Shown piece after piece: positions 1 to 44,881 of a DNA stretch of 44,881 bases. The stretch is from an uncultured SAR116 cluster alpha proteobacterium (GTDB taxonomy: Bacteria > Pseudomonadota > Alphaproteobacteria > Puniceispirillales > Marisalimonadaceae), in NCBI GenBank assembly GCA_902619615.1, contig CACNFD010000014.1, forward strand, positions 1-44,881, in the 5' to 3' direction. The notes under the pieces are model-generated. The model saw only the letters and a list, made by a program, of their open reading frames with translations. It searched no databases and was not told the origin of the DNA. Positions within the stretch are counted from its first letter, which is position 1, and each line of letters starts with the position of its first letter. A program made the position numbers and the translations under genes.

Positions 1-214
1 AAAGTTAAAAGCATGAAAAAAATATTTAATCCATACAAAATATTAGTTTTTATTTTTAATTTCTGAAATTGAAATATAAAAAAACTAATTAAGGGGAAAA
101 TAAATAAAAATATTTCCATTATTCACGTCTTTATTTTTTTTCTAAAATATAATATAAAGAAATGATTGTAACTAAAAAAACGGTTTAACAGTTCTAAAAA
201 CTTAATAATTCAGT
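1..214. other. Non-coding stretch beyond nqrF
   Basis: This AT-rich stretch has no credible gene. On the minus strand, the end of nqrF is followed by AACTG-TTAAA-CCGTT and a T run (173-195), a very weak stem-loop that may act as a terminator. An imperfect inverted repeat (TTAGTTTTT/AAAAAACTAA arms) spans 43-88; in DNA of this base composition it may be chance. Confidence 0.3.
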
Positions 215-1435
215 TTACCCGCCAAAATCATCAAGCATTATATCTTCCCTATCAACACCTAGATCAAGAAGCATGTTTATAACTGATTGGTTCATCATAG
301 GAGGGCCACACATATAATATTCGCAATCTTCTGGCGCAGGATGATCCTTCAAATATTGATCATATAAAACGTTATGAATAAATCCAGTAAGACCATCCCA
401 TTTATCTTCAGGCATAGCGTCAGAAAGAGCTACATGCCAACTAAAATTTGAATTCTCTTTTGCTAACTTATTAAAGTCTTCAACATAAAACATTTCTTTT
501 TTTGATCTAGCACCATACCAAAAAGTAACCTTACGTTTAGTTTTAATTCTATTAAATTGATCAAAAAGGTGACTCCTCATAGGCGCCATCCCTGCACCAC
601 CACCAATAAAAACCATTTCTTTATCAGTTTCTCTAGCAAAAAATTCGCCAAAAGGACCAGAAATAACTACCTCATCACCAGGTCTTAAGTTGAAGATATA
701 TGAAGACATCTTTCCAGCTGGAATTCCTGAAGAACCAGGTGGAGGTGAGGCTATTCTTACATTTAGCATAACAATGCCTTTTTCATCAGGACAATTTGCC
801 ATAGAATAAGCTCTTTCTATTGGCTCATTACTTTCAGCGCTAAAATCCCATATTTTAAATCTATCCCAATCTTCATGATACTCTTTGGCAACATCAAAAT
901 CTTTATAAGATAATGAATAACTTGGAGCCTCAATTTGTATATATCCCCCAGCTCTGAAGTTTACATCTTCTCCTTCTGGAAGTTCTAGTATTAATTCTTT
1001 AATAAATGTAGCAACATTATCGTTACTTCTGACTTTACATCTCCATTTCTTAACACCAAACACTTCCTCTGGCACTTCAATTTCCATATCTTGCTTAACA
1101 GCTACCTGACATGACAAGCGATCGCCACAAGATGCTTCTCTTTTGTTTATATGACTTTCTTCAGTAGGCAAAATAGCCCCACCACCTGAGTGAACCTTAA
1201 CTTTGCATTGAGCACAAGTGCCACCACCACCACATGCTGATGGTACAAAAAGCTTTTCTGCTGCAAGTGTTTGTAATAATTTACCTCCAGCTGGAACAGT
1301 AACTTTTTTTTCTCCATTAATAGTAATGTTAACATCACCAGATGATACTAATTTACTTCTAGCAAAAATGATAATTGACACCAAAGTTAACACAATCATA
1401 GTAAAAAGAGTTATACCGAGAACGAATGTATCCAT
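215..1435 (-). CDS. nqrF: Na+-translocating NADH:quinone reductase subunit F (NADH dehydrogenase subunit)
   Basis: This subunit takes electrons from NADH and passes them through FAD and a [2Fe-2S] cluster into the Na+-NQR complex of the inner membrane. The 406-residue length is normal for NqrF. It has one N-terminal membrane helix (about residues 5-25), then a plant-type ferredoxin domain whose cluster ligands read as Cys68, Cys74, Cys77 and Cys109. A ferredoxin-reductase module follows, with the FAD motif RAYSMA, the nucleotide-binding [16 protein letters not shown], and the family C-terminus DDFGG. It is the last gene of the nqrABCDEF operon, 12 bases after nqrE. The family assignment is firm; the electron route is established knowledge of the family. 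Confidence 0.97.
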
Positions 1436-1447
1436 TTCTTAATCCTT

Positions 1448-2056
1448 TTAAAGTTTAACGCCGGAAAAACACATAAAAGCCATTGCCATAAGTCCAGCAG
1501 TTATAAAAGTAATTCCGAGTCCTTGTAAGCCATCAGGTATATCACTGTACTTAAGCTTTTCTCTTACACCAGCCATTGTAGCAATTGCTAAGGCCCAACC
1601 AAATCCTGAAGCTATACCATAGGTTGTTGCTTCAGAAAAATTATAATCTCTTTCTACCATAAATAATGAACCTCCTAATATTGCACAATTTACAGTAATT
1701 AAGGGAAGAAATATACCTAAAGCATTATATAAAGGTGGAAAATATTTATCTAAAATCATTTCCAAAATTTGAACCAATGCCGCAATAACTCCTATGTAAG
1801 ATATTAAACCTAAAAAAGTTAAGTCAATATCTGGAAAACCTGCCCAAGCCAAGGCTCCAGGTTTTAACAAATATGAAAGTATTATATTATTTGCAGGCAC
1901 AGTTATAGATTGAACTATCATTACTGAAATACCTAAGCCAATAGCTGTAGATATTTTTTTAGATACAGCAATAAAAGTACACATCCCTAAAAAAAAGGAT
2001 AAAGCTAAATTTTCTACAAAAATTGCTTTTACAGCTAATGAAATTAAACCTTCCAT
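1448..2056 (-). CDS. nqrE: Na+-NQR subunit E
   Basis: NqrE is an integral membrane subunit (202 residues, about six hydrophobic helices) that pairs with NqrD in an inverted arrangement. The two half-helices carry Cys26 (in FLGMCTF) and Cys124 (in TVNCAILGG). In the known complexes the equivalent cysteines, with two from NqrD, hold an intramembrane iron-sulfur centre involved in moving electrons across the membrane. Its start codon overlaps the nqrD stop by one base, which indicates translational coupling. Length and motifs match the family closely; RnfA is the paralogue, but the six-gene nqr context excludes it. Confidence 0.96.
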
Positions 2057-2709
2057 TAATGTTCCTCTAACGTTTGTATTTTGTATTCACGGGCTTCAAC
2101 TTGAGACTTTTTCCATGTCCTAACACCCCATATGATAAATCCTATAATAAAAAATGCTGAAGGAGGTAACAATAACAAACCATTAGGGACATACCATCCA
2201 CCATTGCTAACAGGTTCAAAAATCATAACCCCAAATAATGAGCCTGAACCGAAAAGTTCACGTATCACACCTACACTCATTAATAAAAGACTATATCCAA
2301 GACCATTTCCAACACCATCAACAAATGATTCAAATGGCTTGTTTTTCATTGCAAAAGCTTCTGCTCTTCCCATAACAATACAATTTGTGATAATTAAACC
2401 TACAAAAACTGATAATGTTTTAGATATCTCATAAGCATATGCTTTTATTATTTGGTCAACTAAAATTACCAAAGATGCAATTATAACCATTTGAACAATA
2501 ATTCTGATTGAATTAGGTATATAATGCCTTAAAAATGAAATAAATAAAGACGAAAATCCACAAACGGCTATCACAGCTAATGACATAACGAATGCAACAT
2601 TTAAAGAAGATGTTACTGCTAAAGCAGAGCAGATTCCTAAAACTTGAAGTGTTATAGGGTTATTATCAACTAAAGGATCAATTAGTAATTCTTTCCTAGT
2701 TTGAGACAT
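2056..2709 (-). CDS. nqrD: Na+-NQR subunit D
   Basis: NqrD is a 217-residue membrane subunit of the sodium pump, partner of NqrE. It shows about six hydrophobic segments and the two conserved cysteine half-helices: Cys27 in [12 protein letters not shown] and Cys110 in [14 protein letters not shown]. In the family these help bind the central iron-sulfur centre. It overlaps nqrC upstream and nqrE downstream by single bases, so the three genes are almost certainly translated as a coupled set. The paralogue RnfE is excluded by the flanking nqrC, nqrB and nqrE genes. Confidence 0.96.
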
Positions 2710-3500
2710 TAAGCTGCTCCATTTTGTAAATTTTTTAGAAACTTTTTAAAACCTGCCTCACCCATCCAAAATTTTACCAGATTATCAACACCATTTGATG
2801 TGAGAGTGGCTCCAGCTAATGCATCAATATGATGTTCTTTATATTTTTTGGTTTTGGCAACAGTTATCATAAGTTCACCATTACCATTGTTAAGTTTCTT
2901 TCCTTTCCATTGCGCTTTCCATTTAGGATTGTCAACTTCAGCACCTAAACCTGGAGTTTCAGCATGTTGATAAAATTGAAGCCCGAATATATCATTACCA
3001 TTTTTTTCTAAAGCTATAAACCCATATAAAGTTGACCATAAACCATATCCATGAATTGGGAGTATAATCTTATCTAGAGAACCATCTTCTTTTTTTAATA
3101 GATAAACTGTAGCAAAGTTTGTTCTCCTTCCTATTGACGCTGGATCCTCTTTTAATGATATACTCAATTCAGGGTCTTGTGCGGCTTTTCTATCATCAAA
3201 AGTCAGAGGATCAAAGCGATTTGTAAATGTGCCCTGATTTAAGTCAACAACAATTGGTTCAAATGAAGAAAAGGATTTTTTGACATCAATACCTTCATAA
3301 TAAAGCCCAGCGACTTGAAGAATATTTTTTTGTTTATCAATGGATTTGTTAGCTTCTTGAACTTCTTTTAAATTAACAGCAGCAAATGAAACAACCATAG
3401 AACAAACAAGACATAAAGTTATTGCAACGATTAGAGTTTTAGTCATGCCATCAACTGGCATGTTTTTAAATTTAGTTAAAATATTATTGTGTTTGGACAT
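2709..3500 (-). CDS. nqrC: Na+-NQR subunit C (covalent FMN subunit)
   Basis: NqrC carries a covalently attached FMN on the periplasmic side and relays electrons within Na+-NQR. It has one N-terminal membrane helix, then a soluble FMN-binding domain ending in the flavinylation site AGAT-LT, where the acceptor threonine would be about Thr232. The residue before GAT is Ala, where the family usually has Ser or Thr. I chose the ATG at 3500 because an AGAAGGG ribosome site lies just upstream and the product then begins MSKHNN. A longer reading from 3548 would add 16 residues lying entirely over the end of nqrB. The gene overlaps nqrB by 17 bases. ApbE at 6221-7282 should attach the FMN. Confidence 0.94.
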
Positions 3501-4701
3501 TAAACTTTGCCCTTCTCTTAATATTAGCCATAACAACAAAATGATCAATTAATGGTGCAAATATATTTCCAAACAATATTGCAAGCATCATACCTTCAGG
3601 AAATGCGGGATTTAATACTCTTATCATTACAACCATAAAACCTATCAATGCGCCATATATGTATCGTCCAAGGTTAGTATGACTTCCGGAAACAGGTTCA
3701 GTAACCATAAAAACTAATCCAAATGCATAACTACCAATAACTAGATGCCAATACCAAGGCATACTAAACATTGGATTTGTATCTGAACCTACCCAATTAA
3801 GAAATGAAGAAAAAATGATCATTCCTAAAAGACATCCAATAACCATTCTATAATTTGCGATCTTTGTTAAAAGTAGAAAAACCAAACCTATGGCGCATGC
3901 AAGTGTTGATGTTTCACCGAGTGAACCTTGAATAGTTCCAAGAAAAGCATCTGCCCATGTAATTCCATAATTACTTAAACTTTCATAACCTTCGGCAGCC
4001 GCAATTCCAAGAGAAGTAGCTCCTGAATATCCATCTACAGGTGTCCAGATTGAGTCACCTGACATATAAGCTGGATAAGCAAAATATAAAAATGCACGTC
4101 CTGTAAGTGCCGGATTAAGAAAGTTCTTGCCAGTTCCACCAAAAACTTCTTTTCCAACCACAACACCAAAAGCTATACCAAGTGCCACCTGCCATAAAGG
4201 GGTAGATGCTGGCAAGGTTAGAGCAAACAACATGGAAGAAACTAAGAAACCTTCATTTACTTCATGACCTCGTATTGTAGCAAATGTTACTTCACAAATC
4301 CCTCCAGCAATTAAAGTGGTTAAATAAATCGGTAAAAAATACAATAATCCATGAAAGACATTTGATATTAAACTATCAGGGTCAATTCCTAAACCTGTTA
4401 ATTGAAGCAATGTTATTCGCCATCCTGATTGGGCCTCAACACTCATAGTGGCTAAAACGCTATTAGTTTGTAAACCAGTGTTGTAAAGTGCCCATAAGAT
4501 ACAAGGTATAGTGGAAATGACTACATATGTCATTACTCTTTTCATATCTACAAAGCTTCTGGCATGAGGAGCAACTTTTGTGACTGTGTTGCTTGTAAAA
4601 AATATTGTCTCAACCATTTCAAAAAGCGGGTAATACTTTTCATATTTACCACCTTTTTCAAAATGCGGTTCTAGAGAATGGAAGTAATTTCGTAATGACA
4701 T
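3484..4701 (-). CDS. nqrB: Na+-NQR subunit B (covalent FMN, ion-channel subunit)
   Basis: NqrB is the large membrane subunit that forms the sodium path and carries a covalent FMN and riboflavin. The 405-residue product has about ten hydrophobic segments. The flavinylation motif is DGYSGATSLG, with Thr229 as the expected FMN-phosphoester site (family knowledge; equivalent to Thr236 in Vibrio cholerae). The segment KEVFGGTGKNFLNPALTGRAFLYFAYP is typical of the family. It starts three bases after the nqrA stop and overlaps nqrC at its end. Confidence 0.96.
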   Translation of the reverse strand: MSLRNYFHSLEPHFEKGGKYEKYYPLFEMVETIFFTSNTVTKVAPHARSFVDMKRVMTYVVISTIPCILWALYNTGLQTNSVLATMSVEAQSGWRITLLQLTGLGIDPDSLISNVFHGLLYFLPIYLTTLIAGGICEVTFATIRGHEVNEGFLVSSMLFALTLPASTPLWQVALGIAFGVVVGKEVFGGTGKNFLNPALTGRAFLYFAYPAYMSGDSIWTPVDGYSGATSLGIAAAEGYESLSNYGITWADAFLGTIQGSLGETSTLACAIGLVFLLLTKIANYRMVIGCLLGMIIFSSFLNWVGSDTNPMFSMPWYWHLVIGSYAFGLVFMVTEPVSGSHTNLGRYIYGALIGFMVVMIRVLNPAFPEGMMLAILFGNIFAPLIDHFVVMANIKRRAKFNVQTQ

Positions 4702-4704
4702 TAA

Positions 4705-6048
4705 TTAACCTTCTTTTTCAATTTTTGTTAAACTGTCTCTCAGAGCAGTACCATATTCATATTTTGCAGGACAAGCAAAAGTACACAATGCAATATCCTC
4801 TTCATCAAGTTCAAGTGCACCTAATGATTGAGCAACATCAGTATCCATTACCAAAAGGGACCTAAGTAATTGTGTTGGTAAAAAATCCTGTGGCATTAAA
4901 GTTTCAAACACACCAGTTGGAACCATCGCCCTTCTTCCTCCATTTAAATTTGAGGTAAGATTAAAGAGTTTAAAAAAGCTAAAAGCAGACAAAAGTACAG
5001 GCATAACTGAATATTTATTGGGCTGAGGTTTAATCCAACCAAAAAAATGTTTTTCTTTATCTTCTTTTATAATTGTAATCTGCCTAGAATATTTTCCTAG
5101 ATAAGCCATGTCCTCAGTTGCATGAAACCCTGAAAGAATAGAACCTGAAATTATTCTGCAATCTTCAGTTTTATTGTATTCACCTTCGAGAATGTCTTCA
5201 AGAGATGCACCAACAATAGTCTTGATTAATCTTGGATTATTAGACATAGGACCAGATATTGAAACAGTCCTGTTAATATCAATGAAGCCATTCATAAACA
5301 ATTTACCAATTGCAATAACATCTTGATAACCAATTGACCATACTGTCTTATTAGCATTTGGCGGATCTAAAAAATGCATGTGAGTACCACTTAAACCAGC
5401 AGGATGTGGTCCAGCAAATTCATATGTGTCAAAACCATTGATCCTTATTACACTATCTTCTTTCTTACATATAAAGATATTACCGTTAGTCAAAAGTGAA
5501 ATGTGTTTTACACCTTCTTCAAATGCATTTAAATCATTCATAATTATAACATCTGCATCTGGGCATAGTGGCTCTGTATCCATAGCATTTATAAAAATTG
5601 AGGAGGGTTCAGATTTACCATCAGGAATTTTTGAGTAAGGCCTTGTTAAAAAAGAAGTCCATAAGCCACTACTGAACAAGCATTTTTTTGTGAACTCTTT
5701 TTTTGATTTTTCTTTAGCATGAAGTTTTGTAATTGAAATACCTTTATCTTCAAAATCTTCTATATCAATAACAACACTCAACAGTGATCTTTTTTCTCCC
5801 CTATTAATTTCTTTTACAAAACCTTTACAGGGAGAAACAAAAAAAACTTCTGGATTATCTTTGTGACAAAAAAGAGGAGTTCCCCTTTTTACCTTTTCTC
5901 CGACATTTATTAACATTTTAGGTTTAAGCCCATTGTAATCAGGACCTAGAACTGCTACAGATTTAGGAATTTTTGTATCTTCTATAACTTGTTTTGGTAT
6001 TCCCGCAACAGGAATATTCAGGCCATTCTTAAGATTGAATTTATACAT
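4705..6048 (-). CDS. nqrA: Na+-NQR subunit A
   Basis: NqrA is the cytoplasmic subunit of Na+-NQR, placed by family knowledge near the quinone site. The 447-residue product lacks membrane helices. It begins with the characteristic KNGLNIPVAG-type segment, continues through SVAVLGPDYNGLKPKML and contains the conserved GPHPAGLSGTH motif. It is the first gene of the operon, so transcription should begin in the 172-base spacer shared with apbE. A purine-rich AGAGG stretch lies about 15 bases before the ATG, rather far for a strong ribosome site. Identity is firm from length, motifs and operon position. Confidence 0.96.
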   Translation of the reverse strand: MYKFNLKNGLNIPVAGIPKQVIEDTKIPKSVAVLGPDYNGLKPKMLINVGEKVKRGTPLFCHKDNPEVFFVSPCKGFVKEINRGEKRSLLSVVIDIEDFEDKGISITKLHAKEKSKKEFTKKCLFSSGLWTSFLTRPYSKIPDGKSEPSSIFINAMDTEPLCPDADVIIMNDLNAFEEGVKHISLLTNGNIFICKKEDSVIRINGFDTYEFAGPHPAGLSGTHMHFLDPPNANKTVWSIGYQDVIAIGKLFMNGFIDINRTVSISGPMSNNPRLIKTIVGASLEDILEGEYNKTEDCRIISGSILSGFHATEDMAYLGKYSRQITIIKEDKEKHFFGWIKPQPNKYSVMPVLLSAFSFFKLFNLTSNLNGGRRAMVPTGVFETLMPQDFLPTQLLRSLLVMDTDVAQSLGALELDEEDIALCTFACPAKYEYGTALRDSLTKIEKEG

Positions 6049-6220
6049 TAAAAGTAATATTTGCCTCTATTTAAAAAATGATTTTTAATATAATTAAACA
6101 AGTCTATGTGAATAATGTTTATATATAATATATTTAAAAAAACACAAGTGCATATATGATTTTTTTTAATAAAAAATATTTATGTCTATGATTCAATCAA
6201 ATAATTAAAGATTTATTGCT
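6049..6220. promoter_or_regulatory. Divergent control region between nqrA and apbE
   Basis: This 172-base, extremely AT-rich spacer separates the minus-strand nqr operon from plus-strand apbE-nqrM. Both transcription units must start here or nearby. On the minus strand a CTTGTG/TATATA-like pair with roughly 17-base spacing is a possible promoter, but in DNA this AT-rich such matches are weak evidence. No clear operator dyad was recognised. Confidence 0.4.
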
Positions 6221-7282
6221 ATGGTAAAATTGGAACTAAATAAAATAATTAATTTTTTTGAGAATAAATTTTCAATTTTTTTTCTAATTTTTGTTATTTG
6301 TTTTAATTTTTTTTCATGCTCTCAAGAAAAAGATTTCAATGCTCAATTAAAAGGCAACACAATGGGAACTTACTATGTCATTGAGGTTGTAAATGTCCCA
6401 AAAAAATTAAAAATTAAAAAAATTGAAAAAGAAGTTCAAAGCACTCTAAAAAAAGCAAATAAGATTTTATCTAATTGGGATAAAAAATCTGAAATAAGCA
6501 TAATAAATAAAATGAATAAAACTACACCAATAAAAATTTCAGATGAATTAAATGAAGTTTTTAAAACTGCAAACAACATTAATATTAAGAGTAATGGTTT
6601 TTTTGATGTGACACTTGATCCTATAATTGAACTTTGGGGATTTGGCTACAAAAGTCAACAAATTCAAATAGTACCGACCGAACAGCAAATTATAAATACA
6701 TTATCAATGGTAGGTCAAAGATCACTTTTAAATATTAATTACGAAAACAACATACTTAAAAAAAATGATGAAAATTTAAAAATTAATCTATCATCTATTG
6801 GAAAAGGATTTGGAATTGATTTAATTGGAAGAAAATTTGATGAACTTGGAATAAGAAATTACTTAATTAATATCGGAGGAGACATTCTTACGAAAGGACA
6901 CAACAAAAAAAAAGAAAATTGGGTCATTGGTATTGAAAATCCAAATTTAAAAGAAAAATTAATAAAAGAGATAGTCAATTTAACAAACAAAGGCTTAGCA
7001 ACATCAGGAGATTATAAAAATTTTTTTACTAATAACGGCAAAAGATATTCACACATTATAAATCCAAAAACAGGAAAGCCAATAATGCATTCAACGAAAT
7101 CTGTTACTGTTATTCACGATAATTCAATGAAAGCTGATGGTTGGGCTACTGCTTTTTTAGCCCTAGGAAGTTTGGAAGGATTGAGAATTGCTAATAAAGA
7201 AAAAATAGCAGTACTTTTTATTGACGAAATTGATAATAAACTTGTAAAATTTAAAAGTAGTGCATTTAAAAATTTAAAATAA
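6221..7282 (+). CDS. apbE: FAD:protein FMN transferase (flavin transferase for Na+-NQR)
   Basis: ApbE cleaves FAD and attaches the FMN half to a threonine of target proteins; the neighbouring NqrB and NqrC are the obvious substrates. The 353-residue product starts with a hydrophobic export segment ending at FFSC (Cys33), consistent with a lipoprotein or membrane-anchored periplasmic enzyme. Family motifs are visible in order: GNTMGTYY, LINIGGD, TSGDYKNFF, HIINPKTGKPI and DGWATAFLALG, the last containing the Mg-binding and active-site Asp region. It is followed 42 bases later by nqrM and faces away from nqrA. In many bacteria apbE sits at the end of the nqr operon in the same direction, so the divergent layout is unusual. 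Confidence 0.95.
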   Translation: MVKLELNKIINFFENKFSIFFLIFVICFNFFSCSQEKDFNAQLKGNTMGTYYVIEVVNVPKKLKIKKIEKEVQSTLKKANKILSNWDKKSEISIINKMNKTTPIKISDELNEVFKTANNINIKSNGFFDVTLDPIIELWGFGYKSQQIQIVPTEQQIINTLSMVGQRSLLNINYENNILKKNDENLKINLSSIGKGFGIDLIGRKFDELGIRNYLINIGGDILTKGHNKKKENWVIGIENPNLKEKLIKEIVNLTNKGLATSGDYKNFFTNNGKRYSHIINPKTGKPIMHSTKSVTVIHDNSMKADGWATAFLALGSLEGLRIANKEKIAVLFIDEIDNKLVKFKSSAFKNLK

Positions 7283-7324
7283 GACAACAATTGAGATTTA
7301 TAAAAAAATATCGTAAGTATTAGT

Positions 7325-7537
7325 ATGGATATATTTATTTTTGCATTTTTATTCTTTTTAGTAATTACAATTTTAATGTCACTTGGCGTGATTTTAATGA
7401 ATAAAAAGATTAAAGGAAGCTGTGGTGGATTGAATGCTATTTCTAATTCAGATAAATGTTCTGTTTGTAATAAAGAGATAGATCCTAATAGTCCATTAAT
7501 TGATCAACTTGATTGTAAAAAAATTCAAAAAATATAA
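7325..7537 (+). CDS. nqrM: Na+-NQR maturation protein NqrM (DUF539-type)
   Basis: NqrM is a small protein needed to assemble Na+-NQR, thought to deliver iron for the NqrD/NqrE centre (family knowledge). The 70-residue product has one N-terminal membrane helix (about residues 3-25) and then four cysteines, Cys33, Cys45, Cys48 and Cys64, in the family pattern SCGGL...CxVC...C. It follows apbE in the same direction. Its stop lies three bases from the end of a convergent gene. The combination of helix, SCGGL and the nqr/apbE context makes this a strong call despite the small size. Confidence 0.93.
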   Translation: MDIFIFAFLFFLVITILMSLGVILMNKKIKGSCGGLNAISNSDKCSVCNKEIDPNSPLIDQLDCKKIQKI

Positions 7538-7540
7538 CTT

Positions 7541-7747
7541 TTATTTATCTAGTGGCATGAACACCAAAACAATAAAGGATATTGAAGAAACAATTCCATT
7601 GACCCAAGCTTTTCTTTTCCAATCGTTTTCTTTATTTTTTAAATTTATTATAAACGATCTTCCAAAAATAATAAATATAATCAATAAAAAAAGAGCTTTT
7701 GTGTGTGAATAATAAAATAGTTCTTCAAAATTATTGATGTCTATCAT
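7541..7747 (-). CDS. Small two-helix membrane protein, unknown function
   Basis: I do not recognise this 68-residue product. It has two hydrophobic stretches (about residues 17-33 and 48-64) separated by a charged, lysine- and tryptophan-containing loop (KNKENDWKRKAW), which suggests a small inner-membrane protein with a basic loop. Its ATG lies 17 bases inside the end of the preceding transporter gene, an arrangement typical of a translationally coupled pair. It converges with nqrM. A competing reading on the plus strand (7500-7712) overlaps nqrM and looks less protein-like. Coding status rests on length, hydrophobic pattern and coupling, so confidence is moderate. Confidence 0.55.
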   Translation of the reverse strand: MIDINNFEELFYYSHTKALFLLIIFIIFGRSFIINLKNKENDWKRKAWVNGIVSSISFIVLVFMPLDK

Positions 7748-8660
7748 TTAATTCTCTTTTTAATATTAAATCATTAATTTTATTTTTATTTTCAAATAGG
7801 TAAATTCCAGTAAATATCATAGATAAAGATAAGAAATGGTGGAACTGAAAACTTTCTCCTAAAAAAAATACTGCTAATATTGAACTAAAAACAGGTACTA
7901 GATTTGTATATAGGCCAGACCTTGCAGGTCCTATTTTTTCAACACCTTTCATAAAAAAGATTTGAGCTAAAAATGATGGAAAAATAATTATTACACCTAA
8001 AATAATGCAACCTTTTAATCCTGGAAGAATTAACTGGTTTGAAAAAGTTTCATAAATTAAGCCAGGAATTGAACCTAAAAAAGCTACATATGCAAAAAAA
8101 GTTAGTAAAGGAAGCGCCCCAAGTTTAGGTTTTTTTCTAAGACCTACTGCATAAACAGCATATAAAGAGCAGGCAAAAATCATTACAATGTCACCACTAT
8201 TTAATTCTAAATTAAGCAATAAGCTTAGATTTCCAGAACTTACTACTATTAATACAGCTATAAAAGTAATTAACACACCTAAAAATTGGGTTAAGTTTAT
8301 TTTATCTTGTAACCAAACCCATGCAATTATAATTATAAATGCTGGCATTGTACCTTGAACTAAACCAAGATTTATTGCGATAGTATCATGAGCTGCAACA
8401 TAATAAGCAGAGTTAAAACCAGTAAAACCAAATAAACCCATTAAAATAAGCCATTTAATTCTCTTACTTAAAATTTTCCATATTTCTTTCAATTGTTTTC
8501 TACATAAAATTGATAGTATAATTGAGACAAAAAACCACCTTACACTTACTATTAACAGTGGAGAAACCTCACCAACTGCCGATCTTCCTGCTATTGTATT
8601 AAATGCCCAAAAAATAGATGTAAGTGTTAAAAGAAAGTGAGGGTTGGTTAAAATTTTCAT
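7731..8660 (-). CDS. EamA/DMT-superfamily transporter (first of three)
   Basis: This is a 309-residue inner-membrane protein with about ten hydrophobic helices in two repeated halves, the drug/metabolite transporter (EamA) architecture. Typical landmarks are FWAFNTIAGRSAV near the N-terminus, VRWFFVS in helix 2, and GLYTNLVPVFSSILAVFFLGE in the second EamA repeat. Proteins of this type often export amino acids or other metabolites, but the substrate cannot be read from sequence. It starts 111 bases before the divergent molybdenum hydroxylase operon and is coupled to the small membrane gene at 7541-7747. Confidence 0.88.
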   Translation of the reverse strand: MKILTNPHFLLTLTSIFWAFNTIAGRSAVGEVSPLLIVSVRWFFVSIILSILCRKQLKEIWKILSKRIKWLILMGLFGFTGFNSAYYVAAHDTIAINLGLVQGTMPAFIIIIAWVWLQDKINLTQFLGVLITFIAVLIVVSSGNLSLLLNLELNSGDIVMIFACSLYAVYAVGLRKKPKLGALPLLTFFAYVAFLGSIPGLIYETFSNQLILPGLKGCIILGVIIIFPSFLAQIFFMKGVEKIGPARSGLYTNLVPVFSSILAVFFLGESFQFHHFLSLSMIFTGIYLFENKNKINDLILKRELNDRHQ

Positions 8661-8771
8661 AAAATTTTTTAAGCTTTGATATTTAAATGTATTGAATAAG
8701 AAAAAATTAATTGTTATTTATTAATATAATTCTTTTTCTTTATACTTAAATTTAATTCATTGGGAGATAAA

Positions 8772-9641
8772 ATGTCAAATACACATTACCTAGCTGCAAA
8801 GACTATAGATGAGGCAGTTAACGCTCATTCAAAGGCTAATGGTTCAGCAAGCTTCTTGGCTGGTGGAACAGACTTGTTAGTACAAATTAAAAGTGGGATT
8901 AGAAAACCTAATTTAGTTATAGATATAAAGAAAATAGTTGAATTAAACTCTATTCAAGAGGTTTCTGATAATGAATTTGTAATTGGTGCCTCTGTTTCTG
9001 GTGCAAACTTAAATAGAAATACTAAATTTGCTAAACTTTGGCCAGGTGTTTTAGAAGCATTTAGGCTAATTGGTTCAGAGCAGATACAGGGAAGAGCTTC
9101 TCTTGGAGGAAATCTGTGCAATGGTTCACCAGCTGGTGACAGTGTTCCAGCCTTAATTGCAGCTGGTTGTAAAGCAGTAATTGCTGGTCCAAGAGGTAGA
9201 AAAGATATACCAATTGAAAATTTTCATTTAGGACCAGGTAAAACTGTTTTAGATAATGGAGAAATGCTTGTGAGTTTGAAGTTTCCTAAGCGTGTTTCTA
9301 ATTCTGCGGATGCTTATTTAAGAATGACACCTAGAACTGAGATGGATATTGCTGTTGTGGGTTGTGGTGTCAATATTACATTGGAAAATGATACTTGTAC
9401 TCATGCAAGAGTTTCATTGGGTGCTGTTGCACCTACACCATTATTAATTGAAAAAGCTTCTGAAATTATGGTTGGATCAAAACTTGATAATGACACCTTA
9501 GATAAAGTTTCCAAAATGTGTATGGATGCATGTAATCCAATTAATGATAAAAGAGGAACGGTTGACTACAGAACAAAAGTTGCTGGAGTTTTATTTAAAA
9601 GAGCTACAAAATTAGCAGCTGAAAGAATTAGAGGAAATTAA
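8772..9641 (+). CDS. Molybdenum hydroxylase, FAD-binding medium subunit (CoxM/XdhB type)
   Basis: This subunit holds the FAD that passes electrons out of a xanthine dehydrogenase/CO dehydrogenase-type enzyme. Two FAD pyrophosphate motifs are visible: FLAGGTDLLVQIKSG near the N-terminus and RASLGGNLCNGSPAGDSVPAL around the middle. The C-terminal CoxM domain ends with KVAGVLFKRATKLAAERI. I start at the ATG at 8772, where GGGAG lies about five bases upstream; an in-frame TTG at 8760 would add only four residues that overlap that ribosome site. It is the first gene of a medium-small-large operon, with four bases to the next gene. The substrate is unknown. Confidence 0.92.
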   Translation: MSNTHYLAAKTIDEAVNAHSKANGSASFLAGGTDLLVQIKSGIRKPNLVIDIKKIVELNSIQEVSDNEFVIGASVSGANLNRNTKFAKLWPGVLEAFRLIGSEQIQGRASLGGNLCNGSPAGDSVPALIAAGCKAVIAGPRGRKDIPIENFHLGPGKTVLDNGEMLVSLKFPKRVSNSADAYLRMTPRTEMDIAVVGCGVNITLENDTCTHARVSLGAVAPTPLLIEKASEIMVGSKLDNDTLDKVSKMCMDACNPINDKRGTVDYRTKVAGVLFKRATKLAAERIRGN

Positions 9642-9645
9642 CACC

Positions 9646-10125
9646 ATGGCAAAAATTCAAGTTTCAACTACAATAAATAATGAAAATATTGAGTATTTAT
9701 GTGAGCCACATGATACTATGTTGGATGTTTTAAGAAACCAATTAAATTTAACAGGGTCTAAAGAAAGCTGCGGTTCAGGTGATTGCGGATCCTGTAGCGT
9801 CATTCTAGACGGTGAATTAATTTGTTCGTGTTTAATGTTAGCTGCAGAAGCTGAAGGAGGCAGCATAGAAACAATTGAAGGAATGTCTGAAGGTGGTAAA
9901 TTACACGCATTACAACAAAAATTTCTTGAAAAAGCCGCACTTCAATGTGGCATATGCACACCTGGTTTTTTAATGGCCTCTAAAGCGCTCTTAGATCATA
10001 ACCCTTCGCCAACTGAAACTGAAGTTAGATATTGGCTTGCTGGTAATTTATGCAGATGTACTGGGTATGATAAGATTGTTAAAGCTGTATTAGAAGTTGC
10101 TGATGAAATGAAGGAGATCTCTTAA
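9646..10125 (+). CDS. Molybdenum hydroxylase, [2Fe-2S] small subunit (CoxS/XdhA type)
   Basis: This 159-residue subunit carries two [2Fe-2S] clusters linking the molybdenum site to FAD. The N-terminal ferredoxin-like cluster uses Cys42, Cys47, Cys50 and Cys62 (pattern CxxxxCxxC then C). The C-terminal four-helix cluster uses Cys101, Cys104, Cys136 and Cys138 (LQCGICTPG and LCRCTGY). All eight ligands are present. Its stop codon overlaps the start of the large subunit in TAATG, so the two are translationally coupled. The assignment is firm for the family, not for the substrate. Confidence 0.95.
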   Translation: MAKIQVSTTINNENIEYLCEPHDTMLDVLRNQLNLTGSKESCGSGDCGSCSVILDGELICSCLMLAAEAEGGSIETIEGMSEGGKLHALQQKFLEKAALQCGICTPGFLMASKALLDHNPSPTETEVRYWLAGNLCRCTGYDKIVKAVLEVADEMKEIS

Positions 10126-12362
10126 TGAATGAAATAAGTAACAAATGGATTGGCAAAAATACCATAAGACCTGACGGAGCAGATAAAGTTACAGGTCGAG
10201 CTCAATATTCATCAGATACAACAATGCCAGGTATGATTTGGGGTCATGTGTTAAGAAGCCCTCATCCACACGCTAAAATTTTAGCTATTGATACAAAAAA
10301 GGCAGAAGCTTTGGAAGGAGTTAAGGCAGTAATAACATCTAAAGATGTGGTTGACTTTCCCATTGATACACCGGTTATACTCGGTATTCAAGACATGCGC
10401 TGGATGTGTAGAAATGTAATGGCTAGAGACAAAGTCCTTTTCCATGGCCATCCACTTGCAGCAGTTGCAGCAACAACTGAAGAAATAGCAGAAAAAGCAT
10501 GTGAATTAATAGAGGTAGAATACGAAGTTTTACCATGGGCCATTGAAATTGACGACGCAATAAAACCTGACGCTCCTATTCTACACGATCACATTCAATT
10601 TGAAGAAAAGCCCTCTAATATAGCTGGTACTCTTGAGCATAAAAAAGGTGATATTGATAAAGGTTTTTCAGAAGCTGATATCATTATAGAAAGAGAATTT
10701 AAAACTGAAGCAGTTCATCAAGGATACTTAGAAACACATTCATGTTTAGTAAGTGTTGCAGCAGATGGTAGAGCTACTATATGGAGCTCAAGCCAGGGTC
10801 AATTTATGGTAAGAGCGATGACCTCATATTTAACTGGTATACCACAGAGTAATATTAGAGCAATACCTGCTGAAATTGGCGGAGGATTTGGAGGAAAAAC
10901 TATTGTTTACCTAGAACCATTGGCAACTATTTTGTCACAAAAAACAGGTCGTCCAGTTAAAATAGTTATGAACAGAGAAGATACAATGAGAGCTTCCGGG
11001 CCTACATCTGGATCTAAAAGTAAAATAAAAATTGGTGCTACTAAAGATGGAAAAATTGTTGCAGCACAAGGAACATATTATTTACAAGCAGGAGCTTTTC
11101 CTGGTTCGCCTATTAGAGGTGCTGTAGGATGTTCTCTTGCACCGTATGATATTCCTAATGCCCATACTTTTGGTTATGATGTTGTATCTAACAGATGTAA
11201 AGTTGCTGCATACAGAGCTCCTGGAGCTCCTATTGGTGCTTATGGGGTCGAATGTGTTTTAGATGAAATTGCTGAAAAACTTAACATGTGTCCTTTGGAG
11301 TTAAGAAAAATTAATGCTGCAAAAGAAGGAACACAAGCAGTCCACGGCCCTACTTATCCACAAATGGGTTATTTGGAAACAGTTGAAGCAGCAATAAACC
11401 ATCCTCATTATAAAGCCCCTTTAGGCAAGCATCAAGGTCGAGGCGTAGCAAGTGGTTTTTGGTTTAATGCTGGTGGAGAATCAAGTGCACAGTTAAACAT
11501 CACTGAAGACGGGAATGTAGTTGTAACAACAGGACATCCGGATATTGGAGGCTCCAGAGCATCTATAGCCAATATTACTGCTGAATTATTAGGTATTCAT
11601 CATGATAAAGTATCGGTTTTAATTGGTGACACAGCAACAATTGGATACAGCAATCTTACTGGAGGAAGTAGAGTATTATTTGCTTCTGCAATGGTTGTAA
11701 CTGAATCTGCTAAAATAGTAATTAAACAATTAAAACAAAGAGCAGCTAAAATTTGGGGCATTGATGAAGAAGCGATTGAGTGGGAAAATGGTGAAGCAAG
11801 ACCTGCCGGTGATAATGCAGGAAAATTTGCTCCACTTACGTTGGCTGAGTTAGCAGAAAAGGCCACCGCTACCGGCGGTCCAATTGGAGCTGGATACCAG
11901 GTTAACACAGAAGGTGCTGAAGGCGGCTTTGCAACTCATATTTGTGATGTTGAAGTAGATATGGATCTTGGTATAGTTAGGGTAAAGCGATATACATCTA
12001 TACAAGACGTTGGTAAAGCCATTCATCCTGATTATGTGGAAGGCCAACTTCATGGTGGTTGTGTTCAAGGTATTGGCTGGGCTTTAAGCGAAGAGTATAT
12101 CTACAACAAAGATGGTCATTTGGATAATACTGGATTTTTGGATTATAGAATGCCTGTATGTTCAGATTTGCCAATGTTAGATACTGTATTAATCGAAATT
12201 CCTAACCCAAAACATCCACAAGGAGTAAGAGGTGTAGGTGAAGTCCCTTTAGTTCCGCCTCTGGCAGCTATATCAAATGCAGTTTATCAAGCAATCGGGA
12301 AACGTTCATACAGTCTTCCAATGTCGCCACCTAAAGTTTTAAAGATTATTGAAGGCAACTAA
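10125..12362 (+). CDS. Molybdenum hydroxylase, molybdopterin-binding large subunit (XdhC-family substrate unknown)
   Basis: This is the catalytic subunit: it binds molybdopterin and hydroxylates an unknown substrate with oxygen from water. At 745 residues it is a normal length for the xanthine dehydrogenase superfamily. An N-terminal a/b hammerhead domain (GADKVTGRAQYSSDT onward, about 15-130) precedes the Mo-binding domains. Key sites are GGGFGGK (252-258), AYRAPGAP (362-369) and the catalytic glutamate in GVGE (Glu706). The 362-369 loop is not the AYRCSFR of form I CO dehydrogenase nor the AYRGAGR of form II, so true CO oxidation is unlikely. An EamA transporter follows 30 bases downstream. 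No xdhC-like sulfurase or coxD/E/F-type maturation gene is present nearby. Confidence 0.93.
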   Translation: MNEISNKWIGKNTIRPDGADKVTGRAQYSSDTTMPGMIWGHVLRSPHPHAKILAIDTKKAEALEGVKAVITSKDVVDFPIDTPVILGIQDMRWMCRNVMARDKVLFHGHPLAAVAATTEEIAEKACELIEVEYEVLPWAIEIDDAIKPDAPILHDHIQFEEKPSNIAGTLEHKKGDIDKGFSEADIIIEREFKTEAVHQGYLETHSCLVSVAADGRATIWSSSQGQFMVRAMTSYLTGIPQSNIRAIPAEIGGGFGGKTIVYLEPLATILSQKTGRPVKIVMNREDTMRASGPTSGSKSKIKIGATKDGKIVAAQGTYYLQAGAFPGSPIRGAVGCSLAPYDIPNAHTFGYDVVSNRCKVAAYRAPGAPIGAYGVECVLDEIAEKLNMCPLELRKINAAKEGTQAVHGPTYPQMGYLETVEAAINHPHYKAPLGKHQGRGVASGFWFNAGGESSAQLNITEDGNVVVTTGHPDIGGSRASIANITAELLGIHHDKVSVLIGDTATIGYSNLTGGSRVLFASAMVVTESAKIVIKQLKQRAAKIWGIDEEAIEWENGEARPAGDNAGKFAPLTLAELAEKATATGGPIGAGYQVNTEGAEGGFATHICDVEVDMDLGIVRVKRYTSIQDVGKAIHPDYVEGQLHGGCVQGIGWALSEEYIYNKDGHLDNTGFLDYRMPVCSDLPMLDTVLIEIPNPKHPQGVRGVGEVPLVPPLAAISNAVYQAIGKRSYSLPMSPPKVLKIIEGN

Positions 12363-12392
12363 TTGTAAAAAATAGTTTTATTATTTAGATCA

Positions 12393-13343
12393 ATGAATCG
12401 TGATAGTAAAACTTTGATAATATTAGCTTATATTTCTGCATTTTTAGGGGTATGTGGTCATGCCAGTTCTGAATTTTTTGTTAAACTTTCAGGGATTTCT
12501 GGCGTGGAGGTATCTGTTTGGAGATTTGGTTTAGGTGGCTTTGCCCTATTGATATTATGCTTAATCAACAAATCATCTAGAAACTTAATAACACCTCTTA
12601 AAAAAGACCCCTACCCCATTGTTATTCTTTCAGTTTTTGGTATGGCATTTGGACAATTTTTATTTCATTGGGCCTTAGATTTTGCTTCTGTTGTACAAGT
12701 TGCTACTATGGTTACAATAATGCCAATAGGAGTCGTTTTTGTAGCTCGTATCATTGAAGGAACTAAAATAACACCCCCAAAAATAATAAGTGGAATTGGT
12801 GCCTTTCTAGGATGTGTTTTTTTACTTACCGACGGCTACTTTGAACAACTCAGTGGGACTGGGGATAGTATCTTGGGCATTTATTTATCTATTGGATGTG
12901 CTTTAGTTGGAGCAATTTATCTTGTTATGGTTAAACCTTATGTTCAAGTATATGGTCCTGTAAGAATGACTACATACACTTTTCTACTGGGCTTTATAGC
13001 TTTATATCCATCCATAGGTATTATTTGGAATATATGGGTAAACCCATTTGATCTTTTTGATAGAACACATGTTGAATATATGTCCATAATAACTCTTGGA
13101 GTCTGGAATACTTGCATAGCATTTATACTTTGGTTGTGGGGTCTATCTAAAATACCTGACGTAGCAAGAGGAAATTATTTGTTTTTCTTGAAACCTGTAA
13201 TTGCTTTAGGATTAGCATTTTTTATTCTTGAAGACGAAATTACTATTAATCAGTTAATTGCAATTTTTGCAATAACTGGATTTGTAATATTAGAAATTTT
13301 TTATTCTCCAATTTCTAATTTTTTTAAATTTAAAAGAAATTAA
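12393..13343 (+). CDS. EamA/DMT-superfamily transporter (second of three)
   Basis: This 316-residue protein has about ten hydrophobic helices and the two-repeat EamA layout. Landmarks include HASSEFFVKLSG and VSVWRFGLGGFALL in the first helices, a conserved FLFHWALDFASVVQVATMV-like third/fourth helix, and FFLKPVIALGLAFFILEDE in the second repeat. It begins 30 bases after the molybdenum hydroxylase large subunit on the same strand and is probably co-transcribed. That makes it a candidate importer or exporter for the hydroxylase substrate or product; this link is inference from position only. Confidence 0.87.
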   Translation: MNRDSKTLIILAYISAFLGVCGHASSEFFVKLSGISGVEVSVWRFGLGGFALLILCLINKSSRNLITPLKKDPYPIVILSVFGMAFGQFLFHWALDFASVVQVATMVTIMPIGVVFVARIIEGTKITPPKIISGIGAFLGCVFLLTDGYFEQLSGTGDSILGIYLSIGCALVGAIYLVMVKPYVQVYGPVRMTTYTFLLGFIALYPSIGIIWNIWVNPFDLFDRTHVEYMSIITLGVWNTCIAFILWLWGLSKIPDVARGNYLFFLKPVIALGLAFFILEDEITINQLIAIFAITGFVILEIFYSPISNFFKFKRN

Positions 13344-13415
13344 ATAAATCTGATAGAAAAAAATATTTCAACTTGATATAAAAATGTTATTCATATCAAA
13401 AAGGTAAATCGTCGT

Positions 13416-14795
13416 ATGAACATTGGAGTAATTGGACTTGGCTCAATGGGATTAAATTTAGCCAAGAATATTATATCAAAAAAATATAAAGTTTATGCAT
13501 ATGAAGAAAATTCAGTAATAAATAGCGACCTCGAAAAAAATAAAGTTAAAGATTTGTTTCTAACAGAATCTTTAAAAGAACTCTTAATAAAGGTTGTTTC
13601 GCCAAGAATAATTATGCTTAGCTTACCAGCTGATAAAGTGGATGCGGTAATTAATGAATTAATAAATTTTTTAGAACCTGAAGATATTGTCGCTGACCTT
13701 GGAAACTCACTTTATTTGAAATCAATAGAAAGAGATACTTTATTAAATAGTCATAAGATAAACTTTTTAGGCGTTGGAGTTTCAGGCGGGCCTAGAGGAG
13801 CTAAAAATGGTCCAGCAATAATGGTTGGAGGCTCAAAAGAAGCATGGAACAAAACAAAACACATATTTGAAGATATAGCAGCAAAAAATGACAATCAAAG
13901 TGCGTGTTGTTTTTTTGGCAACGCTGGGTCAGGACATTTTGTGAAATTAGTACATAATGGAATTGAATATGCACTTATGGAAGGAATTGCTGAGGTAAGT
14001 AATATCTTAGATAAAGTTTACAATCTAAATAATGATGAAATAGCAAAAAAATTTAAAGATGTACTTGAAACCAACTCTTCTTCATTTCTGTTAAAAATAA
14101 CTTCTGAAATAATGAATGCTAAAAATGACAATGATCAGTATTTTTTAGATGAGGTTGACCCAGTAATTGGACAAAATGGAACAGGTGTTTGGACTATAAA
14201 AGCCGCACTAGACTTAGGTGTTGGAATCCCATCAATATACGAGGCTGTATCTGCAAGATCTAACTCAAAAAATTTTAAATATAATTTTGAACAAAATTTT
14301 AATAATAAAAAATATAATCCAAATGATAAATATAATGAAATCTCTATTGAACAAATACTTTTTTTTAATTTTGCATGCTCTATTTACCAAGGTCTTAATC
14401 TTATAAATGAATCGAATAAATGGAATTTTTTTAATTTTAAAATAGAAGATATCTTTAAAGCGTGGAGTGCTGGATGTATTTTACAAGGTAGATACCTAGA
14501 TCTTATTTCAAAAGAATTCGTCATACGAAAAAAAATTGATCCACAGTATTTATATGATTTAGTTAAAAGAAATTGTCCAGATCAGTTAAAATCAATAAGA
14601 GAATTCAATTCAAGTGCAATAAACATGGGTATAACTTGCCCTGTTTTATCTTCTAATCTGGCATATTATGACCAAATGTTTTCAAATCATAAAATTGGTG
14701 AAATAATACAGTTACAGAGAAGTTTTTTTGGCCTTCATCCAATTAAAGACAAAAAAGGAAAAAATAAGATAAATCCTTATTGGACTAATTTATGA
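13416..14795 (+). CDS. gnd: 6-phosphogluconate dehydrogenase, decarboxylating
   Basis: Gnd oxidises 6-phosphogluconate to ribulose 5-phosphate and CO2, making NADPH in the pentose phosphate pathway. The 459-residue product has the N-terminal nucleotide fold GVIGLGSMGLNLA, then the substrate and catalytic region VGVSGGPRGAKNGPAIMVGG and HFVKLVHNGIEYALMEG with Lys177, Asn181 and Glu184 as expected active-site residues. GQNGTGVWTIKAALDLGV is the family helix, and the C-terminal tail keeps the QRSFFGLHP substrate motif. The GGPRGA loop differs from the usual GGEEGA. The gene overlaps gluconokinase by four bases (ATGA), so gluconate phosphorylation and oxidation are coupled. Confidence 0.95.
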   Translation: MNIGVIGLGSMGLNLAKNIISKKYKVYAYEENSVINSDLEKNKVKDLFLTESLKELLIKVVSPRIIMLSLPADKVDAVINELINFLEPEDIVADLGNSLYLKSIERDTLLNSHKINFLGVGVSGGPRGAKNGPAIMVGGSKEAWNKTKHIFEDIAAKNDNQSACCFFGNAGSGHFVKLVHNGIEYALMEGIAEVSNILDKVYNLNNDEIAKKFKDVLETNSSSFLLKITSEIMNAKNDNDQYFLDEVDPVIGQNGTGVWTIKAALDLGVGIPSIYEAVSARSNSKNFKYNFEQNFNNKKYNPNDKYNEISIEQILFFNFACSIYQGLNLINESNKWNFFNFKIEDIFKAWSAGCILQGRYLDLISKEFVIRKKIDPQYLYDLVKRNCPDQLKSIREFNSSAINMGITCPVLSSNLAYYDQMFSNHKIGEIIQLQRSFFGLHPIKDKKGKNKINPYWTNL

Positions 14796-15301
14796 GCGAT
14801 AAATATTTTACTATACTTATAATGGGTGTCGCTGGTTCTGGGAAAACAACGATTGCAAAGTTGTTGTCAAAAAAAATAAATGCATTTTTAATTGAAGCAG
14901 ATGATTACCATAGTAAAAATAATATAGACAAAATGAGTGTGGGAATTCCACTGAATGACGACGACAGGTATGATTGGCTTGTTAAAATCAAAGAAGAAAT
15001 CGATAAAAGAAAAAGTTTTCAAAATTTAGTTGTTGCATGCTCTGCACTAAAAGAAAAATATAGATCAATACTAAACATTAAAGAAGAATATTTAGTTTAT
15101 CTAAAAATTACCAAAAATACTGCAAAGACAAGGATAAAAAATAGACAAGGTCATTTCATGCCTGACAGTTTAGTTAATAGTCAATTCGCCATTTTAGAAG
15201 AACCAGATGTGTGCATAACATTAGATGAAACTCTTAAACCAGATGAAATGATAACGCACTTGACTTCTATCATTAAAAATAAATTTGATTATGGAAAATA
15301 A
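14792..15301 (+). CDS. gntK: Gluconokinase
   Basis: This 169-residue shikimate kinase-like enzyme phosphorylates gluconate to 6-phosphogluconate, the substrate of the upstream Gnd. It shows a Walker A motif MGVAGSGKTT (about 11-20), the family segment EADDYHSKNNIDKMSVGIPLNDDDRYDWL with the conserved Asp/His/Lys pattern, VVACSALKEKYR, and GHFMPDSLVNSQFAILEEP. Length is normal for GntK. It overlaps gnd by ATGA and the next gene by 11 bases. No gluconate permease or gntR-type regulator gene is seen beside it, so the source of gluconate is not evident. Confidence 0.94.
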   Translation: MSDKYFTILIMGVAGSGKTTIAKLLSKKINAFLIEADDYHSKNNIDKMSVGIPLNDDDRYDWLVKIKEEIDKRKSFQNLVVACSALKEKYRSILNIKEEYLVYLKITKNTAKTRIKNRQGHFMPDSLVNSQFAILEEPDVCITLDETLKPDEMITHLTSIIKNKFDYGK

Positions 15302-16577
15302 AATAAATAATTTCAGTGATATATCTGAAAAAATTGAATTTGATTCTGAATTTAAAGAAATTTTTAATCAAATGGAATATTCTAAGCAAAATATTTTTAT
15401 CACTGGGAAAGCTGGCACAGGAAAAACTACCTTACTAGAATATTTTAGAATAAATTCAAAAAAGAATTTTGTAATATTAGCCTCAACTGGAATATCTGCA
15501 ATTAAAGCTAAAGGGAAAACCATTCATTCTTTTTTTCTATTTCCGCCAAGAATATTAATAAATGAAAAAATCAAAAGATTACGAAGTAAAGTCATAAGCA
15601 AAATTGATACTATTTTAATTGATGAATGCTCTATGATAAGATGTGATGTGCTCGATGCTATAGATCAATCACTTAGATTAAATAGAAATAGTGACAAAAG
15701 CTTTGGCGGTATTCAAATTATTCTTTTAGGAGACCTGCATCAACTTCCACCTGTAATAAGGGAAAATGAAAGAGAAATTTTTAATAATTTTTATCCACTT
15801 GGTCATTATTTTTTTAATGCTAATTGCTTTGAGGAAAGTGATATTAAAACCTATGAATTAACAAAAGTCTTTAGACAAAAAGATAAAAATTTTATTAATA
15901 TACTCAACAATATTAGATCTGGAAACATTAATGATAATGATCTTTTCGTATTAAACAACAGGGTCGTTAATAAAAGTTTAGATATACCTTCAGAGACAAT
16001 TATATTGTCGCCTACAAATAAAAGAGTGGATTCTATAAATAATGTTAACCTTCAAAATATAAACAGTGAAACATTTTCTTATGAGTCATCTGAAACAGGT
16101 GACTTCAAAGAAAAACCAGCTGACGAAATTCTTGAGCTAAAAGTTGGAGCTCAAGTAATGCTCATTAAAAATGATTTAAAATCTCCAAAAAGATGGGTTA
16201 ATGGATCAATAGGTATAGTTACTCAGTTAACAGAAAATTCGATTCATTTAAAAATTAAAAATAAAATCTATAAAATTACACAAGATACTTGGGAAAAATT
16301 TGATTATTTAATCAAAGATGGTCAAGTTATGCATGAAGTTGTAGCAACTTTTACTCAATACCCTATCAAGCTAGCTTGGGCTGTGACAATACATAAAAGC
16401 CAAGGACAAACATTTGAAAAAGCTATCATAGATTTAGATAAAGGCTCGTTTGCTCCTGGTCAAACATATGTAGCATTAAGTAGAGTTACTTCTTTAGATG
16501 GTCTTTTTTTAACTCGAGCAATAAATGTTTCTGATGTGGTTTTTGATCAAAATATTGAAGATTATTTTTTTAGTTGA
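15291..16577 (+). CDS. PIF1/RecD-like superfamily 1 DNA helicase
   Basis: This 428-residue protein is an SF1B helicase of the PIF1 type. Seen in order are Walker A GKAGTGKTT (about 39-47), STGISAIKAKGKTIHSFF (motif Ia region), Walker B DTILIDECSM (about 109-118), IILLGDLHQLPPV (motif III), ELTKVFRQKD (motif IV), and a C-terminal AVTIHKSQGQTFEKAIIDL and YVALSRVTSLDGLFL (motifs V and VI). PIF1 helicases unwind DNA 5'-3', including G-quadruplex and replication barriers. I start at the ATG at 15291; a TTG two codons earlier is less likely. Its start lies inside the end of gntK, and it converges with a transporter, overlapping by 16 bases. The coupling to sugar acid genes is odd. Confidence 0.9.
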   Translation: MENKINNFSDISEKIEFDSEFKEIFNQMEYSKQNIFITGKAGTGKTTLLEYFRINSKKNFVILASTGISAIKAKGKTIHSFFLFPPRILINEKIKRLRSKVISKIDTILIDECSMIRCDVLDAIDQSLRLNRNSDKSFGGIQIILLGDLHQLPPVIRENEREIFNNFYPLGHYFFNANCFEESDIKTYELTKVFRQKDKNFINILNNIRSGNINDNDLFVLNNRVVNKSLDIPSETIILSPTNKRVDSINNVNLQNINSETFSYESSETGDFKEKPADEILELKVGAQVMLIKNDLKSPKRWVNGSIGIVTQLTENSIHLKIKNKIYKITQDTWEKFDYLIKDGQVMHEVVATFTQYPIKLAWAVTIHKSQGQTFEKAIIDLDKGSFAPGQTYVALSRVTSLDGLFLTRAINVSDVVFDQNIEDYFFS

Positions 16578-17521
16578 TTTTTTGTTTTTATCTGTTCTCT
16601 AAAAGCAATTAAAATACCTGAAAAAGCAATTAAAAACATTCCAAATATATTTGAATAGCTAGGCCAATCTCCAAAAAAGAGTTTTCCCCAAATAGTTGCA
16701 AAAACTAAATATGAGTAATCTATTGGAGCTAACCAACTACTTTCTGCAGTCTGATAAGCTTTTGCTAAAAGCATATTACCTGTAATATTCAAGATTGAAC
16801 ATGATATACAAAAAGAAAAAACAATAAAAGTTAATAATGGCCATCCTATAAAAACAAATGGACTTGCTTCTCTGTAAATTTGTTCAATATATAAATTCTC
16901 AAAAATTAATATTCCCAAAGAAGCAGAAACGAAAAACATTACACCTACTGCCAATGTAAGAGACATTACAGATTCTTCTCTGCAATATTTTCTAATAAGA
17001 ATAATATTACAAGCAAAGAAAAAACCAGCCATTATTGGCAATATTTGTAACAGCAAAAAATTTTCAGACCATGGCTCTAAAATCAATAAAGCTCCTACAC
17101 TCCCCAATATCAAAGCAAAAATCCTCCAAATTCCAATCCTTTCTCTAAGAAAGACAATTGCTAATAAAGATACAAAAATTGGAAATGTATAAAGACCAGC
17201 AGCCATCTGTGCAAAACTTAATTTTGGAGATGCTGCAAAGAAGCAAAACATACAAGTTGTCATCATTAGAGCTCTAAAATATACAGGTTTCCAGTTACGC
17301 GGAAACAGTAGATGAATACCGTTAGTAAATTTAGCTATGAAAAACAGTAAAACTATATTTCCAATTGATCTTATAAATTGCAATTGCCAAAAACTTGTTT
17401 CACTAGACATTAGTTTGATTAAACTATCCTGCAAAGATAAAATTATTACCCCTACAACTAACATTACTAGTGAAGAAAATGGATTATCTTTAACTTGTGG
17501 ACTAAAAAAATCAAATCTCAC
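16562..17521 (-). CDS. EamA/DMT-superfamily transporter (third of three)
   Basis: This 319-residue inner-membrane protein has about ten hydrophobic helices in the EamA two-repeat form. Markers are VIILSLQDSLIKLMS in helix 1, FWQLQFIRSIGNIV in helix 2, FAQMAAGLYTFPIFVSLLAIVFLRE at the end of repeat one, and SSWLAPIDYSYLVFATIWGKLFFGD in repeat two. These resemble the RhaT/YojE-like or S-adenosylmethionine-type carriers, but I cannot assign a substrate. It is 21 bases downstream of the acyl-CoA synthetase on the same strand and its 3' end overlaps that of the helicase gene. Confidence 0.86.
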   Translation of the reverse strand: MRFDFFSPQVKDNPFSSLVMLVVGVIILSLQDSLIKLMSSETSFWQLQFIRSIGNIVLLFFIAKFTNGIHLLFPRNWKPVYFRALMMTTCMFCFFAASPKLSFAQMAAGLYTFPIFVSLLAIVFLRERIGIWRIFALILGSVGALLILEPWSENFLLLQILPIMAGFFFACNIILIRKYCREESVMSLTLAVGVMFFVSASLGILIFENLYIEQIYREASPFVFIGWPLLTFIVFSFCISCSILNITGNMLLAKAYQTAESSWLAPIDYSYLVFATIWGKLFFGDWPSYSNIFGMFLIAFSGILIAFREQIKTKNQLKK

Positions 17522-17542
17522 TATTTTGAAACCTAAGCAGAA

Positions 17543-19291
17543 TTAAAAGAAGGATTTCTTGTATAAGTTATTTATTTCATCTTTGTAACGATTTACAATT
17601 ACATGCCTTCTTATTTTAAGTGTTGGAGTTAATTGACCATTATCAGTACTAAAAACTTCATTTGAAGAAATAAATTTTCTAATTTTTTTGGTTTGAGATA
17701 AATTTTTATTTACATTATTTAATATAGTTTGAAGATTTTCTTTTAAAAAATTATCATTATCACTTAATGTGGTTTCACTTGGAATAATTATAGCAATTAA
17801 AAATGGCCTGTTATGACCATAAATCATTACTTGCTCGATTTCATCGTATGACAGTAAAAGATTTTCAATTGGAACAGGAGCTATATTTTCACCACCTGAA
17901 TTAACAATCATTTCATTTACTCTTCCAGAAATTTTTAAGTATCCATCATTATCAATTGATCCCAGGTCTCCTGTGTGTAACCAACCATTTACCAAAACTT
18001 TATCTGTATTTTTTTTATCCTTCCAATATCCTTTCATTAAAGAGCTTCCCTTTACGAGAATTTCATTCTCATTAGAAATTTTAACCTGAAGCCCCTTTAT
18101 AACAACGCCTACAGTGTTTATTTTTATTTTATTGATTGGATTACACGATATAAGTGGTGAACATTCAGTCTGTCCGTATCCTTGTAAAATATTAATTCCA
18201 AGGGATTGAAAAAATAAACCAACTTGTTCATTCAGAGCAGCCCCTCCAGAAATAAAAGCTTGTAAATTTCCACCAAACTTTTTCTGAAATTTTTTTCTTA
18301 CTAATTTATCTAAAATTATATTTTGGACTTCTTCTAAAAAACTTAGTTTTATTTTTTTATATTTTTTAGTCCCGAATGTAATTGTTTTTTCAAATAGTTT
18401 TTGAGAAAATTTACCTTTGGTCGATAGTTGATTATTTATTTTCTTATATAAAACTTCATAAAGTCTTGGTACAGCAGTCATTAATGTTGGCTTAACACTT
18501 AATAAATCATTTACTATTTGATCACGATTTTCATTAAAATAAATTTCTGCTCCAATAAATATAGGCAGGAAAAAGCCAGCGGTATGTTCATAAGCATGTG
18601 ATAATGGAATTATAGACAGAAATTTATGATCTTTTATTTTGATTTCAGAAACCAACTCATTTGCTCCGAGTATATTAGATATAATTGATTTATGAGTTAA
18701 CATTACACCTTTAGGCTTGTTACTAGTTCCAGATGTATAAATAATTGAAACAATATCATTTTCATCAATTTTAGAAACAAAACGTTCAATAATTTTAGGT
18801 TTCACATCGCTTTTTGAACCAAGATTTAAAAGCTCATTAAATGTATAAAAACCTATATCAAATTTTTTGAATTTTGACGTATTTGTATCGTCAATACAAA
18901 TTACATATTTAATTTTATTCAAACTTGGTAGTATTTTTATAATTAGTGATAAAAGTTTTCCATTAACAAAAACTATTGAGGTTTCTGAATGAGATAAGAG
19001 ATAAGAAATTTCTTCTTCATTACTTGTTGTATAACCAGGAACAGTTATTGCTCCTAATGATATCGTAGCCAGATCTACAGCACACCACTTATAACTATTA
19101 TCAGCAATAATGGATATTTTATCATTTTTTTTTACACCTATTTCATGCAATGCTGAACTTATATTTAGAACTAGATCTTTAGTGTTTTTCCAAGAAAGGT
19201 GCTCCCAATTATCATCTCTTTTAAAACCAAATAGTGTTTTATTCTCATATAATTCTGAGTTGTTGAAGAAAATCTGCGGTAAATTAGTCAT
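17543..19291 (-). CDS. Long-chain acyl-CoA synthetase (AMP-forming, FadD15-like)
   Basis: This 582-residue adenylating enzyme activates fatty acids to acyl-CoA through an acyl-AMP intermediate. It contains the AMP-binding P-loop YTSGTSNKPKGVMLTH (about 185-200), the acyl/adenylate motif YGQTECSP, and WLHTGDLGSIDNDGYLKISGR, in which the Asp contacts the ribose. The C-terminal catalytic lysine region is the NGQLTPTLKIRR segment. The shape is that of the long-chain AMP-dependent synthetases. An alpha/beta hydrolase starts divergently 194 bases away, which fits lipid turnover but does not prove it. The chain-length preference is unknown. Confidence 0.92.
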   Translation of the reverse strand: MTNLPQIFFNNSELYENKTLFGFKRDDNWEHLSWKNTKDLVLNISSALHEIGVKKNDKISIIADNSYKWCAVDLATISLGAITVPGYTTSNEEEISYLLSHSETSIVFVNGKLLSLIIKILPSLNKIKYVICIDDTNTSKFKKFDIGFYTFNELLNLGSKSDVKPKIIERFVSKIDENDIVSIIYTSGTSNKPKGVMLTHKSIISNILGANELVSEIKIKDHKFLSIIPLSHAYEHTAGFFLPIFIGAEIYFNENRDQIVNDLLSVKPTLMTAVPRLYEVLYKKINNQLSTKGKFSQKLFEKTITFGTKKYKKIKLSFLEEVQNIILDKLVRKKFQKKFGGNLQAFISGGAALNEQVGLFFQSLGINILQGYGQTECSPLISCNPINKIKINTVGVVIKGLQVKISNENEILVKGSSLMKGYWKDKKNTDKVLVNGWLHTGDLGSIDNDGYLKISGRVNEMIVNSGGENIAPVPIENLLLSYDEIEQVMIYGHNRPFLIAIIIPSETTLSDNDNFLKENLQTILNNVNKNLSQTKKIRKFISSNEVFSTDNGQLTPTLKIRRHVIVNRYKDEINNLYKKSFF

Positions 19292-19485
19292 AAATTAAAC
19301 CATTAAAATAATAAGATTATATAAGCACAAATAGCTAAAAATTAATATTTATTATTTTGATATTTACTGTTTTTTTTAATTAAATTATGGATTAATAGTA
19401 ATATTAAAAGCATGGAGTTTTCAAAATAATTTTAAAATATTTTATACCCTTTATAATACTTTTTAGTTAAACTTTAATAATATCT

Positions 19486-20394
19486 ATGAATGCAAATCAG
19501 ATTAAATTTTCAAGCGATTTTGATCCAAAATTGATCGGATCTAATATAGATGAATATTTAAAAAAAACAGAAGAACAATTTTTAGATATTAAAGAAGGAG
19601 TAGCAAAAAAAGTAATTTGGGCTAATGAAACAAACAAAAAAACTCCAATTGCAATAGTCTATATCCATGGCTTTACGGCTTCCTCAGAAGAAGTTCGCCC
19701 TCTTCCCGACAAAATTGCTAGTGATTTAAATGCAAACCTTTTCTTCACAAGGTTAACAGGTCACGGGAGAAATCCAAAGGCAATGGAATTATGTTCAATT
19801 CCAAATTGGATGAAAGATCTTCATGAAGCAATAGAAATTGGCTCAAAAATTGGTGATAAAGTTATTTTAATGTCCTCTTCAACTGGTGGAACAATAAGTG
19901 TAACTTCTGCTCTAGATAGAAATCTTTCACAGAAAATTTTAGGATATATATTTTTATCACCTAATTTTGGAATAAATAATAAATTTGCCAGCTTAATTTC
20001 GTGGCCGTTTTCTCAGTATTGGTTAAAATTAATTCTAGGTAAGGCAATGAATCATAATCCAAGAAATGATCTTAATAAAAAATATTGGACAATGTCATAC
20101 CCAACAAATGCTCTCATTCCAATGGCTAAGTTAGTAAATGAAGTAAATGACAAAGATTACAGTAAAGTGAAAAAACCTGCACTTTTTTATTTTTCAATGG
20201 ATGACAAAGTAGTGGATCCTAAAAAAATAAAAAAATTTATATCTAATTGGGGAGGAAAAAGCACAACAAAAATCGTTAAACTTTCAAATAGTGATGATAA
20301 ATATTCACATGTATTAGCTGGTGATATTATCTCTCCTAATCAGACTGAACATGCAAAAAAAACAATTGTAACTTGGATTAAAAATTTAAAATAA
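19486..20394 (+). CDS. Alpha/beta hydrolase (esterase/lipase-like)
   Basis: This 302-residue protein has an alpha/beta hydrolase fold. The oxyanion-hole HGF lies at about 61-63 (VYIHGFTAS). The nucleophile elbow reads SSSTGG, giving Ser132 as the likely catalytic serine in a variant of the usual GxSxG, with Ser replacing the first Gly. MDDKVVDP and YSHVLAGD near the C-terminus supply the Asp and His of the triad. No signal peptide is evident, so it is probably cytoplasmic. It most resembles carboxylesterase or monoacylglycerol lipase-type enzymes. The divergent acyl-CoA synthetase suggests, but does not show, a role in releasing fatty acids. Confidence 0.82.
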   Translation: MNANQIKFSSDFDPKLIGSNIDEYLKKTEEQFLDIKEGVAKKVIWANETNKKTPIAIVYIHGFTASSEEVRPLPDKIASDLNANLFFTRLTGHGRNPKAMELCSIPNWMKDLHEAIEIGSKIGDKVILMSSSTGGTISVTSALDRNLSQKILGYIFLSPNFGINNKFASLISWPFSQYWLKLILGKAMNHNPRNDLNKKYWTMSYPTNALIPMAKLVNEVNDKDYSKVKKPALFYFSMDDKVVDPKKIKKFISNWGGKSTTKIVKLSNSDDKYSHVLAGDIISPNQTEHAKKTIVTWIKNLK

Positions 20395-20410
20395 ATCTGA
20401 ATTTATGCTA

Positions 20411-20893
20411 TTAATTTGAGTATGGGATAGATGAATGATGCAGGTTGATTAACAAATTATTTTCATTGTCTTTAACATAGCCAAAAGTATATTCTACCTT
20501 AACTGCATCGCAACTATCAAAAGTTTGAAAAAAGTAATTTCCCATAGATAAAGCAATCTCTTTAAGAATAATTATTTTTCTTTCACCAAAATTTATTTTT
20601 TTCCACGGTTTTAGCGCAAAACCTTTATCTTCTGAAACAGAACCACCAATGAAATAAGACACCGCATCTTCATAAGTATAACGAAATTGCTTTTCTGATG
20701 CTAATGTAGGCTTAAATAAAACTTTACATATATCAAAAGCATAAAATTGTTTAACAAAAACACCTGCTTTTGTTTTATAATCCTCGTTTTTGGTATATAA
20801 ATTTCCAATTTCAATAACGTTTTGAGCCCACAACTCTTGAGACTTAATGATTTCAAATTCAGTTGTGTTAATTTTTTCTTTTAAAGATTTCAT
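20411..20893 (-). CDS. NTF2/SnoaL-like fold protein, unknown function
   Basis: This 160-residue product resembles a family of marine proteobacterial proteins that I recall being labelled phosphoribosyl-AMP cyclohydrolase in databases. Nothing in it resembles the HisI metal-binding motifs. The recognisable pattern is an N-terminal helix with a paired tryptophan, VLFKPTLASEKQFRYT, a YFIGG segment, GFALKPW, ALSMGNYFFQ and a C-terminal NLHHSSIPY, consistent with an NTF2/SnoaL-like alpha+beta barrel. The function is unknown. It ends 16 bases from the convergent hydrolase and has about 150 bases of non-coding DNA upstream. Confidence 0.72.
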   Translation of the reverse strand: MKSLKEKINTTEFEIIKSQELWAQNVIEIGNLYTKNEDYKTKAGVFVKQFYAFDICKVLFKPTLASEKQFRYTYEDAVSYFIGGSVSEDKGFALKPWKKINFGERKIIILKEIALSMGNYFFQTFDSCDAVKVEYTFGYVKDNENNLLINLHHSSIPYSN

Positions 20894-20985
20894 AATAAAT
20901 TTAAGCTTTTTAAAAGGATTATATTTTAATACAATATTGAATTTAATAATTAAAATAAATCATTAATATTTTACAAACATGCGGA

Positions 20986-21013
20986 ACTTTACACATTTAA
21001 AAATAACTGTCAA
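20986..21013 (-). promoter_or_regulatory. Possible sigma-70-type promoter for the NTF2-like gene
   Basis: On the minus strand a perfect TTGACA (21008-21013) is followed after 16 bases by TAAAGT, a partial match to TATAAT. It lies about 95 bases upstream of the NTF2-like gene start in the 148-base spacer before it. The perfect -35 hexamer is notable in this AT-rich DNA, but the -10 match is only moderate. Confidence 0.33.
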
Positions 21014-21041
21014 TATGGTAAATTATTTCTATATAATTCAA

Positions 21042-21470
21042 TTATTTAAGTGGAAATGTTGAGGTTGCATGACAAATAATTTTTTCTTTATCATCCTCTT
21101 GGTAAACTTTAGTCTCTCCAATTGCAATTGATCTTCCAAACCTTTGAACAATACTTTCAATAATAAAATAATCTCCAAAGGCTGGGCGAATAAAATTATT
21201 ATTCTGAGAAAGTGTTCCTCTTTGTGATTTTAGTGAGGTGTTCATGGCTATAGACATTGTTGTATCAATAACAGACATTAAAACTTGGCCTGAAACAGCC
21301 CCAGTAACAAACTGGTAATCTCTGGAATTTTCTAATTTAGCAACCACCCTTCCTTCTTCTATTTCTAAAAATGAAAGCTTTAGTTGTTTTACATAAGGAG
21401 CAAAGATGTACTCATATATTTCTTCAATATTTTCCATTGTAATTGTTTTAGTTGGTAATTTATTAGTCAT
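21042..21470 (-). CDS. PaaI-type hotdog-fold thioesterase
   Basis: This 142-residue protein belongs to the hotdog thioesterase superfamily, which hydrolyses acyl-CoA or related thioesters. The central block reads QFVTGAVSGQVLMSVIDTTMSIAMNTSLKSQ, with the small-residue helix and Asp typical of the PaaI-type active site, followed by NNFIRPAFGDYFIIES and IAIGETKVYQEDDKEKIICHATSTF strands. I place the start at the ATG at 21470, preceded by GAGAAGG; a TTG at 21482 would sit on that ribosome site. Its position after the CobW-type GTPase (50 bases, same strand) suggests it may be co-transcribed with it. The substrate is unknown. Confidence 0.85.
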   Translation of the reverse strand: MTNKLPTKTITMENIEEIYEYIFAPYVKQLKLSFLEIEEGRVVAKLENSRDYQFVTGAVSGQVLMSVIDTTMSIAMNTSLKSQRGTLSQNNNFIRPAFGDYFIIESIVQRFGRSIAIGETKVYQEDDKEKIICHATSTFPLK

Positions 21471-21520
21471 AGACCTTCTCAATATTTAAATATATATCAA
21501 TTTTAAAATTTAATTCTTTT

Positions 21521-22579
21521 CTAGCTTTTATTCAGCTCATTTTCTCCAATTATTTTAAAAAAGTCATCTATAGTATTTTTATTAATATTTTTAGTTATAA
21601 AAACTAAACGTGATTTTTTATCATTACCTGGCCATTTTTCTAACCATTCTAATGGATGGAAAATATGCTGAACCCCATGAATTACTGCGGGGCTATTCTC
21701 CCCTTTTATATTTAAAATACCCTTAATTCTAAGTATATTTTCACCCATCTGACTCATAAGTAATTCCAGAAAAAAATTTACTGACGTCATGCTTGTAGGT
21801 TGACTAGTTACCATTGCAAAAGTTTCGATTTCATCACCATGACGATTTACATTATGTTCGTGATGATGATCGTGATGATTGTGCAAATCATTAGAAGATT
21901 TATTTTTTTCAATCTCTAACCACTCTTTTACGTTCCAGTCTTTATTTTGTGGGTTATAATCGTTAAGTCCTAATAACTTTGACACTGGCAAAGAGTTCTT
22001 GTCACTTTTAATTATAGTAACTTTTGGGTTAATTGCTTTTATTCTTTTGATTAAAGAATTTACGGTTCCGCTTTCTGCAATGTCGGTCTTACTTAATATG
22101 ATTATATCTGCAAAAGCTGTTTGCTTAACCGCTTCTTCATGAGAATTGTATGTAGCTTCACCATTTATTGAATCAACAACCGTGATTACGCCATCTATTG
22201 AATAAATTCTTTGAAGATCCAAAGATGTCATTAGAGTATGAATTATAGGAACAGGATCAGCTAGACCTGTTGTTTCGATGATAACATGATTGAAAGGTAA
22301 AATTTCCCCCTTTTCCATTTTTTTTAAAAGATTAAGAAGTGTTGTTTTTAAATCACCTTGGATTGTACAACAAATGCACCCATTTTGTAATTCAATTACA
22401 TTTTCATCAGTGGTTTCAATTAAGTCATGATCTAAACCAACCTCTCCAAATTCATTTATAATTATAGCAGCATTAGCCATTTGTTTTTGTTTTATTAAAG
22501 AAGTCAAAATAGTGGTTTTTCCACTACCTAAAAAGCCTGTTAAAACTGTTATTGATATATTTTTGGGAAAAGAAGACAT
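21521..22579 (-). CDS. COG0523/CobW-type GTPase, probable zinc metallochaperone
   Basis: This 352-residue G3E-family GTPase has the P-loop GFLGSGKTT (15-23), the COG0523 metal-binding motif GCICC (Cys68, Cys70, Cys71), a Walker B-like IIETTGLADP, the guanine-specific SKTD (163-166), and a C-terminal CobW domain. Between the domains is a histidine-rich stretch with eight histidines in residues 233-247, a usual sign of Zn handling. It diverges from folE, with a Zur-like operator in the 81-base gap. Family members include Zn chaperones that charge FolE in bacteria, and cobalamin or nitrile-hydratase proteins; the Zur site and folE neighbour favour the zinc role. The family call is firm, the client inferred. 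Confidence 0.92.
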   Translation of the reverse strand: MSSFPKNISITVLTGFLGSGKTTILTSLIKQKQMANAAIIINEFGEVGLDHDLIETTDENVIELQNGCICCTIQGDLKTTLLNLLKKMEKGEILPFNHVIIETTGLADPVPIIHTLMTSLDLQRIYSIDGVITVVDSINGEATYNSHEEAVKQTAFADIIILSKTDIAESGTVNSLIKRIKAINPKVTIIKSDKNSLPVSKLLGLNDYNPQNKDWNVKEWLEIEKNKSSNDLHNHHDHHHEHNVNRHGDEIETFAMVTSQPTSMTSVNFFLELLMSQMGENILRIKGILNIKGENSPAVIHGVQHIFHPLEWLEKWPGNDKKSRLVFITKNINKNTIDDFFKIIGENELNKS

Positions 22580-22596
22580 TTTTAGTTATAAATTAA

Positions 22597-22636
22597 TTGC
22601 CTTAAAATTACTTTACTTGTTATGTTATAACATTAC
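22597..22636 (+). promoter_or_regulatory. folE promoter overlapped by Zur-like operator
   Basis: The operator is GTTATGTTATAACATTAC at 22619-22636, containing the perfect palindrome ATGTTATAACAT. It also reads as TGTTAT-GTT-ATAACA, a 6-3-6 dyad at 22618-22632. From memory it matches the alphaproteobacterial Zur consensus GTAATGTAATAACATTAC at 16 of 18 positions and keeps the whole 12-base core of the Rhodobacter-type site. A possible plus-strand promoter is TTGCCT (22597-22602), 18 bases, then TATGTT (22621-22626), so a bound repressor would cover the -10. The same site lies about 40 bases upstream of the divergent GTPase gene. The dyad is seen directly; Zur binding is inferred. Confidence 0.75.
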
Positions 22637-22660
22637 CAACAAAATAATAATAGTGAGCAA

Positions 22661-23266
22661 ATGAAAAATAAACTTGAAAACTCTAATATAGTTAAATTTA
22701 ATCCAAATCCTAGTCGTGAGGAAGCTATGAATGCTGTTAAAACCCTAATAGCATGGGCTGGGGACAATCCTAACAGAGAGGGTTTAATTGAAACACCTAA
22801 AAGAGTTGTGGATGCTTATAAAGAGTTTTTTGAAGGCTACACTCTTAACCCTGATGAAATTTTATCTAAAACCTTCGAAGAAGTTGAAGGTTATGACGAG
22901 ATGGTATTAATAAAAAACATTAGATTAGAGTCTCACTGTGAACACCATATTGTTCCTATTCTTGGTATAGCTCACGTGGCATATATGCCTAACAAAAGAG
23001 TGGTGGGAATAAGTAAATTAGCTAGATTAGTAGATGTTTATGCAAAAAGACTACAAATACAAGAGACATTGACTTCACAAATTGCTGAAACAATTCAAAG
23101 AGTTTTAGACCCCTTGGGTGTTGCTGTTATAATAGATGCATCTCATCAATGCATGACAACAAGAGGAGTTCATAAACCAGAATCTAGTACAGTTACCAAA
23201 CGTATGCTTGGTGTTTTTAAAGATGATGCAGAAATAAGATCAGAATTCATGAAATTAATTAATTAG
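22661..23266 (+). CDS. folE: GTP cyclohydrolase I, zinc-dependent type IA
   Basis: FolE converts GTP to dihydroneopterin triphosphate, the first step of tetrahydrofolate synthesis. The 201-residue product has the zinc ligands of the type IA enzyme: Cys93 and His96 (in [13 protein letters not shown]) and Cys164 (in [10 protein letters not shown]), equivalent to Cys110, His113 and Cys181 in E. coli. The catalytic region and [22 protein letters not shown] are typical. Because it needs zinc, its pairing with a Zur-like operator and a metallochaperone-type GTPase is functionally coherent. The start is the first ATG after the operator. Confidence 0.96.
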
Positions 23267-23305
23267 TGAAAAACAAAATTTAATAAATCGATTTCAAAAT
23301 TTAAT

Positions 23306-23380
23306 TGGTGATCCCTAGGGGATTCGAACCCCTATTGCAGCCGTGAAAGGGCTGAGTCCTAACCATTAGACGAAGGGACC
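23306..23380 (-). tRNA. tRNA-Glu (anticodon TTC)
   Basis: Reading the minus strand, a full cloverleaf is visible. The acceptor arm GGTCCCT pairs with AGGGATC (one G-T pair), followed by A and an encoded CCA. The anticodon stem CAGCC/GGCTG encloses CTTTCAC, giving anticodon TTC, and the T arm contains GGTTCGAATCC. The 75-base length includes the CCA. It lies between folE and recJ, with both neighbours ending toward it. Confidence 0.97.
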
Positions 23381-23415
23381 ACTGATTTAGTTATTAACTA
23401 TAATTTAATTAAAAA

Positions 23416-25221
23416 TCAAGTAACATCTGTATAAATTATATCATCAAGCATAAACTCAATAGCTTTAGAATTATTCCATGTATCAATAGATAAAGTACCT
23501 AAAAAATCAAAATTTTTATTTTCATAATTTTTAAACACTTTATCCAAATCACTATTTAATAAATTAAACTTTTTGACTCTTAGTTTTTTGGAAGATCCAT
23601 CATTTATATAAAATGAAGCATGCTCATTATTAGTGCCAAATCTTCTAAAAGAAGATATCATAGAATTAGGTACTATAAATTTTGGCTCCTCCATTCCCGA
23701 ACCCCACGGACCTAAATTTTCAAGCCATTCAGCTATCTCTAAAGTACAGGCCGAAATTGGAATAACGGAAGTTACAATATGAGAAAATCTTGGAACTCCT
23801 TTTTCCATAAAAGAACTTACTTTATCATTTAAAAAGATGTTAAAGTTATTTATCTCAGATGGATCAATTGTAAATCCAGCAGCCATATCATGACCACCAC
23901 CAGTTTTTATTATTTCTAAATTTAATGCTTCTAAAATTATTTCTCCTAGAGGAATGCCATAAATTGACCTGCCTGAACCTTTGCCAATTCCATCTTTAAT
24001 CGAAATTAGGCACACGGGTCGGTTATACAATTCTTTCATTCTACCAGCTACAATGCCAGTAATGCCTTGATGAAAATCATTGCCATCTACTACAATTGCG
24101 TTAGGTATTCTATTATCATTATTATTTTTAATTTTTTCTATTAATCCTATGGCTTTACTCTCTAATTCAGCTGTTAAAAATCTTCTTTTTTTGTTTAATT
24201 CATCTAATTTGTAAGCTTTTTCAATAGCTTTACTCTCATCGCTTTCTTTAAGAAGATTTACACCAAGTTCACTATTCCCAATCCTGCCACCTGCATTAAT
24301 TCTTGGGCCCAAAGAAAAACCTAAAGATTGGGTGTTTGGCGCACTATTTATTTTACTAATATCTGATAAAACTTTGATCCCAATATTCTGTCTTCTTTTC
24401 ATAATGTTAAGACCCTGCTTTACAAGGGCCCTATTTAGCTTGCTTAAAGGAACCACATCACAAACGGTCCCTAAAGCAACCAAATCAAGAAATTGAAACA
24501 AATTAGGTTCAGCTCTATTTTTAAAATAACCTTGTTTTCTTAATTCTCTATTCAAACCAATTAAGAAAATAAAAGTTACACCAGCCGCACATAAATCTTC
24601 ATATCCTTTTTCAGTATCAACTCTTTTAGGATTAATAATCGCATACGCTGGAGGTAATTTTATATCAGGTATATGATGATCTATAACAATTACATCAATA
24701 TCGACAGAATTCATTGCCTTAAGCGGCTCAAAGGAAGAAATACCACAATCAACAGTAACTATTAATTTAGAGCCTTTTTCATGAAGCCCTTTTAAAGCTT
24801 TTTCATTTGGCCCGTATCCTTCTAAAAACCTGTCTGGAATATGTATAAAAGTTTTACAGCCACATTGTTCTAAATATTTTGATAACATAGCTGCAGATGT
24901 GGCTCCATCTACGTCATAATCACCAAAAATACCTATAGGGCGCGATGCAAATACTTCTGAAGCTAATCTTTTAACTCCTTTTTCTAAGTCTATAAATTTA
25001 AAAGGCTCTGGTAATAAATTTTTAAGTTTTGGAGTAAAAAATGTATCAAAATCATTTAAATTAATACCCTTATGCAAAAGATAAGGCGTAATAAAGCTTG
25101 GCAACTTATATTTTTGATACAAATAATCCACAGATCTTTTCGTAAAGTCATTTGAGACAATTAAATGCCAGTCTGCATTATTTACCGATGGAATTGAGTT
25201 ATATAATATTGTTTTTGTCAA
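23416..25221 (-). CDS. recJ: Single-stranded-DNA-specific exonuclease RecJ
   Basis: RecJ degrades single-stranded DNA 5'-3' in recombination and mismatch repair. The 601-residue product has the DHH phosphoesterase signatures: DYDVDG (101-106), VTVDCG (156-160) and DHH (181-183), all with Mn-binding Asp/His residues. GGRIGNSELGVNLL and the DHHA1 nucleotide-binding GGGHDMAAGFTI motif follow, with the RecJ OB-fold C-terminal half. Length is normal. The start is a TTG; no in-frame ATG lies near it and the next gene upstream, hom, ends 18 bases before. RecJ probably shares a transcript with hom. Confidence 0.95.
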   Translation of the reverse strand: MTKTILYNSIPSVNNADWHLIVSNDFTKRSVDYLYQKYKLPSFITPYLLHKGINLNDFDTFFTPKLKNLLPEPFKFIDLEKGVKRLASEVFASRPIGIFGDYDVDGATSAAMLSKYLEQCGCKTFIHIPDRFLEGYGPNEKALKGLHEKGSKLIVTVDCGISSFEPLKAMNSVDIDVIVIDHHIPDIKLPPAYAIINPKRVDTEKGYEDLCAAGVTFIFLIGLNRELRKQGYFKNRAEPNLFQFLDLVALGTVCDVVPLSKLNRALVKQGLNIMKRRQNIGIKVLSDISKINSAPNTQSLGFSLGPRINAGGRIGNSELGVNLLKESDESKAIEKAYKLDELNKKRRFLTAELESKAIGLIEKIKNNNDNRIPNAIVVDGNDFHQGITGIVAGRMKELYNRPVCLISIKDGIGKGSGRSIYGIPLGEIILEALNLEIIKTGGGHDMAAGFTIDPSEINNFNIFLNDKVSSFMEKGVPRFSHIVTSVIPISACTLEIAEWLENLGPWGSGMEEPKFIVPNSMISSFRRFGTNNEHASFYINDGSSKKLRVKKFNLLNSDLDKVFKNYENKNFDFLGTLSIDTWNNSKAIEFMLDDIIYTDVT

Positions 25222-25239
25222 ATTAACTGCTTATAATTA

Positions 25240-26535
25240 TTAGGAATAAATACTTAAGCTAACTGGGTTTGTAATTACCCCATCTAATATTGATATTTTT
25301 GATAAAGAATTGTTTAGAACAGAACATTCAGCCTCATGAGTTATTATTACTAATTCAGCAGTTTTATCTTCTTGATTAGATTTTTGAATAAAGCTTTCAA
25401 TTGACAATCCATAATCTTTAAAAATGGAAGTTACGTCAGCTAACACACCAGATTTATCTACCACATTAAGCCTTAAGTAATATCTAAATTTATGCGTATA
25501 AGGCATTGTATTATAATTGCTTTTAATATCATTTGAGTTTCTACCAAATGAAAACAACTTTGTTTCATTAGCATAATCAACTATATCTGCTAAGACAGCT
25601 GATGCAGTAGGTTCTCCACCAGCACCGGCCCCGGTAATCATTACGGAACCAGCTAAACTTGACTCGATTTGGACAGCATTCAGGACCCCAGCAACACTTG
25701 CAAGACCAAGATTTTTTGATACAAGCCATGGCTCAACAGAACAGCATAATTCATCTTCACCATTTTTATTTTTAGATAACAAAGAATTACCTAATAACTT
25801 AATTTTATATCCTAGTTGATCGCAGTATGAAATATCATTCAATGTAATATCTCTAATTCCCTTAATTGTAAGATTATTAACATTTGGCATTTTTCCATAA
25901 GCTAAAGCTGATAATATTATGGTTTTATGGGCCGCATCAATTCCATCTACATCAAAAGATGGATCTGCTTCAGCAAATCCTTTATTTTGTGCTTCTTTGA
26001 GTACAATATCAAAACTTTTTTGTTCTTTTTCCATTTCTGACAAAATATAATTTGCAGTTCCATTTAAAATGCCTGTAAGCTTATTAATGTCATTTACTAT
26101 CAAACCTTCTCTAATAAGTTTTAGAATTGGAATGCCTCCTGCAACAGAAGCTTCAAAAGAAAAGAATAAATTTTTTTCCTCAGCTATTTCGGCTAATTCT
26201 TTGCCATATTTTGCAATTAATGCCTTATTAGCGGTAATAACTGCCTTATTATTCTCTAAAGCAGAAAAGCATAAATCTTTTGCAACACCCTCATCTCCAC
26301 CAATTAATTCGACAATTACATCAATGTTATTGTCTAACACCATATCAATTGGATTTTCAAAAAATTTAAGATTATTTATGCTAATTTTTCTTTTTTTGTT
26401 TTTTGTTTTTGCTGAAACAGCTACCAGTTCAATTTGGAATAAATTTTTTTGGACCCTGAAACCTTTGATTAACTGATAAGCAACCTCTTCTCCAACATTT
26501 CCAAGCCCTGCAATTCCTATTTTTAGAGGTTTCAT
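25240..26535 (-). CDS. hom: Homoserine dehydrogenase
   Basis: Hom reduces aspartate semialdehyde to homoserine, the branch point toward threonine and methionine. The 431-residue product has the NAD(P) fold GIAGLGNVGEEVAYQL at the N-terminus, the family signature ADPSFDVDGIDAAHK with the catalytic residues, GILNGTANYILSEM, and a C-terminal ACT domain (about 350-425, starting YLRLNVVDKSGVLADV), which suggests feedback control by an amino acid. A GAGAAGGA ribosome site precedes the ATG. In many alphaproteobacteria glpX lies between hom and recJ; here they are adjacent. Confidence 0.95.
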   Translation of the reverse strand: MKPLKIGIAGLGNVGEEVAYQLIKGFRVQKNLFQIELVAVSAKTKNKKRKISINNLKFFENPIDMVLDNNIDVIVELIGGDEGVAKDLCFSALENNKAVITANKALIAKYGKELAEIAEEKNLFFSFEASVAGGIPILKLIREGLIVNDINKLTGILNGTANYILSEMEKEQKSFDIVLKEAQNKGFAEADPSFDVDGIDAAHKTIILSALAYGKMPNVNNLTIKGIRDITLNDISYCDQLGYKIKLLGNSLLSKNKNGEDELCCSVEPWLVSKNLGLASVAGVLNAVQIESSLAGSVMITGAGAGGEPTASAVLADIVDYANETKLFSFGRNSNDIKSNYNTMPYTHKFRYYLRLNVVDKSGVLADVTSIFKDYGLSIESFIQKSNQEDKTAELVIITHEAECSVLNNSLSKISILDGVITNPVSLSIYS

Positions 26536-26588
26536 TTTATTTCCTTCTCATTTTAAAATAACAATATATTTATAAAATATATTTTAGA

Positions 26589-26616
26589 TAAAAAAAAGGT
26601 GTGCGATGCACACCTT
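26589..26616 (-). terminator. Rho-independent terminator of rplM-rpsI
   Basis: On the minus strand the rpsI stop is followed by AAGGTGTGC, loop ATC, GCACACCTT: a perfect 9-base stem with a three-base loop, ending in a run of eight T (26590-26597 read as A on the plus strand). This is the clearest terminator in the window. It ends the ribosomal operon before hom, which must therefore use its own promoter in the 50 bases that follow. Confidence 0.9.
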
Positions 26617-26641
26617 GTTAAATAAGTAAACATGTTCACTT

Positions 26642-27130
26642 CTATCGTTTTGAGAATTGAAAACTTTTTCTGGCTTTAGCTCTACCATACTTTTTACGCT
26701 CAACAACTCTAGAATCTCTAGTTAACATTCCAGCAGATTTTAATGGTTTTCTGAGATCAGGTTCAAAAAGACTTAGAGCCCTACTCAAACCATGTCTTAC
26801 AGCTCCTGCCTGCCCAGATAAACCACCACCTTTAACTGTAGCTATAACGTCGAACTGATCTTTTCTTTCTGTTACATCAAACACAAAATTCAATTGCATT
26901 TGGAGGACTGGCCTCGCAAAGTAATTTACCATTTCTTTGCCATTAATAGAAATTTTACCTGTACCTCGCTTTACCCAAACACGAGCAGTAGATTCTTTTC
27001 TTCTTCCAGTAGCGTAAGATCTACCTAAGGGATCAATTTTTGGTTCATTAACGATAGCTTCTTCCTTATCATCAACTTTCAATTTAGATAAATCATCAAG
27101 ACTATTTGTTTCTTTGTTTTCTTCAGCCAT
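26642..27130 (-). CDS. rpsI: 30S ribosomal protein S9
   Basis: S9 is a small-subunit protein that reaches the P-site tRNA with its C-terminal tail. The product (162 residues) has the core beginning [29 protein letters not shown], then [26 protein letters not shown], and the invariant tail [18 protein letters not shown] ending in SKR. About 35 acidic residues at the N-terminus, before the core, are an extension of the sort seen in alphaproteobacterial S9. I use the ATG at 27130, preceded by AAAGGATTG; a TTG at 27136 overlaps that ribosome site. It lies 10 bases after rplM. Confidence 0.97.
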
Positions 27131-27140
27131 TTTCAATCCT

Positions 27141-27605
27141 TTAACTATTTTTTCTATTCATAGATTTTACATCTAATGTTACTGGAGACTGAGCTTCATG
27201 AGGATGATTGTTGCCAGTGTATATATATAATTGTCTCATGACTTGACGACCAAGTGGACCACGAGGAACCATTCTTTCTACAGCTTTACGAATGACTCTA
27301 TCTGGAAATTTTCCATCTAAAATTTTATCAGCTTTTCTTTCTTTTATACCTCCAGGATATCCTGTATGCCAATAATATGTTTTTTGAGTTCTTTTATTTC
27401 CAGTTAAAACAACTTTCTCACAATTAACTACGATTATATTATCACCACAAGCTATGTGAGGAGTGTATCCAACTTTATGTTTACCCCTTAATCTATTTGC
27501 AATGATTACAGCCAGGCGTCCCAAGACCAACCCTTCTGCATCTACAACAAACCATTCTTTATTAATATCTTTTGGTTTTGCTGAATAAGTGCTTTTTAAG
27601 GCCAT
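27141..27605 (-). CDS. rplM: 50S ribosomal protein L13
   Basis: L13 is an early-assembling large-subunit protein binding 23S rRNA. The 154-residue product shows [58 protein letters not shown] (the L13 family signature), and [31 protein letters not shown]. It is the first gene of the rplM-rpsI operon. Its promoter lies in the 227-base spacer before trpD; a minus-strand TTGACT at 27670-27675 is a candidate -35 but no good -10 follows. Confidence 0.97.
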
Positions 27606-27832
27606 TTCATTTACCCTTAATAAAAATTAGTTTAAAAATGTATGCTTAGTTAACCTTTTTATCTTTAACAGTCAAATGAAAATTTCTTATTATTTTACAA
27701 TAATATCAATTACTTAATTTATTGAGTATTATAATACCACATAATGATGAAAGCTAAAGAAATATAGATTAAATTTATAAATAATATTAGTATAATTTAT
27801 ATACGTTAACACAATTATAGATGAGCTAATAT
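27606..27832. promoter_or_regulatory. Divergent spacer between rplM and trpD
   Basis: This 227-base stretch, the longest spacer in the window, holds the promoters for rplM-rpsI (minus strand) and trpD onward (plus strand). On the plus strand TATAAT at 27791-27796 is a candidate -10 for trpD, with a weak -35. I see no leader peptide rich in Trp codons, no attenuator hairpin followed by a T run, and no tRNA-like or riboswitch fold. Confidence 0.35.
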
Positions 27833-28855
27833 ATGAATTATGATTTGGATTTTAAAAACATTTTAAAAATTGTTACTGATGGGAAAGAATTAAGTTATCA
27901 ATTAAGTAAATCAGCATTTGAAATAATTATGTCTGGAAAAGCAACTGACGCTCAAATTTCATCTTTTTTGACAGCTATCAAAATGCAAAACCATAACCCA
28001 ACTGTTATTGCAGCAGGCGCAGAAATTCTCAGAGATAAATGTTCAAAAATTAAATCCAAAGAAAATACAATCGATGTTGTAGGAACTGGAGGTGACAATT
28101 TAGGTACATTAAATATATCAACTGCTGTTTCATTTGTATTAGCAGGAACAAATATCCCTGTAGCAAAACACGGAAACTATTCAGCCACCTCTAAGTCAGG
28201 GGCTGCAAATGTTTTGAAATCTCTGTCAGTTAATATTGATTGTGAGCTTAATATCGTAGAAAGATGTTTGTATGAAATTGGCATTTGTTTTCTTCTTGCG
28301 CCAAAACATCATATTGCAATGAAATATGTTGGTAAAATAAGACAAGAAATGGGCATAAGAACTATTTTTAATTTATTAGGACCTTTATCCAACCCAGCTT
28401 TAGTGAAGAGACAATTATTAGGAGTTTATGACAAATCTCTTATTTTACCATTTGCGCAGTCATTAAAAACTCTTGGATCCACTCATGCGTGGATAGTCCA
28501 TGGGAGTGATGGATTAGATGAAGTAACAATAACCGGTGAGACTTATTGCGCTGAACTTAAAAATGGAAAAATAAAAGAATTTTCAATAAATCCATCCGAT
28601 ATTGATCTTCCCACCGCTAAAATATCTGATATTGTTGGTGGAGAACCAGAAGAAAATGCTAAAGAAATCATTGAATTGTTTAATGGTAAAAAAAGTAAGT
28701 TCAGAGATGTAGTTATTTTAAACTCTGCTTCTGCTTTAGTTGCAACAGGTAATGCACTCAATCTTCAAGAAGGTGCATTAAAATCTATAGAATCATTAGA
28801 CAAAGGTAAAGCTATGAATAAATTAGAAATGTTAATAGAAATGACTAATTTGTAG
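27833..28855 (+). CDS. trpD: Anthranilate phosphoribosyltransferase
   Basis: TrpD joins anthranilate to phosphoribosyl pyrophosphate, the second step of tryptophan synthesis. The 340-residue product has the conserved VVGTGGDNLGTLNISTAVSFVLAG, the anthranilate/PRPP site KHGNYSATSKSGAANVLKSL, and the Mg-binding HGSDGLDEVTITG. It is followed 14 bases later by trpC. The trpE and trpG genes, which usually precede it in alphaproteobacteria, are not in this window; the upstream neighbour is rplM on the other strand, so the operon has been split. Confidence 0.96.
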   Translation: MNYDLDFKNILKIVTDGKELSYQLSKSAFEIIMSGKATDAQISSFLTAIKMQNHNPTVIAAGAEILRDKCSKIKSKENTIDVVGTGGDNLGTLNISTAVSFVLAGTNIPVAKHGNYSATSKSGAANVLKSLSVNIDCELNIVERCLYEIGICFLLAPKHHIAMKYVGKIRQEMGIRTIFNLLGPLSNPALVKRQLLGVYDKSLILPFAQSLKTLGSTHAWIVHGSDGLDEVTITGETYCAELKNGKIKEFSINPSDIDLPTAKISDIVGGEPEENAKEIIELFNGKKSKFRDVVILNSASALVATGNALNLQEGALKSIESLDKGKAMNKLEMLIEMTNL

Positions 28856-28869
28856 GATTAAAAATTAAA

Positions 28870-29652
28870 ATGATAACAAAACTTCAAGAAATAATAGACT
28901 ATAAAAAAGAAGAATTTAATTTTAGAAGAAATCAAACCAATAACTTTGATCTCCTATCTAAAATTGATAAACAATCAAAACCAAGAAAATTTATAGAAAA
29001 CCTTAATAATCAAAATAAATTTAACCTTATAGCAGAAATAAAAAAAGCGTCACCAAGTAAAGGTTTAATAAGAAAAGATTTCAATCCATTAGAGCTAGCA
29101 AAATGTTATCAAAATGGAGGTGCCTCTTGTTTATCTGTTTTAACTGATGAGAAATATTTTCAAGGGAATAATAAGTATATTGATATTATAAAAAAAGAAA
29201 TTGATTTACCAATTCTTAGAAAAGATTTTATAATTGATCCTTGGCAAATAAAAGAATCTAGATCATTAGGTGCTGATTGTATATTGTTAATAATGGCAGC
29301 ACTTAAATTAGAAGAAGCAATCTTATTAGAAAAAGAGGCTTTAGATTTAGGTATGGATGTGCTTGTTGAGACACATACTCATGAAGAAATTAAGATGGCT
29401 AATAAACTTAAATCAAAATTAGTTGGTATTAATAATCGAAATTTAAAAACGATGGAAGTAGATATTAATAATACAATAAAATTAAAAAAATTTATTGATT
29501 CAGACAAGATTGTTGTAGCAGAAAGTGGATTAAAAACACAAACAGATCTTAAGTTCTTAAAAGAAAATGGGATAATAAATTTTTTAATTGGAGAAAGCCT
29601 TATGAAAGAAAAAAATTTAACTTTAGCAACAAAAACAATATTAGGTAACTAA
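28870..29652 (+). CDS. trpC: Indole-3-glycerol phosphate synthase
   Basis: TrpC closes the ring to make indole-3-glycerol phosphate, step four of tryptophan synthesis. The 260-residue TIM barrel shows AEIKKASPSKGLIRKDFNP (substrate-binding lysine), CLSVLTDEKYFQGN, LRKDFIIDPWQIKESRSLGAD with the catalytic Lys, LVETHTHEE, GINNRNLKT, and VAESGLKT with the phosphate-binding loop. It is monofunctional, without the TrpF domain seen in enteric bacteria. It ends two bases before moaC, so the trp and molybdenum-cofactor genes are co-transcribed. Confidence 0.97.
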   Translation: MITKLQEIIDYKKEEFNFRRNQTNNFDLLSKIDKQSKPRKFIENLNNQNKFNLIAEIKKASPSKGLIRKDFNPLELAKCYQNGGASCLSVLTDEKYFQGNNKYIDIIKKEIDLPILRKDFIIDPWQIKESRSLGADCILLIMAALKLEEAILLEKEALDLGMDVLVETHTHEEIKMANKLKSKLVGINNRNLKTMEVDINNTIKLKKFIDSDKIVVAESGLKTQTDLKFLKENGIINFLIGESLMKEKNLTLATKTILGN

Positions 29653-29654
29653 AA

Positions 29655-30137
29655 TTGAGCAAAAATGAACTTACACATTTTGATAAAAATGGAAACCCAT
29701 CAATGGTTGATATTAACCAAAAAGATTCTACCGTTCGCGTAGCTATTGCAACTGGTAAAATAATTATGAAAGCAAGTACTCTAAAAAAAATATTAGACTT
29801 AAAGATTAAAAAAGGTGATGTTCTTAATGTAGCAAAATTAGCAGGTATCATGGCTGCAAAAAAAACAGACCAACTTATTCCCTTATGTCACTCTATTCCC
29901 TTATCATATGTCAATGTTGATTTGGAACCAAATATTAAAGAATCTTATGTAAAAATTACTGCTGAAGCCTCTCTTGTTGGGAAAACTGGAGTTGAGATGG
30001 AGGCTTTAACTGCAGTCTCAGTTGCTGGTCTTACCATTTATGACATGTGTAAGGCGATTGACAGAGAAATGATATTGACAAATATAAAACTCATTCATAA
30101 ATCTGGAGGAAAATCTGGAGAATTCAACGCATTCTGA
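29655..30137 (+). CDS. moaC: Cyclic pyranopterin monophosphate synthase
   Basis: MoaC, with MoaA, converts GTP to cyclic pyranopterin monophosphate, the first stage of molybdopterin synthesis. The 160-residue product contains MVDINQKDSTVRVAIATG, KKTDQLIPLCHSIPLSYV and EMEALTAVSVAGLTIYDMCKAID, with the family's conserved Lys, His and Asp residues, and the C-terminal HKSGGKSG substrate loop. The start is a TTG two bases after trpC. It presumably supplies cofactor to molybdenum enzymes such as that at 8772-12362. Confidence 0.96.
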   Translation: MSKNELTHFDKNGNPSMVDINQKDSTVRVAIATGKIIMKASTLKKILDLKIKKGDVLNVAKLAGIMAAKKTDQLIPLCHSIPLSYVNVDLEPNIKESYVKITAEASLVGKTGVEMEALTAVSVAGLTIYDMCKAIDREMILTNIKLIHKSGGKSGEFNAF

Positions 30138-30138
30138 T

Positions 30139-31359
30139 TTGTTGTCCTTAGATGAAGCAATCAATAAAATTAAATCAAGCTTTCAGAAAATTAGTAATGA
30201 AGACATTTTCCTAAAAGATGCTTTGGGAAGATGCCTTGCCAAACCCATAATAAGCGAAATAGACAACCCTAAGTATGATGTTTCTTCGATGGATGGATAT
30301 GCTGTGAATTACAAAGATTTTGCTAAAATAAAAGACGGTGGAATTAAAAAGTTAAAAATTGTTGGTGAGTCTTCTGCAGGAGCTCCTTACTCAAAAAAAA
30401 TCAATGCTCAAGAAACAGTCAGAATTTTTACAGGTGCTAAATTACCTATAGGCAGCAATACAATAATTATTCAGGAGAATGTAAAAGTTTTAAAAAATAG
30501 AAATTTTATAATAGTTGAAGAAACTCCTAAAAAAAATCAGTTTGTTCGTAAAAAAGGATTAGACTTCAAAAAAAATAATATAATTTTTAATGAAGGAACA
30601 GTTTTAAAATCACGCCACCTTGGATCTATTGCTATGACTGGACAAGTTTGGTTGACAGTATCTAGAAAACCAACAGTTTCTATTTTATCTACTGGTAATG
30701 AAATTTTAAAAGTAGGAGAGCAAATGTCAAAGGATAAAATTCCTAGCGGAAACAGTCTTATGTTAGCATCTATGGTCCAAGAGTTTGGTGGAATAGCTAG
30801 GATTTTGCCAGTTGTTAAAGATAATTTACAAGAAATTTATGAAATTTTAGAGAATGCTCTTGATAGTGATTTAATTATAACAACAGGAGGAGTTTCAGTT
30901 GGTAAATATGATTTAATACAAAAAGCTTTATCAAAATTTGAGAATAAAATTGAATTTTGGAAAATAGCTATGAGGCCGGGAAAACCCTTACTTTTTTCAA
31001 AAATAAATAATACTCCATTAATTGGATTGCCAGGAAACCCTGTGTCTTCAGGTGTTTGCTCATTAATATTTGTAAATATAGCCATAAGAAAAATGCTAGG
31101 CGAAAATAGCTCTTTCCCTCTTTTAGAAAATGGTGTTTTAAATGGTAATATGTCTAAAAACGATAAAAGACTGGATTTTGTAAGAGCAAAATCAAGCTAC
31201 AATAATGGTGTGTTAAACGTTACACCATTTAACTTACAAGATAGCTCAATGATTACAAATTTTTCAAGAGCTGACTGTTTGATTGTAAGAGATCCATTCG
31301 ATAAAGAAATTAACAATGGTGAAAATGTAAAGGTATTAAAATTCCCAAATAATATTTAA
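30139..31359 (+). CDS. moeA: Molybdopterin molybdenumtransferase
   Basis: MoeA inserts molybdate into adenylylated molybdopterin. The 406-residue product shows VSSMDGYAVNY near the N-terminus, VRIFTGAKLPIGSNTIIIQE, the MoCF-type LSTGNEIL and TTGGVSVGKYDL, and RPGKPLLFSKINNTPLIGLPGNPVSSGVCSL. Length is normal. The start is TTG immediately after moaC; no ATG is available before the SSMDGYAV motif. The order moaC-moeA-lexA after trpC is characteristic of alphaproteobacteria. Confidence 0.95.
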   Translation: MLSLDEAINKIKSSFQKISNEDIFLKDALGRCLAKPIISEIDNPKYDVSSMDGYAVNYKDFAKIKDGGIKKLKIVGESSAGAPYSKKINAQETVRIFTGAKLPIGSNTIIIQENVKVLKNRNFIIVEETPKKNQFVRKKGLDFKKNNIIFNEGTVLKSRHLGSIAMTGQVWLTVSRKPTVSILSTGNEILKVGEQMSKDKIPSGNSLMLASMVQEFGGIARILPVVKDNLQEIYEILENALDSDLIITTGGVSVGKYDLIQKALSKFENKIEFWKIAMRPGKPLLFSKINNTPLIGLPGNPVSSGVCSLIFVNIAIRKMLGENSSFPLLENGVLNGNMSKNDKRLDFVRAKSSYNNGVLNVTPFNLQDSSMITNFSRADCLIVRDPFDKEINNGENVKVLKFPNNI

Positions 31360-31380
31360 AACTTGTTTTTTACTTTTAAA

Positions 31381-31402
31381 TATAATAGAACAAAAAGTGA
31401 AC
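31381..31402 (+). promoter_or_regulatory. LexA operator and -10 box of lexA
   Basis: GAAC (31388-31391), seven bases, then GAAC (31399-31402) reproduce the GAAC-N7-GAAC direct repeat known for LexA in alphaproteobacteria. A perfect TATAAT lies just before it at 31381-31386. The repeat ends 11 bases before the lexA ATG, so LexA would repress its own gene. Sequence matches are seen directly; binding is established for the family. Confidence 0.85.
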
Positions 31403-31413
31403 ACGAGGAAAAG

Positions 31414-32097
31414 ATGTTAACTAATAAGCAAAATCAATTATTAAGCTTTTTAATTCAACGCATTGAAGAAGATGGCATTTCTCCATCATATGAAGAAATT
31501 TGCTTAGAGCTTAATTTAAAATCTAAATCTGGTATTCACAGAATTGTAAAAGCTCTTGAAGAAAGGGGATATATTGAACATTTAGAAAATAAAGCTAGAG
31601 CAATAGCTCCAACTAAATACCCAAATGGGCAACCTTATATTAGCAATGTGATAGATATTAATGAATTATTGCATCCAAAAGATAGAGTTAATAAAGAAAC
31701 ATCATATCAAGATACAAAAAAAATACCATTACTGGGGAAAATTGCAGCTGGAACACCAATTGAAGCAATCTCAAATTATGATCAACTTATAGATGTACCT
31801 AAAAATTATTTACTTAGCGAAGAAAGTTTTGCATTAACAGTAGAAGGAGACTCAATGAGAGACGAAGGTATATTTGATGGAGATACAGTTTTAATAAGTA
31901 AAATAACAAATGTTAATAATGGCGATATTGTGGTTGCTTTAATAGACAAAGAAGAAGCAACATTGAAAAAATTTAGGAAAAAAGGAGATAGTATTGCCCT
32001 TGAACCTGCTAACAAAAATTATAAAACACAAATATACGGACCAGACAGAGTTACTATACAAGGAAAAATGTCTGTTTTAATTAGGAAATATTTTTAA
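31414..32097 (+). CDS. lexA: LexA repressor (SOS response)
   Basis: LexA represses DNA-damage genes and cleaves itself when RecA is activated. The 227-residue product has an N-terminal winged helix (ISPSYEEICLELNLKSKSGIHRIVKALEERGYI) and a C-terminal S24 peptidase domain. The self-cleavage bond is Ala112-Gly113 (GKIAAGTP), and the catalytic dyad is Ser147 (EGDSMRDEG) and Lys185. I start at ATG 31414 behind GAGGAAAAG. A TTG at 31363 in the same frame would place the operator inside the coding region and is rejected. The family often has a slightly longer linker between domains in alphaproteobacteria, as here. Confidence 0.96.
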   Translation: MLTNKQNQLLSFLIQRIEEDGISPSYEEICLELNLKSKSGIHRIVKALEERGYIEHLENKARAIAPTKYPNGQPYISNVIDINELLHPKDRVNKETSYQDTKKIPLLGKIAAGTPIEAISNYDQLIDVPKNYLLSEESFALTVEGDSMRDEGIFDGDTVLISKITNVNNGDIVVALIDKEEATLKKFRKKGDSIALEPANKNYKTQIYGPDRVTIQGKMSVLIRKYF

Positions 32098-32145
32098 AAT
32101 GTATCAATAACCCTTTAAATTTATAAAAAATTATGTCAAACATTT

Positions 32146-32154
32146 TGATATAAT
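32146..32154 (+). promoter_or_regulatory. Extended -10 promoter for gltX
   Basis: TGATATAAT (32146-32154) is a perfect extended -10 element, with TATAAT at 32149-32154, in the 75-base gap between lexA and gltX. No good -35 is present, as expected for an extended -10 promoter. Transcription would start about ten bases before the gltX start codon. Confidence 0.5.
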
Positions 32155-32172
32155 TAATTAAAGGTCATTGAT

Positions 32173-33546
32173 TTGAACGTAATTACAAGATTTGCACCCT
32201 CACCTACAGGATATTTACATATTGGCGGTGCTAGAACTGCAATATTTAACTATTTATTTGCAAAAAAACATTCTGGGAAATATTTAGTTAGAATTGAGGA
32301 CACAGATAAAAAAAGGTCTTCTGAAAAAGCAATTAAAGCTATACATAAAGGTTTAAATTGGCTAAAGGTAAATTCTGAATACAAAATAATTTACCAATCT
32401 CAAAATTTTAATTCACACATAAAGGTTGCTTATGAACTTTTAGAAAAAGGCTTTGCCTACAAATGTTTTTTGAATTCTGATGAACTAGAAAAATTAAGAA
32501 TAAAAAGCCGTGAAAATGGAATCCCAATTAAATCTCCATGGAGAAATAAAAAAGAACAAGGTAAAAACCAAAATAAAGAATTTGTTATACGTTTAAAAAT
32601 GCCATCTAATGGCACAACAACAATTGATGATATAGTTCAAGGAAAAGTGACTGTAAAAAATGAAATTCTAGATGATATGGTCATTTTAAGATCCGATAAT
32701 ACACCAACTTATATGTTATCTTCAGTAGTAGATGATAATAACATGAAAATTACACATATAATAAGAGGCGATGATCATTTTAATAATGCGTTTAGGCAAA
32801 TACAAATTATTAAATATCTAGACTGGAATATACCATATTACGCACATATACCTCTAATTCATGGAACAGACGGAACTAAATTATCCAAAAGACACGGGGC
32901 CACAAGTCTTTTTGATTATCATAATTTAGGTTATACTAGTGAAGCAATGTTTTCGTACTTACTTCAATTAGGATGGTCTACTAAAAATGATCAAGACTAC
33001 TTTATGGATAGAGCTACCAAGTTATTTGCTCTTGAAAAGGTTAATAAGTCTCCAGCAAAATTTGATTTAAAAAAGCTTAATCATATTAATGCAAAAATCC
33101 TAAATAATATGAATGTAAATGATGTATACAAGCTGGTTATTGATAAATTTAAGCTCTCTTTGAGTAATGAGGAACAAAAAAGATTCAAATCTTTATTACC
33201 AGAACTCGTAAAACGGGTTCAAGTTTACACTGATTTAGAAGATGAATTTGATTGGCTCTTTCAAAAAAACTTTTTTTGTAAAGATAAAAATTTTCAATCA
33301 CAATTACAAAAACATAATTTAATGCTCAAAGAAATAGGATCACGGTTACAAAAATGTGAATGGACCATAGAAAGCATTAAAAACTGTCTAAATCAGTATA
33401 TTCTTCAAAATTCATTAACATTCAAAGTTATTGGACCAATTCTAAGAATGGCCTTAACTGGCAAAACCAATTCTCCAGATTTAGTTTCAATTATTTATGA
33501 ACTAGGTTGTACAATTACTGCAAATCGATTAAATTATGAATATTAG
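32173..33546 (+). CDS. gltX: Glutamyl-tRNA synthetase
   Basis: GltX charges tRNA-Glu with glutamate. The 457-residue class I synthetase has the HIGH-type motif as HIGG (16-19, in FAPSPTGYLHIGGARTA), RIEDTDKKRS, and the KMSKS-type loop as KLSKR (in GTKLSKRHGATSLFDY, roughly residue 240). The C-terminal anticodon-binding domain is helical. The start is TTG behind AAAGG. Some alphaproteobacteria have two GltX proteins, one charging tRNA-Gln for the GatCAB route; whether this one is the Glu- or the non-discriminating type cannot be told here. Confidence 0.95.
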   Translation: MNVITRFAPSPTGYLHIGGARTAIFNYLFAKKHSGKYLVRIEDTDKKRSSEKAIKAIHKGLNWLKVNSEYKIIYQSQNFNSHIKVAYELLEKGFAYKCFLNSDELEKLRIKSRENGIPIKSPWRNKKEQGKNQNKEFVIRLKMPSNGTTTIDDIVQGKVTVKNEILDDMVILRSDNTPTYMLSSVVDDNNMKITHIIRGDDHFNNAFRQIQIIKYLDWNIPYYAHIPLIHGTDGTKLSKRHGATSLFDYHNLGYTSEAMFSYLLQLGWSTKNDQDYFMDRATKLFALEKVNKSPAKFDLKKLNHINAKILNNMNVNDVYKLVIDKFKLSLSNEEQKRFKSLLPELVKRVQVYTDLEDEFDWLFQKNFFCKDKNFQSQLQKHNLMLKEIGSRLQKCEWTIESIKNCLNQYILQNSLTFKVIGPILRMALTGKTNSPDLVSIIYELGCTITANRLNYEY

Positions 33547-33596
33547 TAATTAAAAAAAATCCAAATAAAACTTGATAATTAATATAGGTAATAAAT

Positions 33597-34898
33597 ATGT
33601 CAAACGTTTCATCATCAGAAAAAAATAAAATTGTATTTAATGGCAAAGAAATGCAATTAAAAACGTTATCAGGTTCTGTCGGACCGGCTGTAGTAGATAT
33701 AAGATCACTTTATAGTGATCTTGGCATCTTTACCTATGATCCAGGATACGGATCAACTGGCTCATGTGAGTCAGGCATTACCTATATAGATGGAGAAAAA
33801 GGAATATTACTGCATAGGGGATATCCTATTGACCAATTAGCTGACAAAAGTAGTTTCTTAGAAGTTGCTTACTTGTTACTTAATGGTGACTTGCCAAAAA
33901 AACCAGAAAAAGATGAATTTGAGAATGCCATTACATACCATACTATGGTTCATGAACAATTAATCAATTTTTATAGAGGATTTAGACGCGATGCTCATCC
34001 AATGGCTATTATGGTTGGGGTTGTTGGGGCTCTTTCATCATTTTACCCTGATTCTACAAATATAAATGATCCGTATGAAAGACTAGTATCATCAAGAAGA
34101 ATGATTGCTAAAATTCCAACAATTGCAGCCATGGCTTATAAATACTCTTTAGGTCAACCATTTAATTATCCCCAAAATGATTTAACTTATTCAGAAAATT
34201 TTTTACATATGTGCTTTTCAGTTCCAGCTGAAAAATACAAAATAGATCCAATAATAGCAAGAGCTATGGATAAAATATTAATTTTGCATGCTGATCACGA
34301 ACAAAACGCTTCAACTTCAACTGTAAGGATTGCAGGATCCTCTGGAGCAAACCCCTTTGCATGTATTGCAGCTGGCATTGCATCATTATGGGGACCAGCT
34401 CATGGAGGTGCCAATGAAGCTGTTCTAAAAATGTTATCTGAGATAGGAACTGTGGATAGAATTGGTGAATTTATAAAAAAAGCTAAAGATAAGAAAGATC
34501 CTTTTAGATTATTTGGATTTGGTCATAGAGTTTACAAAAATTATGACCCAAGAGCAGCAGTAATGAGAGTGTCATGTCATGAAGTTTTAAATTTGTTAGG
34601 AATTAAAAGTGATCCACTCTTAGAAATAGCTATGGAGTTAGAAAAGATTGCTCTTAACGATGAATATTTTATTGAAAAAAAACTTTATCCTAATGTTGAC
34701 TTTTATTCAGGAATAATACTTAAGGCAATGGGTTTTCCAACAGATATGTTCACTGTACTATTTGCTGTAGCTAGAACAGTTGGATGGGTAGCTCAGTGGA
34801 ATGAAATGATTACTGATCCGGTTCAAAGAATAGGAAGACCAAGACAACTTTACACAGGTAATACTATTAGAAATTTTGTTGAATTAAAAAATAGATAA
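33597..34898 (+). CDS. gltA: Citrate synthase (type II)
   Basis: GltA condenses oxaloacetate and acetyl-CoA at the entry to the TCA cycle. The 433-residue product has the catalytic residues His269 (GPAHGGAN), His310 ([15 protein letters not shown]) and Asp368 (NVDFYSG), matching His264, His305 and Asp362 of the E. coli enzyme. [14 protein letters not shown] is the family signature. Its N-terminal extension of roughly 25 residues places it in the hexameric, NADH-sensitive type II group. The stop abuts the end of convergent lpxB. Confidence 0.97.
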
Positions 34899-34907
34899 TT
34901 ATCTATT
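34890..34907 (-). terminator. Possible terminator at the gltA/lpxB junction
   Basis: AATAGATAATTATCTATT is an 18-base perfect palindrome spanning the abutting stop codons of gltA and lpxB. On the minus strand it is followed by a short T run, so it could end the lpxB operon. The stem is nearly all A-T and overlaps both coding ends, so this is weak. Confidence 0.3.
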
Positions 34908-36107
34908 AAAACCTTCAATCAAATTACTTATCATTTTAGCTGCATTATTCGAAAAGTTTATTGAATTAGCATTCATGTAATTCATGTTTTGAAGTATCTT
35001 TTTTGAATGCTTTTTATATAAATTATTCTGATGTTCTAAATTTTTAATATAATTATATAAAAGTTTTTTTATTTGAACATGATTACATTTTTCTTGAAAA
35101 AGAAATGGAACCACAAATTCTCCTAGCAAAAAATTGGGTAATATCACATTCTTAAAATTCACCATTAACCTCCCTATTAAGGAACTCAAAAAATCAGTCT
35201 TATAGACAGCTATAGTTGGAATCTTAAATAATACTAATTCTAGAGTAATTGTTCCACTACAAGCAATAGCAACATTTGCATTTTTGAAAATTTCATAATT
35301 ATCTTCTAATATAATTACTTTTATTGAGTAATCATTCATATCATCAACTTTAGATAAGATTTTTGTATATTGAGTTTTTGTAGTTGGAATAATCCAATTT
35401 ATATTTTTAAATTGATGATGTGAATTTTGAATTAATTTAATAAATTCCGGAAATATATATTTTATTTCACTATTTCTACTTCCAGGCAGCAGTAAACAAT
35501 TTATATTTTTGGAGTTAGAACTGGAATAATTATTTAATTTATTGTCACTGGTTTTTTGTTCATATGCTAAATATTTTTCTATAATAGGATTCCCTAAATA
35601 AGTGCACTTAGTACCGTATTCTTTAAAAATATTTTCTTCAATTTTGTACAGACAAATTAATTCATTATGAAGGTTCTTCCATTTTTTTATTCTAGATTTA
35701 CCATAAGCCCATATTGTTGGTGGTACAAAATGAATTAAGGGACTTTTAAATGCAAAAATTTTAAAAGCTTTTTTAAGATTTTTTGCCAATGCTAGAGAAA
35801 AACCTTTTGTATCAACTGTTATTACTATATCAGGTTTTTCTTTAATAATAATTTTAATAATCTGATTAACATAATAATTAAGTTTTTTAAAATTGAGAAT
35901 TGTATTAAGAAAACCAATTATATTAAATTCATTTATATCATAAAGTGAATTTAATCCTTCTTTTTGCATTAATGGACCACCAACTCCAAAAAAATTAATA
36001 TTTTGATATTTTTTTTTTATTCCTTTCATAATACAAGAGCCTATATAATCCCCAGAAGACTCGCCTGCTAAAAGGAATATTTTTTTACATTTATTTTTTG
36101 AAGTCAT
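34899..36107 (-). CDS. lpxB: Lipid-A-disaccharide synthase
   Basis: LpxB is the glycosyltransferase that joins UDP-diacylglucosamine to lipid X to form the lipid A disaccharide. The 402-residue product shows FLLAGESSGDYIGSCIMKGIKK at the N-terminus, GVGGPLMQKEGL, the LpxB signature VDTKGFSLALAKNLKK (VDSPDF-type in other bacteria), PPTIWAYGKSRIKK, LPGSRNSEI, and ACSGTITLELVLFKIPTIAVYK. It is the last gene of the envelope operon, 18 bases after lpxI. Very AT-rich with many Lys and Asn codons, like its neighbours. Confidence 0.94.
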   Translation of the reverse strand: MTSKNKCKKIFLLAGESSGDYIGSCIMKGIKKKYQNINFFGVGGPLMQKEGLNSLYDINEFNIIGFLNTILNFKKLNYYVNQIIKIIIKEKPDIVITVDTKGFSLALAKNLKKAFKIFAFKSPLIHFVPPTIWAYGKSRIKKWKNLHNELICLYKIEENIFKEYGTKCTYLGNPIIEKYLAYEQKTSDNKLNNYSSSNSKNINCLLLPGSRNSEIKYIFPEFIKLIQNSHHQFKNINWIIPTTKTQYTKILSKVDDMNDYSIKVIILEDNYEIFKNANVAIACSGTITLELVLFKIPTIAVYKTDFLSSLIGRLMVNFKNVILPNFLLGEFVVPFLFQEKCNHVQIKKLLYNYIKNLEHQNNLYKKHSKKILQNMNYMNANSINFSNNAAKMISNLIEGFNR

Positions 36108-36125
36108 TTTAATGTGATAAAATTA

Positions 36126-36935
36126 TTAAATTGCATAAATGCACAACTTATTATTATTAAGATAAGTTTTAACTTCTCGAAGGTCTATTATCAAAGTACC
36201 TGTGGAAGATAGAACAATTGAACTAAATCCAAACTCTTTACATTTTTTTACAGTCTCTAAACCAATTACTGGCAAATCCATATTAGAAATTTGATTAAGT
36301 TTAGGTATTTTTATTAATACTGGTCCAAAATCACTAGAATTAAAATAATTTTTATATAAATTTCCTGCCCTATTTATCATAGAATTAGTTCCTTCTAATG
36401 CTTCGATTCCATAAACTAGTTTATTATTAATCACAACTGATTGACCAACATCAAATTTTGACATTGTATTTAGTAAATCAACACCAAATTTACTATTTTC
36501 TAATACAAATTCCTTTTGTTTTTTTGAAAAATTTTCTTCTTTGTAAAATCCTTTTGTAAAGAAACAATCATTTAAAATTGATGAAACAGGAAGTATCTTA
36601 AATCCATTATCAATAAAAAAATTTTGGACAAATATTAATGCTGAATTATCACCCAAAGAGGATGTTTTGCAAATTAATGGATGATCTAATTTTTTAGATA
36701 CTATTTCTTCGCTTGAAATTCTATCGATTTTTCCAGCCATCACCAGGTGACTTATATTATTATACTTGAGAATAGAGAGCCAACTATTAGGCTCTGATAA
36801 TGATACAATTGCACTTTTATTTGAAAATGAACTAGGGCATGAATGCTTATCTATACATAACACAAAAGCATCTTGATTTTGTTTCGCTATTTGTATTGGC
36901 AAATCACCACTACCAGCAATTAAGGCTATTCTCAT
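36126..36935 (-). CDS. lpxI: UDP-2,3-diacylglucosamine pyrophosphatase LpxI
   Basis: LpxI hydrolyses UDP-2,3-diacylglucosamine to lipid X, the step done by LpxH in enteric bacteria. The 269-residue product begins RIALIAGSGDLPIQIAKQ, has SHLVMAGKIDR, SLGDNSALIFVQNFF, IEALEGTNSMINRAG, and LPVIGLETVKKC, all characteristic of LpxI (formerly DUF1009). The Asp of MDLPVIG near residue 220 corresponds to the catalytic aspartate of the family. It overlaps lpxA by one base and sits between lpxA and lpxB, exactly where the pathway needs it. LpxI use fits an alphaproteobacterium. Confidence 0.95.
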   Translation of the reverse strand: MRIALIAGSGDLPIQIAKQNQDAFVLCIDKHSCPSSFSNKSAIVSLSEPNSWLSILKYNNISHLVMAGKIDRISSEEIVSKKLDHPLICKTSSLGDNSALIFVQNFFIDNGFKILPVSSILNDCFFTKGFYKEENFSKKQKEFVLENSKFGVDLLNTMSKFDVGQSVVINNKLVYGIEALEGTNSMINRAGNLYKNYFNSSDFGPVLIKIPKLNQISNMDLPVIGLETVKKCKEFGFSSIVLSSTGTLIIDLREVKTYLNNNKLCIYAI

Positions 36936-37735
36936 TAATGTTTTCCCATTTTAGGATGAACAAGAGGTCTATTTAAATTTTTTTTAAGAAAATTTAAAAT
37001 TTCTTTTACTAATTTATTTTTATTATAAGTCTCACTAACTTCTAACAACCTTTCATTAAAAGTACCCTCAGGAGCAAATAAAAGTCTATACACATTTCTG
37101 AGCATTTTAATATCCTCTTTTTTAAACTTCCTTCTTTTTAACCCAACTAAATTTAATCCACTAAGATAACCCCTACTTCCAATAACTGATGTAAAAGGTA
37201 TAACGTCACCATCTATTGTAGTTCCAGCTCCTATAATAGCATGTTGACCAATTCTACAATATTGATGAACTGCACTTTGACCACCTAAATATACATAATC
37301 TGAGATCTCAACATGACCTCCAATGACTGCATTGTTTACAAATACAACATTATTTCCAACCAAACAATCATGAGCTACATGTGAACCAACCATAAAAAAT
37401 CCATTATTACCAATAATAGTTTTTTTTGTACCCACATTTGTTCCTGGATGAATGGTTACATGCTCTCTAAAAACATTGTCATTACCTATAATAAGTTTCG
37501 TTGTTTCTCCTTCATATTTTAAATGTTGAGGATTTGAACCTATTACAGAAAATGAATAAATCTCATTATTCACACCAATAATTGTATTTCCGTCTATCAC
37601 AACATGTGAATGAACTCTAGAATTATCTCCTAACTTTACATTTGGACCTATAATAGAAAAGGGACCAACACCAACATTTTTCCCAATCTTACACCCCTTA
37701 TGAATTATTGATGATGGGTGTATAAAGTTATTCAT
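36935..37735 (-). CDS. lpxA: UDP-N-acetylglucosamine acyltransferase
   Basis: LpxA transfers a 3-hydroxyacyl chain from ACP to the 3-OH of UDP-GlcNAc, the first step of lipid A. The 266-residue left-handed beta-helix is built from hexapeptide repeats (IHPSSIIHKGCKIGKNVGVG onward). The catalytic histidine is His122 in SHVAHDC (His125 in E. coli). REHVTIHPGT and NLVGLKRRKFKKEDI, the start of the helical C-terminal domain, are family hallmarks. The chain-length selectivity cannot be judged from sequence alone. It overlaps fabZ by four bases. Confidence 0.96.
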   Translation of the reverse strand: MNNFIHPSSIIHKGCKIGKNVGVGPFSIIGPNVKLGDNSRVHSHVVIDGNTIIGVNNEIYSFSVIGSNPQHLKYEGETTKLIIGNDNVFREHVTIHPGTNVGTKKTIIGNNGFFMVGSHVAHDCLVGNNVVFVNNAVIGGHVEISDYVYLGGQSAVHQYCRIGQHAIIGAGTTIDGDVIPFTSVIGSRGYLSGLNLVGLKRRKFKKEDIKMLRNVYRLLFAPEGTFNERLLEVSETYNKNKLVKEILNFLKKNLNRPLVHPKMGKH

Positions 37736-38211
37736 TTTGCTTTTTCCTGATGAACAAGCATTGCAGAAAATTCTGAAGATGCTACTAATTGATTTTGAAT
37801 AAAAGCTTCACCATTGAATTTATACAAAGAACGTTTAGAAGAAATAAGTTTTATTTTTAAAAAAAGTTCATTTCCGGGCGTTACAGGTTTACGAAACTTA
37901 GCTTTTTCAATCCCAGTAAAGAAAACTAGATTATTAAGGGATAACGATTTGTCTCCATATGATATTAAGCATGCTGCTGTTTGTGCCATGGATTCTAAAA
38001 TTAAAACTCCAGGCATTACAGGATATTCAGGGAAATGTCCAACAAAATATGGTTCATTATATGTTACAGATTTAATACCTGTAATAGATTTATTTATAAT
38101 TATATTTGTAACCTTATCAATTAATAAAAAGGGGTGTCTGTGAGGTATTAATTTAATTATATCATTGTGTAAAAGTGTTATTATTTCTCCACTATTATCT
38201 CTAAGAATCAT
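37732..38211 (-). CDS. fabZ: 3-hydroxyacyl-ACP dehydratase FabZ
   Basis: FabZ dehydrates 3-hydroxyacyl-ACP in fatty acid elongation, competing with LpxA and LpxD for the same acyl pool. The product (159 residues) has PHRHPFLLIDKV, the catalytic His59 in VGHFPEYPVMPGV and Glu73 in LILESMAQ. I place the start at the ATG at 38211, one base after the lpxD stop. An in-frame reading from 38298 would add 29 residues that overlap the end of lpxD and are unlike FabZ. Confidence 0.95.
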   Translation of the reverse strand: MILRDNSGEIITLLHNDIIKLIPHRHPFLLIDKVTNIIINKSITGIKSVTYNEPYFVGHFPEYPVMPGVLILESMAQTAACLISYGDKSLSLNNLVFFTGIEKAKFRKPVTPGNELFLKIKLISSKRSLYKFNGEAFIQNQLVASSEFSAMLVHQEKAK

Positions 38212-38212
38212 A

Positions 38213-39265
38213 TTATTTTTTCTTTCTTTTTTTGTTATGCATTCTTTGTGATACAACAAGCCTTTTCCAACTATTAATATCTTGAGCTGGACTTCCACCT
38301 AAATTACTACCATCAGGAAAGCTATTGAAAACTTTGGAAGCACCCGCAATAATGGAATTTTTACCAATCGTTACATTATCTCTAATACTTACATCTCCAC
38401 CCAAGACTACATTCTTTTTTAAAAAAACTGACCCTGACAAACCAACTTGACCTGCTAAAATGCAGTAATCTTCTATAATACAGTTATGACCAATATGAAC
38501 TTGGTTATCAATCATGACATACTTACCTATTGAAGTATTGTCAATTAAACCTCGATCAATAGTACAACCTGATCCAATATTAGTACCTTCACCAATTTTA
38601 AGACCTCCAATATGTGGTATCAATTTTGTTCTAGGCCCAATAGGAACAAAACCAAATCCTGCTTTTCCTAAAACAGAATTGTGAGCAACAACAACTTTTT
38701 TATCCATTATTGTGCATTCAATTACAACTCCAGCACCAATGAAACAATTTTTCCCAATTTTACAATTTGCAGAAATGCTAACTCGTTCAGATACATGTGT
38801 ATTATCTTCAATAATTACACCCTCAGCAATTTTAGTAAATTCACCTATAAATACATTTTTACCAATTTTTGCAGTTTTATGAATGCTTGATAAAGGATGA
38901 ATGTTTTTGTGATTATTTTTACTACAATTTTTTTCAAAATATGTCTGCAAAATATCTGAAAACCCTTTTTTTGGTTGATTAAATGGAATTTTAATGATGT
39001 CATTGTGTAATAGTTTGACATTTTCCTTTTTCACAATACAAATACCAGAGGAAACTTTCTTAAAATTACTATTAATATTTATTAAAAAAGATAATTTGTT
39101 TTTTTTTAAATTTTCAAAAGAAACAAAGTCTTCAACAAAATTTTTTTCAAGTAAATCTTTGTTTTTGGAATTTTGTAAAAAAAATTCATTTTGAGAAATA
39201 TTAAGAATGTCCAAGATATCTAATAATTTAATTTTATAATCTATTTTAAAAAAATTTTTATTCAT
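38213..39265 (-). CDS. lpxD: UDP-3-O-(3-hydroxyacyl)glucosamine N-acyltransferase
   Basis: LpxD adds the second hydroxyacyl chain, to the 2-amino group of the UDP-sugar. The 350-residue protein has an N-terminal uridine-binding domain (about 1-110) and then a left-handed beta-helix of hexapeptide repeats. LIPHIGGLKIGEGTNIGSGCTIDRG and MIDNQVHIGHNCIIEDYC, with the catalytic His in the second, are the LpxD signatures. The C-terminus is short and basic (HNKKRKKK). It starts 10 bases after the Skp-like gene and ends one base before fabZ. Confidence 0.94.
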   Translation of the reverse strand: MNKNFFKIDYKIKLLDILDILNISQNEFFLQNSKNKDLLEKNFVEDFVSFENLKKNKLSFLININSNFKKVSSGICIVKKENVKLLHNDIIKIPFNQPKKGFSDILQTYFEKNCSKNNHKNIHPLSSIHKTAKIGKNVFIGEFTKIAEGVIIEDNTHVSERVSISANCKIGKNCFIGAGVVIECTIMDKKVVVAHNSVLGKAGFGFVPIGPRTKLIPHIGGLKIGEGTNIGSGCTIDRGLIDNTSIGKYVMIDNQVHIGHNCIIEDYCILAGQVGLSGSVFLKKNVVLGGDVSIRDNVTIGKNSIIAGASKVFNSFPDGSNLGGSPAQDINSWKRLVVSQRMHNKKRKKK

Positions 39266-39275
39266 TTTTATTAAA

Positions 39276-39884
39276 CTATTCAGGCGATGTAATTATAATT
39301 TTCATAGATTTTGTTTTATTATTAAACAATTCAAGAACTTCAAGAGTGAAATCACTATTTGTATCATTAAATAGAAAAACATTCTCTTTAAGTAATACAA
39401 TATTAATATTTTTTTTTATTGAAACATCTTTTATTATTTGAGCTAATAAATCCTTAATATCTTTTTGAATTTTTTGGAACGATTTATTTAGCAACACACG
39501 TTCTTCTTTGTACTTCTTTTGAGTATTGAATACTTCATTTTTAAATAACTTTAATTTATTTTTATATTCTAATTCAGATAAATTATTTTTACTTTTTTTT
39601 ATATTTTCTTCTTTGTTATTTAAGTATTGTTGTTTTTTTTTTATTTTCTCATTAATTTCTTTTTCAAGAGACAAAAATTTATTACCCAACAATTTCATTG
39701 CATTGGATTTTTTTAGTATAAATCTAAAATCAATAATGCCAATTTTATTAGCATCAACGATACTGGAAATTTTGATATTATTTTTAATTTCAAACAAATA
39801 GTCATCACAAAAATTATTGTCGTGATAGTCATTTAGTTGTTTATATATTATATTTGAAAAAACCAACATATCTGTAAAAAGCAT
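39276..39884 (-). CDS. skp: OmpH/Skp-like periplasmic chaperone homologue lacking a clear signal peptide
   Basis: The position between bamA and lpxD and the sequence KIGIIDFRFILKKSNAMKLLGNKF followed by a long charged coiled coil (about 70-150) identify a Skp/OmpH homologue, a chaperone for outer-membrane proteins. The 202-residue product is odd at its N-terminus. About 45 residues rich in Asn, Asp and Lys precede the Skp core, and I see no Lys/Arg-plus-hydrophobic export signal; only a short, weakly hydrophobic patch (MLVFSNIIY) is present. The other two frames near the start close quickly, so a simple frameshift is not the explanation. The family call is fair, periplasmic location uncertain. 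Confidence 0.75.
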   Translation of the reverse strand: MLFTDMLVFSNIIYKQLNDYHDNNFCDDYLFEIKNNIKISSIVDANKIGIIDFRFILKKSNAMKLLGNKFLSLEKEINEKIKKKQQYLNNKEENIKKSKNNLSELEYKNKLKLFKNEVFNTQKKYKEERVLLNKSFQKIQKDIKDLLAQIIKDVSIKKNINIVLLKENVFLFNDTNSDFTLEVLELFNNKTKSMKIIITSPE

Positions 39885-39905
39885 TTAAAATCCAATACGA
39901 AATAA

Positions 39906-42191
39906 TTAAAAACTTGTACCTATGGAAAATTGAAAATTCTCTTCAACATCATAATCTTTACTTTCTAATGGGAATCCCCAAATCATCTCTAAAGGCCCAA
40001 CTGGCGTTGACATTGACATTCCAAAACCATTTGTAATTCTTGGTTGACTGTCATCAAACCCTTGCACTCCAGACTTATAATCGGTACCCCAGAGTGAACC
40101 TATGTCGGAAAAAACAAACCATTTTAATCCAGTATCTTCGGGCATAAATTTATCTGATTTCATCTCAAATGATATATTATAATAATTATTTCCACCTACT
40201 GCCTGATTATTACCAGTGTCACGGGGACCAATGCCAGCTTTATCAAAACCTCTCAAAGTTTTTCCTCCAAATAAAAATCTGTTGGAAGAAGTGATTTTAT
40301 CTTTAAAGGCAGTAACAAAACCTGCTCCTGCTTTGAAACCAAAAATATATTCTCCATAATCAATAGGATAAAATGTTTTTATATTAAATACTGATTTGTA
40401 GAAATTGGAATCACCACCAATTCCAGCTAAAGTGTTTTCAAAACGCCATTTATAACCAGTTGTAGGTTCAAAAAAACTATCTATAGTATCCTTAGAAAAA
40501 CTGTGGGTGATAGATGAAGTTTTAATCTCAATCCCTTCTTCTCCAGTTATGGATGAAGCCGTAGAAGAACTAGATGTGGTGGTTTCAGAAGTAGTGAATT
40601 TATATTTTAACATTTGGGCAAGATCACTAGATTTAAAACCAATACCAAAATCAATTCCTGTACTATTAGACTTCACATCTCCTTTAGAATTTTCAGTTTG
40701 CTCATCAAAAACATTACCAAAAAGAGAAAGATGTCTATCTAAAAAATAAGGTTCTGTTATTCCAACTCTATAAGTAGTTTTTTGTGAAGATAGATTTGCT
40801 GTTAAATTAACTTTTTTTCCTTCACCAAGAAAATTTCTTTCTTTTAAACCAAAATTTATGGATGTGTCATTTAACGAAGAATATCCGACGCCAAAACTAA
40901 CAGAACCAGTGTTCATTTCTTTCACATTAATTAATATATCAACAGAGTTATTAAAGGTATTTGAATCTTGTAATTTGTAATTTACAAACTCAAAGTACCC
41001 TAATCTTTTAATTGATTTTATAGATGAATTAAGTTTACCTTTATTGAAAGGATCTCCTTCTAACAAAGATAATTCTCTTCTAATAACACTATCTTTAGTC
41101 CTAGTGTTGCCATGAATAATTATTTTATTAACGTATTTTTCATTACCTTCAGTAATATTAAATTTTATGTTGACAAGGTTTTTAGATTTTTTAATGGATG
41201 GAACCACTCTTATAAAACTATAACCATTATTTTCAAAATAATTAATTAAAAATTTTTGGGACTCTTCTAAAGCTTTCGAGTTAAAAAAATCTCCTTTTTT
41301 AAGAAATAATTCTTCTAAAAGAGATTTATTCTTCTTATTATCAAGCAAAGTAGTAAAGATTTCAATATTTTTTATAGTATACCTTTGACCTTCACTTACT
41401 ATAAAATTTATATTAAAACCTGAAAGATCTGGAAGAAGGTCACCTCTTGCAACTTTAACATTAAAATCAATATAACCTCTTTTATTATAAAATTCTCTTA
41501 GTTTTTCTTTGTCATACTCCAAACGTTCAGGAATAAATTTATTAGAACCAAAAATTTTATACCAAGCGTCCTCTTTGGTAGAGATATTTGACTTTAATTC
41601 ATTATTAGAAAAAATTTTATTTCCTTCGAAATTAATATTTTTTACAACAAGAAGAGAACCTTCAATAATTTCAAAGATTAAATTAACTCTTCCTTCACTA
41701 ATTTCTACCTTTTTAATTGTAACTTCAGCTAAGTAACGACCTATTTTTTGATATTCAGTTTTTATATTTTCCAATGAGTCATTTAAGATGCTTTTGTTAA
41801 AAACATCTCGAGTATTTATAGAGATTATTTTTTTTAAAGTTTCATTGTCTAATAAATCATTCCCAGTAAATGATATTTCATTTATCACAGGATATTCTTC
41901 AACATTAATTTCTAATATATCATTATTTATATTCAAATTAATTTTTGAGAACATACCTGTACTATATAAATCTTTTGTGAATTTATTTAAAACATCATTA
42001 TTAATAATAGCACTTTGATAGTCTGGTAAATATTTAAGTATAAACGATTCAGATAACCTTTTTTCTCCCTTAATTATAACCTTTTTAATATCGATTTGGT
42101 CAGCGTAGCTAAATGAAAATTTGAATAATATACCGATAATAAATAAATATTTATTTATAAATATAAAATTTTTAAAAAAATTTAACATCAT
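39906..42191 (-). CDS. bamA: Outer membrane protein assembly factor BamA
   Basis: BamA is the central beta-barrel of the machine that folds outer-membrane proteins. The 761-residue product has a signal peptide ending near SYA-DQ (about residue 30), five POTRA domains (about 32-425; e.g. INEISFTGNDLLD, VKNINFEGNKIFSNNELK, VNKIIIHGNTRTKDSVIRRELSLLEGD), and a C-terminal barrel with the RGF motif in TLRGFDKAGIGPRD that contacts the barrel interior. It ends with an aromatic FSIGTSF, as outer-membrane barrels do. Length is normal. It follows rseP by 40 bases and precedes the Skp-like gene by 21. Confidence 0.96.
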   Translation of the reverse strand: MMLNFFKNFIFINKYLFIIGILFKFSFSYADQIDIKKVIIKGEKRLSESFILKYLPDYQSAIINNDVLNKFTKDLYSTGMFSKINLNINNDILEINVEEYPVINEISFTGNDLLDNETLKKIISINTRDVFNKSILNDSLENIKTEYQKIGRYLAEVTIKKVEISEGRVNLIFEIIEGSLLVVKNINFEGNKIFSNNELKSNISTKEDAWYKIFGSNKFIPERLEYDKEKLREFYNKRGYIDFNVKVARGDLLPDLSGFNINFIVSEGQRYTIKNIEIFTTLLDNKKNKSLLEELFLKKGDFFNSKALEESQKFLINYFENNGYSFIRVVPSIKKSKNLVNIKFNITEGNEKYVNKIIIHGNTRTKDSVIRRELSLLEGDPFNKGKLNSSIKSIKRLGYFEFVNYKLQDSNTFNNSVDILINVKEMNTGSVSFGVGYSSLNDTSINFGLKERNFLGEGKKVNLTANLSSQKTTYRVGITEPYFLDRHLSLFGNVFDEQTENSKGDVKSNSTGIDFGIGFKSSDLAQMLKYKFTTSETTTSSSSTASSITGEEGIEIKTSSITHSFSKDTIDSFFEPTTGYKWRFENTLAGIGGDSNFYKSVFNIKTFYPIDYGEYIFGFKAGAGFVTAFKDKITSSNRFLFGGKTLRGFDKAGIGPRDTGNNQAVGGNNYYNISFEMKSDKFMPEDTGLKWFVFSDIGSLWGTDYKSGVQGFDDSQPRITNGFGMSMSTPVGPLEMIWGFPLESKDYDVEENFQFSIGTSF

Positions 42192-42231
42192 ATTATTTTA
42201 TATTCTTTTTTGCTAATGTATAGTATTTATA

Positions 42232-43302
42232 TTAAAACCCTAAATCAAAAGCAGTGACAAGTATCATCAGCGAAATTATAAATAAAAATCCAAACTGCAA
42301 TAAAAATAATTGTATTTTTCCAGATAAAGGTTTTTTAAATATAAGTTCATAAGTAAAAATCATAATATACCCTCCGTCCAAAGCAGGTATAGGTAATAAA
42401 TTTATTAATCCTAAGTTAATAGATAAAATAGCCATTAAAAAAATTAAAGACGATAAACCTCTATCTAAACTAGATCCAGAGATCTTAGCTATGCCAATAG
42501 GACCCATTATATCTTTTTTATCAACTTCCAAAAATAAGAGTGATTTTAAACCTTTCAACCATTCATAAGTCATGTTCACAGAATCTATTAAACCGAAATG
42601 TAGTGCAGGTAAAATTGTTAACTTTTTTAACTCTGGCGGAACAGCTGTAACACCAATTCTACCTAAAATTTTTCTTGAATTTTTATCGTAAAATTCATTA
42701 GGAACAATGGTAATAAATAAAATATTATCATTTCTTAAAATCTCAAAAGAAAGAGATTTATTTGGATTATTTTCAACAATATTTTTAATTTCATAAAAAT
42801 CACTAATTTTCTGTTCATTTATACTTAAAATTTTATCACCAGATACTATGCCTGATTTTATAGCAGGCTTAGAAGCTATAACTTCATTAATTATTGGAGG
42901 TGAAACATATCTTCCATTAAAAAAGTAAAGACCTATAATTAATAAACAACCTAAAATTAGGTTGGCTAGGGGGCCAGATAAAACTATTAAAAATCTAGAA
43001 AACAAACTTGCTTTCAAAAAAGCATCCTTGTCAAATGCTTTTTTTTCAGTTTCTTTATAAATATTAACAAGCTCACCTTTCATTTTGACATAACCACCTA
43101 ACGGTATTAAGGAGAATTTCCATCTAGTATTGTTTTTATCAGTATAACCAAATATCTCTGGACCAAAACCTATTGAAAAAGATTCAACTTTAACACCAGA
43201 TTTAATTGCCGCATAATAATGTCCAAGCTCATGGAAAAAAACTAATGGAGTTAAAACAATAAAAAATCCTATAAATGAAATTATGAAACTATTATCAAAC
43301 AT
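42232..43302 (-). CDS. rseP: Site-2 intramembrane zinc protease RseP
   Basis: RseP cuts membrane-bound anti-sigma factors and leftover signal peptides. The 356-residue product has the zinc site HELGH (His24, Glu25, His28) in the first helix, a PDZ domain (about 130-200; GIVSGDKILSINEQKI), and the second zinc/active motif NLLPIPALDGG in the last part, with flanking helices. A single PDZ domain is visible. It lies between dxr and bamA, the usual place for rseP. The ATG at 43302 is one base after the dxr stop. Confidence 0.94.
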   Translation of the reverse strand: MFDNSFIISFIGFFIVLTPLVFFHELGHYYAAIKSGVKVESFSIGFGPEIFGYTDKNNTRWKFSLIPLGGYVKMKGELVNIYKETEKKAFDKDAFLKASLFSRFLIVLSGPLANLILGCLLIIGLYFFNGRYVSPPIINEVIASKPAIKSGIVSGDKILSINEQKISDFYEIKNIVENNPNKSLSFEILRNDNILFITIVPNEFYDKNSRKILGRIGVTAVPPELKKLTILPALHFGLIDSVNMTYEWLKGLKSLLFLEVDKKDIMGPIGIAKISGSSLDRGLSSLIFLMAILSINLGLINLLPIPALDGGYIMIFTYELIFKKPLSGKIQLFLLQFGFLFIISLMILVTAFDLGF

Positions 43303-43303
43303 T

Positions 43304-44452
43304 TTAATTTTGCCTCTTAATTAAATCTAATGCAGTTAATCTAGCAATTTTGTCAATTTCAATAACATCGTCGATGTTTTGAGGTGTTGGAGGATTATAA
43401 AAATTTAATGACTCATAAACAATATTATATATTTCTGTAAATTTAATTTTGTTGTTTAAAAAAGCATCAACAGCAATTTCGTTAGAAGCATTAAGAACTA
43501 TTGGTGAGCAAAGAGGATTTTGAAGTGAATCCCAGCCTAACTTTAAACCAGGAAATTTTTTTAGGTCTGGTTCATAAAAACTTAACTTACTAATTGCACT
43601 AAGTGACATTTTTTTTATTCCTAAGTCTAATCTTGAAGGCCAATTAATTGCAACGCTTAAAGGTGTTATCATGTCTGGAAGACCTAAATTTGCAATGATT
43701 GATCCATCTTTATAATGAACTAATCCATGAATTATATGCTCTGGATGAATTACAACTTCAATTTTATCACTCTCAATACCAAATAAAACAGATGCTTCAA
43801 TTATTTCTAATGCTTTATTAAACATGGTAGCACTATCAACAGAAATTTTTTTTCCCATTTTCCAAACTGGATGCTTTAATGCATCTTCTATCTGAATATT
43901 TTTAAATTCTGAAAGTGGAGTATTCAAAAATGGACCACCAGAAGCAGTAAGTGTAATGTAATCTACGTTAGCAATATTATTTTGATCTAAGCATTGAAAA
44001 ATTGCACTATGCTCTGAATCAACTGGTAATATTTTACCTCTATTATTATTACTATTATCCAAAAAAATTTTACCTGCAGATACTAATGTTTCTTTGTTTG
44101 CGATGGCAAGATCGTTACCAACATTAATTGCAGCAAATGCAGGATGTAAGCCAGTCATTCCAATTATACCAGATATTACTACATCGCAGTTAATTTTTGC
44201 TAACTCAATCAAGTTGGATGGACCTAGCTGTAATTCATTTTTACCAAAATAATCTATAGCATTTTTTGGATTAGACAAAACAACATTAGGAACATCGAAT
44301 TCATTAACAATTTGGCTTAGTAATTTTACATTATTATGAGCAGACACACCTAAGAGTTTAAATTTATCTTTATTTTTTCTTATTAAACGTAAAGAGGATT
44401 GACCTATTGAACCTGTTGCACCTAGTAAAATAATATTTTTTTTGTAACTCAT
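43304..44452 (-). CDS. dxr: 1-deoxy-D-xylulose 5-phosphate reductoisomerase
   Basis: Dxr converts DXP to MEP, the committed step of isoprenoid synthesis for quinones and undecaprenyl carriers. The 382-residue product has the NADPH motif LLGATGSIGQSSL, ANKETLVSAG, the metal-binding DSEHSAIFQCL, TASGGPF, and KHPVWKMGKKISVDSATMFNKALEIIEA with the catalytic residues. VVIHPEHIIHGLVHYKDGSIIANLG and the C-terminal helical domain complete it. It starts 13 bases after cdsA and is probably in the same transcript. Confidence 0.96.
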   Translation of the reverse strand: MSYKKNIILLGATGSIGQSSLRLIRKNKDKFKLLGVSAHNNVKLLSQIVNEFDVPNVVLSNPKNAIDYFGKNELQLGPSNLIELAKINCDVVISGIIGMTGLHPAFAAINVGNDLAIANKETLVSAGKIFLDNSNNNRGKILPVDSEHSAIFQCLDQNNIANVDYITLTASGGPFLNTPLSEFKNIQIEDALKHPVWKMGKKISVDSATMFNKALEIIEASVLFGIESDKIEVVIHPEHIIHGLVHYKDGSIIANLGLPDMITPLSVAINWPSRLDLGIKKMSLSAISKLSFYEPDLKKFPGLKLGWDSLQNPLCSPIVLNASNEIAVDAFLNNKIKFTEIYNIVYESLNFYNPPTPQNIDDVIEIDKIARLTALDLIKRQN

Positions 44453-44465
44453 TATTAAATTTTTC

Positions 44466-44881
44466 CTAGATAATAAAAAAATATGAAAAAGGTATAACTA
44501 GAAAATATCCATCAAGTCTATCCATTAAACCTCCGTGACCTGGAATTAACTTACCACTATCTTTTACTCCTATATTTCTTTTAAAAAAAGATTCAATTAT
44601 ATCTCCAAAAAAAGCAAGAATACTTATCACAAACCCATAAATTAGTGAATATGTAAAACTAAAATGCATTAAGTCTTTAATCAAAAAAGATATTATAATT
44701 GTAGAAAACAATCCTATTAATGTACCTTCAATAGTTTTGCCCTTACTAATTTTAGGAATTATTTTATTTTTGCCAAATAATTTACCACCAAAATAAGCAA
44801 AAATATCCATGGTACTTACTAAAATTACAATATATAAAAGTGCCATCAATCCATTTGATTTTTGTAAAATACTTATTAGTG
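44466..44881 (-). CDS. cdsA: Phosphatidate cytidylyltransferase, C-terminal part (cut by window edge)
   Basis: CdsA makes CDP-diacylglycerol for phospholipid synthesis. Only the C-terminal 138 or so residues are inside the window; the reading frame stays open through base 44881, and the family is normally more than 200 residues, so this is truncation by the window, not by mutation. Hydrophobic helices alternate with conserved segments: DIFAYFGGKLFGK, FFGDIIESFFKRNIGVKDSG, and the CdsA signature KLIPGHGGLMDRLDGYF. It heads the visible part of the cdsA-dxr-rseP-bamA order. Confidence 0.95.
   Translation of the reverse strand, partial: LISILQKSNGLMALLYIVILVSTMDIFAYFGGKLFGKNKIIPKISKGKTIEGTLIGLFSTIIISFLIKDLMHFSFTYSLIYGFVISILAFFGDIIESFFKRNIGVKDSGKLIPGHGGLMDRLDGYFLVIPFSYFFII

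Follow-up and report, generated by a model that had tools for sequence, protein, structure and literature searches.

A three-subunit SAR116 molybdenum hydroxylase that is unlikely to be a xanthine or CO dehydrogenase

Three adjacent genes of an uncultured SAR116 alphaproteobacterium, here called M, S and L, resemble those of molybdenum hydroxylases, and the question is which enzyme they encode and on what it acts. They lie in a 44.9 kb stretch of DNA that was analysed as a whole and is referred to as the window. With rather better than even confidence, we regard M-S-L as a stand-alone, probably housekeeping hydroxylase of the xanthine oxidase family, with a cofactor that would be matured by XdhC and is most likely the cytosine-dinucleotide form, and with a substrate that is probably neither xanthine nor CO.

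The M, S and L genes and the predicted reaction

All three genes are intact open reading frames on the + strand, and their products score far over the cut-offs for the Pfam domains of such subunits. M (8772..9641; 289 aa) is the FAD-binding medium subunit, with PF00941 and PF03450 over cut-off; its start was taken at the ATG at 8772, the ORF listing beginning at a TTG 12 bases earlier. Its FAD motifs are AGGT (residues 30-33, 8859..8870, +) and LGGNLC (residues 111-116, 9102..9119, +). S (9646..10125, +; 159 aa; PF01799 and PF00111 over cut-off) has 10 cysteines, eight of which are ligands of two [2Fe-2S] clusters, i.e. Cys42/47/50/62 (9769..9831, +) and Cys101/104/136/138 (9946..10059, +). 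L (10125..12362, +; 745 aa) is the molybdopterin-binding large subunit, with PF01315, PF02738 and PF20256 over cut-off. Its C-terminal GxGE motif, the site of the catalytic glutamate in the xanthine oxidase family, contains Glu706 (12240..12242, +), the predicted catalytic base, which is invariant in 27/27 aligned group A sequences (the groups are described below) and in a 12-sequence set of groups A and B plus one distant relative. The cofactor ligands that the sequence-only reading had called intact were confirmed, namely the eight cluster cysteines, both FAD motifs and Glu706. With Ald_Xan_dh_C, MoCoBD_1 and MoCoBD_2 in L, two [2Fe-2S] domains in S and the FAD domain in M, M-S-L is, as judged from its sequence, a complete three-subunit molybdenum enzyme of the xanthine oxidase family.

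Three arginines that are near the pocket by sequence are conserved, R357 (91/93 family sequences), R364 and R478 (11556..11558, +; 93/93), which hints at an anionic substrate. At position 478 the GQG/GTG motif of most references is replaced by a one-residue-shorter GG-SR. A structure of L was also predicted, with a mean pLDDT of 73.8 and with active-site loops under 50.

In the mechanism that we propose, L would bind molybdenum cofactor in its sulfurated form, and Glu706 would act as the base in the addition of a water-derived oxygen to a C-H that is in an aldehyde or adjacent to a heteroatom. Electrons would pass from molybdenum through the two [2Fe-2S] clusters of S to the FAD of M and on to an acceptor. 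The enzyme is presumably cytoplasmic; no signal for export was seen. Its substrate would probably be a small, negatively charged N-heterocycle or aldehyde.

A sharply bounded and strongly conserved family

By profile score L falls within an alphaproteobacterial family that has a sharp boundary: members score at least 1128 bits and the next score is 570. The family comprises 110 loci, a count that includes near-duplicates; three pairs of loci (L071/L074, L072/L178 and L079/L177) have an identical L over residues 30-700. The gene content of group A, 58 loci with that of the window among them, is M-S-L. In group B, with 52 loci (48-59%), 46 also have a MoaD/ThiS-like carrier, which ends in Gly-Gly in 45. 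Besides SAR116, the family is found in relatives of Roseomonas, Nisaea, Bradyrhizobium, Mesorhizobium and Ruegeria, and one copy of L (G675) is an intact gene model of 746 aa. S. meliloti has a copy as well, on pSymA. In a 44-row tree (the window, 12 of 55 group A rows, 19 of 38 group B rows and 12 references), group B is a grade and not a clade, and L143 is sister to group A. This tree, made by a quick method with a midpoint root and with long branches flagged by the program, shows the family boundary and not a placement among characterised enzymes.

L is under extreme constraint. Its dN/dS was 0.010-0.031 in six within-genus pairs, whereas that of the neighbouring 6PGDH was 0.17-0.21, and the mean column identity of the alignment of 27 group A members was 84%. 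Within the GTDB family, where genomes have a mean completeness of 73%, L is kept in 47/58, twice as a partial copy. This retention, together with dN/dS values of about 0.01-0.03, argues that M-S-L is not there by chance. The earlier proposal of a real, uncharacterised three-subunit molybdenum hydroxylase is borne out by the intact reading frames and domains, by this selection and by the lack of grouping with any reference (see below).

No experimentally tested member of the family was found, and no title or abstract listed by searches of open-licence PMC dealt with it; the AYRAPG motif was absent from open-licence papers among the matches listed. If a substrate were found, an enzyme of most genomes in one SAR116 family, and of the relatives in the other genera named above, would gain a role in dissolved-nutrient turnover. 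A concrete handle is the sulfur carrier of group B, as the four-gene module (M-S-L plus MoaD) is present on the megaplasmid of a cultured strain, Ruegeria pomeroyi DSS-3, as genes SPO_RS21915-21930. This strain is genetically tractable. A bolder reading, less likely than not, makes the family a new type of enzyme: one that hydroxylates a common anionic metabolite not yet linked to molybdenum hydroxylases, with the arginine-bearing, shortened replacement of GQG/GTG and with a module that originally had four genes. Its dedicated sulfur carrier would have been lost in group A, including SAR116.

Maturation genes and genomic neighbourhood

M-S-L had been called an orphan without maturation genes nearby. 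This is correct for the window, where 15 maturation-type queries (XdhC, PaoD, YqeB/C, MocA, CoxD-, CoxE- and CoxG-like) gave no homologue (tblastn, E <= 0.01), but not for the genome, which holds elsewhere one XdhC (PF02625, PF13478) with a MocA-like protein immediately after it, as well as a CoxD/CoxE-like pair. The XdhC and MocA-like pair gives the lack of a nearby maturation gene an ordinary explanation. Such an arrangement is described for plasmid pAO1, and XdhC-bound cofactor is described as sulfurated by a NifS-type desulfurase (both PMC2997495). The one XdhC of the genome would sulfurate and insert the cofactor of M-S-L, though it may mainly serve xanthine dehydrogenase, and the MocA-like protein would make the cytosine dinucleotide form. 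The latter assignment is uncertain because both proteins fall under the NCBIfam cut-offs (MocA-like protein, best match TIGR03310, 123.5 bits against 186.45; XdhC, 214.7 against 350).

One group B genome (G083) has a cluster in the order CoxG-M-S-L-MoaD-S'-M'-XdhC-MocA-aminotransferase V (cysteine-desulfurase type)-NifU_N. Its XdhC is split over two reading frames, which share 45% and 53% identity with the XdhC of SAR116; five other XdhC-type proteins show 24-27%. As the cluster also holds a second FAD/Fe-S pair, its XdhC and MocA may serve another enzyme.

The EamA transporter gene (PF00892; 12393..13343, +), 30 bp downstream of L, had been suggested as a possible carrier of the substrate or product. 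This coupling is weakened by its distribution: 28/30 loci from the genus of the window have the gene downstream, against 0/50 of the other loci looked at. Gene models were clustered for 80 loci and then for 113 (the 110 family loci and 3 outgroup loci), and no gene of a pathway accompanied the module across them. At 40% identity the widest cluster beyond M, S, L and MoaD was an FKBP-type isomerase (11 loci, Acetobacteraceae type), and at 32% a generic SDR (16/93). The Pfam domains of 50 neighbour proteins were mixed, with TctC, DctM, E1/E2 dehydrogenase, amidohydrolase, luciferase-like, ribosomal S4 and SpoU among them, and the same-strand neighbours within 150 bp, part of which were scanned, had no common theme. 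An assignment of the substrate from neighbour genes was therefore rejected. Rfam found no riboswitch in the window or in the loci of 37 relatives, its hits being tRNAs and a single RNase P RNA, and a promoter scan gave no excess over shuffles. The M-S-L(-MoaD) module seems to shift between contexts, with no fixed pathway.

One neighbourhood suggests a more specific role. In Nisaea a Rieske oxygenase and a reductase, similar to GbcA and GbcB (529 bits against a cut-off of 670, and 372 against 500), lie between S and L, as would suit a role in oxidising a compound formed when betaine or methylated amines are broken down. We consider this improbable, as the insertion is limited to one lineage and 3/110 loci, which probably represent two distinct genomes given the identical L of L072 and L178. 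Moreover, GbcA-like genes occur in 6/74 genomes with the family and in 18/312 without it (Fisher p = 0.43), and none is found in the window's genome at the same threshold. Without co-occurrence, the betaine lead was rejected. Also discarded was a lead from Marivivens, whose copy has a glycine-betaine ABC transporter in its vicinity; the ABC proteins at other loci are only 28-44% like it.

Comparison with characterised enzymes

L grouped with none of the references compared by equivalog profiles, PDB and the 44-row tree; nicotinate dehydrogenase (3hrd), quinoline 2-oxidoreductase (1t3q) and 6-hydroxypseudooxynicotine dehydrogenase (7dqx) were compared via PDB only. The earlier suggestion of a nicotinate-like or aromatic substrate was neither strengthened nor weakened by the analysis. 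L fits no curated equivalog, and its score for glyceraldehyde oxidoreductase alpha, for example, is 393 bits against a cut-off of 790.

The xanthine dehydrogenase XdhAB shares family and cofactors with M-S-L, and L has one of its best NCBIfam scores with bacterial XdhA (NF043082, 423 bits; cut-off 780), the other profile, TIGR02965, giving 233 against 849.5. A urate oxidase gene (Urate_ox_N) lies immediately upstream in one Bradyrhizobium locus (L099), the only locus at which it was seen beside the module. Nevertheless, a second purine (xanthine/hypoxanthine) dehydrogenase is improbable. The family lacks the purine-binding glutamate of the GGKE motif, which we take to be E802 of the bovine enzyme, and has T259 instead in 92/93 sequences. 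The purine role raised earlier is made unlikely, too, by a purine cluster of the genome that encodes a genuine xanthine dehydrogenase: along with urate oxidase, it holds an XdhB over the equivalog cut-off (970 against 849.5) and an XdhA-type protein that is fused (397 against 467).

Form I CoxMSL (1n5w, 8uem) shares gene order and fold with M-S-L, and CoxL homology is detectable (313.5 bits; cut-off 991). It differs in its active-site loop, in identity (26-29%) and in that the window has no linked cox accessory genes. The loop of L, AYRAPGAP (residues 362-369, 11208..11231, +), is without CSFR of the form I pattern AYXCSFR, and Cys388 is absent. This residue binds Cu in CO dehydrogenase. Form II 'CODH', defined by an AYRGAGR loop and the order S-L-M (PMC13203968), differs from M-S-L in both respects. 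CO oxidation genes are reported throughout SAR116 in another paper (PMC12262181), and homology-based annotation might name M-S-L a CO dehydrogenase variant. We give this almost no credence, since a CODH loop is missing from all four of the large subunits identified in the genome, and no part of the genome matches the form I or form II pattern exactly. The form I pattern is matched in 14/52 genomes of the window's family, so that CODH is a separate gene where present. Calls of 'CO oxidation' or 'xanthine dehydrogenase' by homology in SAR116 may merge different enzymes.

The earlier reading had excluded both CODH forms from the loop, and this stands; its AYRAPG core, however, is not diagnostic, because 7dqx has AYRAPG and E. 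coli PaoC has AMRAPG. The shared RAPG core, and a gene set standing alone without pathway neighbours, would suit a broad, PaoABC-like aldehyde oxidoreductase for detoxification. This is rather unlikely, as L scores 291 bits against the PaoC cut-off of 1180 and seems conserved beyond the usual need of a broad detoxifier. 7dqx, presumably a molybdenum hydroxylase acting on an N-heterocycle, scores 410 bits to the family profile, behind 4-hydroxybenzoyl-CoA reductase (482) and inside the CODH-chain range (389-441); its sequence gives no sign of orthology.

The nearest reference outside the family is the uncharacterised Thermomicrobium roseum TRD_RS11010 (36%; SH-aLRT 98), beside which an incomplete plasmid gene table lists neither an M nor an S gene. 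It shares GGKT, AYRAPG and the shortened GQG motif with the family but lacks its R478 and W544. The nearest solved structure is that of 4-hydroxybenzoyl-CoA reductase, HcrABC of Thauera (1rm6), the top PDB match of L by sequence (~30% identity) and by structure (1rm6_A, alpha subunit, TM 0.82). HcrB carries an extra [4Fe-4S] loop. The two enzymes share the three-subunit make-up and the fold, whereas the equivalog scores of M-S-L are below the cut-offs (alpha 424/995, the top score of L; beta, for M, 127/404.55; gamma 160/258 bits).

A bounded family of molybdenum hydroxylases

The FAD-binding medium (M), [2Fe-2S] small (S) and molybdopterin-binding large (L) subunits are encoded at 8772-9641, 9646-10125 and 10125-12362 of the window (forward strand), with a 4 bp gap between M and S and a 1-base overlap between S and L. 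The three reading frames are intact, and all motifs named in the sequence-only reading (cluster cysteines, FAD motifs, the loop AYRAPGAP at L residues 362-369, Glu706) were found in them. The window is contig C14 of G000, a 99% complete genome of 2.16 Mb in 59 contigs. Elsewhere in the window, 215-6048 (reverse strand) and 6221-7282 (forward strand) resemble, as read by eye, a Na+-NQR operon with ApbE, the ApbE profile match being below its cut-off.

None of the three subunits exceeded an NCBIfam equivalog cut-off. The top PDB match to L, by sequence and by fold, is 4-hydroxybenzoyl-CoA reductase (Foldseek TM 0.82, 30% identity; AlphaFold2 model with mean pLDDT 73.8 and pTM 0.71). Among the best 80 of 306 relatives in genome contigs (75-99% identity in the best segment), SAR116 single-cell genomes are the closest named ones; the hosts are SAR116, Roseomonas and other Acetobacteraceae, Nisaea, Bradyrhizobium, Reyranella and others. 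The boundary of the L family is sharp, because scores and identities drop abruptly. The best 37 plasmid records listed (Ruegeria, Mesorhizobium, Sinorhizobium, Rhizobium, Shinella, Marivivens) are 47-52% identical and the next one 33.6%, with an equal drop in a spread listing. At least 1128 bits were reached in 23 out of 397 Pseudomonadota genomes (the window's included), all 23 Alphaproteobacteria, and the next eight matches scored 505-570 bits; L matched at E <= 1e-180 in 74 out of 386 alphaproteobacterial genomes (G000 counted), both searches scored no more than the top two first-look candidates of each genome.

The family falls into group A (58 loci, 73-99% identical to the window) and group B (52 loci, 48-59%). 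In a 44-row tree with 12 references other than the PDB enzymes, A and B are united against the references (SH-aLRT 100), a further branch (SH-aLRT 100) separates group A from all other rows, and the reference nearest to the family is an uncharacterised Thermomicrobium protein (SH-aLRT 98). Within the GTDB family of G000, L occurs at 76% identity or more in 47 out of 58 genomes (mean completeness 73%), including partial copies in G051, with an in-frame TGA, and G053; one of the 11 genomes without L (G004) is 95% complete. Four genomes of the sister family (99-100% complete) gave no match at E <= 1e-180, and three genomes of another family, f236, carry group B copies (52%). By NG86, dN/dS of L is 0.010-0.031 in six pairs within the genus and 0.073 in a second genus, as against 0.04-0.10 for the downstream EamA gene, 0.05-0.14 for the upstream EamA gene and 0.17-0.21 for 6PGDH, all rough values with dS > 1 in most pairs.

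Gene neighbourhoods

An approximately 82 aa MoaD/ThiS-like gene lies 3' of L in 46 out of 52 group B loci (all but L143, L169, L172 and L174-L176), and 45 of these 46 carriers end in Gly-Gly. The Ruegeria carrier is annotated MoaD/ThiS in its sequence record; its Pfam ThiS score (21.1) is just below the cut-off (22.5), and no NCBIfam model matched it. Neither gene models nor tblastn (E <= 0.01) revealed a MoaD-like gene in any of the 58 group A loci, 56 of which have at least 400 bp of sequence past L. Since L149, a basal group B locus, has the carrier and L143, sister to group A, is without it, the simplest reading is that the gene was lost en route to group A. No further gene was stably linked to the module in the neighbourhoods compared.

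Some single loci deserve mention. In L166 a YqeC gene (9601-10356), of the type adjoining E. coli YqeB/MocA, begins 5 bp after MoaD. In Nisaea-type operons (L072, L081, L178) S and L are separated by a GbcA/GbcB-like Rieske pair, and a gene for a TPP enzyme adjoins the module. L074, on a 'Dehalococcoidia' MAG contig, and L071, of MarineAlpha12, have one and the same L sequence between residues 30 and 700, and their neighbours (NIPSNAP, DctP) agree as well; the contig of L074 is probably misbinned alphaproteobacterial DNA.

Of the 30 loci from the window's genus, 28 have the EamA transporter gene, previously described as coupled to the enzyme, after L; the exceptions, L043 and L053, lack it despite 6 kb of sequence. 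L055, from a sister genus, shares the upstream, divergent EamA gene but not the downstream one, and the remaining 49 of the 80 loci all lack the downstream gene (18 of them with less than 6 kb after L). The coupling thus holds in the window's genus and not across the family, i.e. it is a local trait of SAR116.

Cofactor maturation and other large subunits of the source genome

Fifteen maturation-type queries had no match in the window, in accordance with the earlier statement that no maturation gene is nearby; G000 does, however, carry such genes elsewhere. Its one XdhC_CoxI gene has a MocA-like gene immediately after it and a MoaA-like frame (identified by eye) approximately 6.6 kb upstream, and contig C10 has a pair of AAA and VWA_CoxE-like genes, the latter borderline (26.1-26.5 bits, cut-off 26.4). 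On pAO1, two such enzymes accompany a single xdhC co-transcribed with mocA, whose shared role the authors term speculative (PMC2997495). The XdhC closest to that of SAR116 among those found is in G083 (group B), where the module (L146; G083:C4:3000-22000, 2832-13174) runs from CoxG through M-S-L-MoaD into a second S and M, XdhC, MocA, an aminotransferase V (cysteine-desulfurase type) and NifU_N. Judged by gene content, this is apparently a complete kit for cofactor sulfuration and insertion. Its XdhC is split across two reading frames, and its MocA domain is preceded by a 340-residue N-terminus without a match.

Four large subunits were identified in G000, with the loops AYRAPGAP, AFRGFGGP, QYRAVGHP and ALRTLGAF. 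The QYRAVGHP protein belongs to a further M-S-L-like set (L108 3252-6984, contig C20) and scores best with the profile of glyceraldehyde dehydrogenase alpha (522 bits against a cut-off of 790). The same contig (L109 8252-10405) encodes a xanthine oxidase family protein of 717 aa whose matches to profiles are displaced: residues 25-140 align with positions 468-583 of one profile, and residues 564-714 with the C-terminus of another. It is preceded by a 154 aa frame resembling an Fe-S protein; we take the pair to be, probably, an IorAB-type two-subunit enzyme.

Substrate and comparison with known enzymes

A CO dehydrogenase is very unlikely: as already remarked from the sequence, AYRAPGAP differs from both standard loops, none of the four large subunits has a CO dehydrogenase loop, and G000 has no match to the form I or the form II pattern in a search for the exact motifs, which passes over form I variants such as SYRCSFR. 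DNA pattern counts in 52 sampled genomes of the same GTDB family gave form I in 14, form II in 5 and AYRAPG in 44, homologous genes being checked in 10 loci only. A purine, proposed earlier as a substrate, is disfavoured, and a xanthine dehydrogenase is unlikely, as G000 has separate XDH genes on contig C2 (XdhB 970 bits, cut-off 849.5; a fused XdhA-type 397 bits, cut-off 467), adjoining urate oxidase and further frames purine-related by eye; moreover, family L has Thr at the position of the purine-binding Glu of the bovine xanthine enzyme. Purine-usage genes and operons of SAR116 have been published (PMC11698098).

The best reading is that M-S-L is a predicted stand-alone sulfido-Mo hydroxylase matured by XdhC/MocA in trans. 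Its substrate is probably small and anionic. In 93 family members (55 A, 38 B), 41 positions of L have a residue that is conserved to 96% or more and shared by no more than 2 of 11 references, among them H198, Q199, T259, R357, P366, W446, N448, R478, W544, H634, R675 and H697. Ten of the references have a GQG or GTG motif, a pterin contact, where the family has GG-SR, one residue shorter; only the Thermomicrobium relative, among the references aligned, has this gap in common with the family. AYRAPG by itself is not diagnostic, because it is also present in 6-hydroxypseudooxynicotine dehydrogenase (7dqx), and E. coli PaoC has AMRAPG. The M-S-L family is a clean, conserved enzyme group, yet of a known kind.
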